From contig CAILNX010000056.1 of NCBI GenBank assembly GCA_903835685.1, forward strand, positions 62,001 to 126,000: 64,000 nt of DNA. Reading direction: 5' to 3'. The translations under genes and the position numbers were made by a program. Numbering within the stretch: the first letter of the stretch is position 1; the number at the start of each line of letters is the position of its first letter. This document shows positions 1 to 64,000 of the stretch, piece after piece. The notes under the pieces were generated by a model, which had not been told where the DNA came from, did not search any database, and saw only the letters and a program-made list of their open reading frames with translations. This DNA is from an uncultured delta proteobacterium. GTDB taxonomy: Bacteria; Desulfobacterota; Desulfovibrionia; Desulfovibrionales; Desulfovibrionaceae.

Positions 1-1800
<1,800 letters not shown>

Positions 1801-1873
1801 ACGCCTCAAGCGTACCGAGCCCACGGCAAAAACCCTTCCGACGCCCCGGCGGTCGAGACTTTCCAGGAGGAAA

Positions 1874-1891
1874 AGGCCTGTTTCCAGGCCT
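1874..1891 (+). promoter_or_regulatory. Stem-loop between a Shine-Dalgarno and the ABC-F start
   Basis: AGGCCTG (1874-1880) and CAGGCCT (1885-1891) form a perfect 7-bp hairpin with a 4-nt loop. It sits between a strong AGGAGG (1865-1870) and the ATG at 1904, which otherwise lies too far from that site. Folding would bring the AGGAGG closer to the start codon. A role in translational control is inferred only. Confidence 0.35.
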
Positions 1892-1903
1892 CGCGCATCG
1901 TGT

Positions 1904-3928
1904 ATGGCCAAAGTCGTATTGCGGGAAGTGGAGAAATCCTTTGGGGGCCGGGACCTGTTCAAGGGCCTGTCCCTGGAGTTGGACGAGGGCATGCGCCTGG
2001 CCGTGGCCGGACCCAACGGCGGCGGCAAGAGCACCCTGCTCAAGATCCTGGCCGGGGTGGAGACCCCGGACGCGGGCCAGCTCATCGTGCCCCGAGGGGC
2101 GCGGGTGGGCTACGTGGCCCAGGAACTTTCCGAAGAGGACCTGGCCTGCCCACTCTTGGGCTGGGTCCTGGCCGCCCTGCCCTCCTGGTCCGGATTCTGG
2201 CGGGAGTGGGAGCACGCGGCCCGGGACCACGACGAGGCGGCCCTGGCCCGGCTGTCCCGGGAGCAGGCCGAGCTGGAGCACTCTTTCGGCTACAATCCCG
2301 AGCACAAGGCCCGGGCCGTGCTCTCGGGCCTGGGATTTTTCGACGAGGAGCTGTCCCGGCCCGTGCGCGCGCTCTCTGGCGGATGGCGGGAGCGGGCCAA
2401 GCTGGCCCGGGTCCTGCTCCAGGGCGCGGACGTGCTGCTCCTGGACGAACCCACCAACCACCTGGACATCGAGGCCGTGGAATGGCTGGAGCGCTACCTG
2501 CTCTCCTTCCGGGGGGCCGTGGCCTTTGTGGCCCACGACCGCATCTTCCTGGACAAGGTGTCCACCCATGTCCTTTTTATCGCGGGCGGCCGTGCGGTCC
2601 TGCGCAAGGGCGACTTCAGCACCTATGTTCTCTGGGAAGAGGAATGCGCCCGGCTCAGGGACAAGGAGCAGGCCAAACTGGCGGCCAAGATCGAGCATGA
2701 ATACGACTACATCCGGCGATTTCGGGTCAAGGCCCGCAAGGCCGCCCAGGCCCAGGCCAAGCTGCGGCGGGTGGAGAAGATGCAGGAGGAGCTGACCCGC
2801 AGCAAGGACGAATCCCGGGCGGCCCGGCCCGGCCGGAGCCTGTCTTTTAGCCTGCCCACCTCCTCCCGGGGGGACAAGTCGGCCATCACGGCCGTGGACC
2901 TGGCCCACCACTACGGGGACTTAAAGCACCACTGGCCGCCGCTGACCTTCCACATCTTCCGGGGCAAGAAGATCGCCCTGGTGGCCCCCAACGGCGCGGG
3001 CAAGTCCAGCCTCCTGCGCCTGGCCGCAGGCTTGGCCCAGCCCACGTCCGGGAGCATCATCCGGGGGGGCAACACCAAGATCGGGTATTTCAGCCAGCAC
3101 CAAACCGAGATCCTCCAGCCCACGGCCACGGTCCTGGCCGAGGCCCGCCGCCTGTCCGACCCCGAGGTCCTGGACCAGGGCATCAAAGACGTGCTCGGGC
3201 TGTTCATGCTCGGTGAGGACTATTTCGACCGCCCCGTGTCCCGGCTCTCGGGCGGGGAAAAGAGCCGCCTGGTCCTGGCCTCCCTGTTCCTGGCCAAGTC
3301 CAACCTGCTCATCATGGACGAGCCCACCAACCACCTGGACCTGGAAAGCCGCCAGGCTCTGGTGGACGCCCTGGCCGACTACGAGGGCGCGCTCTTTCTG
3401 GTGGCCCACGACCGCTTCCTCATCTCCGAGGTGGCCGACGAGGTCTGGGTCCTGGGACCGGATGGCCTGACCCAGTACTTGGGCGGGTATCCGGAATACG
3501 AGGAGAAGCGCCAGGCCCTGGCCAAGGCCAGGGATTCCGAGGCCCGGAGCGCGGCCCGGGAGGCCGACGCCAGGCCCCGCGCCGAGGAGGCCCCGTCAGC
3601 CTCCCGCCGCCTGACCAAGGAGGACAAGCGCCGCCAGGCCGAGATCAGGAACCGCCTGAGCAAGGACTTGAAGCCCCGCAAGGAGGCCTATGCCGCGGCC
3701 GAGGCCGAACTGGAGGCGCTCATGGCCGAACAGTCCGAGACCGAAACCCGGCTGCACGACCCCGAGACCTACAAAGACAGCGAGCTGACCCAGAAGCTGG
3801 CCACCCGGTACAAGACCCTGTCCGACGAGGTGGAGGCGGCCTTTGCCCGGCTGCACAGCCTGGAAGAGGAAATCGCGGCCCTGGAGGCCAAGCGGGACAC
3901 GCTTTTGGCCGAGGGGGGCGAGGAGTAG
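1904..3928 (+). CDS. ABC-F family ATPase (translation factor type)
   Basis: A 674-aa soluble protein with two ABC nucleotide-binding domains and no membrane segments. NBD1 has Walker A GPNGGGKST near residue 36, signature LSGGWRERAKLAR and Walker B LLLDEPTNHLD. NBD2 has Walker A APNGAGKSS, signature LSGGEKSRLVLA and LIMDEPTNHLD. A charged linker separates them and a Lys/Glu-rich coiled coil closes the protein, as in Uup/YheS-like ABC-F proteins. Family members bind the ribosomal E site and relieve stalled translation or give antibiotic resistance; which role applies here cannot be told. The ATG at 1904 is the only plausible start because no in-frame start lies upstream. It has no close Shine-Dalgarno, but an AGGAGG with a hairpin lies upstream. 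Confidence 0.92.
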   Translation: MAKVVLREVEKSFGGRDLFKGLSLELDEGMRLAVAGPNGGGKSTLLKILAGVETPDAGQLIVPRGARVGYVAQELSEEDLACPLLGWVLAALPSWSGFWREWEHAARDHDEAALARLSREQAELEHSFGYNPEHKARAVLSGLGFFDEELSRPVRALSGGWRERAKLARVLLQGADVLLLDEPTNHLDIEAVEWLERYLLSFRGAVAFVAHDRIFLDKVSTHVLFIAGGRAVLRKGDFSTYVLWEEECARLRDKEQAKLAAKIEHEYDYIRRFRVKARKAAQAQAKLRRVEKMQEELTRSKDESRAARPGRSLSFSLPTSSRGDKSAITAVDLAHHYGDLKHHWPPLTFHIFRGKKIALVAPNGAGKSSLLRLAAGLAQPTSGSIIRGGNTKIGYFSQHQTEILQPTATVLAEARRLSDPEVLDQGIKDVLGLFMLGEDYFDRPVSRLSGGEKSRLVLASLFLAKSNLLIMDEPTNHLDLESRQALVDALADYEGALFLVAHDRFLISEVADEVWVLGPDGLTQYLGGYPEYEEKRQALAKARDSEARSAAREADARPRAEEAPSASRRLTKEDKRRQAEIRNRLSKDLKPRKEAYAAAEAELEALMAEQSETETRLHDPETYKDSELTQKLATRYKTLSDEVEAAFARLHSLEEEIAALEAKRDTLLAEGGEE

Positions 3929-3936
3929 GGGCGGCC

Positions 3937-3964
3937 TTGACACGACGCAAAAAATGCGTACATT
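3937..3964 (+). promoter_or_regulatory. Promoter and putative operator of the RelE/Xre module
   Basis: TTGACA (3937-3942) and TACATT (3959-3964) are separated by 16 nt. The spacer contains the inverted repeat ACGCA-N5-TGCGT (3945-3959), a likely site for antitoxin autorepression. The predicted transcription start falls close to the second ATG (3972) of the toxin gene. Confidence 0.5.
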
Positions 3965-4262
3965 TCGCGACATGACCTGGACGGTTCGCCTCTCCGGACG
4001 AATTCTGAAGAAGATACGCGCATTGCCTCCAGACACAGGCATGGCTGTCCAGGCGCTTTTGCAGGATCTCAAGGAATTTGGGCCGAGCCTCCCCGCGTGG
4101 CCCCATTTCGGGAAAATCCGGGGACGCAAAGGGTGTTATCATTGCCACGTTCAACGTGGACGCCCGACCTATGTGGTTGTCTGGCGAGAAACCGGCCCCC
4201 TGGCCATCGAGGTGACCTATGTCGGAACTCACGAAGGCGCGGACTACCAGCGGCTTTGTTGA
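3954..4262 (+). CDS. RelE/HigB-like toxin
   Basis: A 102-aa basic protein (96 aa if the ATG at 3972 is used) of the RelE/ParE-type mRNase or inhibitor fold. Features are an N-terminal helix rich in Lys/Arg (ILKKIRALPP), a central strand pair with HFGKIRGRKGCYHCHV, and a C-terminal strand ending in TYVGTHEGADYQRL, as in the HigB/cytotoxic translational repressor group. It precedes and overlaps an Xre-type antitoxin by 44 nt, the toxin-first order of HigBA systems. No clear Shine-Dalgarno is present for either start, and the promoter places the transcript start near 3972, so the shorter product could be made from a nearly leaderless mRNA. Activity is inferred from fold and context. Confidence 0.75.
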   Translation: MRTFRDMTWTVRLSGRILKKIRALPPDTGMAVQALLQDLKEFGPSLPAWPHFGKIRGRKGCYHCHVQRGRPTYVVVWRETGPLAIEVTYVGTHEGADYQRLC

Positions 4263-4605
4263 ATTCTCCCTGCGCGTGGACCCGGCCCAGGCCGACAAGG
4301 TGGAGACGGCCCTAAAGGCCCTGCTGGCCATCCTGCCCGGGCCGCCGGTGGACGAGGATGATCGCCTGTACACCGTGGAAGAGGCCTTCGGCCCCCGCGT
4401 TCCCGGGCACATGATCCGGGGCTACCGGAGCCGGGAGGGCCTGACCCAGGCCGATCTGGCTGCAAAACTCGGGACGGCCAGGTCCGTGGTCTCGGACCTG
4501 GAAAACGGCCGCCGCCCGGTCAGCGGGAAGATGGCCCGCCGCCTGGCCGAGATATTCGGCAGCACCCCCCGCATGTTCCTGCCCGAGGACGGGATGGCCG
4601 TCTGA
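4219..4605 (+). CDS. Xre-family antitoxin
   Basis: A 128-aa protein with a C-terminal helix-turn-helix (about residues 68-120: GYRSREGLTQADLAAKLGTARSVVSDLENGRRPV), preceded by a domain that probably binds the toxin. It starts inside the toxin gene behind GAGGTG spaced 5 nt from ATG, which implies coupled translation. In HigBA-type modules this protein neutralises the toxin and represses the operon; the inverted repeat in the promoter at 3945-3959 is the likely target. The nearest alternative is a stand-alone Xre regulator, but the overlap with a RelE-like gene argues for an antitoxin. Confidence 0.78.
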   Translation: MSELTKARTTSGFVEFSLRVDPAQADKVETALKALLAILPGPPVDEDDRLYTVEEAFGPRVPGHMIRGYRSREGLTQADLAAKLGTARSVVSDLENGRRPVSGKMARRLAEIFGSTPRMFLPEDGMAV

Positions 4606-4670
4606 ACGACGCCCGAGCGTCCTCGCCCCCTGTCCGCCCCTGGATTCTGATTCATTCACCCAAATACGAA

Positions 4671-4706
4671 GGGATGGACCGCCGCCCGCAGGCCGCGATC
4701 CATCCC
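4671..4706. terminator. Hairpin between convergent genes
   Basis: GGGATGGA (4671-4678) pairs with TCCATCCC (4699-4706) across a GC-rich loop. It lies between the convergent antitoxin and aldehyde oxidoreductase genes. There is no T-run, so a terminator role is tentative. Confidence 0.3.
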
Positions 4707-4746
4707 CGTTCATTCTGCTCAGCCCGGCCCCAGAGGGCCGGTGATA

Positions 4747-6528
4747 TTATGCTTCGGCCTTGGGCTCCGTCCCCAGCCCGGTCAAGGCCTTGGCGTAAGC
4801 CTGGCGCAACTCCTCCATGTACACGGTGTCGATGCCGCCCTTCCAGGTGACCACCTCGGTGAAGCGCTTGGGAATGGAGATGGACAGCGGGTCGTAGCCG
4901 GTGTCGAAGCGGCACTTCCAGCGGGCCTTGTGCAGGGCGAACGAGGCCGCGTCCCAGTTGTCCGCGATGGGCCCGTCGCCCACTGAGCGCAGGGCCTCCT
5001 TCATGACCTCCTCCTTGTACACCCCCCGGGCGAACAGGCAGGCCACCATGGAGGTGGTCATGATCCGCTCCCGCTCGTCCTTGACCAGGAAATCCACGGT
5101 CTTGACCACGTCCTTTTCCTTGCTCTTCTGGTCCATGGCATAGGCCCCGGTGTCCAGGTGGGAATGCCGAAATCCCAGGGATTCGGCCACGAAAAAGGCC
5201 TCGCCCGTGGCGTACCCGGCCATTTCCTGGCCCAGGACGCAGGCGAAGTCCTCGCCGTGGTAATGCTTGCCCGCCACCAAGGCCCCCTGGCCCAGGATGC
5301 GGTAGAACTCGTTGGCCGCATGGCTCAGGTGGTAGATGGCCTGCTTGTAACCCTCGGCGTCGCCAAAGGACAGCGGGACGAGCGTCTCCTTCTCCGAGAT
5401 GAGCCCCTTCTGGAAGGCCTCGGTGGCCCAGGCCAGGGCCACGCCCGCGCTCATGACGTCCAGCCCGTATTTCTCCACCTGGTCCATAATGGCCAGAACC
5501 TTGAAGGCGTCGGTCACGCCCAGCATGGTGCCGGTGGCGAAGATGGGCTCGTAGTCGTAGGCCACCTGGCGGTAGAGGTAGCGGTTCTCGGTCTGGAATT
5601 TCTCGCGCACGAACCCGATGTGGATGCAGCCCACCGGGCACCCGGCGCAGGCCGCGTTGCGCAGGAGCGTGTCGTCGGCAAACTTCTGCCCGGTGATGCC
5701 CTCGATGCCCGCATCCGAGGTGGCCTGGAGGTTGCGCCAGGGCAGGGACTTGATCTCGTCCAGGCCCTTCAGGTTCACGGCCGTGCCCAGGCTGTGGTAT
5801 TTGCTCATCATGTCCGTGGCGGTCATGTCCGTGAAAATCTTCTGGAAGAGCCTCGCGTACTCCTTGCCCGGAGGCAGGGCAAAATCCCCGTCGCCCTGGA
5901 CCAGGATGGCCTTCAAGTTCTTGGCCCCCATGACCGCGCCGGAGCCTAAGCGCCCGAAATGGCGGTAGGTGTCCACATTGATGCAGGCGTAGGCCAGCTT
6001 GTTCTCCCCGGCCGGGCCGATGCGCCAGATGCTGCGGTGGCCGCTGCCTCCGACCTGGAGCTTGCGCAACCGCTTGCCCGTGGTGAACACGTCAGCCCCC
6101 CACAAAAAATGCGCGTCGCTGACCTGGAGCCGCCGATGCCCCAGGGACACCACCACCGGCCGCTCGGCCCGGCCCACGATGACCAGGGCGTCCACCCCGG
6201 CGAAGAACAGGGACAGGGCCGACCGGCCGCCCGCGTGGCTCTCGGCGTACTGGTCGTGGTACGGGGATTTGAAGGCGCACACGGTCTTGCTCATGAGCGG
6301 GAAAAAGCCGGTGAGCGGACCGATGGCGAAGATGAGGGGCTGGCGGGGGTCGTCCCAGGGCGCGTCCGGCACGCCGTAGGCGGCGAAAAGCCCGGCGGCC
6401 AGGCCGCTGCCGCCCACCCATTTGGCCCGGTCGGGAAAGGCGACCACCTCGCCCTTGCCCCGGGACAGGTCCACCAGCATGACGCGGAAATTCGGGCGAA
6501 ATTCAGGAGTGAAACCAGAACTGGTCAT
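4747..6528 (-). CDS. aor: Aldehyde:ferredoxin oxidoreductase (tungsten AOR family)
   Basis: A 593-aa protein, close to the usual AOR length. It has the AOR N-terminal domain (DLSRGKGEVVAFPDRAKWVGGSGL, then ATGPLTG-like AIGPLTGFFP and the LGSGAVMGAKNLKAI segment that binds the tungstopterin) and a CxxCxxxC cluster motif (CAGCPVGC, about residues 293-300) for a [4Fe-4S] centre. The family oxidises aldehydes to carboxylates with ferredoxin as acceptor. The ATG at 6528 overlaps the stop of the upstream ferredoxin gene as ATGA, so the two are translationally coupled and form an oxidoreductase with its electron carrier subunit. Substrate range cannot be read from sequence. Upstream in-frame sequence was rejected because it reads the ferredoxin gene out of frame. 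Confidence 0.9.
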   Translation of the reverse strand: MTSSGFTPEFRPNFRVMLVDLSRGKGEVVAFPDRAKWVGGSGLAAGLFAAYGVPDAPWDDPRQPLIFAIGPLTGFFPLMSKTVCAFKSPYHDQYAESHAGGRSALSLFFAGVDALVIVGRAERPVVVSLGHRRLQVSDAHFLWGADVFTTGKRLRKLQVGGSGHRSIWRIGPAGENKLAYACINVDTYRHFGRLGSGAVMGAKNLKAILVQGDGDFALPPGKEYARLFQKIFTDMTATDMMSKYHSLGTAVNLKGLDEIKSLPWRNLQATSDAGIEGITGQKFADDTLLRNAACAGCPVGCIHIGFVREKFQTENRYLYRQVAYDYEPIFATGTMLGVTDAFKVLAIMDQVEKYGLDVMSAGVALAWATEAFQKGLISEKETLVPLSFGDAEGYKQAIYHLSHAANEFYRILGQGALVAGKHYHGEDFACVLGQEMAGYATGEAFFVAESLGFRHSHLDTGAYAMDQKSKEKDVVKTVDFLVKDERERIMTTSMVACLFARGVYKEEVMKEALRSVGDGPIADNWDAASFALHKARWKCRFDTGYDPLSISIPKRFTEVVTWKGGIDTVYMEELRQAYAKALTGLGTEPKAEA

Positions 6529-6950
6529 GCCGCGTCCTCCGTGTCGTCCCCGCCCAGGGGCCTGAGTTCGAGGCATTCGTGGGGGCAAAAGGGCACGCAC
6601 CGGCCGCAGTGGATGCACACGAAAGGCCGCATGCCCGCGTCCATGTAGATGGCGTCCACCGGGCAGGCCTTGGCGCACTGGCCGCAGTTGATGCACTTGC
6701 TCTTTTTGTGCATCACCCCGCCCTGCTTGCGCGGGGCCATGGCCCCGGTGGGGCAGGCCTCGGCGCAGGCCGGATGGGCACAGGCCACGCAGACCGTGGC
6801 CTCGAACCCGGTGGACAGCCCGCCTGCGGACCCCACCCGGATTCCGGCCGTGTTCCAGGACAGGTTGCCGTGCACCAGCCTGGCGCAGGCCAGGGAACAG
6901 GAATGGCAGCCGATGCACCGATCCATGCTCACGGGTCGCAAAACCTTCAT
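6525..6950 (-). CDS. Polyferredoxin subunit with four [4Fe-4S] motifs
   Basis: A 141-aa protein with four cysteine clusters: CIGCHSCSLAC, CVACAHPACAEACP, CINCGQCAKACP and CIHCGRCVPFCP. This is the HycB/DmsB-like 4Fe-4S dicluster arrangement. The ATG at 6950 has a GGAGAG Shine-Dalgarno; a longer reading to 7043 lacks one. It is the first gene of a two-gene operon with the aldehyde oxidoreductase and very likely carries electrons from its tungsten site to a soluble or membrane partner. No signal peptide is visible, so the complex is probably cytoplasmic. Confidence 0.9.
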   Translation of the reverse strand: MKVLRPVSMDRCIGCHSCSLACARLVHGNLSWNTAGIRVGSAGGLSTGFEATVCVACAHPACAEACPTGAMAPRKQGGVMHKKSKCINCGQCAKACPVDAIYMDAGMRPFVCIHCGRCVPFCPHECLELRPLGGDDTEDAA

Positions 6951-6982
6951 GCCGCTCTCCTCGGGCCGGAATGGCCGGTCGC

Positions 6983-7010
6983 TTGTCCTTATATCAATTG
7001 CAAATATATG
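6983..7010 (+). promoter_or_regulatory. Candidate promoter of trmL
   Basis: TTGTCC (6983-6988), a 16-nt spacer and TATATG (7005-7010) stand in an AT-rich patch of an otherwise GC-rich gap between divergent genes. The same patch may also hold the minus-strand promoter of the ferredoxin-AOR operon. Confidence 0.3.
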
Positions 7011-7097
7011 CCGACAGGGCAAGGTCTGTATCAGCCAGGACATAATGGCCGCAAAACCCGGCCTTGGCAGGGACCGCGAATGGGGCTAGGAGAGCCC

Positions 7098-7550
7098 ATG
7101 CGCCTGGTGCTCTACGAACCCGAAATCCCGCCCAACACCGGCAACGTGGCCCGGCTCTGCGCGGCCACCCGCACCCCCCTGCACCTGATCGAGCCCCTGG
7201 GCTTTCAAATCGACGACAAGCACCTGAAACGCGCGGGCCTGGACTACTGGCCCCACGTCAACGTGCGCGTGCACGCCGACTGGGAGGCCTTCCTGGCCGA
7301 GGCCGCGCCCGGCCGGGTGGTGCTCACCAGCGCCCGCCAGGGGGTGCATTTGAACCGCTTCGCCTTTGCCCCGGGCGACACCCTGGTCCTGGGGCCGGAG
7401 ACCAGGGGCTTGCCCGAGGCCCTGTGGTCGCGCTATGAGGGCGTGCGCATCCCCATCTGGGGGGAGGTGCGCAGCTTAAACCTGTCCACCGCCGCAGGCA
7501 TCCTGCTCTACGAGGCCCTGCGCCAGACCGGGGAGCTTGAGGAAAAATGA
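7098..7550 (+). CDS. trmL: tRNA (cytidine/uridine-34 2'-O)-methyltransferase
   Basis: A 150-aa SPOUT-class methyltransferase of the TrmL family. It has the N-terminal LYEPEIPPNTGNVARLCAAT motif and the C-terminal SAM-binding knot (LVLGPETRGLP, then IPIWGEVRSLNLSTAAGILLYEAL). TrmL methylates the wobble ribose of tRNA-Leu isoacceptors. The ATG at 7098 lies 5 nt after AGGAGAG-like sequence; an in-frame ATG at 7080 would add six residues and lacks that spacing. It is divergent from the AOR operon and appears monocistronic. Confidence 0.9.
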   Translation: MRLVLYEPEIPPNTGNVARLCAATRTPLHLIEPLGFQIDDKHLKRAGLDYWPHVNVRVHADWEAFLAEAAPGRVVLTSARQGVHLNRFAFAPGDTLVLGPETRGLPEALWSRYEGVRIPIWGEVRSLNLSTAAGILLYEALRQTGELEEK

Positions 7551-7658
7551 GCTTTTCCAGCTTGTTCCGCAATAATCCGAGTCCCCGGTTCGACTCGTTT
7601 CTCATAATCTATTTGAAGAATTGAAAAGAAAGAATTATAATTTTATCCAGACTTCGTC

Positions 7659-7686
7659 TTGACATTGTCTCAACAAATTCTAGAAA
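7659..7686 (+). promoter_or_regulatory. Promoter of rfbB
   Basis: A perfect TTGACA (7659-7664), 16-nt spacer and TAGAAA (7681-7686) sit in an AT-rich intergenic stretch. The predicted transcription start leaves a leader of only about 13 nt before the ATG at 7706. Confidence 0.5.
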
Positions 7687-7705
7687 AACAGGAAAAAAAC
7701 CGCCC

Positions 7706-8737
7706 ATGAATCTTCTTGTCACCGGCGGCTGCGGCTTCATCGGGACCAATTTCGTCCGCTTCGTGCTCACCCGCCATCCAGACTGGCGCATCGTGAATCT
7801 GGACGCCCTGACCTATGCGGGCAACCGGCACAACCTGGCCGATCTGGAGGCCCCCGCCTCGAAAGACCGGCCGTCCCGCTACGCCTTTGTGCACGGGGAC
7901 ATCGGGGACCTGGCCCTGGTCGAGGGGCTCATCGAAGAGCACCGCATCGAGGCCGTGGTCAATTTCGCGGCCGAGTCCCATGTGGACCGCTCCATCACCG
8001 CGCCGGACACCTTTGTGCGCACCAATGTGCTGGGAACCCAGGCCGTGCTGGAGGCCTGCCGCCGGGCCAAGGTGCGCCTGGTGCACATCTCCACGGACGA
8101 GGTGTACGGGTCCCTCGGACCGAGCGACCACCCCTTTCTGGAGTCCACCCCGCTCACGCCCAACAGCCCCTACTCGGCCTCCAAGGCCGGGGCCGACCTC
8201 CTGGTCCGGGCCTATCACGAGACCTACGGCCTGGACGCGGTCATCACCCGCTGCTCCAACAACTACGGCCCGTACCAGTTCCCGGAAAAGCTCATCCCGC
8301 TCATGTACGTTCAGGCCAAGGCGGGCCAGCCCCTGCCGGTCTACGGCGACGGCCAGAACGTGCGGGACTGGATCTATGTGGACGACCACTGCCTGGGCGT
8401 GGAACTGGCCCTGACCAAGGGTCGCCCCGGCGCGGTGTACAATTTCGGCGGCGCGGCCGAGCGGGCCAACCTGGAGGTGGTCCGGGCCATCCTGGACACG
8501 CTGGGCCAGCCCCATTCCCTGATCCGCTTCGTCACCGACCGGCCCGGGCACGACCGGAGATACGCCATGGACTTCACCCTGGCCGAGCAGGAGTTGGGCT
8601 TCGCCCCCACCGTGAGTTTCGAGCAGGGCCTGGCCCGGACCATGGTCTGGTATCAGGCCAACGCGGCCTGGCTGGCCCAGGTGCAGAGCGGGGAGTACCG
8701 CCGGTTCATGGACCAGTGGTATGGGGACCGGACGTGA
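7706..8737 (+). CDS. rfbB: dTDP-glucose 4,6-dehydratase
   Basis: A 343-aa extended short-chain dehydrogenase that converts dTDP-glucose to dTDP-4-keto-6-deoxyglucose. It shows the NAD-binding TGGCGFIG at residues 6-13, the STDEVYGS catalytic segment with Asp-Glu, the YSASKAGAD YxxxK motif, and the NNYGPYQFPEKLIPL and GDGQNVRDWIYVDDH blocks typical of RfbB/RmlB. It overlaps the downstream rfbD by 4 nt. The partner genes rfbA and rfbC are not in the window, so either the pathway is completed elsewhere or another deoxysugar is made. Confidence 0.95.
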   Translation: MNLLVTGGCGFIGTNFVRFVLTRHPDWRIVNLDALTYAGNRHNLADLEAPASKDRPSRYAFVHGDIGDLALVEGLIEEHRIEAVVNFAAESHVDRSITAPDTFVRTNVLGTQAVLEACRRAKVRLVHISTDEVYGSLGPSDHPFLESTPLTPNSPYSASKAGADLLVRAYHETYGLDAVITRCSNNYGPYQFPEKLIPLMYVQAKAGQPLPVYGDGQNVRDWIYVDDHCLGVELALTKGRPGAVYNFGGAAERANLEVVRAILDTLGQPHSLIRFVTDRPGHDRRYAMDFTLAEQELGFAPTVSFEQGLARTMVWYQANAAWLAQVQSGEYRRFMDQWYGDRT

Positions 8738-9633
8738 CAGCAAGGGCCGACAGTCTGGCCGGAAATCTGGCCGGGAAAAAAGTCCTGGTCCTGGGCGGCC
8801 GCACGGGCCTGCTGGGCCGCGCCCTGGTGGAGGCCCTCACCCGCCTGGGGGCCGAGCCCCTGGCCGTGGGCCGGGCGGATTTCGACCCCCTGGACCCCGA
8901 GGCCATGGCCAAATTTTTGGACCACAACCAACCGAATTTACTGATCAATGCCGTGGCCTATACGGCGGTGGATAAGGCCGAGGACGAGCCCGAGGCGGCC
9001 GCCCTGCTCAACGCGACCCTCCCGGCCGTCCTGGCCCGGGCCTGCCGCACGGCCGGGCTGCCGCTCCTGCATTTCAGCACGGATTTCGTGTTCGACGGGA
9101 CCAAGGCCGAGCCCTATGTCCCCGAAGACGCGACCAATCCCCTGTCCGTGTACGGCCGCACCAAGCTCGACGGCGAGCGGGCCATCCTGGACATCTTCCC
9201 GGAAAAGAGCGTCATTGCCCGCACAGCCTGGCTCTTCGGCCCGGGCAAGGGCAATTTCGTGCACAAGATCGTGTCCCTGGCCCAGACCCGGGAGAGCTTA
9301 CGCGTGGTCCACGACCAGACCGGCTCACCCACCTTCACCCCGGACCTGGCCGACCTGGCCCTGGCCCTTTTGGCCAGCGGCAAAGCCGGAATCTTCCATG
9401 TGGTCAACGCGGGCCGGGCCACCTGGTGCGATTTGGCCCGGGAGGCGGTCAAAACCGCCGGGCTGGCCTGCCAGGTCCTGCCCATCCGCACGGACCAGTA
9501 CCCGGTCAAGGCCAAGCGCCCACCCTTCTCGGTGTTGGACACAAAGGCCTTGACCGAGGCCACGGGCCTGGTCCCGCGCCCGTGGGAGGAGCCGCTTCGG
9601 GAATATGTGAGGGAAGAATTTTTAAAAAAATAG
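8734..9633 (+). CDS. rfbD: dTDP-4-dehydrorhamnose reductase
   Basis: A 299-aa SDR protein that reduces dTDP-4-keto-L-rhamnose to dTDP-L-rhamnose. It has a Rossmann motif GGRTGLLG near residue 23, the segment LLHFSTDFVFDG, and the YGRTKLDGE active-site YxxxK. I chose GTG at 8734 because it overlaps the rfbB stop as GTGA, which implies coupling; a GTG at 8716 is in frame but would overlap rfbB by 22 nt. The N-terminus carries about ten more residues before the Rossmann strand than usual. The protein should supply rhamnose-type sugar for the glycosylation genes facing it. Confidence 0.92.
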   Translation: MTARADSLAGNLAGKKVLVLGGRTGLLGRALVEALTRLGAEPLAVGRADFDPLDPEAMAKFLDHNQPNLLINAVAYTAVDKAEDEPEAAALLNATLPAVLARACRTAGLPLLHFSTDFVFDGTKAEPYVPEDATNPLSVYGRTKLDGERAILDIFPEKSVIARTAWLFGPGKGNFVHKIVSLAQTRESLRVVHDQTGSPTFTPDLADLALALLASGKAGIFHVVNAGRATWCDLAREAVKTAGLACQVLPIRTDQYPVKAKRPPFSVLDTKALTEATGLVPRPWEEPLREYVREEFLKK

Positions 9634-9636
9634 AGA

Positions 9637-10449
9637 TTAGCGCCCCTTCCCCAAACACTCCCGCACGATCCCTTCCACCCGGTGCGTAAGCAGGCACCCG
9701 CCCAGCACCAGCCCCCGGCGCTCCTCCAAATCCAGGCAGGGGGCCACGATTTTCCGTTCCCCCCCGACCATCTCGTACAGCCCGGCCCCGCAGGCCCGGC
9801 AGGCCTCGTTCAGGGGCGAGGCCGCGTCCACCAGCACCTCGTCGGCCTTGAGGCAGAGCCCGTAGACAAAGGGCAGGTCCAGGACCTCCTGGGGGCAGCC
9901 CAGGTAGCGGCCGCGCAGGCGCTCGCTCGAAGCCAGGATTCCGGCCAAGTCCTCGCGGCCCAGGTCCAGGCCCGGGACGTACTCCCGGCCCGGGTCCCCG
10001 GCCTGGCCCTGGCCCCGGGTCCAGGCCTCGGGCAGGAAGGGCGGGGCGAACCGGCAACTGGAATGCCAGCGGCGGTAGTTGACGCCCAGCAGATGGGTGT
10101 AGAAGACGAAATCGTAGTGGTCCAGCAGGGCCTCGTTGTGGAAATACCCGCCGGGCAGGTTCAAGAACCAGACCGCCCGGGGCGCGCCCGGGGGCATGAA
10201 CCGGGCGTAATACTCCCGGGTGTGCAGTTCCAGGTGCAGGTCCGGGTCGGCCAGCCGCTCCCCGGCCAGGTCGTCGTGCAGGCCAAAGGGATCGGCCAGG
10301 CGCAGGACCGCGAACCGGCCGTCCCCGGCCAGAGACCGGACAGGACCCTGCTGGAGATCATGGCTCTGGGATTGGCCCAGTTCCGGGGCCAGACACTGGT
10401 CCAACTCCTGGTCCAGGCGGCCATACACCTGCACGCGCGGGCCGGTCAT
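9637..10449 (-). CDS. Uncharacterised protein, glycan-block partner
   Basis: A 270-aa soluble protein with no signal peptide or membrane segment that I can match to a family with confidence. It starts at ATG 10449, overlapping the stop of the upstream glycosyltransferase gene as ATGA, so the two are co-translated. Notable stretches are an N-terminal half with AVLRLADPFGLHDDLAGERL, aromatic segments such as YYARFMPPGAPRAVWFLNLPGGYFHNEALLDHYDFVFYTHLLGVNYRRW, and a Cys-containing C-terminus. The AVWFLNLPGGYF..LLDHYDFVFYT pattern resembles the N-terminal half of CgeB-like glycosyltransferases, which first test whether a donor is named by its carrier. A role in glycan transfer is inferred from this and from context. 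Confidence 0.6.
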   Translation of the reverse strand: MTGPRVQVYGRLDQELDQCLAPELGQSQSHDLQQGPVRSLAGDGRFAVLRLADPFGLHDDLAGERLADPDLHLELHTREYYARFMPPGAPRAVWFLNLPGGYFHNEALLDHYDFVFYTHLLGVNYRRWHSSCRFAPPFLPEAWTRGQGQAGDPGREYVPGLDLGREDLAGILASSERLRGRYLGCPQEVLDLPFVYGLCLKADEVLVDAASPLNEACRACGAGLYEMVGGERKIVAPCLDLEERRGLVLGGCLLTHRVEGIVRECLGKGR

Positions 10450-11384
10450 GGGAACCTCGGCTCGGGCAGGCGGGGCGGGGGCGGGGGCAGGCAGGTGCGC
10501 TTCGTGCGCTCCTCTTCCCCATCCAGAAGCTCCAGGGCCAGGTCCGCAGCCCGGCGGCACAGATTCTCCCGGCGAAGCGGGGCCACGGCGGCCAGGCCCG
10601 AGGCCGCCACCCGGGCGGTCAAGTCCGGGTCGTCCAGGAGCCGGGCGCAGATGGCCACGGCCTCCTCGATGTCCCGGTAGAAAAAGAGGTCCCGGCCGTC
10701 CACGAAATCCCGGGCCAGGTCCGGGGTAAAGTCCGTGACCAGCACGGCCCCGGCGGCCATGATCTCAAAGGCCCTTAAGGTGGCCTCGCCCCGGGGCGAG
10801 CGGTTGATCCCGATGCGGCAGCGGTTCCAGAACCGGTTGTACTCGGTCCCGTAGACCCCTTCGGCCACGGTCATGCGCGGGCCGAAGCGGCCCTTGAGCG
10901 CCTCCACCACGGCCCGGCGCTCGGCGTAGAGCGGCCGATTCTCCCAGCCCGGCCGCTCGGACAAAAATCCGCAGAACCCCAGGTCGATGTCCCGCACGCA
11001 GTCCGGCAGCACAAAAGAGAATTCCGGGAGATACCCATAGGGCTGGTACTCCACGTGCACGCCCAGGGCCGAGAGCTCGGGCACGGCCGGGCCGTGGGTG
11101 GAGAGCACCCGGGCGTAGCCCTTCACGTAATGGGCCAGAAAATTGCGGCGGGTCATGTAGTCCCAGAGGATGAGCACGCGCGGCCCGCCAAAACCGTACA
11201 GAAGGCGGCGGTACAGCCCCCGGCGCGAGGCCGAGGTCTGCTCCTGCTCCACCACGGCGTGAGCCCGGCACAAATGGGCAAAAAGCTCCTCTTCCGGGTG
11301 CAGGTCGATGTTGAAAAAGGCCGCGCCAGGCAGGGGCGGCTGGTGGAAGGGGCCGAGAAACACGAGGTCCGAGAGGTCGGGCAA
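10446..11384 (-). CDS. Glycosyltransferase, CgeB/GT4-like
   Basis: A protein of about 312 aa with the late GT-B signature RAFEIMAAGAVLVTDFTPDLARDFVDGRDLFFYRDIEEAV, which matches the C-terminal donor-binding half of CgeB-type and GT4 glycosyltransferases. Upstream blocks DIDLGFCGFLSERP and YNRFWNRCRIGINRSPRGEATL also fit that family. The TTG at 11384 follows GGAGG at 4 nt and is my preferred start; the frame stays open to another TTG at 11531, but the added residues cross an AT-rich palindrome and have no ribosome site. The gene is co-oriented with the downstream partner gene and lies next to rfbBD and two Maf genes, so a role in surface or flagellar glycan assembly is likely. Confidence 0.75.
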   Translation of the reverse strand: MPDLSDLVFLGPFHQPPLPGAAFFNIDLHPEEELFAHLCRAHAVVEQEQTSASRRGLYRRLLYGFGGPRVLILWDYMTRRNFLAHYVKGYARVLSTHGPAVPELSALGVHVEYQPYGYLPEFSFVLPDCVRDIDLGFCGFLSERPGWENRPLYAERRAVVEALKGRFGPRMTVAEGVYGTEYNRFWNRCRIGINRSPRGEATLRAFEIMAAGAVLVTDFTPDLARDFVDGRDLFFYRDIEEAVAICARLLDDPDLTARVAASGLAAVAPLRRENLCRRAADLALELLDGEEERTKRTCLPPPPPRLPEPRFP

Positions 11385-11539
11385 GGGTCCTCCAGGGGCG
11401 AAAGCATCAGGACGCGATCTATTTATGTGCCTGGAATAGCCCAGGAAGTCAAAGGAGTGGATTTTGGTAGGGTCGTAGCACAAGTTGAAAACTTGGCGAA
11501 CCTGACCCTTGAAAGCCAAGGATGCCCGCAACGACCAGA

Positions 11540-11558
11540 TAATTATTTAAAATAATTA
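11540..11558. repeat. AT-only palindrome
   Basis: TAATTATTT and AAATAATTA flank a single central base in the gap between the glycosyltransferase and the first Maf gene. The sequence is entirely A/T in a GC-rich region. It could serve as promoter or operator of the glycosyltransferase gene or end the Maf transcript. Confidence 0.4.
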
Positions 11559-11608
11559 ATTTTATTCTTACTCTTCAGTCTTGGGTCTGCGCTTTCAAGG
11601 CTCGCGCC

Positions 11609-13645
11609 TCAGGCCCGGTCCCCATACCGCGCCCTGAGCTCCCGTATCTCATGCAGCCGGGCCGAAAGCAGCAGGCACAGGGACTCGCTCATGACCGCGC
11701 ACACGCTGAAATAATAGATGAAGACCCGCAGGCGCATGTCCGGGGACTCCTCCTGGAAGGCGTATTTGTTAAACCAGGGGGTGAAGAAAACCGAACCGGC
11801 CGGGACCGTGATCATGGCCCCGTCCAGGTCCTCCATGGACAGATCCCGGGCCAGGGTGAAACGCTCCACCAGATAGGTGGTGTTGTTGGCGTCAAAGATG
11901 GACAGCAGGTGCGCGCCCGGCTCGGCGCTGTGCTCGGCGCGCATCTGGGCCACGGTGTTCTCCGAGGCCCGCTTGGTGTTGCCCCAGGCGCTGAGCTGGG
12001 CCAGGATGAAGTCCTCGATGGGGGCCAGGTCGTGGGGGTCCCGGGCCAGGACAATGGCTTTGACCGCCTCCCGGGGGTCCGGGCCTTCGGGAATGGGCCA
12101 GTTCTCCTCCACCCGGATGGGACCGCCGCTTAAGATGGAGTCGGCACAGGCATTCACCACCTCGATGCCCGTGCGGCGCACCTCCTCCTTGAACCAGACC
12201 GAGGCGTCCAGGTAGTTGGGCGTGGTGTACATGGTCTTGCCCGAGGCGGCCGTGACCGGGATGAGCTGGGGGAAGCGGCCGATAAGCGGGAGGCTGGGCT
12301 GGGGACCGGCCAGGGCCAGGTCCTCGGCGCTTTTCTTGGCGTAGCCGAAGGTCCAGGGGTCGTAGGAGGCCAGTTGCCCGCCCACGATCACCGCGCGGCG
12401 GCAGCCGAGCAGCCGGGCCAGGGAAAAGGCCGCGGTGATCACCGAGGCGTGCAGGCGCAGGTCCGCCCGCTCGGGAAACAGATGGGGCAGGATGTTCCCG
12501 AAGAAAAAGGTCTTGGCAAAGGCGTCCGCGCCCAGGGGCGAGAGGCACTGGGCCACCAGCACGCACTCCTCCTGGGGCGGGATGTCCATGAGGGGACTGG
12601 CCGCGTCCAGAGAATTGTCGTTGATGATCACGAAATGCGGGGTGATCCCGGCCGCCAAAAGCGGCTTCAAGGCCCGGGACACGGCAATGACCACGGCCTT
12701 GTTCCGGTGCTTGTGGATGTAGTGCATCTTGGCGTCCATGTCCGGACCCGGAGCCACCAGCAGGGCTGTGTGCCCGGTCATGGTCCCGCGCAGATGCCGG
12801 GCGTTCCCGGCCGTCACGAAGCGGGTCAGGTTGGCGTAGAGATTGGCCAACTGGTCGTAGAACAGGTCCCGCATGATGGGCCGGATGGGCAGGCTGCGGC
12901 AGCCCCACTGGCCCTCCACCGGATAGATGCGCGCCCGGTAGTACAGAAGCTCCATCTGGAGCACGACCTCTTTGACGTACCGGGAGTACTCGGCCTCGAT
13001 CCCGTCCTGGACCAGGAACGCGGGCTGGGTCAGAGTGCGCAGGGACTGGGTCAGCTTGGCCGAAAGAAAGGGCATGAGCTCCACGGCCTCTCCTCCCACG
13101 AAAATGACCTTGGCCTGGGTCAGGCGACGCAGGTCCAGGCCCTGGCAGAATTTCTCCAGCCGCGCGTTCTCCGGCTCGAAGACCAGGACCAGGAGGTCCG
13201 TACGGGCCAAGGCCCAGGTCAGGGCCTCGGTCTGGGCCGCGCCGAGGAAAATGAACAGCCGGGTGTGTCCGGCCAGTTCGTCCAGGGACAGGCCCGGGGG
13301 CAACTCCTCGAAAATCACCTCTTCGGCCCGCTCTCCGAAAAATGGCTTGGCCACGGCCGGGGAGTTGTAGGCCCACAGGGGGGTGTGGCCGGACGGGGTA
13401 TGGCGGGCGGCCCGGAGCGCGCAAAGGGCGCGGCCCGGCTGAACGGGGCCGGCCTGGACCGAATCGGGCTGGGCGTCGTCCACGTACTGCACGGCCAGGC
13501 CCAGCTCGCGCAGGACCTCCATGCGGCCGGAAGCGACAGGAGCGGGCGGGGCGGGCGGGACCGGGATTTCCGGGATTGGATCATCGGACGCCGGGCCGTG
13601 CTGATGCTGCATATGGCCCGCCGCCTTGCTCCACAGACTCTTCAT
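11609..13645 (-). CDS. Motility accessory factor, DUF115 (Maf)
   Basis: A 678-aa protein of the DUF115/MptE-like superfamily. The core is ALLVAPGPDMDAKMHYIHKHRNKAVVIAVSRALKPLLAAGITPHFVIINDN, in which a GPS-like loop and a following Asp form the nucleotide-sugar site, followed by RRAVIVGGQLASYDPWTFGYA. In Campylobacter, Aeromonas and related bacteria Maf proteins transfer nonulosonic acids to flagellin before export. The N-terminal Pro-rich segment (about residues 20-40) is low complexity. The ATG at 13645 has GGAGC upstream. It follows a second, distinct Maf gene in the same orientation. The GQD motif of canonical Maf is replaced by GGQ here, so substrate or activity may differ. Confidence 0.85.
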   Translation of the reverse strand: MKSLWSKAAGHMQHQHGPASDDPIPEIPVPPAPPAPVASGRMEVLRELGLAVQYVDDAQPDSVQAGPVQPGRALCALRAARHTPSGHTPLWAYNSPAVAKPFFGERAEEVIFEELPPGLSLDELAGHTRLFIFLGAAQTEALTWALARTDLLVLVFEPENARLEKFCQGLDLRRLTQAKVIFVGGEAVELMPFLSAKLTQSLRTLTQPAFLVQDGIEAEYSRYVKEVVLQMELLYYRARIYPVEGQWGCRSLPIRPIMRDLFYDQLANLYANLTRFVTAGNARHLRGTMTGHTALLVAPGPDMDAKMHYIHKHRNKAVVIAVSRALKPLLAAGITPHFVIINDNSLDAASPLMDIPPQEECVLVAQCLSPLGADAFAKTFFFGNILPHLFPERADLRLHASVITAAFSLARLLGCRRAVIVGGQLASYDPWTFGYAKKSAEDLALAGPQPSLPLIGRFPQLIPVTAASGKTMYTTPNYLDASVWFKEEVRRTGIEVVNACADSILSGGPIRVEENWPIPEGPDPREAVKAIVLARDPHDLAPIEDFILAQLSAWGNTKRASENTVAQMRAEHSAEPGAHLLSIFDANNTTYLVERFTLARDLSMEDLDGAMITVPAGSVFFTPWFNKYAFQEESPDMRLRVFIYYFSVCAVMSESLCLLLSARLHEIRELRARYGDRA

Positions 13646-13674
13646 GCTCCGCTCCTCGCCCGGACCTCTGGCAG

Positions 13675-13734
13675 TCAGGCCCGGGACCGCGCCCGCGACA
13701 CCAGTTCGCGCAGAATTTCGATGATGACGACCAT
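13675..13734 (-). CDS. Possible 19-aa micro-ORF between Maf genes
   Basis: An ATG at 13734 stands 5 nt after AAAGGAG, the best Shine-Dalgarno in this operon, and opens a 19-codon frame encoding an amphipathic hydrophobic-basic peptide (MVVIIEILRELVSRARSRA). It ends 29 nt before the second Maf start. It may be a real small protein, a leader peptide that couples translation across the gap, or chance. No homologue is known to me. Confidence 0.35.
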   Translation of the reverse strand: MVVIIEILRELVSRARSRA

Positions 13735-13762
13735 GTCCGCTCCTTTGTCCCGTTGCCTGGCC

Positions 13763-15583
13763 TCAGGCCGCCATTCCCCGGCCCGAAGCCGCGCTCCGGG
13801 CCTTTCTTCCAGCCGAATTGGCCTCCACATTGGCTCCCGTATTGATCGCGGGATTGAGCAGCCGGTCCATCTGGCGCACCTTGCCGAGGACCCGCTTGCA
13901 GAGCTGCTTGAATTCCGAGAGCACCGGCCGGTCGTAGCTGGAGCGGGTGCGGGCCAGCCCGGCCAGGTCCAGGATCTCGTTGAACAGATAGGGCATGTAC
14001 AGGGGGTCCTGCTTCACGAAGAAGATGGCCTGCTCCAGGAGGTCGTGCACGGCCTTCTGGTTGGCCTCGGGCTTTTTCAAAAGCTTTTCCAGGCGCTTCT
14101 CCGCATTGCGCAGGGACACGCTCCAGGCCGCCGCGCGGACCTCGAAGCGGGGCGGGTTCTTGGGCCTGCGCGCGGCCAGCATCTCGGCCAGGAAGCGCTC
14201 CCTGGCCCCCGGAGCCGAGGCCAGCAGTCCCTTCACCTGGGCCTGCTCGAAATCCACCGGAATGGCCCCCTCGATGGGCACGCCCCCGCCGTACAGATGA
14301 TAGGTGGGGAACGGGGCCTTTTTCAGGTCGGCCTCCAGGTCGCGCTTGGAGGTGAGCATCTGGATGGTGGTGAAAATCTCCTCCCCGTGCAGGTTCTGCA
14401 TGCGGATGCCTTCGCCGTAGTTGGCGTCGGAATGGTGGCCCGAGGAGTGAGTGGCCTGGCCGGGCTTCCAGCCGAAGTCCTGGCCCACGAGCACCAGGTG
14501 GCTCACGCCCATCCAGCGCAACAGGCGGGTCAGGGTCAGGCCCACGTTGCCGCCCGCGTCCAGGACCAGCTCCCGCTCGCTCAAGAGGAAGGTGCCCACC
14601 CCGCCCTGGGTCCACAGGGGGATGGTCGGCCCGGGGTAGCGCCGGACCACCTCGGGATGGACCTTGGTGGAATAGATGAGCGGGATGTTCTTGGCCCATT
14701 CCCGGTCCAGGCGGTTGTACACGGCCATCATCTCCTCGTTGAAGTCGATGGCCACGCAGAAATGCGCCCCGCCCCCGAGCTGCTGGATGGCCGGCAGGGT
14801 TTGCAGCGCCGTGGCGTACATGGCGTACCCGGGCTGTTGCACGAGTTTCGGCCCGAATTCGGCCAGGGAGGGGCCAGCGCCCAGGATCACCCCGGCCACG
14901 CCCTGGGCCGCGTCTTTAAGGGAGTTCAAACTTCCGTCGCGCATGGCCTGCTGGAAATTCACCAGTTCGTTGCCCACCATGACGTCCTGCTTGGCCCGCA
15001 GGGTGTACATCTCCACGGTGTAGTTCTCCATCTTCTCCCGGATGATCTTGGTCCAGCGGGAGTACTCCGGCCCCATCTGGCGGCTGGGCAGGTCCTCGCG
15101 CAAGTAGATCTTGCCGAACACGAATTGCAGGTCCAGGTTGCGCACCACCTCGTCCAGGGTGGCCGGGTCGGGCACGATGAAATGCAGCTTGCGCAGGGCG
15201 AAAAATTGACGGTAGTCGGTCTGGCCCAGGCAGGCCACGAGCATGTGCGGGTTGGGCTCCAGGACCACCACCTTGTGGGTGTCCGGGGTGTTGAGCAGCA
15301 CGTGGTTGACGGCATAGCCCAGGTTGGTGCCCACGATGAAAGTGGCCCCCTTCTCGGCCCGCTCCAGCTTGTCCCAGTCCCGGTAGAGCGCGCCCGGAGG
15401 CAGGCCGTCGAACAGGCATTTGCCGTCGTCCATGCGCCAGTCCAGAAGCCCAAAGGTGTTCTTGGTCAACCGGGTCTTCAAGAGCTCCATGTCCAGGTTG
15501 GCCTGGGACAGCCACTGGTACAGCGCGAAATTATAGTCTTCCAGGGCTTCGATGTTGTCGCGCAAAAAGGGATAGGGATTCAT
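13763..15583 (-). CDS. Motility accessory factor, DUF115 (Maf), second copy
   Basis: A 606-aa Maf protein, more canonical than its neighbour. It has GVILGAGPSLAEFGPKLVQQPGYAMYATALQTLPAIQQLGG, then FCVAIDFNEE, and the diagnostic HLVLVGQDFGWKPGQATHSSGHHS block. The family is thought to glycosylate flagellin with CMP-activated nonulosonic acids in the cytoplasm. The ATG at 15583 follows AAGGAGCG; further upstream in-frame codons have no ribosome site. It is the first gene of a minus-strand set with the 19-codon frame and the 678-aa Maf. Only modest similarity between the two Mafs is visible outside the core, so they may act on different sugars or flagellins. Confidence 0.88.
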   Translation of the reverse strand: MNPYPFLRDNIEALEDYNFALYQWLSQANLDMELLKTRLTKNTFGLLDWRMDDGKCLFDGLPPGALYRDWDKLERAEKGATFIVGTNLGYAVNHVLLNTPDTHKVVVLEPNPHMLVACLGQTDYRQFFALRKLHFIVPDPATLDEVVRNLDLQFVFGKIYLREDLPSRQMGPEYSRWTKIIREKMENYTVEMYTLRAKQDVMVGNELVNFQQAMRDGSLNSLKDAAQGVAGVILGAGPSLAEFGPKLVQQPGYAMYATALQTLPAIQQLGGGAHFCVAIDFNEEMMAVYNRLDREWAKNIPLIYSTKVHPEVVRRYPGPTIPLWTQGGVGTFLLSERELVLDAGGNVGLTLTRLLRWMGVSHLVLVGQDFGWKPGQATHSSGHHSDANYGEGIRMQNLHGEEIFTTIQMLTSKRDLEADLKKAPFPTYHLYGGGVPIEGAIPVDFEQAQVKGLLASAPGARERFLAEMLAARRPKNPPRFEVRAAAWSVSLRNAEKRLEKLLKKPEANQKAVHDLLEQAIFFVKQDPLYMPYLFNEILDLAGLARTRSSYDRPVLSEFKQLCKRVLGKVRQMDRLLNPAINTGANVEANSAGRKARSAASGRGMAA

Positions 15584-15878
15584 GGACGCTCCTTGGGGGT
15601 TTGGCCGGAGGATGCAAAATCGTTGCCAAGAGCGGACAGTGGGATGGGCGGCCAATGGGATGGTCACGCTGGCCAGGGGGTGGGCCAGGGACGAAGGAGG
15701 AGACCGGGCCTTGCCAAGAGGCGAAAAAACGTCGAAAATGGCCGGGCAGGCAGGAGTTTGCGGCCCGAGACCCCGCATTCCGGTTGACGCGGGCAGGCGC
15801 ATGGGTCACTTTCACCCGTCCAGCCAGCACACGACACGCACAACGGCCGTCCCCGGGCGGCCCTTTCAGGAATACGCC

Positions 15879-18188
15879 ATGAGCCAAGCCAATCTTTTGT
15901 CCCTGGTGGGCAACACCCCCCTGGTGGAAGTCAAACGTTTGAACCCCTTCCCCAACGTGACCATCCTGGCCAAGCTCGAAGCCTTGAACCCGGGCGGGTC
16001 CATCAAGGACCGGGTGGCCCTGGCCATGATCGACCAGGCCGAAAAAAACGGGGAGCTGACCCCGGGCAAGACGGTCATCGAGGCCACCAGCGGGAACACC
16101 GGCGTGGGCCTGGCCATGGTCTGCGCCATCAAGGGCTATCCCATCACCCTGCTCATGCCCGACTCGGCCTCCGAGGAGCGCAAGCGGATCATGAGCGCGT
16201 ACGGCGCGGAGATCCGGCTCACCCCGGGCCGCATGGGCACGGACGGGGCCATCGAGGAGGCCTACCGCCTGGCCCGGGAGGAGCCCGAGAAATACGTGCT
16301 CATGGACCAGTTCAACAACCCGGCCAGCATCGAGGCCCATTATATGGGCACCGGCCTGGAGATCTGGAACCAGACCGGGGGGAAAGTGACCCACGCGGTC
16401 ATCGCCCTGGGCACCTCGGGCACGGCCATGGGCGTGACCAAGCGCTTAAAGGAAATGAACCCGGCCTGCGCGGTGGCGGCCGTGGAGCCCTACGCCGGGC
16501 ACAAGATCCAGGGACTGAAAAACATGCACGAGTCCTATCCGCCGGGCATCTTCAACCGCAAGGCCCTGGACATGATCCTGCACGTGGAGGACGAGGAGGC
16601 CTTCGAGCTGTGCCGCCGTCTGGCCCGGGAGGAAGGCATTTTCGCGGGCATGAGTTCGGGCGCGGCCCTGGGCGGGGCGCTCAAGCTGGCCGCCACCCTG
16701 GACTCCGGCCTCATCGTGGTCATTTTCGCGGACTCCGGCGAGCGCTACTTGAGCACCCCTCTGTTCGCCCCCCGCACCCAGCGTGGGGCCACGCTCCTGG
16801 ACCTGGCCACCGGGGCCAAGCAGCCCCTGACCCCGGGTGCGGCGGGCATCGGCCTGTACACCACTGGCCCGACCCTGGACACCCCGGGCGATCCGGACGC
16901 CTGGCGGCGCATCCTGCTCCTGGACGTGCTGGCCCGGCACCACCTGGCCAAGGGAGTCAAGGCCCGGGTGGTGGCCGGTCTGGCCGACTACGACGACCGG
17001 ACCCTGACCGCAGCCCGGGACCTGGGCATAAAGCGCGAAGAGTTCGCGGCCCAGGCCACCACGGAAATCCTGCGGCGGGCCACGCTCCTGGGCCTGGCCC
17101 AGGAAGTGGAGTTCCCCCGGGCCCAGGAGGCCACGGCCACGGCCCTGGAGCTCTGCCGCAAACTCCTCTCCAAGGGCCTGGCCTACGAGAAGCTGCGCTC
17201 GGTGTATTTCGACACGGACCGGGACAAGGACTACGGGGCCTTGGCCGGGGGGGACGTGAGCGCGCTCACGGCCGGGTGGACCGTGGATCTGGAGGCCTAC
17301 GCCAAGGACCATCCCCGGGATTTCACCCTGCTCAAGCGGGCGGCCCTCCAGGATTTGAAGCAGGGCGAGGTCCTGGCCACGGAATGGGGCAACGTGCGGC
17401 CGAGCTGGCTCCTCCAGCACGCGGCCCTGGCCCTGGAAAGCCTGCCGGGCAAGGGGGAGCGGCCCGGCCCGACCCTCGTCCTGGGCAACGAGGCCCACCG
17501 CTTTCCGCACCTGGAGAACCTGCGGGCCGTGTGGGCGGCCTTGGGCGTCCGGCCCCAGTGTTTCGCCACGGCCCAGCCCGTGGGACAGGAGGAGGGCCTG
17601 CCCCAGGACTTCGAGGGGCTCCTGGCCCTGGCTGGCGGCCCCCAGGGCCTGCGCATGTGGTTCCTGTCCGTGTCCCCGCACAAGCCCCTGGCCATGTCTG
17701 GCCGCAATCTGGCCATGTGGGCGGCCAACCAGCGCAAGGTCCAGGACCTGGCCGCCGCGCTCTCGCGACTGGCTGGCAAGGACGGGCAGATATCCCGGGA
17801 GATCGAACAGACCTGCTTCGACCTGCGCTCGGGCCTGGAGGCGGCCATGGAGGACGACCTCTCCCTGCACCATTTCTGGCCCGCGCTGTTCAAATTCGTG
17901 AAGCAGGCCAACGCCCGGCTGGCCGCCGGGACCATGAGCCCGGCCGAGGCCGCCGCCTGCCTGGAACGGCTCTATGCGGCGGACCAGGGTCTGGGGCTTT
18001 TGGACCACACCCGCCTGCCCCTGCCCGCCTCGGCCCTGCCCCAGGCTGCCCAGGAGGTGCTCTCGCACCGGGAGCAGGCCAGGAAAAGCAAGGATTTCGC
18101 TGCGGCCGACGCCCTGCGCCAGGAGCTGTGCGCCCTGGGCTTCCGGGTGGAAGATGCCCCGGGCGGCTGCCGCTTGTACCGGGTCTGA
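15879..18188 (+). CDS. cysK: Cysteine synthase fused to a degenerate cysteinyl-tRNA synthetase
   Basis: A 769-aa fusion. Residues 1-300 are an O-acetylserine sulfhydrylase: GNTPLVEV, PLP lysine K43 in NPGGSIKDR, substrate loop TSGNTG at 70-75, phosphate-binding GTSGTAMG and GMSSGAALG. From about residue 312 the sequence follows cysteinyl-tRNA synthetase block by block (GLYTTGPTLD for LYVCGPTVYD, LLSKGLAYE, NVRPSWLLQHAALAL for GRPGWHIECSAM, VLGNEAHRFPHLENL for GGGxDLxFPHHENE, and a C-terminal ARKSKDFAAADALRQEL helix). The HIGH and KMSKS motifs and most zinc-binding Cys/His are missing, so aminoacylation is unlikely. ATG 15879 follows AGGA at 8 nt. The tail may sense cysteine or tRNA, or organise the synthase; this is inference. 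Confidence 0.88.
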   Translation: MSQANLLSLVGNTPLVEVKRLNPFPNVTILAKLEALNPGGSIKDRVALAMIDQAEKNGELTPGKTVIEATSGNTGVGLAMVCAIKGYPITLLMPDSASEERKRIMSAYGAEIRLTPGRMGTDGAIEEAYRLAREEPEKYVLMDQFNNPASIEAHYMGTGLEIWNQTGGKVTHAVIALGTSGTAMGVTKRLKEMNPACAVAAVEPYAGHKIQGLKNMHESYPPGIFNRKALDMILHVEDEEAFELCRRLAREEGIFAGMSSGAALGGALKLAATLDSGLIVVIFADSGERYLSTPLFAPRTQRGATLLDLATGAKQPLTPGAAGIGLYTTGPTLDTPGDPDAWRRILLLDVLARHHLAKGVKARVVAGLADYDDRTLTAARDLGIKREEFAAQATTEILRRATLLGLAQEVEFPRAQEATATALELCRKLLSKGLAYEKLRSVYFDTDRDKDYGALAGGDVSALTAGWTVDLEAYAKDHPRDFTLLKRAALQDLKQGEVLATEWGNVRPSWLLQHAALALESLPGKGERPGPTLVLGNEAHRFPHLENLRAVWAALGVRPQCFATAQPVGQEEGLPQDFEGLLALAGGPQGLRMWFLSVSPHKPLAMSGRNLAMWAANQRKVQDLAAALSRLAGKDGQISREIEQTCFDLRSGLEAAMEDDLSLHHFWPALFKFVKQANARLAAGTMSPAEAAACLERLYAADQGLGLLDHTRLPLPASALPQAAQEVLSHREQARKSKDFAAADALRQELCALGFRVEDAPGGCRLYRV

Positions 18189-18305
18189 GCCGGACCGGAG
18201 CGCGCCCCCTGCGTGACCGAGGGAACCGACAGGCAAAAGAAGCTTTTTCGGCCAGAAAATGGATTATCATTGACCCCCTGAGCCGGGGCATACCTAGAGT
18301 ACGGG

Positions 18306-20321
18306 ATGGGAATGGCCACAAAACTGACTCACATCGAGAAAAAACCCCGCATTTTTGCGGCTGCGGTCAACATGGACCGGGGCAGAGTCCTGGCCGACGC
18401 CCTGCGGGAGGCTGGCTGCGAACCAGAGGTCCAGGTCCTTTCCAGGGAAGGGACTGTGGAAATGGCCGTGGAAATGGTCGTGGAAGCAGCCCGGGGCTTG
18501 AGCCCGGACCTGGTCCTCCTGGACCTGGGCCTGGACCTGGACATGGACCGGGCGGGAGGAATTTCAGAGGCCTGCGCCGCCATCCAGACCGGACTCGGCC
18601 TGCCCGTGGTCCTGTACGGGCCGGAGCCTTCGGCCAAAGCCCTGGACCGCCTCCTGGCCGCAACGCCCCGGGGGGTGGTGCTCACGCCCTGCCCGGCCGC
18701 CCAACTGAATCTCACCATCCGGATCGCCCTGAGCCAGGGGCCTGCCCCGCAAGTCCAGGACCCCCTGGCCATCCAGTCCCTGCTGGACGCCATTCCGGCC
18801 CTCATCGCCCTGCTGGACAAGGACCAGCGCCACATCCTGGTCAACACCACCCACCATCTCCGGTACGGGATGAGCAACGAGGATATCCGGGGGCGAACGG
18901 CGCTGGAGGTGTTGGGAAAAGAACAATACGCCAAAGTCCGCCCCTGGCTGGAACGCGCCCTGGCCGGAGAGCAGGTCGTGTTCGAGTCCCGGCGGGAGTG
19001 GCCCGACGGGCTCATCCAGGACCTGGAGGTCCACTACATCCCGGCCAAGGACGCCCAGGGCCGGACCACGGCCGTGTACGTCATGGCCGTGGACGTAACG
19101 GCCCGCAGCCAGGCCGAGGCCTCCTTGCGCCTTGCCAAGGAGGCGGCCGAGGCGGCCAACCGGGCCAAGAGCCAGTTCCTGGCCAACATGAGCCACGAGG
19201 TGCGCACCCCCTTGAACGGGATCATGGGCATGCTCCAACTCATGGCCCAGACCCGCCTGGACGAGGAGCAGTACCGCTGCCTGTCCACGGCCCTGTCCTC
19301 GGGCCAGCGCCTGCTCTCCATCTTCGACAACATCCTGGACCTGGCCCGCCTGGAGACCAGCCTGCGCGTCTGCCAGCCCCGGTCCTTCTCCCCGGCGGCC
19401 CTTTCCCAGTCGGTCCTGTCCATGTACAGCCCCCGGGCCAAGGCCAAGGGGCTGGGCATGCACCTGGACCTGCCCACTGGCCCACCCACTGGCCCGCACC
19501 AGGGCCTGCCCCGGGCCTGCGAATCCGACGAAACCTTTCTGCGCCAGGCCCTCTTCGCCCTGGCGGACAACGCGGTCAAATTCACCAGCACCGGCACAAT
19601 CGCCCTGCGGATGCGCTTCACCCCTGGCCCGGCCCCGGATACGGGAACCCTGATCTGCGACGTGAGCGACACTGGCCCGGGCATTCCTGCCGAGGACCTC
19701 GCGCGCATCTTCGAGCCCTTCACCCAGGTGGACGGATCAGCCACCCGCCAGCACCCGGGCCTGGGCCTGGGCCTGACCCTGGCCCAACGCCTGGTCCAGG
19801 GCCTGGGCGGGACCCTGGAGGTCGAGAGCACCCCGGGGACAGGCAGCCTCTTCCGGCTGCGCTGCCCGGTGAGCCACGTCCAGACCCAGGTGGAGACCCC
19901 GCCCGAGCAGACGCCCCCCCCGGCCAGTCCCAACCCCTTGCGCCTGCTCCTGGTCGAGGACGACAAGATCAACCAGGTGGCGGCCATCGGTCTTCTGACC
20001 CGCCTGGGGCACAAGGTGGATGTGGCCGGGAACGGCCAGGAGGCCCTGGACATGCTGGCCGCCCAGGCCTACGACCTGGTGCTCATGGACGTGCAGATGC
20101 CGGTCATGGACGGGATGGAGGCCCTGCGGCGCATCCGGGGCGGCGCGAACCCGGGCGTGCCCCGGGACGTTCCGGTCGTGGCCATGACCGCCCACACCGT
20201 GGCGGGCGACCGGCAGGACTGCCTGGACGCGGGCATGGACGGATACATCCCCAAGCCGGTCAGCCTCCAGGTCCTGGGCCAGGTGATCGCGCAAGTCATA
20301 GCCGCCCGGGGCCGGACCTGA
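18306..20321 (+). CDS. Hybrid sensor histidine kinase (REC-like-PAS-HisKA-HATPase-REC)
   Basis: A 671-aa cytoplasmic kinase without membrane segments. An N-terminal receiver-like domain (about 15-140, with SPDLVLLDLGLDLDM) precedes a PAS-like domain (about 155-265), then HisKA with the phosphorylated His near residue 297 in ANMSHEVRTPLNG, a HATPase domain with DNAVKFTS and DTGPGIPAEDLARIFEPF, and a C-terminal receiver with LMDVQMPVMDGMEAL. No Hpt is attached, so a separate phosphotransfer protein is expected. ATG 18306 is followed at once by a second in-frame ATG at 18312. A weak TTGACC (18270-18275) lies upstream. The N-terminal receiver suggests input from another kinase. Confidence 0.92.
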   Translation: MGMATKLTHIEKKPRIFAAAVNMDRGRVLADALREAGCEPEVQVLSREGTVEMAVEMVVEAARGLSPDLVLLDLGLDLDMDRAGGISEACAAIQTGLGLPVVLYGPEPSAKALDRLLAATPRGVVLTPCPAAQLNLTIRIALSQGPAPQVQDPLAIQSLLDAIPALIALLDKDQRHILVNTTHHLRYGMSNEDIRGRTALEVLGKEQYAKVRPWLERALAGEQVVFESRREWPDGLIQDLEVHYIPAKDAQGRTTAVYVMAVDVTARSQAEASLRLAKEAAEAANRAKSQFLANMSHEVRTPLNGIMGMLQLMAQTRLDEEQYRCLSTALSSGQRLLSIFDNILDLARLETSLRVCQPRSFSPAALSQSVLSMYSPRAKAKGLGMHLDLPTGPPTGPHQGLPRACESDETFLRQALFALADNAVKFTSTGTIALRMRFTPGPAPDTGTLICDVSDTGPGIPAEDLARIFEPFTQVDGSATRQHPGLGLGLTLAQRLVQGLGGTLEVESTPGTGSLFRLRCPVSHVQTQVETPPEQTPPPASPNPLRLLLVEDDKINQVAAIGLLTRLGHKVDVAGNGQEALDMLAAQAYDLVLMDVQMPVMDGMEALRRIRGGANPGVPRDVPVVAMTAHTVAGDRQDCLDAGMDGYIPKPVSLQVLGQVIAQVIAARGRT

Positions 20322-20399
20322 TTCGCGGGCCTGTCCTGCCACAAGCCAAATTCAGGCGAACTTGGCGGAGCGGATTGACGACGTCTTTCCCGGACATCC

Positions 20400-20428
20400 A
20401 AGAATAAGAAAAAAATCTTCTTATTCTT
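20400..20428. terminator. AT-rich stem-loop
   Basis: AAGAATAAGAA (20400-20410) pairs perfectly with TTCTTATTCTT (20418-20428) across a 7-nt loop. It lies between the hybrid kinase and the DUF2784 gene. An all-A/U-rich stem is atypical for an intrinsic terminator, so the role is uncertain. Confidence 0.4.
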
Positions 20429-20479
20429 CCGCCCGAGCCCCTTTGGGAAACACGACACCCGATCAAGGCAGCGCCAGCC

Positions 20480-20905
20480 ATGGACCCTTCCGCCCTGCTG
20501 CTTGCGGCCGACCTTATCCTGGCCGTTCATTTCCTGTTCGCCTGGTTCATCCTGGCCGGGTTCGGCCTCGTCTGGACCGGGTATTTCCGGGGCTGGGCCT
20601 GGGTGCGGGGCCGCGCCTTCCGTTTCACCCACGCGGCCTGCATGGCCCTGGTGGCCGCCGAGTCCCTGGCCGGGGTCTTCTGCCCGCTCACCGAATGGGA
20701 ATGGAGGCTGCGCCAGGCCGCCCTGAGCGCGGGACCGGCAACATCATCGGCCCCGGCCACCTTCCTGCACACCTGGGCCGACCGGCTCTTCTACCTGGAC
20801 CTGCCCGAGGGGGTGTTCACCGTGATTTACTTGGTATTCGCGGCGGGTATCGGGGTGATGTTTTGGGTGGTGCCGGTGAGGAGGAGGGGGAGGATGGAAA
20901 CGTAG
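20480..20905 (+). CDS. DUF2784 family membrane protein
   Basis: A 141-aa integral membrane protein with about four hydrophobic segments (residues 4-30, 50-66, and 112-130, plus a weaker one). The FHFLFAWFILAGF start, the FCPLTEWEWRLR motif and the YLDLPEGVFTVIYLVFAA end match the DUF2784 family of unknown function. It follows a hybrid kinase by 158 nt that contain an AT-rich hairpin, so it probably has its own transcript. No clear Shine-Dalgarno precedes ATG 20480. Function unknown. Confidence 0.75.
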   Translation: MDPSALLLAADLILAVHFLFAWFILAGFGLVWTGYFRGWAWVRGRAFRFTHAACMALVAAESLAGVFCPLTEWEWRLRQAALSAGPATSSAPATFLHTWADRLFYLDLPEGVFTVIYLVFAAGIGVMFWVVPVRRRGRMET

Positions 20906-20950
20906 TGGGGGAGGGGCGACGGTGTCAGTTGAATACTAGCTCTGTACATA

Positions 20951-21526
20951 TTATATGCGTCTACGCACCATATTAATAATATCAGTAAACAGAACAAATG
21001 ATACTATGCGCTGAAAAAATGGACCTTGCGTGGTCTTTAAGTGTCTACCAAGGTCTAAAGCCATCCCAATAAACACCATATGGTATATAAATGATAAAGG
21101 GTCTTTGGAGTTTGCAGCATGCCTTAATGACAAAAACACAACAGATAGCGATAAACAAAGCGTCATATTAAATTTAATCAGAAGAGAAACAATTAATACA
21201 TCTATCTGTGAATTAATTTGTCGATTGTTGATATCATTAACGTACCATGCTCTCCGTTCGTGCAAATATTTTTCTGCATCACTATATGCTGTCGGATGCA
21301 TAATGTCTTTAAAAGTCATAAAATCGTATACATTATATATCAAGTCGTCTACCCACGGCAGATTTGAGCATAATAATACGTCAACCATCGTTCCTATCCA
21401 AATAGCGCACACAGCATCTATGAATGGAGTCACAACGTTTACGGAATTCGCCTGAGCATACGTAAATATTAACAGAGATAGTAACGCACCTTTTCGGCGC
21501 CATATAATCCAAAATAGTAATCTCAT
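20951..21526 (-). CDS. AT-rich orphan membrane protein
   Basis: A 191-aa protein in an AT-rich patch whose codon use (many AAT, ATA, TTA, AAA codons) is unlike all neighbours, a sign of recent acquisition. Hydrophobic segments lie at about 1-25 (LLFWIIWRRKGALLSLLIF), 30-55, 110-130 (VLIVSLLIKFNMTLCLSLSVVFLSL) and near 145-160. I recognise no family. ATG 21526 is preceded by GGAG at 8 nt and starts 2 nt after the stop of a 57-codon frame on the same strand. Several small remnants of other genes lie upstream. The gene could be the immunity partner of a lost toxin or part of a decayed mobile segment; both are guesses. Confidence 0.6.
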   Translation of the reverse strand: MRLLFWIIWRRKGALLSLLIFTYAQANSVNVVTPFIDAVCAIWIGTMVDVLLCSNLPWVDDLIYNVYDFMTFKDIMHPTAYSDAEKYLHERRAWYVNDINNRQINSQIDVLIVSLLIKFNMTLCLSLSVVFLSLRHAANSKDPLSFIYHMVFIGMALDLGRHLKTTQGPFFQRIVSFVLFTDIINMVRRRI

Positions 21527-21528
21527 TT

Positions 21529-21702
21529 TTACCACTCCACCACCGCCACCCCCCTCCCATCCAGAGCAGGCTGCAACGTCTTCACCACCTTCCCCTCGAA
21601 CACCTTGTCCTTGAGGTCCTTGATGATCTCCTGCTGCCCGCCAAAGGGCGCGATGAGATCGATGAGCGAGGGGCCGGGGCGCGGACGACTTCTGTTGCGC
21701 AT
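21529..21702 (-). CDS. Small 57-aa frame upstream of the orphan membrane gene
   Basis: A GC-rich 57-codon frame (MRNRSRPRPGPSLIDLIAPF... ending in LDGRGVAVVEW) stops 2 nt before the orphan membrane gene. Its composition (LIDLIAPFGGQQEIIKDLKDKVFEGKVV) looks like genuine protein, unlike frame shadows, yet it has no good ribosome site and starts abruptly after a basic stretch. It is most likely the C-terminal remnant of a larger gene whose front part was lost when the AT-rich segment arrived. I do not recognise its parent family. Confidence 0.4.
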   Translation of the reverse strand: MRNRSRPRPGPSLIDLIAPFGGQQEIIKDLKDKVFEGKVVKTLQPALDGRGVAVVEW

Positions 21703-21721
21703 TCGCCTGGGCCATGAATAG

Positions 21722-21859
21722 CTATTCGGCTATATCAGGCCAGATGTCTATATCTTTGGAAGGAAAATTCGCGGATGCTCTGAAAGACTCCGGCTCGCCC
21801 TTGATCACCCGCCCCCGGCTGACGAAGGAGCCGCCCTGGCTGGCGTTTGATCCGACCCT
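21722..21859 (-). pseudogene. Coding remnant behind the antiporter gene
   Basis: Directly after the antiporter stop codon the same frame stays open for 45 codons and reads as credible protein (GGSFVSRGRVIKGEPE..., then FPSKDIDIWPDIAE) before a TAG. It has no start codon with a ribosome site. I read it as the C-terminal scrap of a decayed gene, perhaps related to the 57-codon frame nearby. The parent family is not recognised. Confidence 0.35.
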
Positions 21860-23833
21860 TTAGTCCAAAGGCGGGGCGGCGAAGAGGTAGGCCTTGTCCG
21901 CGATGGTCTGGCGGGAGCCCAGGACATAGGCCTTCCAGCCCGGGGCCAGGCGCATGTCCCCGTCGGGATTGGCGGCCACCCCGTCCTCCCGGGCCAGGGC
22001 CACCACCGTGATCCCGTGCTCCCGGCGCAGGTCGATCTCCCGCAGGGTGCGCCCGGCCATGGGCGAACCCGGCTCCACCACCAGCACGCTCACCTCCATG
22101 CCCAGGACGCAGGCCCCCAGGCACTCCCCGGAATCGGCCAGGACCTCGGAGCGCCTGAGCATCTCATAGTTCTCGGCCCGTATCTCACCGACGAACTGCT
22201 CGATGATCGGCCGGGCCACCAGATAGCGGGTGAGCACCCGGGTGAACACCTCCACCGAGGTCTCCAGCTCCTCGGGCACCACCTCGTTGGCCCCCAGGCC
22301 GCGCAACTCCTCCAGTTCCGAAAGAAACCGGGTGCGCACCAGGATGTGCAGGGTGGGGTTCAAGGCCCGGGCGGCCTGGACCACCCCGCGCACGGCCGTG
22401 GGGTCTGAGATGACCACGACCAGGACCCGGGCCTCTTCCACGCCCAGGTGGCGCAGCAGGTCCGGGTGCACGGCGTCGCCGTAGGTGATGGGCTCGCCCT
22501 CGGCCCGGGCCTTGCGCACGATGTCCGGGTTCATCTCCATGATCTGGTAGGGAATGCCCGCCCTTCTGGCGGCCCGGGCCAGATGCCGCCCGCCCAGGCC
22601 AAACCCCGCGATGACCAGGTGGTCCTCGATGCCCCGATCCGAGGCCGAGGGCAGGGAGGAGTCCGCGAATCCCCCGGCAGGCAGGGGCAGGAACTTGGCC
22701 AGGCGCGGGGCCAGGGCCATGAGACCCGGGGTCAGGCCCATGGTCAGGACGGCCGAGGCCAGGAAGTACTGGTACTGGTCCGGCCCCAAAAGCCCCTGCT
22801 CCACCCCGGCCCGGGCCAGGATGAAGGAGAACTCGCCCACCTGGGCCAGGCCGAGCGCGGCCAGAAGGGCCGTGCGCAGGGGATAGCCCAGGACCAGGGC
22901 CGCGCCCCCGGCGGGCAGGGTCTTGAGCACGATGATGAGCGCGGCCAGCCCGAGCACGGCCGACAGGTGCTCGAACACGAAGGACAGGTTCAGGAGCATG
23001 CCCATGGAAATGAAGAACAGGCTGGTGAACACGTCCCGGAAGGGCAGGACGCCCTCCAGGGTGCTCTGGCAGTATTCGGATTCCGCGATGATCAGCCCGG
23101 CCAGAAAGGCCCCCAGGGACAGGGGTAGGCCCAGACGGGTGGTGGCCAGGGCCACCAGCAGGCACAAGGCCAGGACGCTGACCAGGAACAGCGTCCGGTT
23201 GCGGGTGCACACGACGGAGTGCATGATCCAGGGCGCCACCCGGCGGGCCAGGATCAGGGCCACGGCCACCAGGGCCGCGCCCTGGACCAGGAGCCAGAGG
23301 GCCGAGGGACCCTGGCCCGGGCCGCTGGCCAGGACCGGGACGAAAAGGACCATGGGGGCCACCAGGAGGTCCTGGAAGATGAGGGCCGAGAGGGCCACCC
23401 GGCCGTGGGGGGCTTCGAGTTCGGCCCGCTCCTGAAAGAGCTTGAGCACAATGGCCGTGGAGGACAGGGCGGCCAGAAATCCCGCGAACACGGCCGGTCC
23501 CGGCGCGCTGCCAGCCAGCAGGAAAACCCCGGCGAACAGGGCCATGGTCAGGAAAACCTGGGTCGAGCCGCCCAGGAGGATCTGCTTGCGCAGCCGGGAC
23601 AACTCCCCGCCGGACAGGCCCAGGCCGATGGAGAACATGAGCAGGACCACGCCCACCCCAGCAAGCTTCTCCACCTCCGCCACCGCGCCCACCAGCCCCA
23701 GGCAGGACGGCCCGGCCAGTACGCCCGTGAGCAGGAAGCCCACGATGGTCGGAGCGCGCAGCCGGTGGCAGGCCAGGATGACCCCCACGGACAGGGCGAA
23801 GACCAGAACGAGTTCGGCAAGAAGATCAGGCAT
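21860..23833 (-). CDS. CPA2 cation:proton antiporter with RCK domains (KefB-like)
   Basis: A 657-aa protein. Residues 1-380 form about 12 hydrophobic segments of a Na+/H+ exchanger domain (FALSVGVILACHRLRAPTIVGFLLTGVLAGP, then SSTAIVLKLF and SLGAFLAGLIIAESEY). A TrkA-N Rossmann domain follows at about 410-530 (HLVIAGFGLGGRHLARAARRAGIPYQIMEMNPD), then a TrkA-C domain at the C-terminus. Kef-type proteins exchange K+ or Na+ for protons under nucleotide or thiol control. The ATG at 23833 follows AAGGA at 7 nt; the in-frame TTG at 23857 is weaker. No KefF/KefG partner is nearby, so glutathione-adduct gating cannot be assumed. Ion specificity is not readable. Confidence 0.88.
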   Translation of the reverse strand: MPDLLAELVLVFALSVGVILACHRLRAPTIVGFLLTGVLAGPSCLGLVGAVAEVEKLAGVGVVLLMFSIGLGLSGGELSRLRKQILLGGSTQVFLTMALFAGVFLLAGSAPGPAVFAGFLAALSSTAIVLKLFQERAELEAPHGRVALSALIFQDLLVAPMVLFVPVLASGPGQGPSALWLLVQGAALVAVALILARRVAPWIMHSVVCTRNRTLFLVSVLALCLLVALATTRLGLPLSLGAFLAGLIIAESEYCQSTLEGVLPFRDVFTSLFFISMGMLLNLSFVFEHLSAVLGLAALIIVLKTLPAGGAALVLGYPLRTALLAALGLAQVGEFSFILARAGVEQGLLGPDQYQYFLASAVLTMGLTPGLMALAPRLAKFLPLPAGGFADSSLPSASDRGIEDHLVIAGFGLGGRHLARAARRAGIPYQIMEMNPDIVRKARAEGEPITYGDAVHPDLLRHLGVEEARVLVVVISDPTAVRGVVQAARALNPTLHILVRTRFLSELEELRGLGANEVVPEELETSVEVFTRVLTRYLVARPIIEQFVGEIRAENYEMLRRSEVLADSGECLGACVLGMEVSVLVVEPGSPMAGRTLREIDLRREHGITVVALAREDGVAANPDGDMRLAPGWKAYVLGSRQTIADKAYLFAAPPLD

Positions 23834-24008
23834 GAGGGTCCTTGGAATTGAGGCCAAACAGGGTCAAACAGGCCAGACTTGGCCAACCATGGCGATCCCG
23901 GCTCGGGTGGAGGCCAGTTCGGCCCAATAGTCACGGATATACCCCTCTTGGGGCCTGGGGGTCAAGGCAGCCGGGATTTGCCCGCACTTCCCCGCCAGTG
24001 GCGGCGTG

Positions 24009-24037
24009 TTGACCCCTGCCAGGCGATGGACTATGTT
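24009..24037 (+). promoter_or_regulatory. Promoter of nadE
   Basis: TTGACC (24009-24014), a 17-nt spacer and TATGTT (24032-24037) precede nadE by about 80 nt in the gap between two divergent genes. Confidence 0.45.
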
Positions 24038-24119
24038 CCATCAAGGACAAAACCTGTGTTTTCGCCCAGTCAGGAGCCCAGGTGGAGCACATTTTCCCCT
24101 TCATGCCGGGCAGGCGTCC

Positions 24120-25799
24120 GTGAAGATCGCCCTCATCCAGCTCAATCCCCTGGTCGGAGACGTGGGCGGCAACGCCCAGGCCCTGGCCCGGGCCGTGACT
24201 TGCGCCGCCGAACTGGGCGCGGACCTCTGCCTGGCCCCGGAGATGGCCCTTTTGGGCTACCCGCCCCGGGACCTGCTCCTGTGCCGGGACCTGGTGGACA
24301 CGGGCTGGCGGGCCGTGGCCGATCTGGCCCGGACCCTGGAGACCGGCCCGCCCCTGGTCCTGGGGGCCGTGGCCCCGGCCCCGGACAACGCCTCCCTGCG
24401 CAACCGGGCCGCCTTCCTGCGCGCAGGCCGCATCGAGGCCGAGTACGACAAGCGGCTCCTGCCCACCTACGACGTGTTCGACGAGTCCCGCTATTTCACG
24501 CCCGGGGACAGGCCCGTGCTGGTGGAGGTGGCCGGAATCAGGTTCGGGCTGACCGTGTGCGAGGACGTGTGGAGCGACACGAATTTCGCGCCCGAGGCCG
24601 CGCGCTACGCCTGCGACCCCTGCGCCGAGCTGGTGGCGGCCGGGGCCCAAGCCGTGCTGAACATCTCGGCCTCGCCCTTCCAGGTGGGCAAGCAGCGCCT
24701 GCGCCAGGACATGCTGGCCAGCCTGGCCAAGCGCCACGCCCGGCCCTTTTTCTACGCCAACCAGGTGGGGGCCAACGACGAGCTGGTCTTTGACGGCCGC
24801 TCCTGCGCCCTGGCCCCGGACGGACGGCTGAAGGCCCGGGGCCAGGCCTTTGCCGAGGACCTGGTCCTGGTGCAGGCCACGCCCGACGGGCGCGGCGGCT
24901 GGACCATGGCCGGGACAATAGCTGACGACGATTTCGCCGAGGAGTCCGAGGCCTGGCGCGCCCTGGTCCTGGGCGTGCGGGACTATTGTCGCAAATGCGG
25001 GTTCCGCACGGCCCTGCTCGGGCTCTCGGGCGGGGTGGACTCCTCCCTGGTGGCGGCCGTGGCTGCCGAGGCCCTGGGTCCGGACAACGTCACCGGCGTG
25101 CTCATGCCCTCGCCCTTTTCCAGCCAGGGCAGCGTGGATGACGCCCTGGCCCTGGCCCAGAACCTGGGCCTGGCCACCCTAACCCTGCCCATCGCCCCCC
25201 TCATGGGGGCCTTTGACCAGACCCTGGCCCCGGTGTTCGCCGGACTTCCCCGGGATGTCACCGAGGAGAACATCCAGTCCCGCATCCGGGGCAACCTGCT
25301 CATGGCCCTGTCCAACAAGCGCGGGGCCATCCTCTTGACCACGGGCAACAAATCCGAGCTGGCCGTGGGCTACTGCACCATCTACGGGGACATGTCCGGG
25401 GGCCTGGCGGTGATCTCGGACCTGCCCAAGACGTACGTCTACCGGATCTGCGCCTGGCTCAACGCGACCCGGGACGCGGTGATCCCGGCTGCGGTGATGC
25501 ACAAGCCCCCCTCGGCCGAACTGGCCCCGGGCCAGGTAGACCAGGATTCCCTGCCTCCCTACGAGGTCCTGGACGCCATCCTGGCCCGGCTCATCGAACA
25601 CGGCCGAAGCCCGGCCCAGGTGGCCCGGGAGGGCTTCGACCCGGCCACGGTGGCCAAGGTCTGGCGGCTGGTGCGCCTCTCGGAGTTCAAGCGCCGCCAG
25701 GCCGCGCCAGGCCTGAAGATCACCAGCCGGGCCTTTGGCATGGGCTGGCGCATGCCCCTGGCCTGCCGCCCGGACCTGGAGACGCCGACAGGGGCGTAG
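24120..25799 (+). CDS. nadE: Glutamine-dependent NAD+ synthetase
   Basis: A 559-aa two-domain enzyme that makes NAD+ from nicotinate adenine dinucleotide with glutamine as nitrogen donor. The N-terminal nitrilase-type glutaminase has its triad at E41 (APEMALLGYPPRD), K111 (YDKRLLPTYDVFDE) and C147 (LTVCEDVW). The C-terminal ATP-pyrophosphatase domain carries SGGVDSS near residue 303 and TGNKSELAVGYCTIYGDMSGG. GTG at 24120 begins exactly at the conserved VKIALIQLNP strand; an earlier ATG at 24033 would add residues that do not look like the family. The length is normal for the proteobacterial two-domain form. Confidence 0.95.
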   Translation: MKIALIQLNPLVGDVGGNAQALARAVTCAAELGADLCLAPEMALLGYPPRDLLLCRDLVDTGWRAVADLARTLETGPPLVLGAVAPAPDNASLRNRAAFLRAGRIEAEYDKRLLPTYDVFDESRYFTPGDRPVLVEVAGIRFGLTVCEDVWSDTNFAPEAARYACDPCAELVAAGAQAVLNISASPFQVGKQRLRQDMLASLAKRHARPFFYANQVGANDELVFDGRSCALAPDGRLKARGQAFAEDLVLVQATPDGRGGWTMAGTIADDDFAEESEAWRALVLGVRDYCRKCGFRTALLGLSGGVDSSLVAAVAAEALGPDNVTGVLMPSPFSSQGSVDDALALAQNLGLATLTLPIAPLMGAFDQTLAPVFAGLPRDVTEENIQSRIRGNLLMALSNKRGAILLTTGNKSELAVGYCTIYGDMSGGLAVISDLPKTYVYRICAWLNATRDAVIPAAVMHKPPSAELAPGQVDQDSLPPYEVLDAILARLIEHGRSPAQVAREGFDPATVAKVWRLVRLSEFKRRQAAPGLKITSRAFGMGWRMPLACRPDLETPTGA

Positions 25800-25850
25800 C
25801 CTGACCATAAAGCGTTTGACCCTCCCGCCGCCTTGCCGTATCGTTCCCTT

Positions 25851-26621
25851 ATGACGGCCCTATTCGCCCTGTTCTCCGCCCCCCGGCGCTTCCGGCCCGC
25901 CCTGGCCCTGCTTCTTGAATTGACCCTGGGGCTGACCCTGGGATTGGCCCTGACCGGCTGCGGCAGCTACGGCTCCCTGACCACCATGCAGGTCCCCCGG
26001 GACCGCCATGGCCAGACCGATCCCCAGGCCGCCTATCTCATCTACGTCCACGACTGGACCATCGAGAAGCTGTCCTACGGCCCGCGTCAGGACCGCTACG
26101 GCCTCTTCCTCTACGAGACCAACATCAAGGCCCTGCGCAGCCGCGGATTCACCGTGCTGGGCGAACTGCGCAACAAGCACGAGAGCGTGGACACCGTGGC
26201 CGCCCGGGTGGCTGCCTCGGTGAACGGCCTGCTGGCCGCCGGGGTCCCGGCCGATCACGTGAGCGTGGCCGGGATCGGCAAGGGCGGACGGGTGGCCCTG
26301 GCCGCCTCCACCCTGGTGGCCCGGCCCGAGGTGCGCTACGCGCTTTTGGGGGCCTGCGGCCAGGGGCGACTCAGCATCGTGGACAAGGAGACGGCCAGGG
26401 AATACGCGCCGAACCTGTCCGGCCGCTTTTTGTCCATCCGGGACCGGGACGACCAGGAGGCCGGAAGCTGCGCCACCTTCTTCGCCTCTGCCCCGGCCGG
26501 AACCAGCTTCGAGGAGGTCCAGCCCCAGACCGGCCTGGGCCACGGCCTGTTCCACACCCCCCGGCCGGAATGGATCGACCCCCTGGCCCGTTTGGCCGGT
26601 CTGCCCTCGGCCAAGGACTAA
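25851..26621 (+). CDS. Lipoprotein with alpha/beta-hydrolase-like core
   Basis: A 256-aa exported protein. The N-terminus has a long hydrophobic signal segment ending in the lipobox LALTGC, so the Cys near residue 37 should be lipidated and the protein anchored in a membrane. The body reads as an alpha/beta fold: AYLIYVHDWTIEKLSY, a nucleophile-elbow-like AGIGKGGRVALAAS where the usual Ser is replaced by Lys, and a C-terminal GHGLFHTPRPEWIDPL with a possible catalytic His. Loss of the nucleophile suggests a non-catalytic or different role. ATG 25851 begins the signal peptide. The DUF3830 gene follows 9 nt later, so the two may be co-transcribed. Confidence 0.65.
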   Translation: MTALFALFSAPRRFRPALALLLELTLGLTLGLALTGCGSYGSLTTMQVPRDRHGQTDPQAAYLIYVHDWTIEKLSYGPRQDRYGLFLYETNIKALRSRGFTVLGELRNKHESVDTVAARVAASVNGLLAAGVPADHVSVAGIGKGGRVALAASTLVARPEVRYALLGACGQGRLSIVDKETAREYAPNLSGRFLSIRDRDDQEAGSCATFFASAPAGTSFEEVQPQTGLGHGLFHTPRPEWIDPLARLAGLPSAKD

Positions 26622-26630
26622 GAAGCCCCC

Positions 26631-27050
26631 ATGGACCTTCTGCACATCATCGTCGGCCCCTTACACCTCATGGCCCGCCTGGAAACCGGGGCCGCGCCCC
26701 TGACCTGCCAGGCCTTCCGGCGGCTTCTCCCTTTCGAGGACCGCCTGATCCAGGCCCGCTGGAGCGGGGAGGCGGCCTGGATTCCCCTGGGCGGGCTCGA
26801 CCTGGGGCTGCCCTTTGAAAACCACACCAGCCACCCCTCGCGCGGGGACATCCTGCTCTATCCCGGGGGGGTGAGCGAGACGGAAATCCTCTTCCCCTAC
26901 GGGAGCGCCTGCTTTGCCAGCAAGGTCGGGCAACTGGCCGGGAACCACTTCCTGACCGTGGTGAAGGGCCTGGAACTCCTGCCCGAACTGGGCCGTCTGG
27001 TGCTTTGGGAAGGGGCCCAGCCCATCCGTTTCGAGGCGGCCGGAGACTGA
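26631..27050 (+). CDS. DUF3830 family protein (cyclophilin-like fold)
   Basis: A 139-aa soluble protein of the DUF3830/cyclophilin-like family (ARWSGEAAWIPL, then SHPSRGDILLYPGGVSETEILFPYGSACFASKVGQLAGNHFLTVVKG). Its biochemical role is unknown; relatives often lie next to amino-acid or amidase genes. It lies 9 nt after the lipoprotein gene and 25 nt before sdaA, so all three may be one transcript. No signal peptide. Confidence 0.75.
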   Translation: MDLLHIIVGPLHLMARLETGAAPLTCQAFRRLLPFEDRLIQARWSGEAAWIPLGGLDLGLPFENHTSHPSRGDILLYPGGVSETEILFPYGSACFASKVGQLAGNHFLTVVKGLELLPELGRLVLWEGAQPIRFEAAGD

Positions 27051-27075
27051 TTCCGCACACGAACAGGGAGCCTGC

Positions 27076-28449
27076 ATGGACCCCATCGCCTTGAGCATTT
27101 TCGACCTGTTCAAGATCGGGCCAGGGCCGTCCAGCTCCCACACCATGGCCCCCATGCTGGCCGGGCTGGACTTTTTGGAGTTGGCCCGGAGCCTGCCGCT
27201 TCAGGCCAAGGCCCAGGCCCGGGGCGTCACGGTGCAGCTCTTCGGGAGCCTGGGGGCCGCGGCCGAGGGACACGGCACGGTTCGGGCCGTGCTGGCCGGG
27301 CTCATGGGCCAGGACCCGGGGCATTGCCCCCCGGACCTCCTAGACCGCCTGGGGATTGACCCGGACCAGGCCCAGGCCGTGGACCTGCACGGGGCGGTCA
27401 TCGAAGTCCGGGGCCGGGACATACGGCCCGACCGCCTGGTGCACGATTTCCCCTTTCAGAACACCCTGGTGTTCACCCTGAACGGGCCGAACACATCGGA
27501 CGAGCCGCTCCTGACCCGGCAGTATTTCTCCGTGGGCGGGGGCTTTCTGCAATGGCCCGGCCAGAAGCCGCCCCGGCGCGGCCAGCCCGTGCACCCCTAT
27601 GACTCCATGCGCTCCTTAAAGGCCCGCATGGAGGAATTCGGCTTGAGCCTGCACCGGCTGGTGCTGGAGAACGAGATGGCCGTGAGCGGCCTGGACGAGG
27701 CCGGGGTGCAGGCCGGGCTGGACCACATCCTGGCGGTCATGGATCAGGCCGTGCAGCGCGGGCTTGCGGCCGAGGGCGTGCTGCCCGGCCCCCTGGGACT
27801 CATGCGCAAGGCCAGGAAAATCCACGAGCGGGCCATGGGCAAGCGGCGGCCCGTGGACCAGTTCCTGGCCTTCATGGCCGCCTGCGCCTTTGCCGTGGCC
27901 GAGGAGAACGCGGCCGGGCACGTCATTGTCACGGCCCCCACCTGCGGGTCGTCGGGAGTCATCCCGGCCGTGGCCCAGGTCATGCGCGAGCTTTTGGGGG
28001 TGTCCGAGCAGTCCTTGCGCGAGGGGCTGCTGGCCGCCGCTGCCGTGGGCTTTCTGGCCAAGCACAACGCCACCATCGCCGGGGCCGAGGGCGGGTGCCA
28101 GGCCGAGATCGGGGTGGCCTCGGCCATGGCCGCCGCGCTCCTGGCCCAGGCCACGGGCTACGGGGTGCAGGTCACGGAGAATGCGGCCGAGATCGCCCTG
28201 GAGCACCACCTGGGCCTGACCTGCGATCCGGTGCGCGGGTACGTTCAAATTCCTTGCATCGAGCGCAACGCCATGGGCGCGGCCAAGGCCTACACGGCCT
28301 ATCTCATCGCCTCGGACGTGGTCCCGGCCATGCACAAGGTCGGTCTGGACGAAGTTATGGCCGCCATGCGGGACACCGGCCGGGACATGTGCACGAAATA
28401 CAAGGAGACTTCCCTGGGTGGGTTGGCCACCTGCATGGTGACCTGCTGA
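27076..28449 (+). CDS. sdaA: L-serine dehydratase (Fe-S type, single chain)
   Basis: A 457-aa enzyme that deaminates L-serine to pyruvate and ammonia with a [4Fe-4S] cluster. The beta-domain signature SIFDLFKIGPGPSSSHTMAPM is at the N-terminus, and the alpha domain has TAPTCGSSGVIPA and LTCDPVRGYVQIPCIERNAMGAAKAYTA, whose Cys residues bind the cluster. Length and order match the single-chain SdaA of proteobacteria. ATG 27076 follows GGGAG. Oxygen-sensitive clusters suit an anaerobe. The DUF3830 gene lies 25 nt upstream. Confidence 0.96.
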   Translation: MDPIALSIFDLFKIGPGPSSSHTMAPMLAGLDFLELARSLPLQAKAQARGVTVQLFGSLGAAAEGHGTVRAVLAGLMGQDPGHCPPDLLDRLGIDPDQAQAVDLHGAVIEVRGRDIRPDRLVHDFPFQNTLVFTLNGPNTSDEPLLTRQYFSVGGGFLQWPGQKPPRRGQPVHPYDSMRSLKARMEEFGLSLHRLVLENEMAVSGLDEAGVQAGLDHILAVMDQAVQRGLAAEGVLPGPLGLMRKARKIHERAMGKRRPVDQFLAFMAACAFAVAEENAAGHVIVTAPTCGSSGVIPAVAQVMRELLGVSEQSLREGLLAAAAVGFLAKHNATIAGAEGGCQAEIGVASAMAAALLAQATGYGVQVTENAAEIALEHHLGLTCDPVRGYVQIPCIERNAMGAAKAYTAYLIASDVVPAMHKVGLDEVMAAMRDTGRDMCTKYKETSLGGLATCMVTC

Positions 28450-28473
28450 TTATCCCTCGTGGCCGCGGAGCAC

Positions 28474-28501
28474 TTGACTTGCCAAGGTAACATGCTACCA
28501 T
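28474..28501 (+). promoter_or_regulatory. Promoter and palindromic operator of the MazEF-type module
   Basis: TTGACT (28474-28479) and TACCAT (28496-28501) are 16 nt apart. The interrupted palindrome GGTAACATGCTACC (28486-28499) overlaps the -10 element and is a probable autoregulatory site. The layout copies that of the RelE/Xre module at 3937. Confidence 0.5.
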
Positions 28502-28520
28502 TTCTCCCAGGGGGCCGATC

Positions 28521-28733
28521 ATGCAGACAGCACCGACCAAGCAAAGCCGTTACCGCGACAGGCTCCGGGGGCAAGGCCTGCGCCCATTGCAGATATGGGT
28601 GCTGGACACCAGAAAGCCCGGGTTCGCGGAAGAGTGCCGGAGGCAGTCCCGCATCGTGCGTAGCGACCTGCGGGAAAAGGAAAAGCTGGGCTGGTTGACC
28701 GCCGTGACCAACATCATCGAGGGCTGGCTATGA
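28521..28733 (+). CDS. Antitoxin, MazE-like (DUF3018 type)
   Basis: A 70-aa charged protein (RYRDRLRGQGLRPLQIWVLDTRKPGFAEECRRQ) matching the short antitoxins of the DUF3018/antitoxin MazE group. The N-terminal half is a basic ribbon-helix-helix-like DNA-binding region, and the acidic-hydrophobic end (LGWLTAVTNIIEGWL) should wrap the toxin. It overlaps the toxin gene as ATGA. It likely represses its own promoter through the palindrome at 28486-28499. Confidence 0.8.
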   Translation: MQTAPTKQSRYRDRLRGQGLRPLQIWVLDTRKPGFAEECRRQSRIVRSDLREKEKLGWLTAVTNIIEGWL

Positions 28734-29053
28734 AACGCGGAGACCTGGTGTCGGTCTCATTGCCGGGAACATACGGGAAACCGCGTCCGGCCCTGGTGAT
28801 CCAGTCGGATTTGTTCGCCGACCACTCCTCGGTCACGGTGCTGCCCATCACCAGCGACCTGCTGGACGCGCCGCTCTTGCGCATCAGCGTACCGCCTCTG
28901 CCTGCAAACGGGCTGCAAAAACCCTCGCAGGTCATGATCGACCAGGTCCATACCCTGCCCCGGGACACGGTCTCCAAGCCCTTCGGCGTCCTGGACCAGG
29001 ACCTCATGCGCGAGATCGACCGCTCCCTGGTCCTGTTCTTGGGGATGGCCTAA
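28730..29053 (+). CDS. MazF/PemK-family endoribonuclease toxin
   Basis: A 107-aa toxin of the MazF/PemK fold: MKRGDLVSVSLPGTYGKPRPALVIQSD at the N-terminus with the catalytic Arg in KPRPAL, VTVLPITSDL carrying the Thr/Ser position, and SQVMIDQVHTLPRD. Such toxins cut mRNA at short motifs; the motif is not predictable here. It overlaps the antitoxin by 4 nt. This is one of two MazF-like toxins in the window; the other, at 54758, has an unrelated AbrB-type antitoxin. Confidence 0.88.
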   Translation: MKRGDLVSVSLPGTYGKPRPALVIQSDLFADHSSVTVLPITSDLLDAPLLRISVPPLPANGLQKPSQVMIDQVHTLPRDTVSKPFGVLDQDLMREIDRSLVLFLGMA

Positions 29054-29132
29054 GAACAGATCCGTCTGAGCGCCTGGCCGTCCGTCCCGACCCAACGTCC
29101 ACAGACAAGAGCACAGACAAGAGGACCCCTGC

Positions 29133-29480
29133 ATGCCTTTTTTCCCTGACCTCTGGCCGAAATTCCGCAGCGTGGGTCTGCACCAGTCCGGGGAGTTCAA
29201 TCCCCAGGAGGCCCTGCCCCGCTACTACAAGGACCACGCCCCCCTGCCCGAGACCCCCTTCCACTTCATCGAATACGTCTGGCCCGGCCTGACCACGGCT
29301 CAGATCGAGCAGGTGCGGGCCTATGTGGCCGCGCACCCCGGCCCGCTGGCCAACTGGGCCGACCCGGACCTGCCCCAGGTTTCGACCGTGCGCTTCTTCC
29401 AGGATTTCATCGTGCGGGTCTGCGCGCCTGGGACTGGCGGGCACACGTTTATGGTCTACGCGGAGATTGTGGGGGAGTAG
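29133..29480 (+). CDS. Uncharacterised small protein
   Basis: A 115-aa soluble protein (LWPKFRSVGLHQSGEFNPQEALPRYYKDHAPLPETPFHFIEYVWPGLT...) of no family I recognise. It is rich in Pro and aromatic residues and ends in a strand-like TFMVYAEIVGE. ATG 29133 follows AGAGGA at 8 nt. It stands alone between the MazEF-type module and a convergent small membrane gene. Composition and the good start suggest a real gene. Confidence 0.55.
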   Translation: MPFFPDLWPKFRSVGLHQSGEFNPQEALPRYYKDHAPLPETPFHFIEYVWPGLTTAQIEQVRAYVAAHPGPLANWADPDLPQVSTVRFFQDFIVRVCAPGTGGHTFMVYAEIVGE

Positions 29481-29498
29481 GCCTGGGAAGCCAGCGGC

Positions 29499-29813
29499 CT
29501 AGCCCTTGGGAATGGAGGCGATGATCACGGCCATGAACAGGGCCACGGCGCAACTGGCGGTGACGAACATCTCGGCCAGCACGGAACGGTCGCAGTGCAG
29601 GCAGGTCTTGATGCTCAAGTTGGGCGAGAAGGCCAGGGCCAGGAGCATGGCCAGCCCACTCAGGGCGTAGGACAGGACCAGGGCGGCCAGGAACCGCACG
29701 CCGTAGTCCTCGAAGTCCAAGGGGAAATCCAGGTGTGGGTTGCGGGCGTAGATCCAGCCCGTGAACAGGCTGGGCAGGTGCATGCGAATTTGGGACAGCA
29801 GGGTTTTGAACAT
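29499..29813 (-). CDS. Small membrane protein
   Basis: A 104-aa protein with two strong hydrophobic segments (about residues 40-62, FLAALVLSYALSGLAMLLALAF, and 80-101, LAEMFVTASCAVALFMAVIIAS) separated by a loop with CLHCD. No family is recognised. The gene starts 19 nt downstream of the RNase J stop on the same strand, so the two are probably co-transcribed. A CxxC pair in the loop could bind metal or form a disulfide. Confidence 0.55.
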   Translation of the reverse strand: MFKTLLSQIRMHLPSLFTGWIYARNPHLDFPLDFEDYGVRFLAALVLSYALSGLAMLLALAFSPNLSIKTCLHCDRSVLAEMFVTASCAVALFMAVIIASIPKG

Positions 29814-29832
29814 GAACGGTCTTTCAGAGAAT

Positions 29833-31491
29833 CTACAGGCTCAGGACCAGGGGCACCACCACCGGGTCCCGGTCCAGGACCTTGCGGAAGAAGCGCCGCA
29901 GCGACGAGCGGATGCGTTCCTTGAGCTTCTTGGTGTCTCCCACGGGCATGGACTCGTACAATTCCAGGATCAGGCATTTGGCGTCCTCCAGCACGTGGGA
30001 GTAGTGCTGCTCGAACACAAAGCCCTTGGACACCACGTCCGGCCCCAGGGTGATCTCCCCGGTGTCCTTGTCAATGGCCATGACCACGATGACCATGCCC
30101 TCCCCGGCCAGCAGCCGCCGCTCCTTGAGCACGCTCTGGCCCACGTCGCCCACGCCCTTGCCGTCCACGTAGATAGGCTCCACGGGCCGGGGTTCCTCCA
30201 GCCGGAAGCAGTCGTCGAAAAAGGTCACAGGCGACCCGTCCTCCAGCAGGATGCTCTTGGCCTGGTCCACGCCCTCGCCCACGGCCAGGCGGGCGTGCTT
30301 GACCAGGTGGCGGTACTCCCCGTGCACCGGGATGAAATGCTCGGGCTTGACCGTGTTCAGCATGATGCGCAACTCTTCCTTGTGGGCGTGGCCCGAGGCG
30401 TGGATGGCCTGGACCCGCTCGTAGAGCACCTCGGCCCCGAGCTTGTAGAGCCGGTTGATGACCCGGGTGATGGCCTTCACATTCCCCGGAATGAAGCGCG
30501 AGGACATGATCACCAGGTCCCCGGGCCGCACGGCGATGAAGCGGTGCTCGGCCATGGCGATGCGGGAGAGCGCGGCCAGGGGCTCGCCCTGGGACCCGGT
30601 GACCAGCATGACCACCTCGTGGTCGGCCAACCCGTCCAGGTCCTCCACATTGCCCCGCAAAACCCCTTCGGGCGCGCGCAAAAGCCCCATGTCCGTGGCC
30701 AGGTCGATGTTCTTGGACAGGCTTTTCCCGCTCACCCCCACCTTGCGGCCGTACTGGGCGGCCAGGTCGATGATCTCCTGCATGCGCTGGATGTGGCTGG
30801 AGAACAGGGTGATGAGGATGCGGCCCGTGGCCTGGGCGAAAATGTCCGAGAGCGTGGCCTTGATCTCCCGCTCGGTCAGGGCGAAGCCCTCGCGCTCCAC
30901 ATTGGTGGAGTCCGAGCACAACAGCTTGACCCCGGGCGCGCTGAAGGCCCGGATGGCCTTTAAGTCCGTGGCGTGGCCGTCCAGGGGGTGGCGGTCGATC
31001 TTAAAATCGCCGGTGTGCACCATGCGGCCGATGGGGGTCTCCACGCCCAGGGCAAAGCCCTCGATGACCGAGTGGCAGACCGGGAAGAAATGGAAGGTGA
31101 AATCGCCGAGAACCACGGTCTCGCCCGCCTTGACCGGCCTTAAGTCCACCTTGTCGTCCAGGAAATGCTCTTTGAGCTTGTTCTCCACCAGGCCCAGGGT
31201 AAAGCGGGACCCGTACACCGGGACCTGGAGCTTGCGCAGGAGCCAGGGCAGAGCCCCGATATGGTCCTCGTGCCCGTGGGTGAGCACGATGCCCTTGACC
31301 CGGCCGGCCATGTCCATGATCGGGTCGAAGCTGGGGATGACGATGTCCACCCCGAAGAGCAGTTCGTCCGGAAACATGAGCCCGCAGTCGATGAGGGCCG
31401 CGCTGGTCGGGCAGAACAGGAGCATGCAGTTGAGCCCGATCTCGCCCAGGCCGCCGAGCGGATAGACGGTCACGCCAGAATCAGAAGACAT
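29833..31491 (-). CDS. rnj: Ribonuclease J
   Basis: A 552-aa beta-CASP metallo-beta-lactamase RNase that processes and degrades mRNA and rRNA from the 5' end. The metal-binding HGHEDH is at residues 72-77 within GIVLTHGHEDHIGALPWLL, preceded by the N-terminal VTVYPLGGLGEIGLN. Further His/Asp motifs are CHSVIEGFAL, HTGDFKID, SDSTN, and the beta-CASP HASGHAHKEEL. ATG 31491 has GGAGGG at 5 nt; a GTG at 31497 is possible. It overlaps the plsC end by 11 nt. RNase J with no RNase E-like gene nearby is normal for deltaproteobacteria. Confidence 0.94.
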   Translation of the reverse strand: MSSDSGVTVYPLGGLGEIGLNCMLLFCPTSAALIDCGLMFPDELLFGVDIVIPSFDPIMDMAGRVKGIVLTHGHEDHIGALPWLLRKLQVPVYGSRFTLGLVENKLKEHFLDDKVDLRPVKAGETVVLGDFTFHFFPVCHSVIEGFALGVETPIGRMVHTGDFKIDRHPLDGHATDLKAIRAFSAPGVKLLCSDSTNVEREGFALTEREIKATLSDIFAQATGRILITLFSSHIQRMQEIIDLAAQYGRKVGVSGKSLSKNIDLATDMGLLRAPEGVLRGNVEDLDGLADHEVVMLVTGSQGEPLAALSRIAMAEHRFIAVRPGDLVIMSSRFIPGNVKAITRVINRLYKLGAEVLYERVQAIHASGHAHKEELRIMLNTVKPEHFIPVHGEYRHLVKHARLAVGEGVDQAKSILLEDGSPVTFFDDCFRLEEPRPVEPIYVDGKGVGDVGQSVLKERRLLAGEGMVIVVMAIDKDTGEITLGPDVVSKGFVFEQHYSHVLEDAKCLILELYESMPVGDTKKLKERIRSSLRRFFRKVLDRDPVVVPLVLSL

Positions 31492-32260
31492 CGTCACCCT
31501 CCCCGCATTCGGCGGCCGCCGGAGCCTCGGCCACCGTTCCGCCCATCTCCCTCCACAGGGACTGATAGGCCGTGTTCATGACCGCGTACATGTCCTGGCG
31601 GAAGAGTTCGCGTTCCTTGATGGTATATTGGGAAACATCCAGGGGCGGCAGGGCCTTGATGCGGATCACGGTCGGGGTGATGCTCAAAAGCCCCTTGGGC
31701 AGGAGCCGGTGGCTCCCGGCCATGACCAGGGGCACGATGGGCCGCCCGCATTTCAAGGCCACCACGGCCGCGCCGATCTTAAAGGGCAGGAGCGCCTCGG
31801 GACGCATGTTCCGGGTGCCCTCGGGAAAGATGACCGGGGAAAAGCCGTCCCGGGCCTTCTGGGCCGCGATCTCGATGCTCTTCATGCCCGAGCGGCGGTT
31901 GGAGCGGTCGATGGAGATGTGCCCGAACTCGCGCATGGCCCAGCCGAACACCGGGATGTCGAAGAGGCTCTTCTTGGCCACGAAGCGGATTTTGTGGCCA
32001 GCCAGGGCCGCGCAGAGCAGGGGGATGTCCATGTGGCTCTGGTGATTGCACAAGAACACCACGGACTGGATATCGGGCAGGGCCGAGAGATCGAGTTCCA
32101 CCTTGGCCCCGGCGGCCCACAGTATGATTTTGGCCCAGAAGCCCTGGCCCCATTCGCTGGTGGCCGTGCCCTTGAGCAGGGTGCACCAGACGCAAAAAAA
32201 CAGGGTGAAAGGGACCAGGACAATAACGAACCAAATGCTTCGAAACATGATTTCCCGCAT
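31481..32260 (-). CDS. plsC: 1-acyl-sn-glycerol-3-phosphate acyltransferase
   Basis: A 259-aa membrane-bound acyltransferase that makes phosphatidic acid. An N-terminal hydrophobic segment ([22 protein letters not shown]) anchors it, and the catalytic NHQSHMD (the NHx4D motif, near residue 72) and FPEGTRN are both intact, with [18 protein letters not shown] between them. An in-frame ATG at 32248 is an alternative start. It is translated with RNase J, whose start overlaps its end by 11 nt. The last 25 residues ([16 protein letters not shown]) are an acidic tail of no known role. Confidence 0.93.
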
Positions 32261-32588
32261 GCGCGCCGCCCCGACAGGACGCGCAAGACCGCGCCCCGGG
32301 GCCTCGCCTGTGTTTGCCGGAAAGCGCCGCGCGCCCCCGATGGATTCACCCCTCCGGCCCGGACGGAACGTCCATGCCGGTCAAAATTCGCCGTTTTTCC
32401 GGGTCCGGGGCCGCGCGATGAACCGCCAAAGCCGCCCGGGACCTTGCGCCCCAAGTATTTGGACCGCAACATCAGCTATCTACTCCAAATTCCGGTACGA
32501 AACAAGGAGAAAAGGCCCGGAAGAAACAGTGGAAATTCCCGGGGGTTGGAGCTATGACCCTTGCAACCCCATCCTCTGGAGCCCAAGC
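32261..32588. other. Non-coding gap between divergent plsC and purU
   Basis: This 328-bp stretch separates two divergent genes. It has GC-rich sequence near plsC and a mildly AT-richer part near 32450-32500, where promoters probably lie. I see no convincing -35/-10 pair, repeat, RNA gene or conserved frame. Confidence 0.5.
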
Positions 32589-33446
32589 ATGCAAACCGTC
32601 GCCCGCCTGTGCATCACCTGCCCGGACAAACCCGGCATCGTGGCCTCGGTCACGAATTTCCTGTACTCCCACGGGGTCAACGTGACCTGTCTGGACCAGT
32701 ACTCCACGGACCCCGAGGGCGGGACCTTCTTCATGCGCCTGGAGTTCCAGACCCCGCACATGGACATCACCCGCCCGGCCCTGGAGAAATCCTTCCAGAC
32801 CGTCATCGCCGACCCCTTTGCCATGGACTGGAGCCTGTCCTTTTCCTCGGACCCCAAGCAGGTGGCCATCCTGGTGTCCACGTCCGACCACTGCCTCATG
32901 GAGCTGCTGTGGCGCTGGGCCAGGGGCGAGCTGCCCTGCGAGATCACGGCCGTGATCGGCAACCACCCGAATTTGAAGGAGAAGGTGGAGTCCTTCGGGC
33001 TGGCCTTCCACTACCTGCCCATGACCCCGGAGACCAAGTCCGAGGCCGAGGCCCGGATGCTCGACATCCTGGACGGCCGGGCGGATACGCTCATCCTCGC
33101 CCGGTACATGCAGGTGCTCTCGCCGGAGTTCGTGGCCCGCTTCCCCCACCGCATGGTGAACATCCACCACTCCTTTCTCCCGGCCTTTGCCGGAGCGGAC
33201 CCCTACCGCCAGGCCCGGGAGCGGGGGGTGAAGGTCATCGGGGCCACGGCCCACTACGTCACCGAGGAGTTGGACGCCGGTCCCATCATCGAACAGGACG
33301 TGGCCCGGGTCTCCCACCGCCACAGCCTGGACGACTTAAAGGACCTCGGCCGCGACCTGGAGCGCCAGGTCCTGGCCCGGGCCGTGAAGTGGGTGCTGGA
33401 GGACCGGGTCATTATTCATGGGAATAAGACCATTGTGTTCAAGTGA
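32589..33446 (+). CDS. purU: Formyltetrahydrofolate deformylase
   Basis: A 285-aa enzyme that hydrolyses 10-formyltetrahydrofolate to formate and tetrahydrofolate. An N-terminal ACT domain (residues 3-80, [37 protein letters not shown]) precedes the formyltransferase domain with the catalytic Asn-His-Asp set: [18 protein letters not shown] and [23 protein letters not shown] 32589 begins just before the ACT strand; no strong Shine-Dalgarno is seen. The enzyme balances the C1 pool, fitting the serine-degrading and formate metabolism of anaerobes. Confidence 0.95.
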
Positions 33447-33576
33447 GGGGGCTTCGGGCACGGGAAGTGCGCCGGTATAATATTTATAAGAACATCACGG
33501 GTTGCGCCCTGGGCTCAAAAAGGGTAAAAGGCCCATGTTTTGCCGACCCGACAAGCCGCCAAACTCTGGAGCCTGC

Positions 33577-34035
33577 ATGAATATTGAACTGGCCAAGCCC
33601 TTCATCACTGCCACGGTAACGGTTTTATCCACCATGGCCAGAGTGACCCCGGTGGCGGGCAAGCCTTACGTCAAGAAGAACAACGTGGCCCAGGGCGACG
33701 TGAGCGGACTGGTGGGGGTCACCGGGGACAAGACCGGCAGCGTGTCCATCTCCTTCACCAAGGTCTGCGCCATCACCATTGTCAAGAACATGCTCGGCGA
33801 CGATATCCAGGACCTGCTCACGGACGTGAAAGACGCCGTGGGCGAGATCACCAACATGATCTCGGGCCAGGCCCGGGCCGGATTGGCCGAGATGGGCATC
33901 GTGCTCCAGGGCTCCACGCCCACGGTGATCATGGGCGACAACCACTCCATCTCGCATGTGACCAACGCGCCCATCATGGCCATCCCGTTCTCCACGCCCA
34001 ACGGGGATTTCACCATCGAGTTCTGCTTCGAGTAG
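33577..34035 (+). CDS. cheX: CheX-type chemotaxis phosphatase
   Basis: A 152-aa protein of the CheX/CheC family that dephosphorylates CheY-P. It has GLVGVTGDKTGSVSISFTKVCAITIVKNMLG and the active-site helix DVKDAVGEITNMISGQARAGLAEMG, in which E and N of the ExxN motif (EITN) are intact. ATG 33577 follows GGAG at 7 nt. A TATAAT (33476-33481) lies upstream without a good -35. It stands alone, outside a chemotaxis operon, and ends at a strong terminator. Confidence 0.93.
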   Translation: MNIELAKPFITATVTVLSTMARVTPVAGKPYVKKNNVAQGDVSGLVGVTGDKTGSVSISFTKVCAITIVKNMLGDDIQDLLTDVKDAVGEITNMISGQARAGLAEMGIVLQGSTPTVIMGDNHSISHVTNAPIMAIPFSTPNGDFTIEFCFE

Positions 34036-34056
34036 AGCCGCCGCCCACGATTCCAC

Positions 34057-34087
34057 GGGCCGTCCCTTCAAGGGGGCGGCCTTTTTT
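34057..34087 (+). terminator. Rho-independent terminator of cheX
   Basis: A GC-rich stem built from GGCCGTCCC and GGGGGCGGCC (one G-T pair, loop of about 5 nt) is followed at once by seven T residues. It lies 21 nt after the cheX stop. Confidence 0.8.
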
Positions 34088-34135
34088 TCGGCGCTGGCCC
34101 CCGGCGCTCACCGGCCCTCGGCCAGGAGGTTTCCC

Positions 34136-34306
34136 ATGCTTCGATACGTCTGCCTGGACTGCGGCTACATCTACGACCCCAAGAACGGCGATCCCACCCA
34201 GGACATCCCCCCGGGCACCCCGGGCCAGGACCTGCCCGAGGCCTGGACCTGCCCCAAGTGCCAGGCCAAGCAGAGCCATTTCGCCATCAGCGACGACGAG
34301 GAATAA
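34136..34306 (+). CDS. rub: Rubredoxin
   Basis: A 56-aa rubredoxin: MLRYVCLDCGYIYDP with CxxCG at C6-C9, and WTCPKCQAKQ with CPxC at C39-C42, the four Cys that hold a single iron. The spacing and length are standard. Rubredoxin passes electrons to oxygen- and superoxide-reducing systems such as rubredoxin:oxygen oxidoreductase and superoxide reductase in sulfate reducers. ATG 34136 has a strong AGGAGG at 6 nt. It follows the cheX terminator, so it is separately transcribed. Rubredoxin C-termini rarely carry an acidic DDEE tail; here it is short and probably unimportant. Confidence 0.96.
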   Translation: MLRYVCLDCGYIYDPKNGDPTQDIPPGTPGQDLPEAWTCPKCQAKQSHFAISDDEE

Positions 34307-34417
34307 AAGCGCACGGCCCATGTGCCGTTTCCGTGACGCCCCCGTCCCGCGCTTTACACCCTGACGTGGGGTTGTTACGGTGGGGCACGTTCATTTCCAA
34401 GGAGTCATCCCCTCCGC

Positions 34418-35602
34418 ATGAAGCACTACATTCTCGACACCAACGTTCTGCTCGAAAATCCCAAAAGCATCATCAAACTCTGCGACAACGGCGAAAACGC
34501 GGTCATCATTCCCTATGCCGTGCTGCTTGAGCTGGACAAGCTCAAGAAGGACAGCCGGGTGGGGCATCTGGTGGCCCAGGCCGTGGACATCATCCAGGCC
34601 AACGGCTGCACCCGGGTGCTCCCGCCCACGCTTCAGGGCGACCGGGGCGGGCTCTCGGGCGACGACCAGATCCTGCGGGAGATCAGCGCCAACCCCGTGC
34701 CCGAGGCCGTGCTGGTCACCAATGACCGCATCCTCCAGATCCGGGCCAAGCTGGCGGGCATCAACACCGAGTACTACCGGGACGCCAATCCCTACCAGAG
34801 CGAGTCCCAGCTCTACACCGGGTTCGTGGACCCGGGCGAGGAGACCATCCCCAACTGCTTCGTGTGGGAGAACGGCGCGCCCGTGTTCATGACCCCCAAG
34901 GGGCCGAAAGTCATCGACTATCAGCACGAGGTCTGGGGGGTGCGGCCGCGCAGCGTGTACCAGAACCTGGCCATGGAGATCATGCTCCACGAGGACATCG
35001 ACCTGGTCACCATCCAGTCCGAGGCCGGGTTCGGCAAGACCTTCCTGGCCCTGGCCTGCGCCCTGTACCTGGTGCTGGAGCGCAAGGACAACCCCTTCCG
35101 CAAGGTGGTGGTGGTCAAGCCCGTGGTGGAGATCGGGGCCAAGATGGGCTTTCTGCCCGGGGACGTGGGTGAGAAGATGGAGCCCTACATCCGCTACATC
35201 CGGGACCTGGTCTTAAAGCTGCACGAGACCCGGCCGGCCAACCGCATCTTCGCCGACGCCCAGGACTCCAAATTCAATTTCAACCCGGCCCGCTTCGAGA
35301 TCCTGCCCCTGGCCTACATCCGGGGCATGAACCTGGAGAACTGCGCCATCATCGTGGACGAGACCCAGAACCTCTCCCGCAACGAGACCCGTGCCCTGCT
35401 CACCCGCATGGGCGAAGGGGTCAAATGCTTCTGCCTGGGCGACACCCGCCAGGTGGACAACCCGTACTTAAACCAGAGCAACAACGGGCTGAACTGGGCG
35501 GTGAAGAAGTTCAAGGGATTCAAGAACTACGCCCACGTGGTGCTCAAGGGCGACCGCTCCCGCGGCCCCATCACCGACCTGGTCATCAAATCCGGCCTCT
35601 AA
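34418..35602 (+). CDS. PIN-PhoH family ATPase/RNase
   Basis: A 394-aa protein with an N-terminal PIN nuclease domain (residues 1-130; DTNVLLENPKSI, LLELDKLKK, and VLVTNDRILQIRA hold the acidic residues) fused to a PhoH-like ATPase (from about 170) with Walker A EAGFGKTFLAL near residue 205 and Walker B CAIIVDETQNLS. The layout is that of PhoH2/YlaK proteins, described as RNA helicase-RNases and, in mycobacteria, as toxin-antitoxin members. No antitoxin-like gene is attached here. ATG 34418 follows AAGGAG. Its targets are unknown. Confidence 0.93.
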   Translation: MKHYILDTNVLLENPKSIIKLCDNGENAVIIPYAVLLELDKLKKDSRVGHLVAQAVDIIQANGCTRVLPPTLQGDRGGLSGDDQILREISANPVPEAVLVTNDRILQIRAKLAGINTEYYRDANPYQSESQLYTGFVDPGEETIPNCFVWENGAPVFMTPKGPKVIDYQHEVWGVRPRSVYQNLAMEIMLHEDIDLVTIQSEAGFGKTFLALACALYLVLERKDNPFRKVVVVKPVVEIGAKMGFLPGDVGEKMEPYIRYIRDLVLKLHETRPANRIFADAQDSKFNFNPARFEILPLAYIRGMNLENCAIIVDETQNLSRNETRALLTRMGEGVKCFCLGDTRQVDNPYLNQSNNGLNWAVKKFKGFKNYAHVVLKGDRSRGPITDLVIKSGL

Positions 35603-35688
35603 GCCTCCCTCTGCCCTGCCCCGTCCCAGCCGGGCGGTCCGTACCCCGGGCTGCCCGGCTGTTCTTTGGGGCCAATCCCGGTCGCCCC

Positions 35689-35715
35689 TTGCCAAACCCT
35701 TGCGGGCCTTATAAG
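35689..35715 (+). promoter_or_regulatory. Candidate promoter of the UspA gene
   Basis: TTGCCA (35689-35694) and TATAAG (35710-35715) are separated by 15 nt, followed by a short GGGG-AGA-CCCC-T6 hairpin (35725-35741) that might attenuate the transcript. Confidence 0.3.
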
Positions 35716-35790
35716 GGGGAATATGGGGAGACCCCTTTTTTGAAGGTGGCCCTCTCCTGTTTTCTCAACCCGAACGCGAGGGGGATGACC

Positions 35791-36213
35791 ATGAACATCG
35801 AGAAGATTCTCCTGGCTGTGGACGGTTCCGACCATTCCCTCCATGCCGCTGGCCATGCGGCGGACCTGGCCAAGTGCGCCGGGGCCGAGATCCTGCTCTT
35901 CACCTGCTATCCCATCCTGGAAGGCGACGACCAGCCCTTCTTCGACCACAGCACGCCTCAGGCCATGGAGGCCGAGGCCCGGAAGACCCTCGAACCCTAC
36001 AAGGTCCTCCTGGCCGAACGCGGGGCGGCCTTCACCGCCCTGATCGCCAGCGGGGACCCGGCCCGGGAGATCGTGGCCACAGCCAAGGCCGGCGGCAGCG
36101 ACGTCATCGTCATGGGCTCGCGCGGCCTGGGCAAGGTCATGGGCCTGATTTTGGGCAGCGTGACCAAGGACGTGGTGCAGACGGCCCCCTGCTCGGTCTG
36201 GGTGGTACGGTAA
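35791..36213 (+). CDS. Universal stress protein, UspA family
   Basis: A 140-aa single-domain Usp protein: KILLAVDGSDHSLHAAGHAADLAKC at the N-terminus and the ATP-binding GxxGxG-x9-G(S/T) signature GSRGLGKVMGLILGSVTKDVVQTAPCSVWVVR at the end, so it belongs to the nucleotide-binding branch. ATG 35791 has GAGGGGG at 7 nt; an in-frame ATG lies six bases upstream. It converges on the Nramp gene with 3 nt between the two stops. Usp proteins aid survival in stress; no specific partner is indicated here. Confidence 0.93.
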   Translation: MNIEKILLAVDGSDHSLHAAGHAADLAKCAGAEILLFTCYPILEGDDQPFFDHSTPQAMEAEARKTLEPYKVLLAERGAAFTALIASGDPAREIVATAKAGGSDVIVMGSRGLGKVMGLILGSVTKDVVQTAPCSVWVVR

Positions 36214-36216
36214 AAA

Positions 36217-37476
36217 TTAAAGCAGGGACACCAGCAGGGCCACGTTCAGGGCGATGACCGTAAGGGCGATGGCCGCGAGCACCACGGTGTGCCAGGTCGT
36301 GTTGGCGTAGGACCCCATGACCTTCCTGGAGCTGGTCAGATAGAGCTGCAACAGGATGGTCACGGGCAGTTGCACGCTCAAGGCGATCTGGGAGTACACG
36401 AGGCCCTTGAAGGGGTCGCCCACCAGGAGGATGAGGCCTGCGGCCAGGCCCAGGGTCAGGCCCACGCCCCAGCGGGTGTGGATGTCCTTGGTGTTGTAGG
36501 GCTCCCCGAAGATTCCCGCGAATATCCCGCCCCCGGCCATGGCCGCGGTCAGGCTGGAGGCCACCCCGGCCAGAAGCAGGGCCAGGGCGAAGACCAGGGC
36601 CGAGGCCGGACCCAGCAGGGGCTCGAGCATGGCCTTGGCCTGCTCCAGGGTGTCCACGGCCTCGCCCACCCGGAAGAAGGTGGCGGCGGCCATGAGGATC
36701 ATGGCGCTGTTGATGGCCCAGCCCACCAGCATGGAGATGAGCGTGTCCAGGAACTCGTAGCGGAGCTGGTGGTGGATGACCTCGGGGTCCTTCAAATTCC
36801 ACTGGCGGCTCTGGATGATCTCCGAGTGCAGGAAGAGGTTGTGGGGCATGACCACGGCCCCGAGCACGCTCATGATGATGGGCATGGCCCCGTCCGGAAA
36901 GACCGGGACCACCCAGGCCCGGGCGGCCTGCGCCCAGTCCAGATGGACCAGGGACAGCTCGTAGATGAAGCAGATGCCGATCAGGGACACGAAGCCGATG
37001 ATGTATTTCTCCAGCTTCTGGTAGGAGTTGGAGAAGATCATCCAGACCACCAGCCCCAGAGTGAGGAAGGTGCCCAGGGGAATGGGAATGTGGAAGAGCA
37101 TGCCCAGGGCAATGGCCCCGCCCAAAAGCTCGGCCAGGGCCGTGGACACCGCCGCAGCCACGGCCGTGCCCAGGACCAGGCGGGACAGGGTCTTGGGCAG
37201 ATAGGCCGTGGACGCCTCGGACAGGCACAGGCCGGTGACGATGCCCAGATGCGCGGCGTTGTGCTGGAGCACGATGAGCATGGCCGTGGACAGGGTCACC
37301 ATCCACAGCAGGGTGTAGCCGTAGCCCGCCCCGGCCGCCACGTTGGAGGCCCAGTTGCCCGGATCGATGAAACCCACGGTGACCAGCAGCCCGGGGCCGA
37401 TGTAGCGCCAGATCTCCCAGGCCATGAGCCCGGGCTTGTGCCGCTCCCCCAGTGGTTTGAAGATCGAAAAGCCCAT
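36217..37476 (-). CDS. Nramp family divalent metal transporter
   Basis: A 419-aa integral membrane protein with about 11 hydrophobic segments. The metal-binding TM1 motif DPGNWAS near residue 42 (family: DPGN) and the TM6-region MPHNLFLHS (family: MPHxxxLHS) are both intact, so Mn2+ or Fe2+ uptake with protons is expected. ATG 37476 begins the family's basic N-terminus. The 660 bp upstream, shared with a divergent thioredoxin-reductase-like gene, hold six copies of one 18-bp motif, which may bear on its regulation. Confidence 0.93.
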   Translation of the reverse strand: MGFSIFKPLGERHKPGLMAWEIWRYIGPGLLVTVGFIDPGNWASNVAAGAGYGYTLLWMVTLSTAMLIVLQHNAAHLGIVTGLCLSEASTAYLPKTLSRLVLGTAVAAAVSTALAELLGGAIALGMLFHIPIPLGTFLTLGLVVWMIFSNSYQKLEKYIIGFVSLIGICFIYELSLVHLDWAQAARAWVVPVFPDGAMPIIMSVLGAVVMPHNLFLHSEIIQSRQWNLKDPEVIHHQLRYEFLDTLISMLVGWAINSAMILMAAATFFRVGEAVDTLEQAKAMLEPLLGPASALVFALALLLAGVASSLTAAMAGGGIFAGIFGEPYNTKDIHTRWGVGLTLGLAAGLILLVGDPFKGLVYSQIALSVQLPVTILLQLYLTSSRKVMGSYANTTWHTVVLAAIALTVIALNVALLVSLL

Positions 37477-38135
37477 GCCCCTCCCCGGCCGCTCCTGGCG
37501 CGGCGCGAATCATCCCATTGACCGCGCTTCTACCCGCCGGAACGCGGCCCTGTCAAACCGGCCGAAACCGGCCCGCGCCAGGGAAAGGCACATTTCCACA
37601 GCCCCCATTGTTCCTTTCGCCGGGCGTGGAAGACTGAAGGGTCGGCCCCCGCCTGGCCACTTTCCATGGCAACATACTGAAATCATCAATGTACAGAAGA
37701 GAATCACTAAAAAATCCATTGGAATCGACAGCCCAAAAGCCCCTCTGAGGCCTGGAACCGACCGGCCCCGCTCCCCAGGAGGGTACGAACATTTCCACAG
37801 AACCGGGTTTTCCCTCTGGTCAGGGCCAGTCCAAAGCCTTGCCAGAGGCCGGTTGCGAGTCAGGCCCCTCCAGGTTGCGCACATCTCCACAGTTTGGCGG
37901 ATTTGACCGTGACCTCCGCACCCGCGTTCCAGGAGGTTACGAACATTTCCACTTTTGGCCCTCAAAGGCCCGGGCAACCCTGCAACCTGCCCGCCCCCGG
38001 GTTGCGAACATCTCCACAACCCGGCCCGGGGTTACGAACATTTCCACTCCCGGCCGGGCCTTTCCTCCTGGGTCCAGGGTGTTTATATAATGGAACAGAA
38101 GGCCAAACCATGTTCCAAAAGTTCAGGGAGACCCC
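37477..38135. other. Repeat-bearing non-coding region between divergent genes
   Basis: This 659-bp gap between the Nramp and flavoprotein genes is unusually long for this window. It has an AT-rich patch at 37670-37725 and six direct motif copies. Frames across it are scrambled by the repeats and do not resemble proteins. A perfect TATAAT at 38086-38091 lies about 45 nt before the flavoprotein ATG without a matching -35, which suggests that an activator is needed. Confidence 0.6.
37582..38047 (+). repeat. Six direct copies of an 18-bp motif
   Basis: The consensus GGTTRCGAACATYTCCAC occurs, all on the same strand, with its core ACATYTCCAC at 37590, 37789, 37881, 37943, 38008 and 38038. The copy at 37590 keeps only the core. 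Intervals are 199, 92, 62, 65 and 30 bp, becoming shorter toward the flavoprotein gene. Several copies are preceded by CCAGGAGG-like sequence and followed by AG. The last copy ends about 40 bp before the TATAAT, a normal position for an activator site. Confidence 0.8.
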
Positions 38136-39062
38136 ATGGAAAAGACCAAATGCCTGATCATCGGCGCCGGGCCGGCCGGACTTTCTGCGGCCATCTACAC
38201 GGCCCGGGCCGGGGTTCCCACCCTGGTCATCGGCTGCGCGCCCAAGGTGGCCGGGGACTACGACATCGACAATTATTTCGGGTTTCCCGAGACCATCTCC
38301 GGGGCTGATCTCATGGACCGGGGCCTGCGCCAGGCCCAGCGCTTCGGAGCCGAGGTGCGTTGCGACCAGATCCTGGGCCTGCACACGAGCGAGGCGGGCG
38401 GATTCGTGGCCAAGACCGTGAGCGGCGAGATCGAGGCCAGGAGCGTGATCATCGCGGCCGGGGTGTCCCGCAACCGGCCGAACATTCCGGGCCTGGACCG
38501 CTACGACGGCAAGGGCGTGTCCTGGTGCGTGAGCTGCGACGGGTTCTTCTACCGGGGGAGAAAGGTCCTGGTGGTGGGCGAGCGGGATTACGCGGCCAAC
38601 CAGGCCATCGAGCTTCTGGCCTTCACCCCGCAGGTGAGCGTGTGCACGGGCGGCAAGCCCAGCCAGATATCCCCGGACTACGCCGCCCGCCTGGCCGAGC
38701 ACGGCATTGCCGTGACCACGGCCAAGATCACGGCCCTGTCCGGCGACCCGGCCCTGACCGCCGTCACCCTGGACCCCGGCGGGGAGCAGGCCATGGACGG
38801 CATTTTCGTGGCCATGGGCCAGGCCTCGGCCCTGGATTTCGCAGCCACCCTGGGGCTTGTCCGCCACCGGGACTTCATCGAGGCGGACGAGGATCAGAAG
38901 ACCAATATCCCCGGGGTGTTCGCCGCCGGGGACTGCGTGGGCAAGTTCCTCCAGATCGGCGTGGCCGTGGGCGAAGGGGCCAAGGCCGCGCGCTCGGCCA
39001 TCCGCTTTCTCAAGGAGCGTAAGGAGGGCGGAACACTAGGCGGGCCGAGCAGGACGGGCTGA
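38136..39062 (+). CDS. Thioredoxin-reductase-like flavoprotein lacking NADPH motifs
   Basis: A 308-aa FAD protein of the thioredoxin reductase family: FAD site CLIIGAGPAGLSAAIYTARAG, redox pair CVSCDG near residues 130-133, and the C-terminal VFAAGDCVGKFLQIGVAVGEGAKAA. The second Rossmann motif, normally GGGxSA, reads VVGERDYAANQAIEL, and the HRRxxxR that binds the NADPH phosphate is replaced by CTGGKPSQ. A reductant other than NADPH, such as ferredoxin as in the flavin-type ferredoxin:thioredoxin reductases, is therefore likely (inferred). ATG 38136 has GGGAGA. No thioredoxin gene is adjacent. Confidence 0.85.
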   Translation: MEKTKCLIIGAGPAGLSAAIYTARAGVPTLVIGCAPKVAGDYDIDNYFGFPETISGADLMDRGLRQAQRFGAEVRCDQILGLHTSEAGGFVAKTVSGEIEARSVIIAAGVSRNRPNIPGLDRYDGKGVSWCVSCDGFFYRGRKVLVVGERDYAANQAIELLAFTPQVSVCTGGKPSQISPDYAARLAEHGIAVTTAKITALSGDPALTAVTLDPGGEQAMDGIFVAMGQASALDFAATLGLVRHRDFIEADEDQKTNIPGVFAAGDCVGKFLQIGVAVGEGAKAARSAIRFLKERKEGGTLGGPSRTG

Positions 39063-39122
39063 AATGAGTTGTAATATGTGACAGACCCGGCTATAGAATC
39101 GTTTGCGGCATTTTCGCCGCGA

Positions 39123-39140
39123 ATCGCCCGGCCGGGCGAT
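39123..39140. promoter_or_regulatory. Perfect 18-bp palindrome before the PilZ gene
   Basis: ATCGCCCGGCCGGGCGAT lies 28 bp upstream of the ATG at 39169. It may be an operator or an RNA hairpin in the leader. No promoter elements are obvious next to it. Confidence 0.4.
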
Positions 39141-39168
39141 CGCGGACTCACTCCAAACGGCGGTAGGC

Positions 39169-40047
39169 ATGGCGGCGGCCCTCTCCATCAAATCTCCCCA
39201 GCCCGAAGGCTCGGCAGCCCAGAAGCTGGTCCTGGAGAGCTTTGACACGGCCCTGGCCCAACGCTCGAAATTCCATCTGGTCTTCGACAGCTCGGTCACC
39301 AGCATGACCAACTTGAGCGGCTCCCTGCTGGAATTTACGCCCAAGTCCATGACCATGGAGCTCCTCGGCCCCAAGGCCGTGCCCCAGAGCTGGGTCGGGG
39401 TGGCCCTGACCTGCTATTTCCGCGTCACCGAGCGCAACAACCGCTCGGCCCACGTGTTCTACAGCTTCACCACCCACATCGAAAAGATCGTGCAGAAGAG
39501 CGAGGGCGTGGCCGTCCTCGCCCTGCGGACGCCCGACGCCCTGCAACGCAGCCAGCGCCGCCAGAGCATGCGGGTCAAGATGGACCTGCGCCTGTTCAGC
39601 ACCCTGTCCTTCTGAATCTACGCCCAGGAAGGCTTCGATCTGGCCAACCCCATGCTGGACCTGAAGATGCTGGGAAAAAATCTGGCCCGAACCGATAACC
39701 TTTCGGCCGGAGGCATGCGCCTGGTGCTCACCGCTCCGGTGGTCAAGGCCGCGCCCCTGCCCGTGGAGAAGGGCACCCGCTTCATCATCCAGATGGTCAT
39801 CAAGAATACCGAGGGAGGTCCCGACGACCCCTACTGGATCATCGCCCGGGTCTCCAACGCCACCCGCGATTTCGTGACCAAGGAGGTGGTCTGCGGCATG
39901 GAATTCATCGCCGAGGGCCGCAGCGATCCCGAGACCGGCAAGGTGGCCTGGAAAAAGGTCGTGGACAACGTCATTGCCGGGATCGGCAAGTGGACCTACA
40001 AGTGGAACCTCGACGTCTACCGGGAAAAGGGCATCTCCAACGCCTGA
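39169..40047 (+). pseudogene. PilZ-domain (YcgR-like) gene interrupted by an in-frame TGA
   Basis: One frame runs from ATG 39169 to the stop at 40047 with a single internal TGA at 39613-39615. The first part (148 codons) has a YcgR-like N-terminal domain and the PilZ motif RRQSMR (RxxxR). After the TGA the frame continues as DNLSAGG (the (D/N)xSxxG motif) and the remaining PilZ strands (FIIQMVIKNTEG, WIIARVSNATRD, CGMEFIAEG). The two c-di-GMP motifs thus fall on opposite sides of the stop. A change of TGG (Trp) to TGA, a sequencing error, or recoding could explain it; no convincing SECIS hairpin follows. An ATG at 39652 could restart the second part but has no ribosome site. Confidence 0.8.
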
Positions 40048-40085
40048 TTTCCCTGCCCAACGCGTGACCCCTCCTGGGAGACCCC

Positions 40086-40814
40086 ATGACCCGCAAACAC
40101 ATCCTCACCCTCTGCGTGGTGGCCGGCCTGGTCATCGCCATGACCCTCAAGCTCACCTCCCACGCTCCGGTCACGGCCCAGTCCCCCGCCACTCCCGACC
40201 AGGCCCTGGCCCAGCTCAAAGACGGCAATCTGCGCTACGTGAGGGGCGTGAGCATGCACCCCCGGCAGGACCAGATCCGGCGAACCGAGACCGTGAAGAA
40301 CGGCCAGCATCCCTTGGCCACGGTGGTGGGCTGTTCGGACTCCCGCGAGCCCCTGGAGATCATCTTCGACCAGGGCGTGGGCGATCTTTTCGTGGTCCGG
40401 GTGGCCGGAAACGTGGGGGGCACGGACGAGGTGGCCTCCATCGAATACGGGACCGAACACCTGTCCACCCCGATCGTCCTGGTCCTGGGGCACACCAAAT
40501 GCGGGGCGGTCACGGCCACGGTCCAGAAGGCCGCGGTCGAAGGCAGCATCCCGGCCCTGATCAACCAGATCGCCCCGGCCGTGGACCAGGCCCGGGCCGC
40601 CGATCCCAAGGCCACGGGTGACGCCCTGGTGGAAAAGGCCATCCGGGCCAATGTGCACAAGACCATGGCCGACCTGTTCCAGAAGAGCCAGATCGTCCGC
40701 CACCTGGTGGCCGAGGGCAAACTCAAGGTCGTGGGCGGGGTCTACGACCTGGACTCGGCCAGCATCGAATGGCTGGGCGAACATCCGGACCAGGCCAAAT
40801 TCCTGGCCCACTAG
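40086..40814 (+). CDS. Exported beta-class carbonic anhydrase
   Basis: A 242-aa zinc enzyme that interconverts CO2 and bicarbonate. The N-terminal 30 residues (basic MTRKH, hydrophobic ILTLCVVAGLVIAMTL, then APVTAQS) form a signal peptide or anchor, so it acts outside the cytoplasm, which is unusual for the beta class. Zinc ligands are the Cys of VGCSDSREP (near residue 83) with its Asp-Arg dyad, and the His and Cys of HTKCGA (near 136-139). ATG 40086 has GGGAG at 6 nt. The gene follows the PilZ gene by 38 nt and may share its transcript. In a sulfate reducer it may help import CO2 or buffer pH at the surface. Confidence 0.92.
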   Translation: MTRKHILTLCVVAGLVIAMTLKLTSHAPVTAQSPATPDQALAQLKDGNLRYVRGVSMHPRQDQIRRTETVKNGQHPLATVVGCSDSREPLEIIFDQGVGDLFVVRVAGNVGGTDEVASIEYGTEHLSTPIVLVLGHTKCGAVTATVQKAAVEGSIPALINQIAPAVDQARAADPKATGDALVEKAIRANVHKTMADLFQKSQIVRHLVAEGKLKVVGGVYDLDSASIEWLGEHPDQAKFLAH

Positions 40815-40905
40815 GCCGGGCATTGCCATCGGCCTGGTTTGCGGCTAGCTTGATCTCCTCCAGACGACCCATGCCCTTCGGGTCTTGATCCGCCAGGAGT
40901 CGCCA

Positions 40906-42177
40906 TTGGCCATACCGCAACCCGACGCGCTCACCTTTGACCCCGCCTCGGCGCTCAAAGGGGCCTTTTCCAGCCAGGAACGGGTGCGTCTGGGCTTCGG
41001 CGGTACGGCCAGGATGACCGCCAGCACCATCTACTGGTACGTGGAGCAGATCGGCGCGGACAGCTACGAAGCCCGCAAGCTGAACACCAATTATCTGCCC
41101 ACGGACGAGGTGGTCCGCTTAAGCACCGAAAAATTCCTGATCCGCTTCACCCCGGAGATCACCCTGTACGCCGAGAAGGTGCGGCCAGCCATGACCGAGG
41201 TGGCCCGGACCATCGAACGCGGCGACCGTCTCAGGGACGAGGGTCGGCTCTACAGCGCCGAAGAGGCCTACGACGAGGTCCTGGCCGTGGACGAGAACAA
41301 TGTGCGGGCCACCTTTGGCCTGGGCCTCACCTTCCTGGCCCGGGACGACGCCCCCAGGGCCAAGGCGGTCTTCGACCGCCTGGTGGAGTTGGACGCGGCC
41401 TATGAGACCCGGCACAAGCACATGTTCAATGAATTCGGGATCGCCCTGCGCAAGAGCACGCTCTTCGACGAGGCCCTGCTCTATTATTTCCGGGGCGTGG
41501 AGCTGGGCTGCGAGGACGAACACCTGCTCTTCAACATCGCCCGGGTCTATTTCGAGAAACACGACTGGGCCAACTGCGCCAAGTATCTGGCCCTGTGCCT
41601 GGAGACCAACCAGGCCGTGGAAGAAGCCCGGCAGTTCTGCGCCTTCATCTTGGCTAAAAGCGCCAAGCCCGAGGGCCGGGACATCATGGACCGCGCCGCA
41701 AAGCGCATGAACATCGACGCGGCCTATCTGCTCAACCGCCTCAAGGTGGCGGCCCATTTGTCCAGCGAGGAGGCCGAACTGAGGCGCTCCCGGCTGCGAC
41801 CCAAGATCGAGAACGCCGCCCGGCGGCAGCGGCATCTCCTGGAGACGGCCCGGGCGGCCGAAGAGGGCCAGCCCCCCCCGGCTCCGTTGCCCGAGGATGA
41901 CCTCCTGGCCTCCATGGATCAGCATATCCACTCGGACGACGGCGGGGACATCTTTCCCGCCCCCCGGGAGGACGAACTGGCCGGGTTGGCCCAGGTTTCC
42001 CAGGGGATCGTCCAGCCCCTGGCCCCGGCCCTGATCGACGACCCGGCTCTCGAGGCTGGCCGGTCCATGGACGCGGGCCTGGACCTGCATCCCCTGCTCC
42101 TGGACCCCATGCCCGAGTCCCCGGCCCCCCGGACCAAAAAAAAGACCAAATCCGCCCCGGCCAAGGGAACGCCCTGA
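40906..42177 (+). CDS. TPR-repeat protein
   Basis: A 423-aa soluble protein. Residues 85-270 contain about five tetratricopeptide-like helical repeats (YSAEEAYDEVLAVDENNVRATFGLGLTFLARDDAPRAKAVFDRLVELD, FDEALLYYFRGVELGCEDEHLLFNIARVYFEKHDWANCAKYL). The N-terminal 80 residues (FSSQERVRLGFGGTARMTASTIYWYVEQI) form a separate domain I cannot name, and the C-terminus is Pro/Asp-rich and disordered, ending in a Lys-rich RTKKKTKSAPAKG. I chose TTG 40906, 6 nt after AGGAG; a TTG at 40885 is in frame but unsupported. It probably assembles a complex, perhaps in signalling; no specific partner is indicated. Confidence 0.75.
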   Translation: MAIPQPDALTFDPASALKGAFSSQERVRLGFGGTARMTASTIYWYVEQIGADSYEARKLNTNYLPTDEVVRLSTEKFLIRFTPEITLYAEKVRPAMTEVARTIERGDRLRDEGRLYSAEEAYDEVLAVDENNVRATFGLGLTFLARDDAPRAKAVFDRLVELDAAYETRHKHMFNEFGIALRKSTLFDEALLYYFRGVELGCEDEHLLFNIARVYFEKHDWANCAKYLALCLETNQAVEEARQFCAFILAKSAKPEGRDIMDRAAKRMNIDAAYLLNRLKVAAHLSSEEAELRRSRLRPKIENAARRQRHLLETARAAEEGQPPPAPLPEDDLLASMDQHIHSDDGGDIFPAPREDELAGLAQVSQGIVQPLAPALIDDPALEAGRSMDAGLDLHPLLLDPMPESPAPRTKKKTKSAPAKGTP

Positions 42178-42208
42178 TGTCCGCCCACTCCCGGCCTGAC
42201 TCGGCCCC

Positions 42209-43141
42209 ATGTCCCTGACCAGGCCCATTCCCGTGGCCCTGGCCCGGGTCCCGGGGTACGATTCCCCCGGACTGGCCCAGGGCGTGGCCCAGGTCCTTCA
42301 GGCCAGTGGCTTCGCCCCGGCCCCGGGAACCAGGGTCCTGGTCAAGCCCAACCTGGTCAGCCGCCGCAACGCGACCCTCTCCTGCACCCATCCCCAGGTG
42401 GCGGTGGCGGCCTGCGTCTGGCTTCTGGACCGGGGGGCCAAGCCCTTTGTGGCCGACTCCCCGGCCTTTGGCGACGTGTACGGCGTAGCCCGGGCCTGCG
42501 GCCTGGACCGCGCCCTGGCCCGCATCAATGTGCCCCTGACCCCGCTCCTGGCCCCCCGCACCCTGACCACCTCTTTCGGCCAAGGCATCGGGGTCTCGGC
42601 CCAAGCCCTGGACGCCGAGGTCATCCTCAATCTGCCCAAGCTCAAGGCCCACGGGCAGATGGTTATGACCGGCGCGGTGAAAAACCTCTTCGGCCTGGCC
42701 GTGGGCTTCCGCAAGGCCCTGGCCCACGCCCGCTGGGGCGAGCAGGGCAACCGCTTCGAGGCGGCCATCCTGGACATCCTGGCCGCCTGCCCGAGCGTGC
42801 ACACCCTGATGGACGGGGTCACGGCCATGCACCGGGACGGGCCAGTGGGCGGGGACCCCTGCCCCTTAAGCCTGCTGGCCGCCAGCCCGGACCCGGTGGC
42901 TGTAGACACGGCCGTGTATACACTGCTGGGCCTGACCCCGGCCCGCATTCCCTTGTGGCGCGAGGCCCTGGCCCGGAACCTGCCCGGGGCCTTTCCCGAA
43001 AATCTGGCCTATCCGTTGGAGCAGCCCACGGCCTTTGACGGCACACTCTTCGAGCCGCCCAAAAGGGTGTTGCCCGTGACCTTCCGGCCCCTGCGTCTGG
43101 TCAGGGGGAGGATCAAAAGTCTGTTGGAGCGGTGGAGATAG
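42209..43141 (+). CDS. DUF362 family protein
   Basis: A 310-aa protein with the DUF362 core: VLVKPNLVSRRNATLSCTHPQVAVAACVWLLDRGAKPFVADSPAFGD and VILNLPKLKAHGQMVMTGAVKNLFGLAVGFRKALAHARWG, followed by PDPVAVDTAVYTLLGL. Members often carry an added ferredoxin domain; this one does not. The function is unknown, although relatives occur near iron-sulfur and quinone genes. It lies 31 nt after the TPR gene and is convergent with mqnA, whose stop is 27 nt away. Confidence 0.82.
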   Translation: MSLTRPIPVALARVPGYDSPGLAQGVAQVLQASGFAPAPGTRVLVKPNLVSRRNATLSCTHPQVAVAACVWLLDRGAKPFVADSPAFGDVYGVARACGLDRALARINVPLTPLLAPRTLTTSFGQGIGVSAQALDAEVILNLPKLKAHGQMVMTGAVKNLFGLAVGFRKALAHARWGEQGNRFEAAILDILAACPSVHTLMDGVTAMHRDGPVGGDPCPLSLLAASPDPVAVDTAVYTLLGLTPARIPLWREALARNLPGAFPENLAYPLEQPTAFDGTLFEPPKRVLPVTFRPLRLVRGRIKSLLERWR

Positions 43142-43168
43142 AAAGGCGGGGGCGGAGTTTTTTCTTGC

Positions 43169-44002
43169 TCACTCGAAGAAGACCAGGTCCGGGACCTTGG
43201 GGATGATCCCGGCCTGGGCCAGGTGGCTGTAGAAGACCGTAAGTCCTTCCTGCTCGGCGGGACCCAGGTCGTAGACCAGACCCGCGAAGTACTGGCGCAT
43301 GCGCTCGGGGTCCAGGATGCCCGAGCGGCAGGCCAGTTCGACGATCGTGTCCGGGTGCTCCTGGCCCCAGGCCTTGGCCGCAAGCATGGCCGAACAGGCG
43401 TCGGTCAGGGCCGACCCCAACTCCTGGGCGGCCCGGCGGCGCACCAGCCAGACCCCGAATATGAAGGGCAGCCCGGTCCACTCGCGCCAGGCCTCGCCCA
43501 GGTCCCAGCGGTGGGGATAGTCGGGATGGTCGCGCAGGCGCAGGGCCTCGTTGCCGATGGCCAGCACGGCCTTGGGCCGTTTGCCCTGCTCCAGGAGCGC
43601 CGTGGCGTTCTCCACCCGGTACTTGGGCGTGACCTTCAGGTTCTCGGAAAACAGGATGCGCAGGAGCATGGCCGAGGTGTGGGTCTGGGCGCTGACCACC
43701 ACGGTCTCGCCGCCCAGGTCCTCGGGTGGGACGAGCGAGAGCAGGATCACGCTCATGACCGGCCCCCGGCTGCCGATGGCCAGGTCCGGGACCAGGAAAT
43801 AGGACTCGGGGCTGCGGGCGTACTCCACCGAGGAATTGGCCGAGACATCCAGCAGCCCCTGGGCCATCATGTTGTTCAGTTCGGCCGGAGGGCCGCTGAC
43901 CATGGCGAAATTGTGCGGCACCAGCCCGGCGTCCAGGGGATGCTGGAGGGGCAGGACGTTTAAGTAACTGCTACGGCCCAGGCGGACCAGGCGCTCGTCC
44001 AT
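43169..44002 (-). CDS. mqnA: Chorismate dehydratase (menaquinone, futalosine pathway)
   Basis: A 277-aa protein with a periplasmic-binding-protein fold that dehydrates chorismate to 3-enolpyruvoylbenzoate, the first committed step of futalosine menaquinone synthesis. Signatures are LVRLGRSSYLNVLPLQHPLDAG, GLLDVSANSSVEYA, and SQTHTSA-like SAQTHTSAMLLRIL. It is the last gene of a minus-strand run mqnE-mqnC-mqnA; its ATG overlaps the mqnC stop by one base (TAATG). There is no signal peptide, in keeping with a cytoplasmic enzyme. Confidence 0.95.
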   Translation of the reverse strand: MDERLVRLGRSSYLNVLPLQHPLDAGLVPHNFAMVSGPPAELNNMMAQGLLDVSANSSVEYARSPESYFLVPDLAIGSRGPVMSVILLSLVPPEDLGGETVVVSAQTHTSAMLLRILFSENLKVTPKYRVENATALLEQGKRPKAVLAIGNEALRLRDHPDYPHRWDLGEAWREWTGLPFIFGVWLVRRRAAQELGSALTDACSAMLAAKAWGQEHPDTIVELACRSGILDPERMRQYFAGLVYDLGPAEQEGLTVFYSHLAQAGIIPKVPDLVFFE

Positions 44003-45117
44003 TAGTGATCCTCGCTCGTCGCGGCCGGAGCCGGGGTGTAGTCCATGAGGCGCTTTTGGGGGACAAACCCGGCCGTCCGAATGATCCCGTGGATGTCCGC
44101 CTCACTCAGGGAGTAGCCCACGCCAGCGGCCTTGACCACGTTCTCCTCGATCATGGTGGACCCGAAGTCGTTGCCCCCGAAAAAGAGCGCGAGTTGGGCG
44201 ATCTTCGGCCCCATGGTCACCCAGGAGACCTGGAGGTTGTCGAAATTGTCCAGCACCAGGCGGCTCACGGCCAGGAGCCGGAGGTATTCCACGGCCGTGG
44301 CCGGGCGGATGGTCGCGGACTTGGACAGGGCCGTGTTGTCCGGCTGGAAACTCCAGGGAATGAAGGCCGTGAACCCGCCAGTCCGGTCCTGGAGATCGCG
44401 CAGGGCAAAGAGGTGTTCCAGCCGCTCGGCCGGGGTCTCCACATGGCCGAACATCATGGTGGCCGTGGTGCGCAGGCCCTGGCCGTGGGCCTCTTCCATG
44501 ACCCGGAGCCAGTCACCGGCCGGGCATTTGTTCGGGGCCACCCGGGAGCGCACGCGGTCCACCAGAATTTCCGCGCCCCCGCCGGGGATGGAGTCCATCC
44601 CGGCGCTTTTCAGCCGGGCCACGACCTGGGCCGTGGTCAGGCCGGAAATCTTGGCGAAATGCGCGATCTCAGGAGGGGAAAAGGCGTGCACGTGGATGGG
44701 ATAGGTGCTCTTGATCCAGGTCAGCAGGTCCTCGTAATAGGACAGGGGCAGGTCCGGGTGGTGCCCGCCCTGCATGAGAATCTGGGTCCCGCCCAGGGCC
44801 AGGGTCTCCTCGATCTTTTGGGCCAGCTCCTCCTGGGTGAGCAGGAACCCGCCCGCCTCGCCCGGGGCCTTGAAATAGGCGCAGAACTGGCAGGCGCAGA
44901 CGCAGACGTTGGAATAATTGATGTTGCGGTCCACCACATAGGTCACGACCGGCTCGGGGTGACGGCGCAGGCGGGCGGCGTGGGCCAGGCGGGCCAGGTC
45001 GTGGAAGGCGGCCGACTCCAGAAGCGCGGCGGCCTGGCCGAAATCCAGGCGCGCGCCCGAGGCGGCCGCTTCCAGGGCCGGGGCGAGGTCCTCGGCCCTG
45101 GACAGGGCCGCGCTCAT
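44002..45117 (-). CDS. mqnC: Cyclic dehypoxanthine futalosine synthase (radical SAM)
   Basis: A 371-aa radical SAM enzyme that cyclises dehypoxanthine futalosine. The [4Fe-4S] motif CxxxCxxC is in NYSNVCVCACQFCAYF, and QGGHHPDLPLSYYEDLL, HAFSPPEI, and SIPGGGAEIL are the family blocks. ATG 45117 overlaps the mqnE stop as ATGA. It is related to MqnE, its neighbour, by ancient duplication, and the two align throughout. The substrate assignment to C rather than E rests on the NYSNVC and FIPWSFQPDNT blocks. Confidence 0.94.
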   Translation of the reverse strand: MSAALSRAEDLAPALEAAASGARLDFGQAAALLESAAFHDLARLAHAARLRRHPEPVVTYVVDRNINYSNVCVCACQFCAYFKAPGEAGGFLLTQEELAQKIEETLALGGTQILMQGGHHPDLPLSYYEDLLTWIKSTYPIHVHAFSPPEIAHFAKISGLTTAQVVARLKSAGMDSIPGGGAEILVDRVRSRVAPNKCPAGDWLRVMEEAHGQGLRTTATMMFGHVETPAERLEHLFALRDLQDRTGGFTAFIPWSFQPDNTALSKSATIRPATAVEYLRLLAVSRLVLDNFDNLQVSWVTMGPKIAQLALFFGGNDFGSTMIEENVVKAAGVGYSLSEADIHGIIRTAGFVPQKRLMDYTPAPAATSEDH

Positions 45118-46220
45118 GCCCGGGCCTCCTGCCGTACGGGCCGAAAAAGGGCGTCGCGCTCCACGGGCGTGAATCCGCAACCCCGGATCATGGCCTCAAG
45201 CTCGGCCCGGGTCAGGCCCTGCTCGCTGTCCGCCCCGGCCATGTGCCCGATCTTCTCCTCCACCACGGTCCCGTCGAAATCGTCGGCCCCGTAGTAGAGC
45301 GCGGCCTGGGCCAGCTTGACCGTGAGCATGACCCAGTAGGCCTTGATATGCGCAATGTTGTCGAGAAGCAGCCGGGCCACCGCGATGGTGCGCAGGATGT
45401 CCACCCCGGTCACGGCCGCTGGCACCTTGAGCAGGGAGTTCTCGGTCTGGAAAGGCAGGGGGATCAGGCAGTTGAACCCGCCGCTGGAGTCCTGCTGCTC
45501 GCGCAGGAGGAGCAGGTGGTCCACCCGGTCCTCCTCGCTCTCCAGATGGCCGAAGAGCAGGGAGCAGTTGGTGGACAGCCCCAGTTCGTGGGCCTGGCCG
45601 TGAATGGCCAGCCAGCGCTCGCCGCTGATCTTTTTCGGGCAGATACGGCGGCGCACCTCGGGGGCAAATATCTCGGCCCCGCCGCCCGGGAGCATGTCCA
45701 GGCCAGCGGCCTTGAGCGCGGACAGGACCTCGCGGGTGCTCAAGCCCGAAAGCGCGGCGAAATGCTCGATCTCCACGGCCGTGAAGCACTTGAGCCCGGC
45801 CTCGGGCAGGGCCGCGCGCACGGCCGAAAGCATGTCGAGGTAGAAGGACAGGGGCAGGTCCGGATGGCAGCCGCCCACGATATGCACTTCCCGGGGGACC
45901 ACCGGGCTTTCGGCCAACTTGGCCAGGACCTGGTCCACGGAAAGCTCAAACCCACCGGCCTGGCCGCGCTCCCGGCTGTAGGCGCAGAACACGCAGCCGT
46001 TCACGCAGACATTGGTGTAATTCACGTGCCGGTTGAGCACGTAATAGGTGTTCAGCCCGTGGCGGCGGGTGCGGGCCGCATGGGCCAGGGCGCCCACGGC
46101 GGTCAGATCCGGGCAGGCGAACAGGGCCAAGCCGTCCTCGCGGGAGAGGCGCTCGCCGCGCTCGACCTTGGCCGCGATATGGGCCAGGGCCGGGGAAGGG
46201 GAAGAGGCGTGGAAATCCAT
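45114..46220 (-). CDS. mqnE: Aminodeoxyfutalosine synthase (radical SAM)
   Basis: A 368-aa radical SAM enzyme that joins SAM to 3-enolpyruvoylbenzoate to give aminofutalosine. It has NYTNVCVNGCVFCAYSRE with CxxxCxxC, GGCHPDLPLSFYLDML, KCFTAVEIEHFA, and LPGGGAEIF. ATG 46220 has GGAG at 7 nt. It is the first gene of mqnE-mqnC-mqnA, all overlapping, and diverges from mqnD. The missing hydrolase MqnB is not in this window. Confidence 0.94.
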   Translation of the reverse strand: MDFHASSPSPALAHIAAKVERGERLSREDGLALFACPDLTAVGALAHAARTRRHGLNTYYVLNRHVNYTNVCVNGCVFCAYSRERGQAGGFELSVDQVLAKLAESPVVPREVHIVGGCHPDLPLSFYLDMLSAVRAALPEAGLKCFTAVEIEHFAALSGLSTREVLSALKAAGLDMLPGGGAEIFAPEVRRRICPKKISGERWLAIHGQAHELGLSTNCSLLFGHLESEEDRVDHLLLLREQQDSSGGFNCLIPLPFQTENSLLKVPAAVTGVDILRTIAVARLLLDNIAHIKAYWVMLTVKLAQAALYYGADDFDGTVVEEKIGHMAGADSEQGLTRAELEAMIRGCGFTPVERDALFRPVRQEARA

Positions 46221-46443
46221 GCAGGCTCCGGATTTCAGGGCAGGCGGCCAAGGCCGCGCCCCGGATAACCCCGGCCAATCGCCGGGCCTCCCCGGAGTAT
46301 AGCCGGGGCCAGGCAAAGTCAACGGGGGGGAGGGGGTTTGACAGCCCGGCCGCACCGTGCCAAAAATCCCCATCCATTGCAGCAAAGTCCCGCGTGATCC
46401 ACGGCAAGACCGCGACCCTGACGCTGATACCGGAGTCGGCCCC

Positions 46444-47328
46444 ATGCACGCCCGCACCCTGACCCTGGGCTACTCGCCCTGCCCCAACGACACCTTCATC
46501 TTCCACGCCCTGGCCCACGGGATCGTGAACCTGGCCCCGCACAAACTGGACATCCGCCTGGCCGACGTGGAGGAGTTGAACCGCCTGGCCCTGGCCGGGG
46601 CCATGGACCTGTGCAAGGTCTCGGCCGCGGTCCTGCCCAGGATCATGGACCGCTACGTCACCTTGCGCTCGGGCGGGGCCATGGGCCGGGGGGTGGGTCC
46701 CCTGGTGATGGCCGCCCGGCCCCTGGACGTGTGCGACCTGAACGGGGCCACGGTGGCCGTGCCCGGGCTGGCCACCACGGGCCATCTGCTCTTCTCCCTG
46801 CTCTGCCAGGAGCAGGACGTCACATTTACGGCCGAGGACATGATCTTCAGCCAGGTCATGGAGGCGGTGGCCTCGGGCCGGGTGACGGCCGGGGTGATCA
46901 TCCACGAAGGCCGCTTCACCTTTGAGCAGGCCGGGCTGTTCCAGGTGGCCGACCTGGGCCAGTGGTGGGAGGAGAAGACCGGCCTGCCCCTGCCCCTGGG
47001 GGCCATCGTGGCCCGCCGGGACTTAGGATCAGACCTCATCGGACGCGCCCAGGCCGCCATCCGGGCCAGCCTGGAGCATGCCCGCGCCCACCCAGAGGCC
47101 TCGGCCGCCTACATCCAGGCCCACGCCCAGGAACTGGACCCCGCAGTCATCGCGGCCCACATCCGCACCTTTGTCACGGATTTCAGCCTGGACTTGGGGG
47201 CCGAGGGCGAGACGGCCCTGGATTCCCTGATCCGGGCGGCCTTGAGCCTTTCCGGCCAATCAGCCCCGGACCTTCCCCTGCTGGCCCCCAGCCTCCCGCT
47301 CACAGCAACCATTGAGGAGACCCCATGA
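46444..47328 (+). CDS. mqnD: 1,4-dihydroxy-6-naphthoate synthase
   Basis: A 294-aa protein with a periplasmic-binding-protein-like fold, paralogous to MqnA, that converts cyclic dehypoxanthine futalosine to 1,4-dihydroxy-6-naphthoate. Family blocks are LTLGYSPCPNDTFIFHALAHG, VSAAVLPRIMDRYVTLRSGGAMGRGVGPLV, and IIHEGRFTFEQAGL with the catalytic His. It diverges from mqnE, so the pathway genes share one control region of 223 bp. A small ABM-domain gene overlaps its end as ATGA. Confidence 0.95.
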   Translation: MHARTLTLGYSPCPNDTFIFHALAHGIVNLAPHKLDIRLADVEELNRLALAGAMDLCKVSAAVLPRIMDRYVTLRSGGAMGRGVGPLVMAARPLDVCDLNGATVAVPGLATTGHLLFSLLCQEQDVTFTAEDMIFSQVMEAVASGRVTAGVIIHEGRFTFEQAGLFQVADLGQWWEEKTGLPLPLGAIVARRDLGSDLIGRAQAAIRASLEHARAHPEASAAYIQAHAQELDPAVIAAHIRTFVTDFSLDLGAEGETALDSLIRAALSLSGQSAPDLPLLAPSLPLTATIEETP

Positions 47329-47621
47329 TCGCTGTCACCGCCCGCTTCCAGGCCAAGCGCGGCAAGGAGGCCGAACTGGAGGCCCTCCTGCGCTCCTTCG
47401 TGCCCCGGACCTCCGAGGAGCCCGAGGTCCTGGCCTACGCCCTGCACACCGTGTCCGGGCAACCCAGGACCTTCTTCTTTTACGAGCGGCACGCAAGCCA
47501 GCAGTCCTTCGAGGCCCACCTGGCCAGGCCCTATCTCCAGGAGGCCCTGGCCCGCTTTCCGGAACTGCTGGACGCCCCGGCCGTGCTGGAGATCATGGAG
47601 ATTCTGGACGAAAAGGATTGA
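47325..47621 (+). CDS. ABM-domain protein (antibiotic biosynthesis monooxygenase fold)
   Basis: A 98-aa dimeric ferredoxin-like fold protein: IAVTARFQAKRGKEAELEALLRSF, then AYALHTVSGQPRTFFFYERHASQQSFEAHLARPYLQEAL with the conserved His. The family includes quinol monooxygenases (YgiN) and heme-degrading enzymes. It overlaps mqnD as ATGA, so it is translationally coupled to menaquinone synthesis, which suggests a role with naphthoquinone intermediates. An oxygen-using role would be odd in an anaerobe, so it may bind or protect quinols instead (inferred). Confidence 0.8.
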   Translation: MIAVTARFQAKRGKEAELEALLRSFVPRTSEEPEVLAYALHTVSGQPRTFFFYERHASQQSFEAHLARPYLQEALARFPELLDAPAVLEIMEILDEKD

Positions 47622-47687
47622 GGGGGGCCATTCATTTCAGGAGTCCAAGACCCGAGGCCCCAGACCCTTTGCCTTCAGGGGGAAACC

Positions 47688-48416
47688 ATGGATGCAGCGC
47701 AACTCAAGAAAAAGGCCCGGTCCTACGGCGCGACGCTCGCGGGCGTGGCCGACCTGGCCCGGCTTTCGGGCATCGCCACGGACCCCGCCAACCTGCTGGC
47801 CCCTTTCACCCGGGCCGTGAGCCTGGCCGTGCGGGTGTCCGACCCGGTCCTGGACGCCATCCGCGACCGGCCCACCCCGCTGTACGCCCAGCACTACTTA
47901 AGGCTGAACGCCCTTCTGGACGACGTGGCCGTGCGCCTAGCCCTGGACATCCAGGAGGCCGGGGGTCAGGCCCTGGCCCTGCCCGCCTCCCAGACCCTGG
48001 ACCGGGTGCGCTGGATCTCCTACCTTTCCCACAAGGCCGTGGCCGTGGCCGCCGGGCTGGGCTGGCAGGGCAAGAGCCTGCTGGTCATCACCCCGAAATT
48101 CGGGCCGCGCGTGCGCCTGGTCACCGTGCTCACGGACCTGCCGCTCGTGGCCGACAAGCCCCTGAAGAACCGTTGCGGGACCTGCACGGCCTGCCAGGAG
48201 GCCTGCCCGGCCCAGGCCATCAAGGGCGCGTCCACGGCCTCCCACTACCAGAGCCGGGATGAGGCCCTGCATTTTACCCGCTGCATGACCAAGGTCACCA
48301 CGGAATTCGCCCGGCTGCCCATGGTGGAGCACCCCATCTGCGGGGTGTGCGTGGCGGTCTGCCCCTGGGGCCGCAGGAAGGCCAAGACCCGGGGCCGCGT
48401 TTCAGCCGCGAAATAA
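47688..48416 (+). CDS. QueG-like 4Fe-4S protein
   Basis: A 242-aa protein related to epoxyqueuosine reductase QueG but shorter than the usual 350-380 aa. It shares the N-terminal cobalamin-binding-like region (SYLSHKAVAVAAGLGWQGKSLLVITPKFGPRVRLVTVLTDLPL) and two ferredoxin motifs, CGTCTACQEACP and CGVCVAVCPWG. It lacks the C-terminal HEAT repeats of QueG, which bind tRNA, so a tRNA substrate is unlikely. It follows the ABM gene by 66 nt. Such short QueG relatives are common in anaerobes with unknown function. Confidence 0.82.
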   Translation: MDAAQLKKKARSYGATLAGVADLARLSGIATDPANLLAPFTRAVSLAVRVSDPVLDAIRDRPTPLYAQHYLRLNALLDDVAVRLALDIQEAGGQALALPASQTLDRVRWISYLSHKAVAVAAGLGWQGKSLLVITPKFGPRVRLVTVLTDLPLVADKPLKNRCGTCTACQEACPAQAIKGASTASHYQSRDEALHFTRCMTKVTTEFARLPMVEHPICGVCVAVCPWGRRKAKTRGRVSAAK

Positions 48417-48500
48417 GTGCCCGGTTCCCTCTCTCACGCCGCTGAATGGGGCTGTTGAAACCGCCTTGGTATCAAGGCTGCGCCATCCCTTTCGTAAGGG

Positions 48501-48528
48501 TTGACTTCCAGATTTTTTTTGTTAATCT
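48501..48528 (+). promoter_or_regulatory. Candidate promoter of the Phd/PIN module
   Basis: TTGACT (48501-48506), a 16-nt T-rich spacer and TAATCT (48523-48528) precede the antitoxin. A second possible -10, TATGAT (48541-48546), lies nearer but would start transcription inside the ribosome site. Confidence 0.35.
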
Positions 48529-48563
48529 TTGTGTAGCCATTATGATCAACAAGGAGGGGGACT

Positions 48564-48851
48564 ATGCGAGTGGTGAGTGATAGAGACTTGCGGAATGTCC
48601 CAGGCAAGATACGTGACGCTCTCGCTCAAGGAGATGTCGTGGTGACAAGCCGTGGCAAACCATATGCGGTATTGATGCCCGTCGCCAATCCTGATCGCCT
48701 GGAGGAGGTGCTTGCCCTCGCATCCAGAATTCGGGCCCAAATGGCGGTTTCCTCCATCAGACGCAAAGCCGCCGAAACAGGATTGGACGCGATAACGGAC
48801 GAAGAGATTGACGAGGAAATAGGTCAGGCCAGGCGAGAGAGAAAACCTTGA
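48564..48851 (+). CDS. Phd/YefM-family antitoxin
   Basis: A 95-aa antitoxin with the Phd N-terminal DNA-binding domain (MRVVSDRDLRNVPGKIRDALAQGDVVVTSRGKPYAVLMPV) and an acidic C-terminal helix (EEIDEEIGQARRERKP) that should mask the toxin. ATG 48564 has a perfect AAGGAGG. The stop overlaps the toxin start as TTGA. Base composition is a little richer in A/T than the surroundings, which fits a mobile module. Confidence 0.88.
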   Translation: MRVVSDRDLRNVPGKIRDALAQGDVVVTSRGKPYAVLMPVANPDRLEEVLALASRIRAQMAVSSIRRKAAETGLDAITDEEIDEEIGQARRERKP

Positions 48852-49333
48852 TAAGTGTCATTGATACAAATGTCCTCATCTCCGGCCTACTAAAGGTGCA
48901 TACGCCTCCTGCAAGAGTCATAGACATGATCCTCGTCGAACGGCTTGTTTGTGCCTTTGATGACAGGATTTTTGCAGAATATGCCGAAGTCTTGCGAAGG
49001 CCAAAATTTCGGGCGGCCATTCCTCCTGATGAGCGAGAACACCTGCTTGCATTTATTCAGGAAAAGGGATTCCACGTTGTAGCGACGCCTCTTGAGTTGA
49101 AACATGCTCCTCCAGATATCCATGACCTGCCTTTTGTTGAAGCCGCCATCGCTGGAAGAGTTGAAACCATCGTTACGGGAAATCAAAAGCATTTTGATTT
49201 TTTTCAGAACAACGCATGGGGAATCAAAATACTTTCCCCTGGCGATATCATTTCCATGCTTTGCGCTGAGGGGAGAACTTCCGTGCAGGAAGTTGATGCA
49301 AGCGACTCCCCACAAGGCGGCCCCAAGCCATAA
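48848..49333 (+). CDS. PIN-domain toxin (VapC-like RNase)
   Basis: A 161-aa PIN nuclease: ISVIDTNVLISGLL carries the first Asp, AEYAEVLRRPKF the Glu, and DIHDLPFVEAAIAGRVETIVTGNQKHFDF the C-terminal acidic residues. This is the COG1569 type that pairs with Phd rather than the short VapC. TTG 48848 is the start and overlaps the antitoxin stop. Its RNA target is unknown. The last 20 residues (DASDSPQGGPKP) are a weakly structured tail. Confidence 0.86.
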   Translation: MISVIDTNVLISGLLKVHTPPARVIDMILVERLVCAFDDRIFAEYAEVLRRPKFRAAIPPDEREHLLAFIQEKGFHVVATPLELKHAPPDIHDLPFVEAAIAGRVETIVTGNQKHFDFFQNNAWGIKILSPGDIISMLCAEGRTSVQEVDASDSPQGGPKP

Positions 49334-49467
49334 CGCATTCGACTCCATGGCTGATCTTCTCCATCTGCTCCGGCCCCTGGCCAGCCCTGGCCTTCACGCA
49401 AAAAGGGCAGCGGCGGAAGCTGAACGGCTTGTTCCCGCTCCCCCCTCAATTATTCCCCCTCATGTGC

Positions 49468-49514
49468 TTGACAGGTATGAAACGACGTTTTAATCACAAA
49501 TTGAAATGACGTTT
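49468..49514 (+). promoter_or_regulatory. Promoter and paired operators of the TetR gene
   Basis: TTGACA (49468-49473) and TTTAAT (49489-49494) frame a 15-nt spacer. The perfect palindrome AAACGACGTTT (49480-49490) covers the spacer and -10, and the near-copy AAATGACGTTT lies at 49504-49514, centre-to-centre 24 bp away. This arrangement fits autorepression by the TetR protein downstream. Confidence 0.6.
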
Positions 49515-49550
49515 ACATCCACGTTTCAAACCCCCAACCGCGAGGCGGTC

Positions 49551-50213
49551 ATGGATTTTTCCCCAGCCGAGGAGTCCACCCGGGAGCGTTTACGCCGGGC
49601 GGCCACTGAGATTTTTGTGGAGAAGGGATACGCCGGGGCCACGGTTCGGGACATCTGCAAGCGGGCCAAGGCCAATGTGGCGGCCGTGAACTACCATTTC
49701 GGGAGCAAGGAGGGGCTGTACGAAAACGTGCTCACCACCTTCAAGGAAGAGTGCGAGCGCCGTTTTCCCCTGGACCTGGACCTGCCCCCGGAGCCCACGC
49801 CCGAGGACCGGCTCCTGGCCTGCATCCGCGCCCTGCTCCTGCGCATGGCCGGGGACGACGACCCGGTGCACGCGGCCCAGGGCAAGCTCATGAGCATGGA
49901 GATCATGAACCCCACCTCGGTGCTGGACCGGCTCATGACCACCTACATGATGCCCTGCTCGGCCTTTTTGACCGGAATCGTCCGCGACTTATTGGGACCC
50001 GAGGCCGAGGCGGACACCGTGCGCGTGTGCGTGGGCGGGGTGGTCAGCCAGTGCGTGTTCTACGTGCAGAACCGCACGGTCATCACCCGACTCTACCCGG
50101 GCGTGAGCTACGACCACCAGGGGCTCATGCGCATCGCCCAGGACATCCTGCGCTTCTCCCTGCACGGGATCATGGGCATCCGGCTATGCACCGACCTGCC
50201 CCCCGCACAGTGA
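49551..50213 (+). CDS. TetR-family transcriptional regulator
   Basis: A 220-aa repressor with an N-terminal HTH (STRERLRRAATEIFVEKGYAGATVRDICKRAKANVAAVNYHFGSKEGLYENVL) and a C-terminal ligand domain of the CerR/YbiH type (DUF1956-like; MAGDDDPVHAAQGKLMSMEIMNPTSVLDRLMTTYMMPCSAFL). ATG 49551 has GAGGCGG at 4 nt. The paired operators in its promoter indicate autoregulation. Members often control adjacent efflux genes, but the next plus-strand gene is 1.5 kb away and the neighbouring HD-GYP gene is convergent, so its targets are elsewhere. Confidence 0.9.
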   Translation: MDFSPAEESTRERLRRAATEIFVEKGYAGATVRDICKRAKANVAAVNYHFGSKEGLYENVLTTFKEECERRFPLDLDLPPEPTPEDRLLACIRALLLRMAGDDDPVHAAQGKLMSMEIMNPTSVLDRLMTTYMMPCSAFLTGIVRDLLGPEAEADTVRVCVGGVVSQCVFYVQNRTVITRLYPGVSYDHQGLMRIAQDILRFSLHGIMGIRLCTDLPPAQ

Positions 50214-50249
50214 ATTCGGGGCCGAACAGGGCAGCCTGGCCGTGGGGGT

Positions 50250-51464
50250 CTAGGAGTTCCCCTCGTCTCCCAGGAGGAACCGGGCCGGGTCGATCTTGTA
50301 GCTCTCGTGGTCCAGGCATTCGGTGATTTCCAGGCGGCGGCCCTTGGACATATGCGCCTTGAACAGGTCCACCTTGCGGATCGGGGCCGGACGCATGTCC
50401 GCATCAAAGGCCACCTTGACCACGGGCTCGTGCGCCCGGTAGGGATTGGACTCGCAGACCACCCCGCAGGTGCCGTCGGACAGGCGCACCAGGCTGCCCA
50501 CCGGATAGACTCCCAGGAACTTGATGAAAGAGGTCAAGAGCCCGGTCGCAAAGGTCTGGTCCCGCATGCCGAACATGATCTTCAGGCTCTTGCTCGGGCT
50601 GATGCTCTCCTTGTACACCCGGCGGCTGGTGATGGCGTCGTAGATGTCGGCCAGGGCCAGGATGCGGCCGAACAGGCTGATCTGGTCCCCGGACAGGCCG
50701 CGCGGATAGCCCTTGCCGTTGAACTTCTCGTGGTGCTCCACAATGCCCCGGAGCACGTCCGGCCCCACGGCCTGCTGCTCTTTCAGCATCTGATAGCTGC
50801 GCAAGGGGTGGGCCTTGATGATCTCGAACTCCTCGTCCGTGAGCTTGTCCGGCTTGTTCAGCACGGCCGGGGGGATGCGGGCCTTGCCCAGGTCGTGGAA
50901 CAGGCCGGAGAGCCCCAGGGGCTTGAGCCGCTCCGGGATCAGGCCCAGGAACTGGCCGAAGGCCACGGCGATGACCGCCACGTTGATGCAGTGGGTGAAG
51001 GTATACTCGTCGTAGGAGCGCAGCTTGCTGAAACTCACCAGGGCGTCGCGGTTGCGGGCCACGCTTTGGATCACGTCGTCCACCAGGGCCCCGGACTTCT
51101 CATAGTCCACGGTGCCGTCGGTCTGGGCGCTGCGTATGAAATCATGGGCGAAGGCCACGGAATCCTGGTAGATTTGTTGGGCGACCTCGGCCTCTTCCTC
51201 GATGGACACCAGGTTGGGGGCAAAGGTCTGGCCGTCGGTCTGGCCCAGGACATCGGGCTCATGCACCCGGCCGAATTCGTAACTGCCCCGATCCGTATCC
51301 ACCACGACGTTCTGAAAGCCCTGGCGCACGATCCGGTCCAGGGCCTCCTGGGTGGCCACCTCCCCTTCCTCGGCAAAAAGATAGGGGTGTTCGATCCAGG
51401 GCAGGCCGGTATCAGCCACGAACATGCCGACCTTCAAATCCTTGATGCTGATTTCCTTGTACAT
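50250..51464 (-). CDS. HD-GYP domain phosphodiesterase (DUF3391-HD-GYP)
   Basis: A 404-aa protein with an N-terminal DUF3391 domain (IKDLKVGMFVADTGLPWIEHPYLF) and a complete HD-GYP domain: HCINVAVIAVAFG, FHDLGKARIPPAVLNKPDKLTDEEF, AHPLRSYQML, and EHHEKFNGKGYPRGLSGDQIS. These metal-binding residues are intact, so c-di-GMP hydrolysis is expected. The C-terminus has a further beta-rich region. No membrane segment is present. The interrupted PilZ gene at 39.2 kb and this enzyme show c-di-GMP signalling in the organism. Confidence 0.92.
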   Translation of the reverse strand: MYKEISIKDLKVGMFVADTGLPWIEHPYLFAEEGEVATQEALDRIVRQGFQNVVVDTDRGSYEFGRVHEPDVLGQTDGQTFAPNLVSIEEEAEVAQQIYQDSVAFAHDFIRSAQTDGTVDYEKSGALVDDVIQSVARNRDALVSFSKLRSYDEYTFTHCINVAVIAVAFGQFLGLIPERLKPLGLSGLFHDLGKARIPPAVLNKPDKLTDEEFEIIKAHPLRSYQMLKEQQAVGPDVLRGIVEHHEKFNGKGYPRGLSGDQISLFGRILALADIYDAITSRRVYKESISPSKSLKIMFGMRDQTFATGLLTSFIKFLGVYPVGSLVRLSDGTCGVVCESNPYRAHEPVVKVAFDADMRPAPIRKVDLFKAHMSKGRRLEITECLDHESYKIDPARFLLGDEGNS

Positions 51465-51683
51465 GCGCTTGTGCCCGGCAGGCCATGTTCACGGCCCGAA
51501 CCGCTCCTTGCTTCTCTAAATTATCACAAGCCCATGGAAAGGCAAGATTCCAGCAGGCAGGGAAAATGAGCGGGCGCTCACCGTCAATAATCGGCCAAAA
51601 CCTCAAGCCAAGGTTTTACAAGCAGGCCATCCTCATGTATTTGCAGGAGCAAGGCTCGACGATCGTGACCACCCGGAGGATAC

Positions 51684-54452
51684 GTGGCGGTTTTTTCCTG
51701 TCCCTCCTGCGGATATTCCCGCAACGCGCCGGATTCACTGATCGGCCGCAAGGCCGCCTGTCCGCAGTGCAAGGCTGCGGCCTCCATCCTGGCCGGGGAA
51801 GTCCCGCTCCAGGCCACCGGGGCCAACATCCCGGGCCAGCCTCCAGCCCCTCAAGCCCCGGAAGCCAAGCCCGGCCAAGGGTTGGCCCATTTTCACTGCC
51901 CCCATTGCCATTTCACCCAGGACGTGCCCGCCGCCCTGGCCGGAAAACCGGCCAAATGCCCGCGCTGCAAGGCTACCGGCCAAGTGCTCCCGGTTGGCGC
52001 GCCCCTGCCCCAGGAGCAGGCCTTTCAGGACCAGCCCCCAGAGTCCCGGCCGCTTCAGGCCACGCCTGACGAACACGAAGTGGATATGGCCGACCTGGTC
52101 CTGGCCCCGCCGCCCCCGGTCTCCATGGCCCCGAGCCGCCCCGGGGACATGGCCCTGGCCGGGCCGGGCCGCAGGGAAGAAACCGGACCCGGCTTCCGGG
52201 AGCGCCTCCTGGCCGGAGGCCTTCTACCCAATCTGGAGGCCGGGGCCGTGGCTGGCCTGGCCTCCCTGCTGGCCGCCCTGTGCCAGGGCGCCCTGGTCTT
52301 TTCCTCCCCGGCTCTGGCTGCGGCCCTGCCCCTGGGCCTGACCATGGCCTTGACCGGGGCCGCGGTGCTGGCCCTGGTCTTTGCGGCCAAAAGCCCCACG
52401 CCCTCGCTCATGGTCGGCCCGGAATCCTCGTCCACGGCGGCCTTGTGCCTGCTGGCCCCGGCCCTGATCCCCACCACCATGGTCCTGGCCTCGGGAATGC
52501 CCCCCGAGGTCCTGCATCCCGCAGTGATCCCCACCGTGGCCTGCGGCCTGGCCCTGGCCGGACTGGCCTGCGGCCTGACCCTGGCCCTGGCCAGCCGGAT
52601 GAAGGCCGGGGCCTGGCTCAGGGCCGTGCCCTTCGCCATTCCGGCCGGAATCATGGCTGCGGCCGGGTACTGGCTCCTGCGCGCGACCTGGGGTTGGGCC
52701 TTGGGCGGCGCGCCCTGCCTCCCGGACCTCTGGGCCGCCCTGATCGGGGGGGCGGATTTCTCCATGCTGGAGGTGCTCCAGCGCGACGCCTGCGCCCGAA
52801 CCGGCATCGGGCTGGCCCTGGGCCTCGGGCTCATGCTCCTGGCCCGGCGGGTGCGCCATCCCCTGACCGTGCCCCTGGGGGCCGTGGCCGCCGGCCTGGC
52901 CGCCCACCTGCTCTTCTGGGCCAAGGGCCTGCCCCTGGACCAACTGGCCGCCCGGGGCTGGCTGCTGAACATGGCCGAGCCCACGACCCTGTTCGAGACC
53001 CTGACCGATCCCGCGCACATCGCCTGGGGCCACATCCTGGACCAGGCCGGAACCATGGCCGCCTTGATCGGCATCGTGGTGGCCGGAACCATGCTCAAGG
53101 GCGCGGTCCTGGAGCCCACCCTGGGCCGGGAGCTGGATTTGGACCGGGAACTGGGCGCGCTCGGTCAGGCCAATGCCCTGGCCGCCCTGGCCGGAGGCCT
53201 GCCCGGAGCCCTGTCCCTGAACCGGAGCCGGTCGGCCCGGATAGCCGGAGGCATGAGCCCCCTGGCCGGGATCACCTCCGGGACCCTGTGCGCCCTGGCC
53301 CTCTTGGCCGCGCCCCGGCTGGTCCCCCTGGTGCCCACCTTCGTGCTGATAGCCCTGCCCGTGGCCCACGGACTCTCGCTCATGTCCCGCTGGCTGGTGG
53401 ACGTGCGCAGGGACCTGCCCCGGACCCGGGACTATTTCCCGGTCCTGGCCGTGTTCGGGCTCATCGCCGTGCTCGGCCTGCCTGCGGGCATGGGCTGCGC
53501 CCTGGCCCTGGGCCTGGGCATGGCCTTGAGCCAGTTTGGCCGCCTGCGGGTGGTCAAGCACGTGCTCTCGGGCGACCATTTCCACAGCAACGTGGACCGG
53601 GCTCAAGGCCAGGCGGAACTGCTCAACGCCCAGGGAGGAAGCATCCACGTCCTGCGCCTCCAGGGCTATCTGACCCAGGCCTCCTTCACCCTCATCGCCG
53701 ATCAGGTGCACGGTCGGCTGGCCGCCCGGAATCTGGCCCCGGCCAGATACCTCATCCTGGATTTCTCCTATGTCTCGGGCCTGGACTCGGCCATGACCTT
53801 GAGCTTCAACCGATTAAAAGACCTGGCCCGGGACGAGGAGCTGGTCCTGGTCTTCACCGGCCTGTCCTTTGATCTGGAGCGGTTCCTGGAGGAGTCGGGG
53901 TACGCCTTCAACGAGTCCGACGGGTCCTCCCAGTCCTTCGTGGACCTGGACCACGGCCTGGAGTGGTGCGAGAACGATCTGCTGGAATCGGCCGGGACCC
54001 TGGACGCAGGCGGACGATCCTTGGAGGACTTGCTGGCCCGGGCCTTCCCTGACCCGGCCCTGCTCCCCGAATTCCTGTCCCGCCTGGAGGAACGAAGCCT
54101 GCCCAAGGGCCAGGCCATCTTCAACCAGGGGGATGCGCCCGACGCCATGTACTTCGTGCGCTCGGGCTGGGTCAGCGTGGAGATATCCATCGAAACCGGA
54201 CGCAAGGTTCGGCTCAAGAAGATGGGGCCGGGCACGGTGTTCGGCGAAATGGGGCTGTTCACCTCGGATGCGCGCACGGCCTCGGTGGTGGCGGCCGAGA
54301 ACTGCCAACTGCTGCGCCTGTCCACCCAGACCCTGGAGGCCATGCGCCTCTCCCATCCCGAACTGGCCGCGGCCATGGACAAGTACGTGGTCTCCCTGCT
54401 GGCCGGACGCCTGGGCACGGCCAACGCCATGATCCGGGATCTGCTGCGCTAG
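51684..54452 (+). CDS. Zinc-ribbon-SulP-STAS-cNMP fusion transporter
   Basis: A 922-aa multidomain protein. Two zinc-ribbon modules open it (C6, C9, C26, C29; then C72, C75, C92, C95). Residues about 170-620 are a SulP/SLC26-type transporter with 10-12 hydrophobic segments (PSLMVGPESSSTAALCLLAP and the late ANALAALAGGLPGALSLNRSRSARIAGG). A STAS domain follows (about 650-765), then a cyclic-nucleotide-binding domain (about 800-915, ERSLPKGQAIFNQGDAPDAMYFVRSG, GTVFGEMGLFTSDARTASVVA). GTG 51684 has GGAGG. SulP-STAS-cNMP fusions are known; the N-terminal zinc ribbons are unusual. Substrate is not predictable, although sulfate or bicarbonate would suit the organism. Confidence 0.85.
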   Translation: MAVFSCPSCGYSRNAPDSLIGRKAACPQCKAAASILAGEVPLQATGANIPGQPPAPQAPEAKPGQGLAHFHCPHCHFTQDVPAALAGKPAKCPRCKATGQVLPVGAPLPQEQAFQDQPPESRPLQATPDEHEVDMADLVLAPPPPVSMAPSRPGDMALAGPGRREETGPGFRERLLAGGLLPNLEAGAVAGLASLLAALCQGALVFSSPALAAALPLGLTMALTGAAVLALVFAAKSPTPSLMVGPESSSTAALCLLAPALIPTTMVLASGMPPEVLHPAVIPTVACGLALAGLACGLTLALASRMKAGAWLRAVPFAIPAGIMAAAGYWLLRATWGWALGGAPCLPDLWAALIGGADFSMLEVLQRDACARTGIGLALGLGLMLLARRVRHPLTVPLGAVAAGLAAHLLFWAKGLPLDQLAARGWLLNMAEPTTLFETLTDPAHIAWGHILDQAGTMAALIGIVVAGTMLKGAVLEPTLGRELDLDRELGALGQANALAALAGGLPGALSLNRSRSARIAGGMSPLAGITSGTLCALALLAAPRLVPLVPTFVLIALPVAHGLSLMSRWLVDVRRDLPRTRDYFPVLAVFGLIAVLGLPAGMGCALALGLGMALSQFGRLRVVKHVLSGDHFHSNVDRAQGQAELLNAQGGSIHVLRLQGYLTQASFTLIADQVHGRLAARNLAPARYLILDFSYVSGLDSAMTLSFNRLKDLARDEELVLVFTGLSFDLERFLEESGYAFNESDGSSQSFVDLDHGLEWCENDLLESAGTLDAGGRSLEDLLARAFPDPALLPEFLSRLEERSLPKGQAIFNQGDAPDAMYFVRSGWVSVEISIETGRKVRLKKMGPGTVFGEMGLFTSDARTASVVAAENCQLLRLSTQTLEAMRLSHPELAAAMDKYVVSLLAGRLGTANAMIRDLLR

Positions 54453-54462
54453 ACCGGGCGCA

Positions 54463-54489
54463 TTGACACCCGGCTCGGCCGTGTATACT
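54463..54489 (+). promoter_or_regulatory. Promoter of the AbrB/MazF module
   Basis: TTGACA (54463-54468) and TATACT (54484-54489) lie 15 nt apart, the strongest -10 of the toxin-antitoxin promoters in this window. Confidence 0.5.
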
Positions 54490-54524
54490 CATTGTCTATC
54501 TTGATCGCCCGCAGGAGGACAAGG

Positions 54525-54764
54525 ATGCACATCCAGGTTTCGCGTTGGGGGAACAGTCTCGGCTTGAGGATTCCCAAAGCCTACGCCAGCCTGCTCAATC
54601 TCAATGCCGGTGACGTGGTGGAGGTGATTCCCTCCCAGGCAGGCCTCACCATTCAAAAACCGCGCAAGCGCTATGAACTGGCTGAACTTTTGGCAGGCGT
54701 CACCCCGGAGAACAGGCACGCGGAGGTGAGTTGGGGGAAGCCGGAAGGTCAGGAAATATGGTAG
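54525..54764 (+). CDS. AbrB/MazE-type antitoxin
   Basis: A 79-aa swapped-hairpin AbrB-fold protein: MHIQVSRWGNSLGLRIPKAYASLLNLNAGDVVEVI, the MazE-like DNA-binding half, then an acidic C-terminal tail (LLAGVTPENRHAEVSWGKPEGQEIW) that should bind the toxin. ATG 54525 is preceded by GGAGG at 7 nt. It overlaps the MazF start by 7 nt. Promoter TTGACA/TATACT lies 36-62 nt upstream. Confidence 0.9.
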   Translation: MHIQVSRWGNSLGLRIPKAYASLLNLNAGDVVEVIPSQAGLTIQKPRKRYELAELLAGVTPENRHAEVSWGKPEGQEIW

Positions 54765-55093
54765 AGGACGTTCCTGGCCGGGGTGATTTCGTCTGGCTCC
54801 AGTTCCCCCCCCAGGCTGGCCACGAACAGGCTGGGCGTCGCCCGGCCCTGGTGGTTTCGACCCGAGAATTCAACGCGGTCACACCCTTCATCTGGGTCGT
54901 GCCGATCACCTCCCAGGAAAAGGGCTACCCCTTTGAGGTAAAGATTCCGCCCGGTCTCCCGGTCTCCGGCGTGGTCCTGGTGGATCAACTTAAATCCATG
55001 GACCGGCTGGAGCGCCAGGCCCGGGTCATGGGCCAGGCCCCCCCGGACTTCCTCGAAGACGTCTTGGCCAAGATCGAGGCCATTCTCCGCTAG
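54758..55093 (+). CDS. MazF-family endoribonuclease toxin
   Basis: A 111-aa MazF: PGRGDFVWLQFPPQAGHEQAGRRPALVVSTREFN with the catalytic Arg in RRPALV, FIWVVPITSQEKGYPFEVKIPPG with the Thr, and VVLVDQLKSMDRLERQAR. The layout is that of ChpA/PemK-like toxins. It starts inside the antitoxin gene behind AGGAAAT. It converges on the uppS end, 44 nt away. Confidence 0.92.
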   Translation: MVEDVPGRGDFVWLQFPPQAGHEQAGRRPALVVSTREFNAVTPFIWVVPITSQEKGYPFEVKIPPGLPVSGVVLVDQLKSMDRLERQARVMGQAPPDFLEDVLAKIEAILR

Positions 55094-55137
55094 ACCGACG
55101 AAAGCTCCACCGCCCTCAGGGGCCGGAACTCTTTTCC

Positions 55138-55851
55138 TTACCCTTCCACCTGCTCCCCGGTCTTGCCGAAGCGGCGCTGCCGGTTCTGGAACTCGGCGAT
55201 GGCCGCGTCCAGTTCGGCCGGGGAGAAGTCCGGCCAGTGCACGCCCGTGAAGTAGAACTCCGAATAGGCGGCCTGGAAGAGCAGGTAGTTGGAGAGGCGC
55301 AGCTCCCCGCTGGTGCGGATGATCAGGTCCGGGTCGGGCTGGCCGACCGTGTACAGCTCGGCGGCAAAGGCCTCCTCGGTCAGGTCCCCGGGCGATACGC
55401 CCCGGGCCAGGAGGTTGCGGCAGGCCCGCAGGATCTCGTCCCGGCCCGAGTAGTTCAGGGCCAGGTTCAGGACCATGGAGGAGCAGCCCGCCGTCTTCTT
55501 CATGACCGCAGCCACCACCTGGCGCGCGCCCAGGGGCAGGCCGGACAGTTCGCCCAGGACGTTCAGGCGGATGTCCTGTTCCAGGAGGGATTTCTGCTCC
55601 CGCTTGAGAAAGGAGGAGAGCAGGGAAAACAGGGTGCGCACCTCGGCCAGCGGCCTGGACCAGTTCTCCTTGGAAAAGGTGTACAGGGTCAGATGCCCCA
55701 CGCCAAGCTCTCGGCAGCGGGTGACAATGGCCTTGGCCGCCTCGGTCCCGGCCTTGTGGCCCTCGGCGCGAGGCAGGCGGCGGGCCGCAGCCCACCGCCC
55801 GTTTCCGTCCATGATGATGGCGATATGCCTGGGAAGACTTTGGGGGTCCAG
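55138..55851 (-). CDS. uppS: Undecaprenyl diphosphate synthase
   Basis: A cis-prenyltransferase that makes the C55 carrier lipid. Family blocks are intact: MDGNGRWA with the catalytic Asp, YTFSKENWSRP, LNLALNYSGRDEI, and DLIIRTSGELRLSNYLLFQAAYSEFYF. The only standard start is ATG 55812, which would cut off the conserved first strand RHIAII just before MDGNGRW. Reading in frame upstream gives LDPQSLPRHIAIIMDGNGRW, so I extend to a CTG at 55851 that lies about 8 nt after GGAG and 1 nt after the frr stop. Non-ATG/GTG/TTG initiation is rare and remains to be shown. It closes the pyrH-frr-uppS run; cdsA is not next in line. Confidence 0.88.
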   Translation of the reverse strand: MDPQSLPRHIAIIMDGNGRWAAARRLPRAEGHKAGTEAAKAIVTRCRELGVGHLTLYTFSKENWSRPLAEVRTLFSLLSSFLKREQKSLLEQDIRLNVLGELSGLPLGARQVVAAVMKKTAGCSSMVLNLALNYSGRDEILRACRNLLARGVSPGDLTEEAFAAELYTVGQPDPDLIIRTSGELRLSNYLLFQAAYSEFYFTGVHWPDFSPAELDAAIAEFQNRQRRFGKTGEQVEG

Positions 55852-55852
55852 A

Positions 55853-56407
55853 CTACAGCTCCATGATCTCTTTTTCTTTGGCGGCCAGGAGCCGGTCGCA
55901 CTCCTTGACCGTGTCGTCCGTGAGCTTCTGGACCTTTTCCTGGCCGGTGCGATTGTCGTCCTCGGTGATGGCCTTGTCCTTCTGGAGCTTCTTCAGGGCC
56001 TCGTTCAAGTCCCGGCGCACGTTGCGCACGGCCACCTTGGATTCCTCGGCGTATTTCTTGGCCACCTTGGCCAGGTCCTTGCGGCGCTCCTCGGTCAGGG
56101 GCGGGATGTTGATGCGGATGAGCTTGCCGTCATTGACCGGGTTCAACCCCAGGTCGGACTTCTGGATGGCCTTGTCGATGTCCCCGAAAGCCCCCCGGTC
56201 CCAGGGCTGGATGGTGATGGTCCGGGAGTCGGGCACGGACACCGAGGCGATCTGGGAGAGCACCGTGGGGTTGCCGTAGTATTCGACCTTCAGGTTCTCC
56301 ACCAGGGAGGCCGAGGCCCGGCCGGTGCGCAACTTGCCGAGTTCCTTGGCCAGTCCGGCCAGGGCGCCCTGCATTTTCTTTTTGCCGTCGTCGAGCACGT
56401 TCTGCAT
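55853..56407 (-). CDS. frr: Ribosome recycling factor
   Basis: A 184-aa protein, normal for RRF, that splits post-termination ribosomes with EF-G. It has [53 protein letters not shown] and [43 protein letters not shown] 56407 has GGAG. It lies 2 nt after pyrH and 1 nt before the putative uppS start. Confidence 0.97.
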
Positions 56408-56409
56408 GG

Positions 56410-57132
56410 CTAGACTCCTTGATGAACGAGCGTTCCCACCTTTTCGCCCATGACCACCCGGTGGATGTTGCCCGGGGTGAACAGGTTGAACACCTGGATG
56501 GGCAGGTTGTTGTCCATGGCCAGGGAGAAGGCCGTGGCGTCCATGACCTTGAGCCTGCGCCGAAAGGCGTCGGCATGGCTCAGTTCGTCGAATTTGACCG
56601 CGTCCGGATTGGTCACCGGGTCCTTGTCGTAGATGCCGTCCACCTTGGTGGCCTTCAAAATGGCCTGGGCTTTCAGCTCCATGGCCCGCAGCACGGCGGC
56701 CGTGTCCGTGGTGAAATACGGGTTCCCGGTGCCGGCCGCGCAGATGACCACCCGCCCCTTCTCCAGGTGCCGGATGGCCCGGCGGCGGATGTAGGGCTCG
56801 GCCACTTCCTGCATGCCGATGGCGGTCATGACCCGGGTCTCGCACCCGATCTTTTCCAGGGCGTCCTGCAGGGCCAGGGCGTTTAATACCGTGGCCAGCA
56901 TGCCCATGTAGTCGGCCGAGGAGCGTTCCATGCCCTTGGCCGAGGAGGACACGCCCCTAAAGATGTTCCCCCCGCCGATGACCACGGCCAGTTGCAGCCC
57001 GTGGGAGGCCACTTCGGCGATCTCCCGGCAGAAGGTCCCGATGGCTGCGAGCTCGATGCCGTACTGGCCGGACCCGGCCAGGGCCTCGCCGCTGAGTTTG
57101 AGGAGTACCCTGGAATAACGCAATTTGTCCAT
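56410..57132 (-). CDS. pyrH: UMP kinase
   Basis: A 240-aa hexameric amino-acid-kinase-fold enzyme that phosphorylates UMP. Motifs are [51 protein letters not shown], and [36 protein letters not shown] 57132 has AAGGTGG. It follows the tsf terminator, so it may start its own transcript with frr and uppS. Confidence 0.97.
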
Positions 57133-57251
57133 ATATCCACCTTGGGAGGTTCGGGCCTGTCCGGGCGCAGGGCCGGGTTTTAAGGTCAAAATTTCGTTTT
57201 CACTACCAGAGGTTGGGCAAATTGCAAGGCCCGGGTCCCGGGCCGCACGTC

Positions 57252-57281
57252 GGCAAAAAAAACGGGCCTTTCGGCCCGTTT
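57252..57281 (-). terminator. Rho-independent terminator of rpsB-tsf
   Basis: On the minus strand AAACGGGCC and GGCCCGTTT form a 9-bp stem with a 4-nt loop followed by a run of T. It begins 4 nt after the tsf stop. Confidence 0.85.
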
Positions 57282-57284
57282 GTT

Positions 57285-57887
<603 letters not shown>

Positions 57888-57888
57888 G

Positions 57889-58854
<966 letters not shown>

Positions 58855-58945
58855 AAGTCCTCCTGGGTTTTTCCTCCGCCCCGCACGGATTTCCGTGGGA
58901 CAATCCACCCGATCAGGCAGGGCGTGCGTATTTTTGGAACCCGTG

Positions 58946-58974
58946 TTCATACCTGGGCCGGGCCGGGTTGGCAA
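58946..58974 (-). promoter_or_regulatory. Promoter of rpsB
   Basis: On the minus strand TTGCCA (58974-58969), a 17-nt spacer and TATGAA (58951-58946) precede rpsB with an 85-nt leader. Confidence 0.5.
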
Positions 58975-59103
58975 GGGAAAAGTGGCCTGGCCGGGGTTTT
59001 GACGCGCATTGCGCTGAAACAATCTCGGGAAATCCTTCCCCAATCCAGTCCGGCCTGTAACCATCCCCCTCCAGCCCCCGTCTATACTGGCAGGAGGCGA
59101 CAC

Positions 59104-59535
59104 ATGCTGCGAGCCATGGTCATCGACGACGACATCTATTTGAACATCCTGTATTCCCTGTACCTGAGGGATCATTTTGTCTGCGACACGGCCTCGGACG
59201 GGGCCGAGGCCGTGCGGCTCTTCGAGCAGGCCATGGGTGCCGACCGGCCCTACTCCCTGGTGCTCACGGACATGCACATGCCGGGCATGGACGGCCTGAC
59301 CGCCATCCGCGAGATGCGCCGTATCGAGCAGGCCTGGGACCAGGGCGCGCCTCCGTGCAAGATCGTGGTGGCCACTTCCGACGGCCGCCAGCGCCAGATT
59401 CTGTCCGACCTGGACGACGTGCGCGTGGACGGGTTCCTGCTCAAGCCCTGCCTGCGCGAGCATCTGGACGAGGTGGTCCGCCGCGTGGGACTGCCAGTGG
59501 GCCTGCCAGTGGACGGGTTCCTGTCCCGGTCCTGA
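59104..59535 (+). CDS. Single-domain response regulator
   Basis: A 143-aa receiver-only protein: [21 protein letters not shown] with the acidic pair, [14 protein letters not shown] with the phosphoacceptor Asp, KIVVATSD, and [16 protein letters not shown] with the conserved Lys. There is no output domain, so it probably acts like CheY or as a shuttle for a phosphorelay such as the hybrid kinases in the window. ATG 59104 has AGGAGG at 7 nt. Confidence 0.93.
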
Positions 59536-59594
59536 ACCAGGCGAAAACCATACGCCCCCCCTGGCCGCTCCTTCCCCCGGTCCAGGAGCCGAAA

Positions 59595-59633
59595 AAAGCC
59601 CCCGTCGCCCTGGATGCAGGGGACGGGGGCTTT
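59595..59633. terminator. Strong hairpin terminator after the response regulator
   Basis: AAAGCCCCCGTC (59595-59606) and GACGGGGGCTTT (59622-59633) form a perfect 12-bp stem. A-runs and T-runs flank it on both sides, so it could end transcripts from either direction. Confidence 0.8.
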
Positions 59634-59787
59634 GGCTTGAATGAAGAACAAGAATAAACTATTTCATATTCTTGCGCACAACTGAACGACTGGGCAAGTC
59701 CGGCGCGGGATACCAGTGTCGCGCTCCGAACCGGCCAGGCCCCTCACGTGCGCTTAAAAGCAACTATTTAATTTATATCTATTTTTT

Positions 59788-59900
59788 AGTGAACTACCCC
59801 GCAGCAAGCTGCGGAGCATCAAAGGCATAAGGCCCAGAACAGACTCCTCAAACCAAGAGTAAACGAAGCGAGCTTCGAGGAATCAACCCGCAGTGATTGA
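59788..59900 (+). mobile_element. 113-bp palindromic element, copy 1
   Basis: This copy is identical over 113 bp to the one at 63683-63795. It contains the hairpins CCGCAGC-AA-GCTGCGG (59799-59814) and CGAAGC-GA-GCTTCG (59864-59877) and ends in AACCCGCAGTGATTGA. It has no frame that looks like a protein. The folded ends and the lack of a transposase suggest a non-autonomous REP- or MITE-like element of the IS200/IS605 class. It lies 20 bp from the icd stop and could end that transcript. Confidence 0.8.
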
Positions 59901-59920
59901 TCTTGTTCTGAGAACACGGC

Positions 59921-61132
59921 CTAGAGCATGCTCCGCAGACGCGAGGCCACGGCGTCCAGGAACTCCTCGGTGTTGAGCACGGCCTTGGCCTTGGGCTCGG
60001 CGATGCGGGCCATGTCCCCGGTCATCTCCCCGGCCTCGATGGTGGCGATGGCCGCCTTTTCCAGGGTGTCGGCGAAACGGACCACCTCGGGGCTTGCGTC
60101 CAACTCCCCGCGCTTGCGTAAGGCCCCGGTCCAAGCGAAGATGAGGGCCATGCCGTTGGAGGAGGTCTTCTCCCCGGCCAGGTGCTTGTAGTAGTGGCGC
60201 TGCACCGTGCCGTGGGCCGCCTCGTACTCGAAGCAGCCGTCCGGGGACACCAGCACCGAGGTCATCATGGCCAGGGACCCGAAGGCCGAGGCCAGCATGT
60301 CGCTCATGACGTCCCCGTCGTAGTTCTTGCAGGCCCAGAGGAACCCGCCCTCGCTCTTCATCACCCGGGCCACGGCGTCGTCGATCAAGGTGTAGAAGTA
60401 CTCGATGCCTGCCTGCTTGAAGGCCGCATCGTATCCGGCCTGGTACACGGCCTGGAAAACCTCCCGGAACCTCGCGTCGTAGGTCTTGGAGATGGTGTCC
60501 TTGGTGCTGAACCACAGGTCGATCTTCTGGTCCAGGGCAAAGGTGAAGCAGGCCTTGGCGAAGCTCTCGATGGAGGCGTCGGTGTTGTGCAGGCCCTGGA
60601 TCACGCCCGGGGCCGTGAAATCGTGGATGGTCTTGCGGATAGGCTCGCCCCCGCCCGCCGGGGTGAACACGATCTCGGCCTTGCCCGCGCCGGGCACGGC
60701 GATCTCGGCGTTCTTGTACACGTCGCCATAGGCATGGCGGCCAATGACAATGGGCTTCTTCCATCCGCTGACCACGGGCCTCACGTTGCCCACCAGGATG
60801 GGCGCGCGGAACACCGTGCCGTCCAGCATGGCTCGGATGGTGCCGTTGGGGCTCTTCCACTGTTTTTTCAGCTTGTATTCGTCCATCCGCTTGGCGTCCG
60901 GGGTGATGGTGGCGCATTTCACCCCGACCTTGTGCCGCCTGATGGCCAGGGCCGCGTCCTTGGTGACCTGATCCTCCGTGGCGTCGCGGTTGGACACGTG
61001 CAAGTCGTAGTATTCCAGAGGGATATCCAGAAAGGGCAGAAGGAGCTTGTCCTTGATCATGGCCCACATGATCCGGGTCATCTCGTCCCCGTCGATCTCC
61101 ACCAGGGGGTTTTTCACAACAATCTTTGGCAT
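59921..61132 (-). CDS. icd: NADP-dependent isocitrate dehydrogenase
   Basis: A 403-aa enzyme of the eukaryotic-type (subfamily II) NADP-IDH, which decarboxylates isocitrate to 2-oxoglutarate. Motifs are [91 protein letters not shown], and [27 protein letters not shown] 61132 begins the family's MPKI strand after GGAG; the frame stays open upstream without support. It probably serves glutamate synthesis in a sulfate reducer with an incomplete citric-acid cycle. Confidence 0.96.
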
Positions 61133-61242
61133 GCGCGCACTCCGAAAAAAAAATGTCGGCCCGGTCCGGCCGCGCGATGGTGATAGCCTCGGGCGCGGGG
61201 ATTTGCAAGAAAAACGGGCCTGGCGCATCCTTGGCGATTCCC

Positions 61243-61270
61243 TTGTCAAGACTGGACCTCATCATATAAA
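61243..61270 (+). promoter_or_regulatory. Promoter of the interrupted hybrid kinase
   Basis: TTGTCA (61243-61248), 16-nt spacer, TATAAA (61265-61270). Each element matches five of six consensus bases. The start codon lies about 52 nt downstream of the predicted transcription start. Confidence 0.6.
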
Positions 61271-61328
61271 GAACCGGCATGCGGACAGAGAAGACCCAGA
61301 CGCGTCCTGACCGGGACGGCCAGCGCCC

Positions 61329-63725
<2,397 letters not shown>

Positions 63726-63795
63726 GGCCCAGAACAGACTCCTCAAACCAAGAGTAAACGAAGCGAGCTTCGAGGAATCAACCCGCAGTGATTGA

Positions 63796-64000
<205 letters not shown>

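Follow-up and report, generated by a model that had tools for sequence, protein, structure and literature searches.

A probable recent nonsense mutation in a YcgR-like PilZ gene of an uncultured Desulfovibrionaceae bacterium

Surveys of recent bacterial nonsense pseudogenes (PMC522871, PMC7918605) describe genes that contain one stop, are otherwise intact and have intact relatives elsewhere. The YcgR-like receptors MotI/DgrA (5vx6), MrkH (5kgo) and PP4397 (3kyf) consist of an N-terminal domain, an RxxxR linker and a PilZ barrel with a (D/N)xSxxG motif. A gene answering to both descriptions lies in the window, the 64,000-nucleotide stretch of DNA that was analysed. It has the same parts as these receptors but, unlike them, is interrupted by a stop within the first strand of its barrel. 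Compared with the surveyed pseudogenes it showed nothing notable, and the stop was unshared with other species. We propose, with a probability of approximately 0.72, that a recent nonsense mutation made a dispensable YcgR-like PilZ gene a young pseudogene and that c-di-GMP binding was lost. The ancestral gene would have encoded an N-terminal YcgR-like domain and a PilZ c-di-GMP receptor, a single transition would have turned a Trp codon into TGA, and translation would now yield 148 residues and break off within the first β-strand of the barrel. Such a truncation would abolish c-di-GMP binding and leave a young pseudogene.

The frame extends from position 39169 to 40047 on the plus strand, and its translation gave 292 codons followed by a terminal TGA (40045–40047), the place of which agrees with the end of the alignment with the relatives. 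Exactly one internal stop was present, the TGA at 39613–39615, corresponding to codon 149. The 5′ part (39169–39612, plus strand), delimited by translation, homology through the stop and the fold model, comprises the N-terminal YcgR/PilZN-like domain, the RxxxR motif and the beginning of the first strand of the PilZ barrel, with a predicted product of 148 residues. The 3′ part (39616–40044, plus strand), recognised by translation, Pfam, alignment and the fold model, is conserved and comprises the remaining PilZ barrel with the NxSxxG motif and a C-terminal helix; no second stop or frameshift was found in it. The tblastn and HMM matches crossed the stop unbroken and without a gap, covering nearly the whole frame, so that the split frame is not due to chance, and one protein family matched both sides of the TGA. 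The best relatives were 40–41% identical to the split-frame protein, 41% being the highest value. The GC content at third codon positions was 0.905 before the stop and 0.860 after it, and both sides were coding-like by codon position. Of the columns that at least 90% of the relatives share, the split gene kept 14 of 14 after the stop and 12 of 14 before it, within the range of the intact relatives. The preliminary description had reported a frame open save for one TGA at 39613–39615, RxxxR before it and (D/N)xSxxG after it, protein-like sequence on both sides and a gene otherwise undecayed. These observations were borne out in turn by the translation, by the alignment of the motifs, by the homology through the stop with the GC content by codon position, and by the conserved columns. 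The lack of decay in the 3′ part means that the stop arose recently, is an error or is read through.

The two motifs read QRRQSMR and DNLSAGG. In an alignment of 42 sequences (A1), R131 and R135 of the first and S179 and G182 of the second were invariant, and N177 was nearly so. The split gene scored 16.3 bits against the Pfam PilZ model, below the cut-off of 22.5 bits, a gathering score which is a detection threshold and not a structural feature, in a family that is divergent; among the 42 aligned sequences of the family, 22 matched Pfam PilZ at E ≤ 0.01. These matches, together with the two motifs and the fold, are the basis of the PilZ assignment. With the TGA read as Trp, an AlphaFold2 model (mean pLDDT 90.9, pTM 0.72) showed a two-domain fold with a PilZ barrel. 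Foldseek matched it to MotI/DgrA, MrkH and PP4397 with E-values of 4e-9 to 2e-7 over 260–281 columns, at an identity of only 11–14%, with TM-scores of 0.3–0.5 and a different orientation of the domains. From the motifs and these structural matches the ancestral gene is assigned as a YcgR-like two-domain receptor, which presumably bound c-di-GMP. The neighbours, a trxB-like oxidoreductase before the gene and a carbonic anhydrase after it, gave no hint of the process controlled, be it a flagellar brake or another.

Of 58 distinct relatives with an intact gene, 54 had TGG (Trp) at codon 149. Many of these relatives share a genus, and the 54 cases are therefore not independent. The Trp nevertheless spanned several families of the order. 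The other four relatives had Phe, Ile, Tyr and Leu (one each), and neither Cys nor TGA or any other stop was observed at this codon in the 58, which are the intact relatives with a residue at the site (L011 and L061, being one gene, were counted once). The change from TGG to TGA is one transition, and with TGG in 54 of the 58 relatives a Trp codon is the most likely origin of the stop. An in-frame stop thus stands where homologues carry a sense codon one substitution away, as is characteristic of nonsense pseudogenes. The preliminary description had expected Trp in the orthologues, and the residue found supports two of its options, a nonsense mutation from TGG and a sequencing error. Relatives with two separate genes at the locus, which it had named as evidence against its claim, were not found, all the intact relatives being fused. 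Neither trxB nor carbonic anhydrase nor other neighbours were found next to the best family matches, and the loci that best matched carbonic anhydrase had no family relative next to them; scans of named genomes with the protein found no relative. Without synteny, the relatives are members of the family and not proven positional orthologues.

The fold model placed codon 149 in the strand 143–150, the first of the PilZ barrel after RxxxR. The 148-residue product would keep the N-terminal domain and RxxxR and lose NxSxxG with the rest of the barrel. The stop lying inside the first barrel strand, we infer that the product no longer binds c-di-GMP and is inactive. The correctness of the sequence and the recency of the mutation are likewise presumed. 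Two facts make a genuine, young mutation plausible: the copy number of the family varies among genera, and another copy, in genome G201, is broken by a stop of its own. This copy (L063, G201:C27:34919–35755), in another genus, carries a single in-frame TAG at an invariant Gln before RxxxR and is otherwise intact. This second break arose independently in the same region of the gene and indicates that the family can lose members. Among the matches listed from 348 genomes of the order, in which the genus of the window is represented by one genome, the source itself, the window's gene and that of G201 were the only full-length copies with a confirmed single internal stop.

Besides the split gene, nine PilZ domains in the source genome scored above the Pfam cut-off, and the family of the split gene has at least one more member there. 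An HD-GYP protein with DUF3391 and HD_5 (PF13487) domains, identified by domain match, is encoded at 50253–51464 on the minus strand. The preliminary description had stated that the cell would lose one c-di-GMP effector while keeping an HD-GYP enzyme; the enzyme is indeed there, and the functional consequence was overstated, since nine other PilZ domains and at least one further family member remain. With these domains and the HD-GYP gene kept, the cell would lose at most one of several receptors.

Under the main rival to a nonsense mutation, the gene of the organism is intact and the TGA stems from an error in base calling or assembly, or from a minority variant of a mixed sample. We consider this unlikely, and the most serious of the alternatives. 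The change is a single base and a transition in a gene otherwise undamaged, in a draft assembly of 65 contigs, and the lack of decay downstream is what an error would give, as would readthrough with a functional product. On the other hand, the site is not in a homopolymer, and the assembly seems accurate: three large families gave 228 domain matches in the source genome (9 of PF07238, 69 of PF00005 and 150 of PF00072, approximately 26,000 codons), none with an internal stop. This absence argues against frequent errors and not against a single one. A disrupted gene or a base-call error, either of them an ordinary event, is most likely here, rather than a special reading of the codon.

The stop might also be real and leaky, the near-cognate tRNA-Trp sometimes reading UGA and restoring the Trp, so that a little full-length receptor would be made. 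In Escherichia coli UGA is known to be leaky, being read as Trp with very low frequency (PMC7918605), and readthrough products have been shown for nudL and pheL (PMC5373646). Together with these precedents, the residue inserted would be the conserved Trp, and the 3′ part is undecayed. Against this reading, the tRNA-Trp gene has the anticodon CCA on a stem of the full 5 bp (the one tRNA-Trp gene matched by pattern was covered), and not the 4-bp form tied to raised UGA readthrough (PMC13092985). The TGA was conserved in no relative, shared stops having been relied on to exclude artefacts in the earlier survey (PMC7918605), and a basal leak would not be regulation. We regard a leaky stop as quite improbable. 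Its elaboration, in which a trickle of full-length receptor would be accompanied by an excess of free N-terminal domain and the efficiency of termination would set the dose of c-di-GMP effector, appears more improbable still.

Decoding of the UGA as selenocysteine had to be taken seriously, as the source genome encodes SelB and tRNA-Sec, both above cut-off, and three genes for formate dehydrogenase alpha that contain an in-frame TGA (L091, G000:C39:23330–26362; L093, C64:25276–28287; L094, C26:105658–108669). By this gene content the organism is a producer of selenoproteins. Like the PilZ gene, these three have an in-frame TGA in an open coding frame. All three share the hairpin sequence GGCTCTGGCAGAGTCG approximately 20 bases past the start of the TGA, whereas this sequence is absent after the PilZ TGA, which is without a SECIS-like hairpin, and the relatives have Trp and never Cys. 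No Rfam match was found within 39000–40200. Folding after the PilZ TGA was no better than that of shuffles (z 0.28; −0.03 and 0.50 in a second test), a weak test given that one of the three formate dehydrogenase controls also folded no better than shuffles, so that the shared hairpin sequence and the residue in the relatives carry the argument. Codon 149, moreover, is placed by the model in a barrel strand and not in a redox motif. TGA terminates 16 of the 40 long coding-like frames of the window, which excludes a genetic code with UGA as Trp, a code also made unlikely by the tRNA-Trp(CCA) with its 5-bp stem. The UGA recoding offered by the preliminary description thus found no backing in the hairpin it had suggested looking for by RNA folding, in the relatives, in the canonical tRNA-Trp or in the use of TGA as an ordinary terminator, and selenocysteine here is extremely unlikely. 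Equally remote is a pair of working genes, in which translation of the PilZ part would restart at an internal codon: an in-frame ATG does lie at 39652, 36 bases past the stop codon, but it lacks a ribosome-binding site, which makes a restart unlikely, the ATG at 39715 has a GGAGG just one base away, the split would cut a β-strand and part RxxxR from NxSxxG, and the intact relatives are all fused.

The stop has little meaning beyond annotation, where the gene should be labelled disrupted rather than a selenoprotein gene or a pair of genes. Since the source genome really uses selenocysteine, the case usefully illustrates how a TGA open to misreading as a Sec codon is ruled out as such by the relatives and the lack of a SECIS element. 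Other same-frame pairs in the window were looked at, at 25797, 26619, 47619 and 60729. At 47619 the stop separates two different families, the pair at 25797 follows a complete NAD synthase, and that at 60729 is opposite a long minus-strand frame. In the order, stops flagged in G197, G337, G199, G202 and G005:C82 lay outside the genes, the frames of which are intact. G005 was also rejected as a second genus with an internal TGA, this TGA being the terminal stop of the gene itself. The same genome holds a fragmentary copy near a contig end (L043, G005:C150:9918–10622). Its N-terminal part is divergent and a stop lies close to its beginning; the copy may be decaying. Five further family matches were present in G005.
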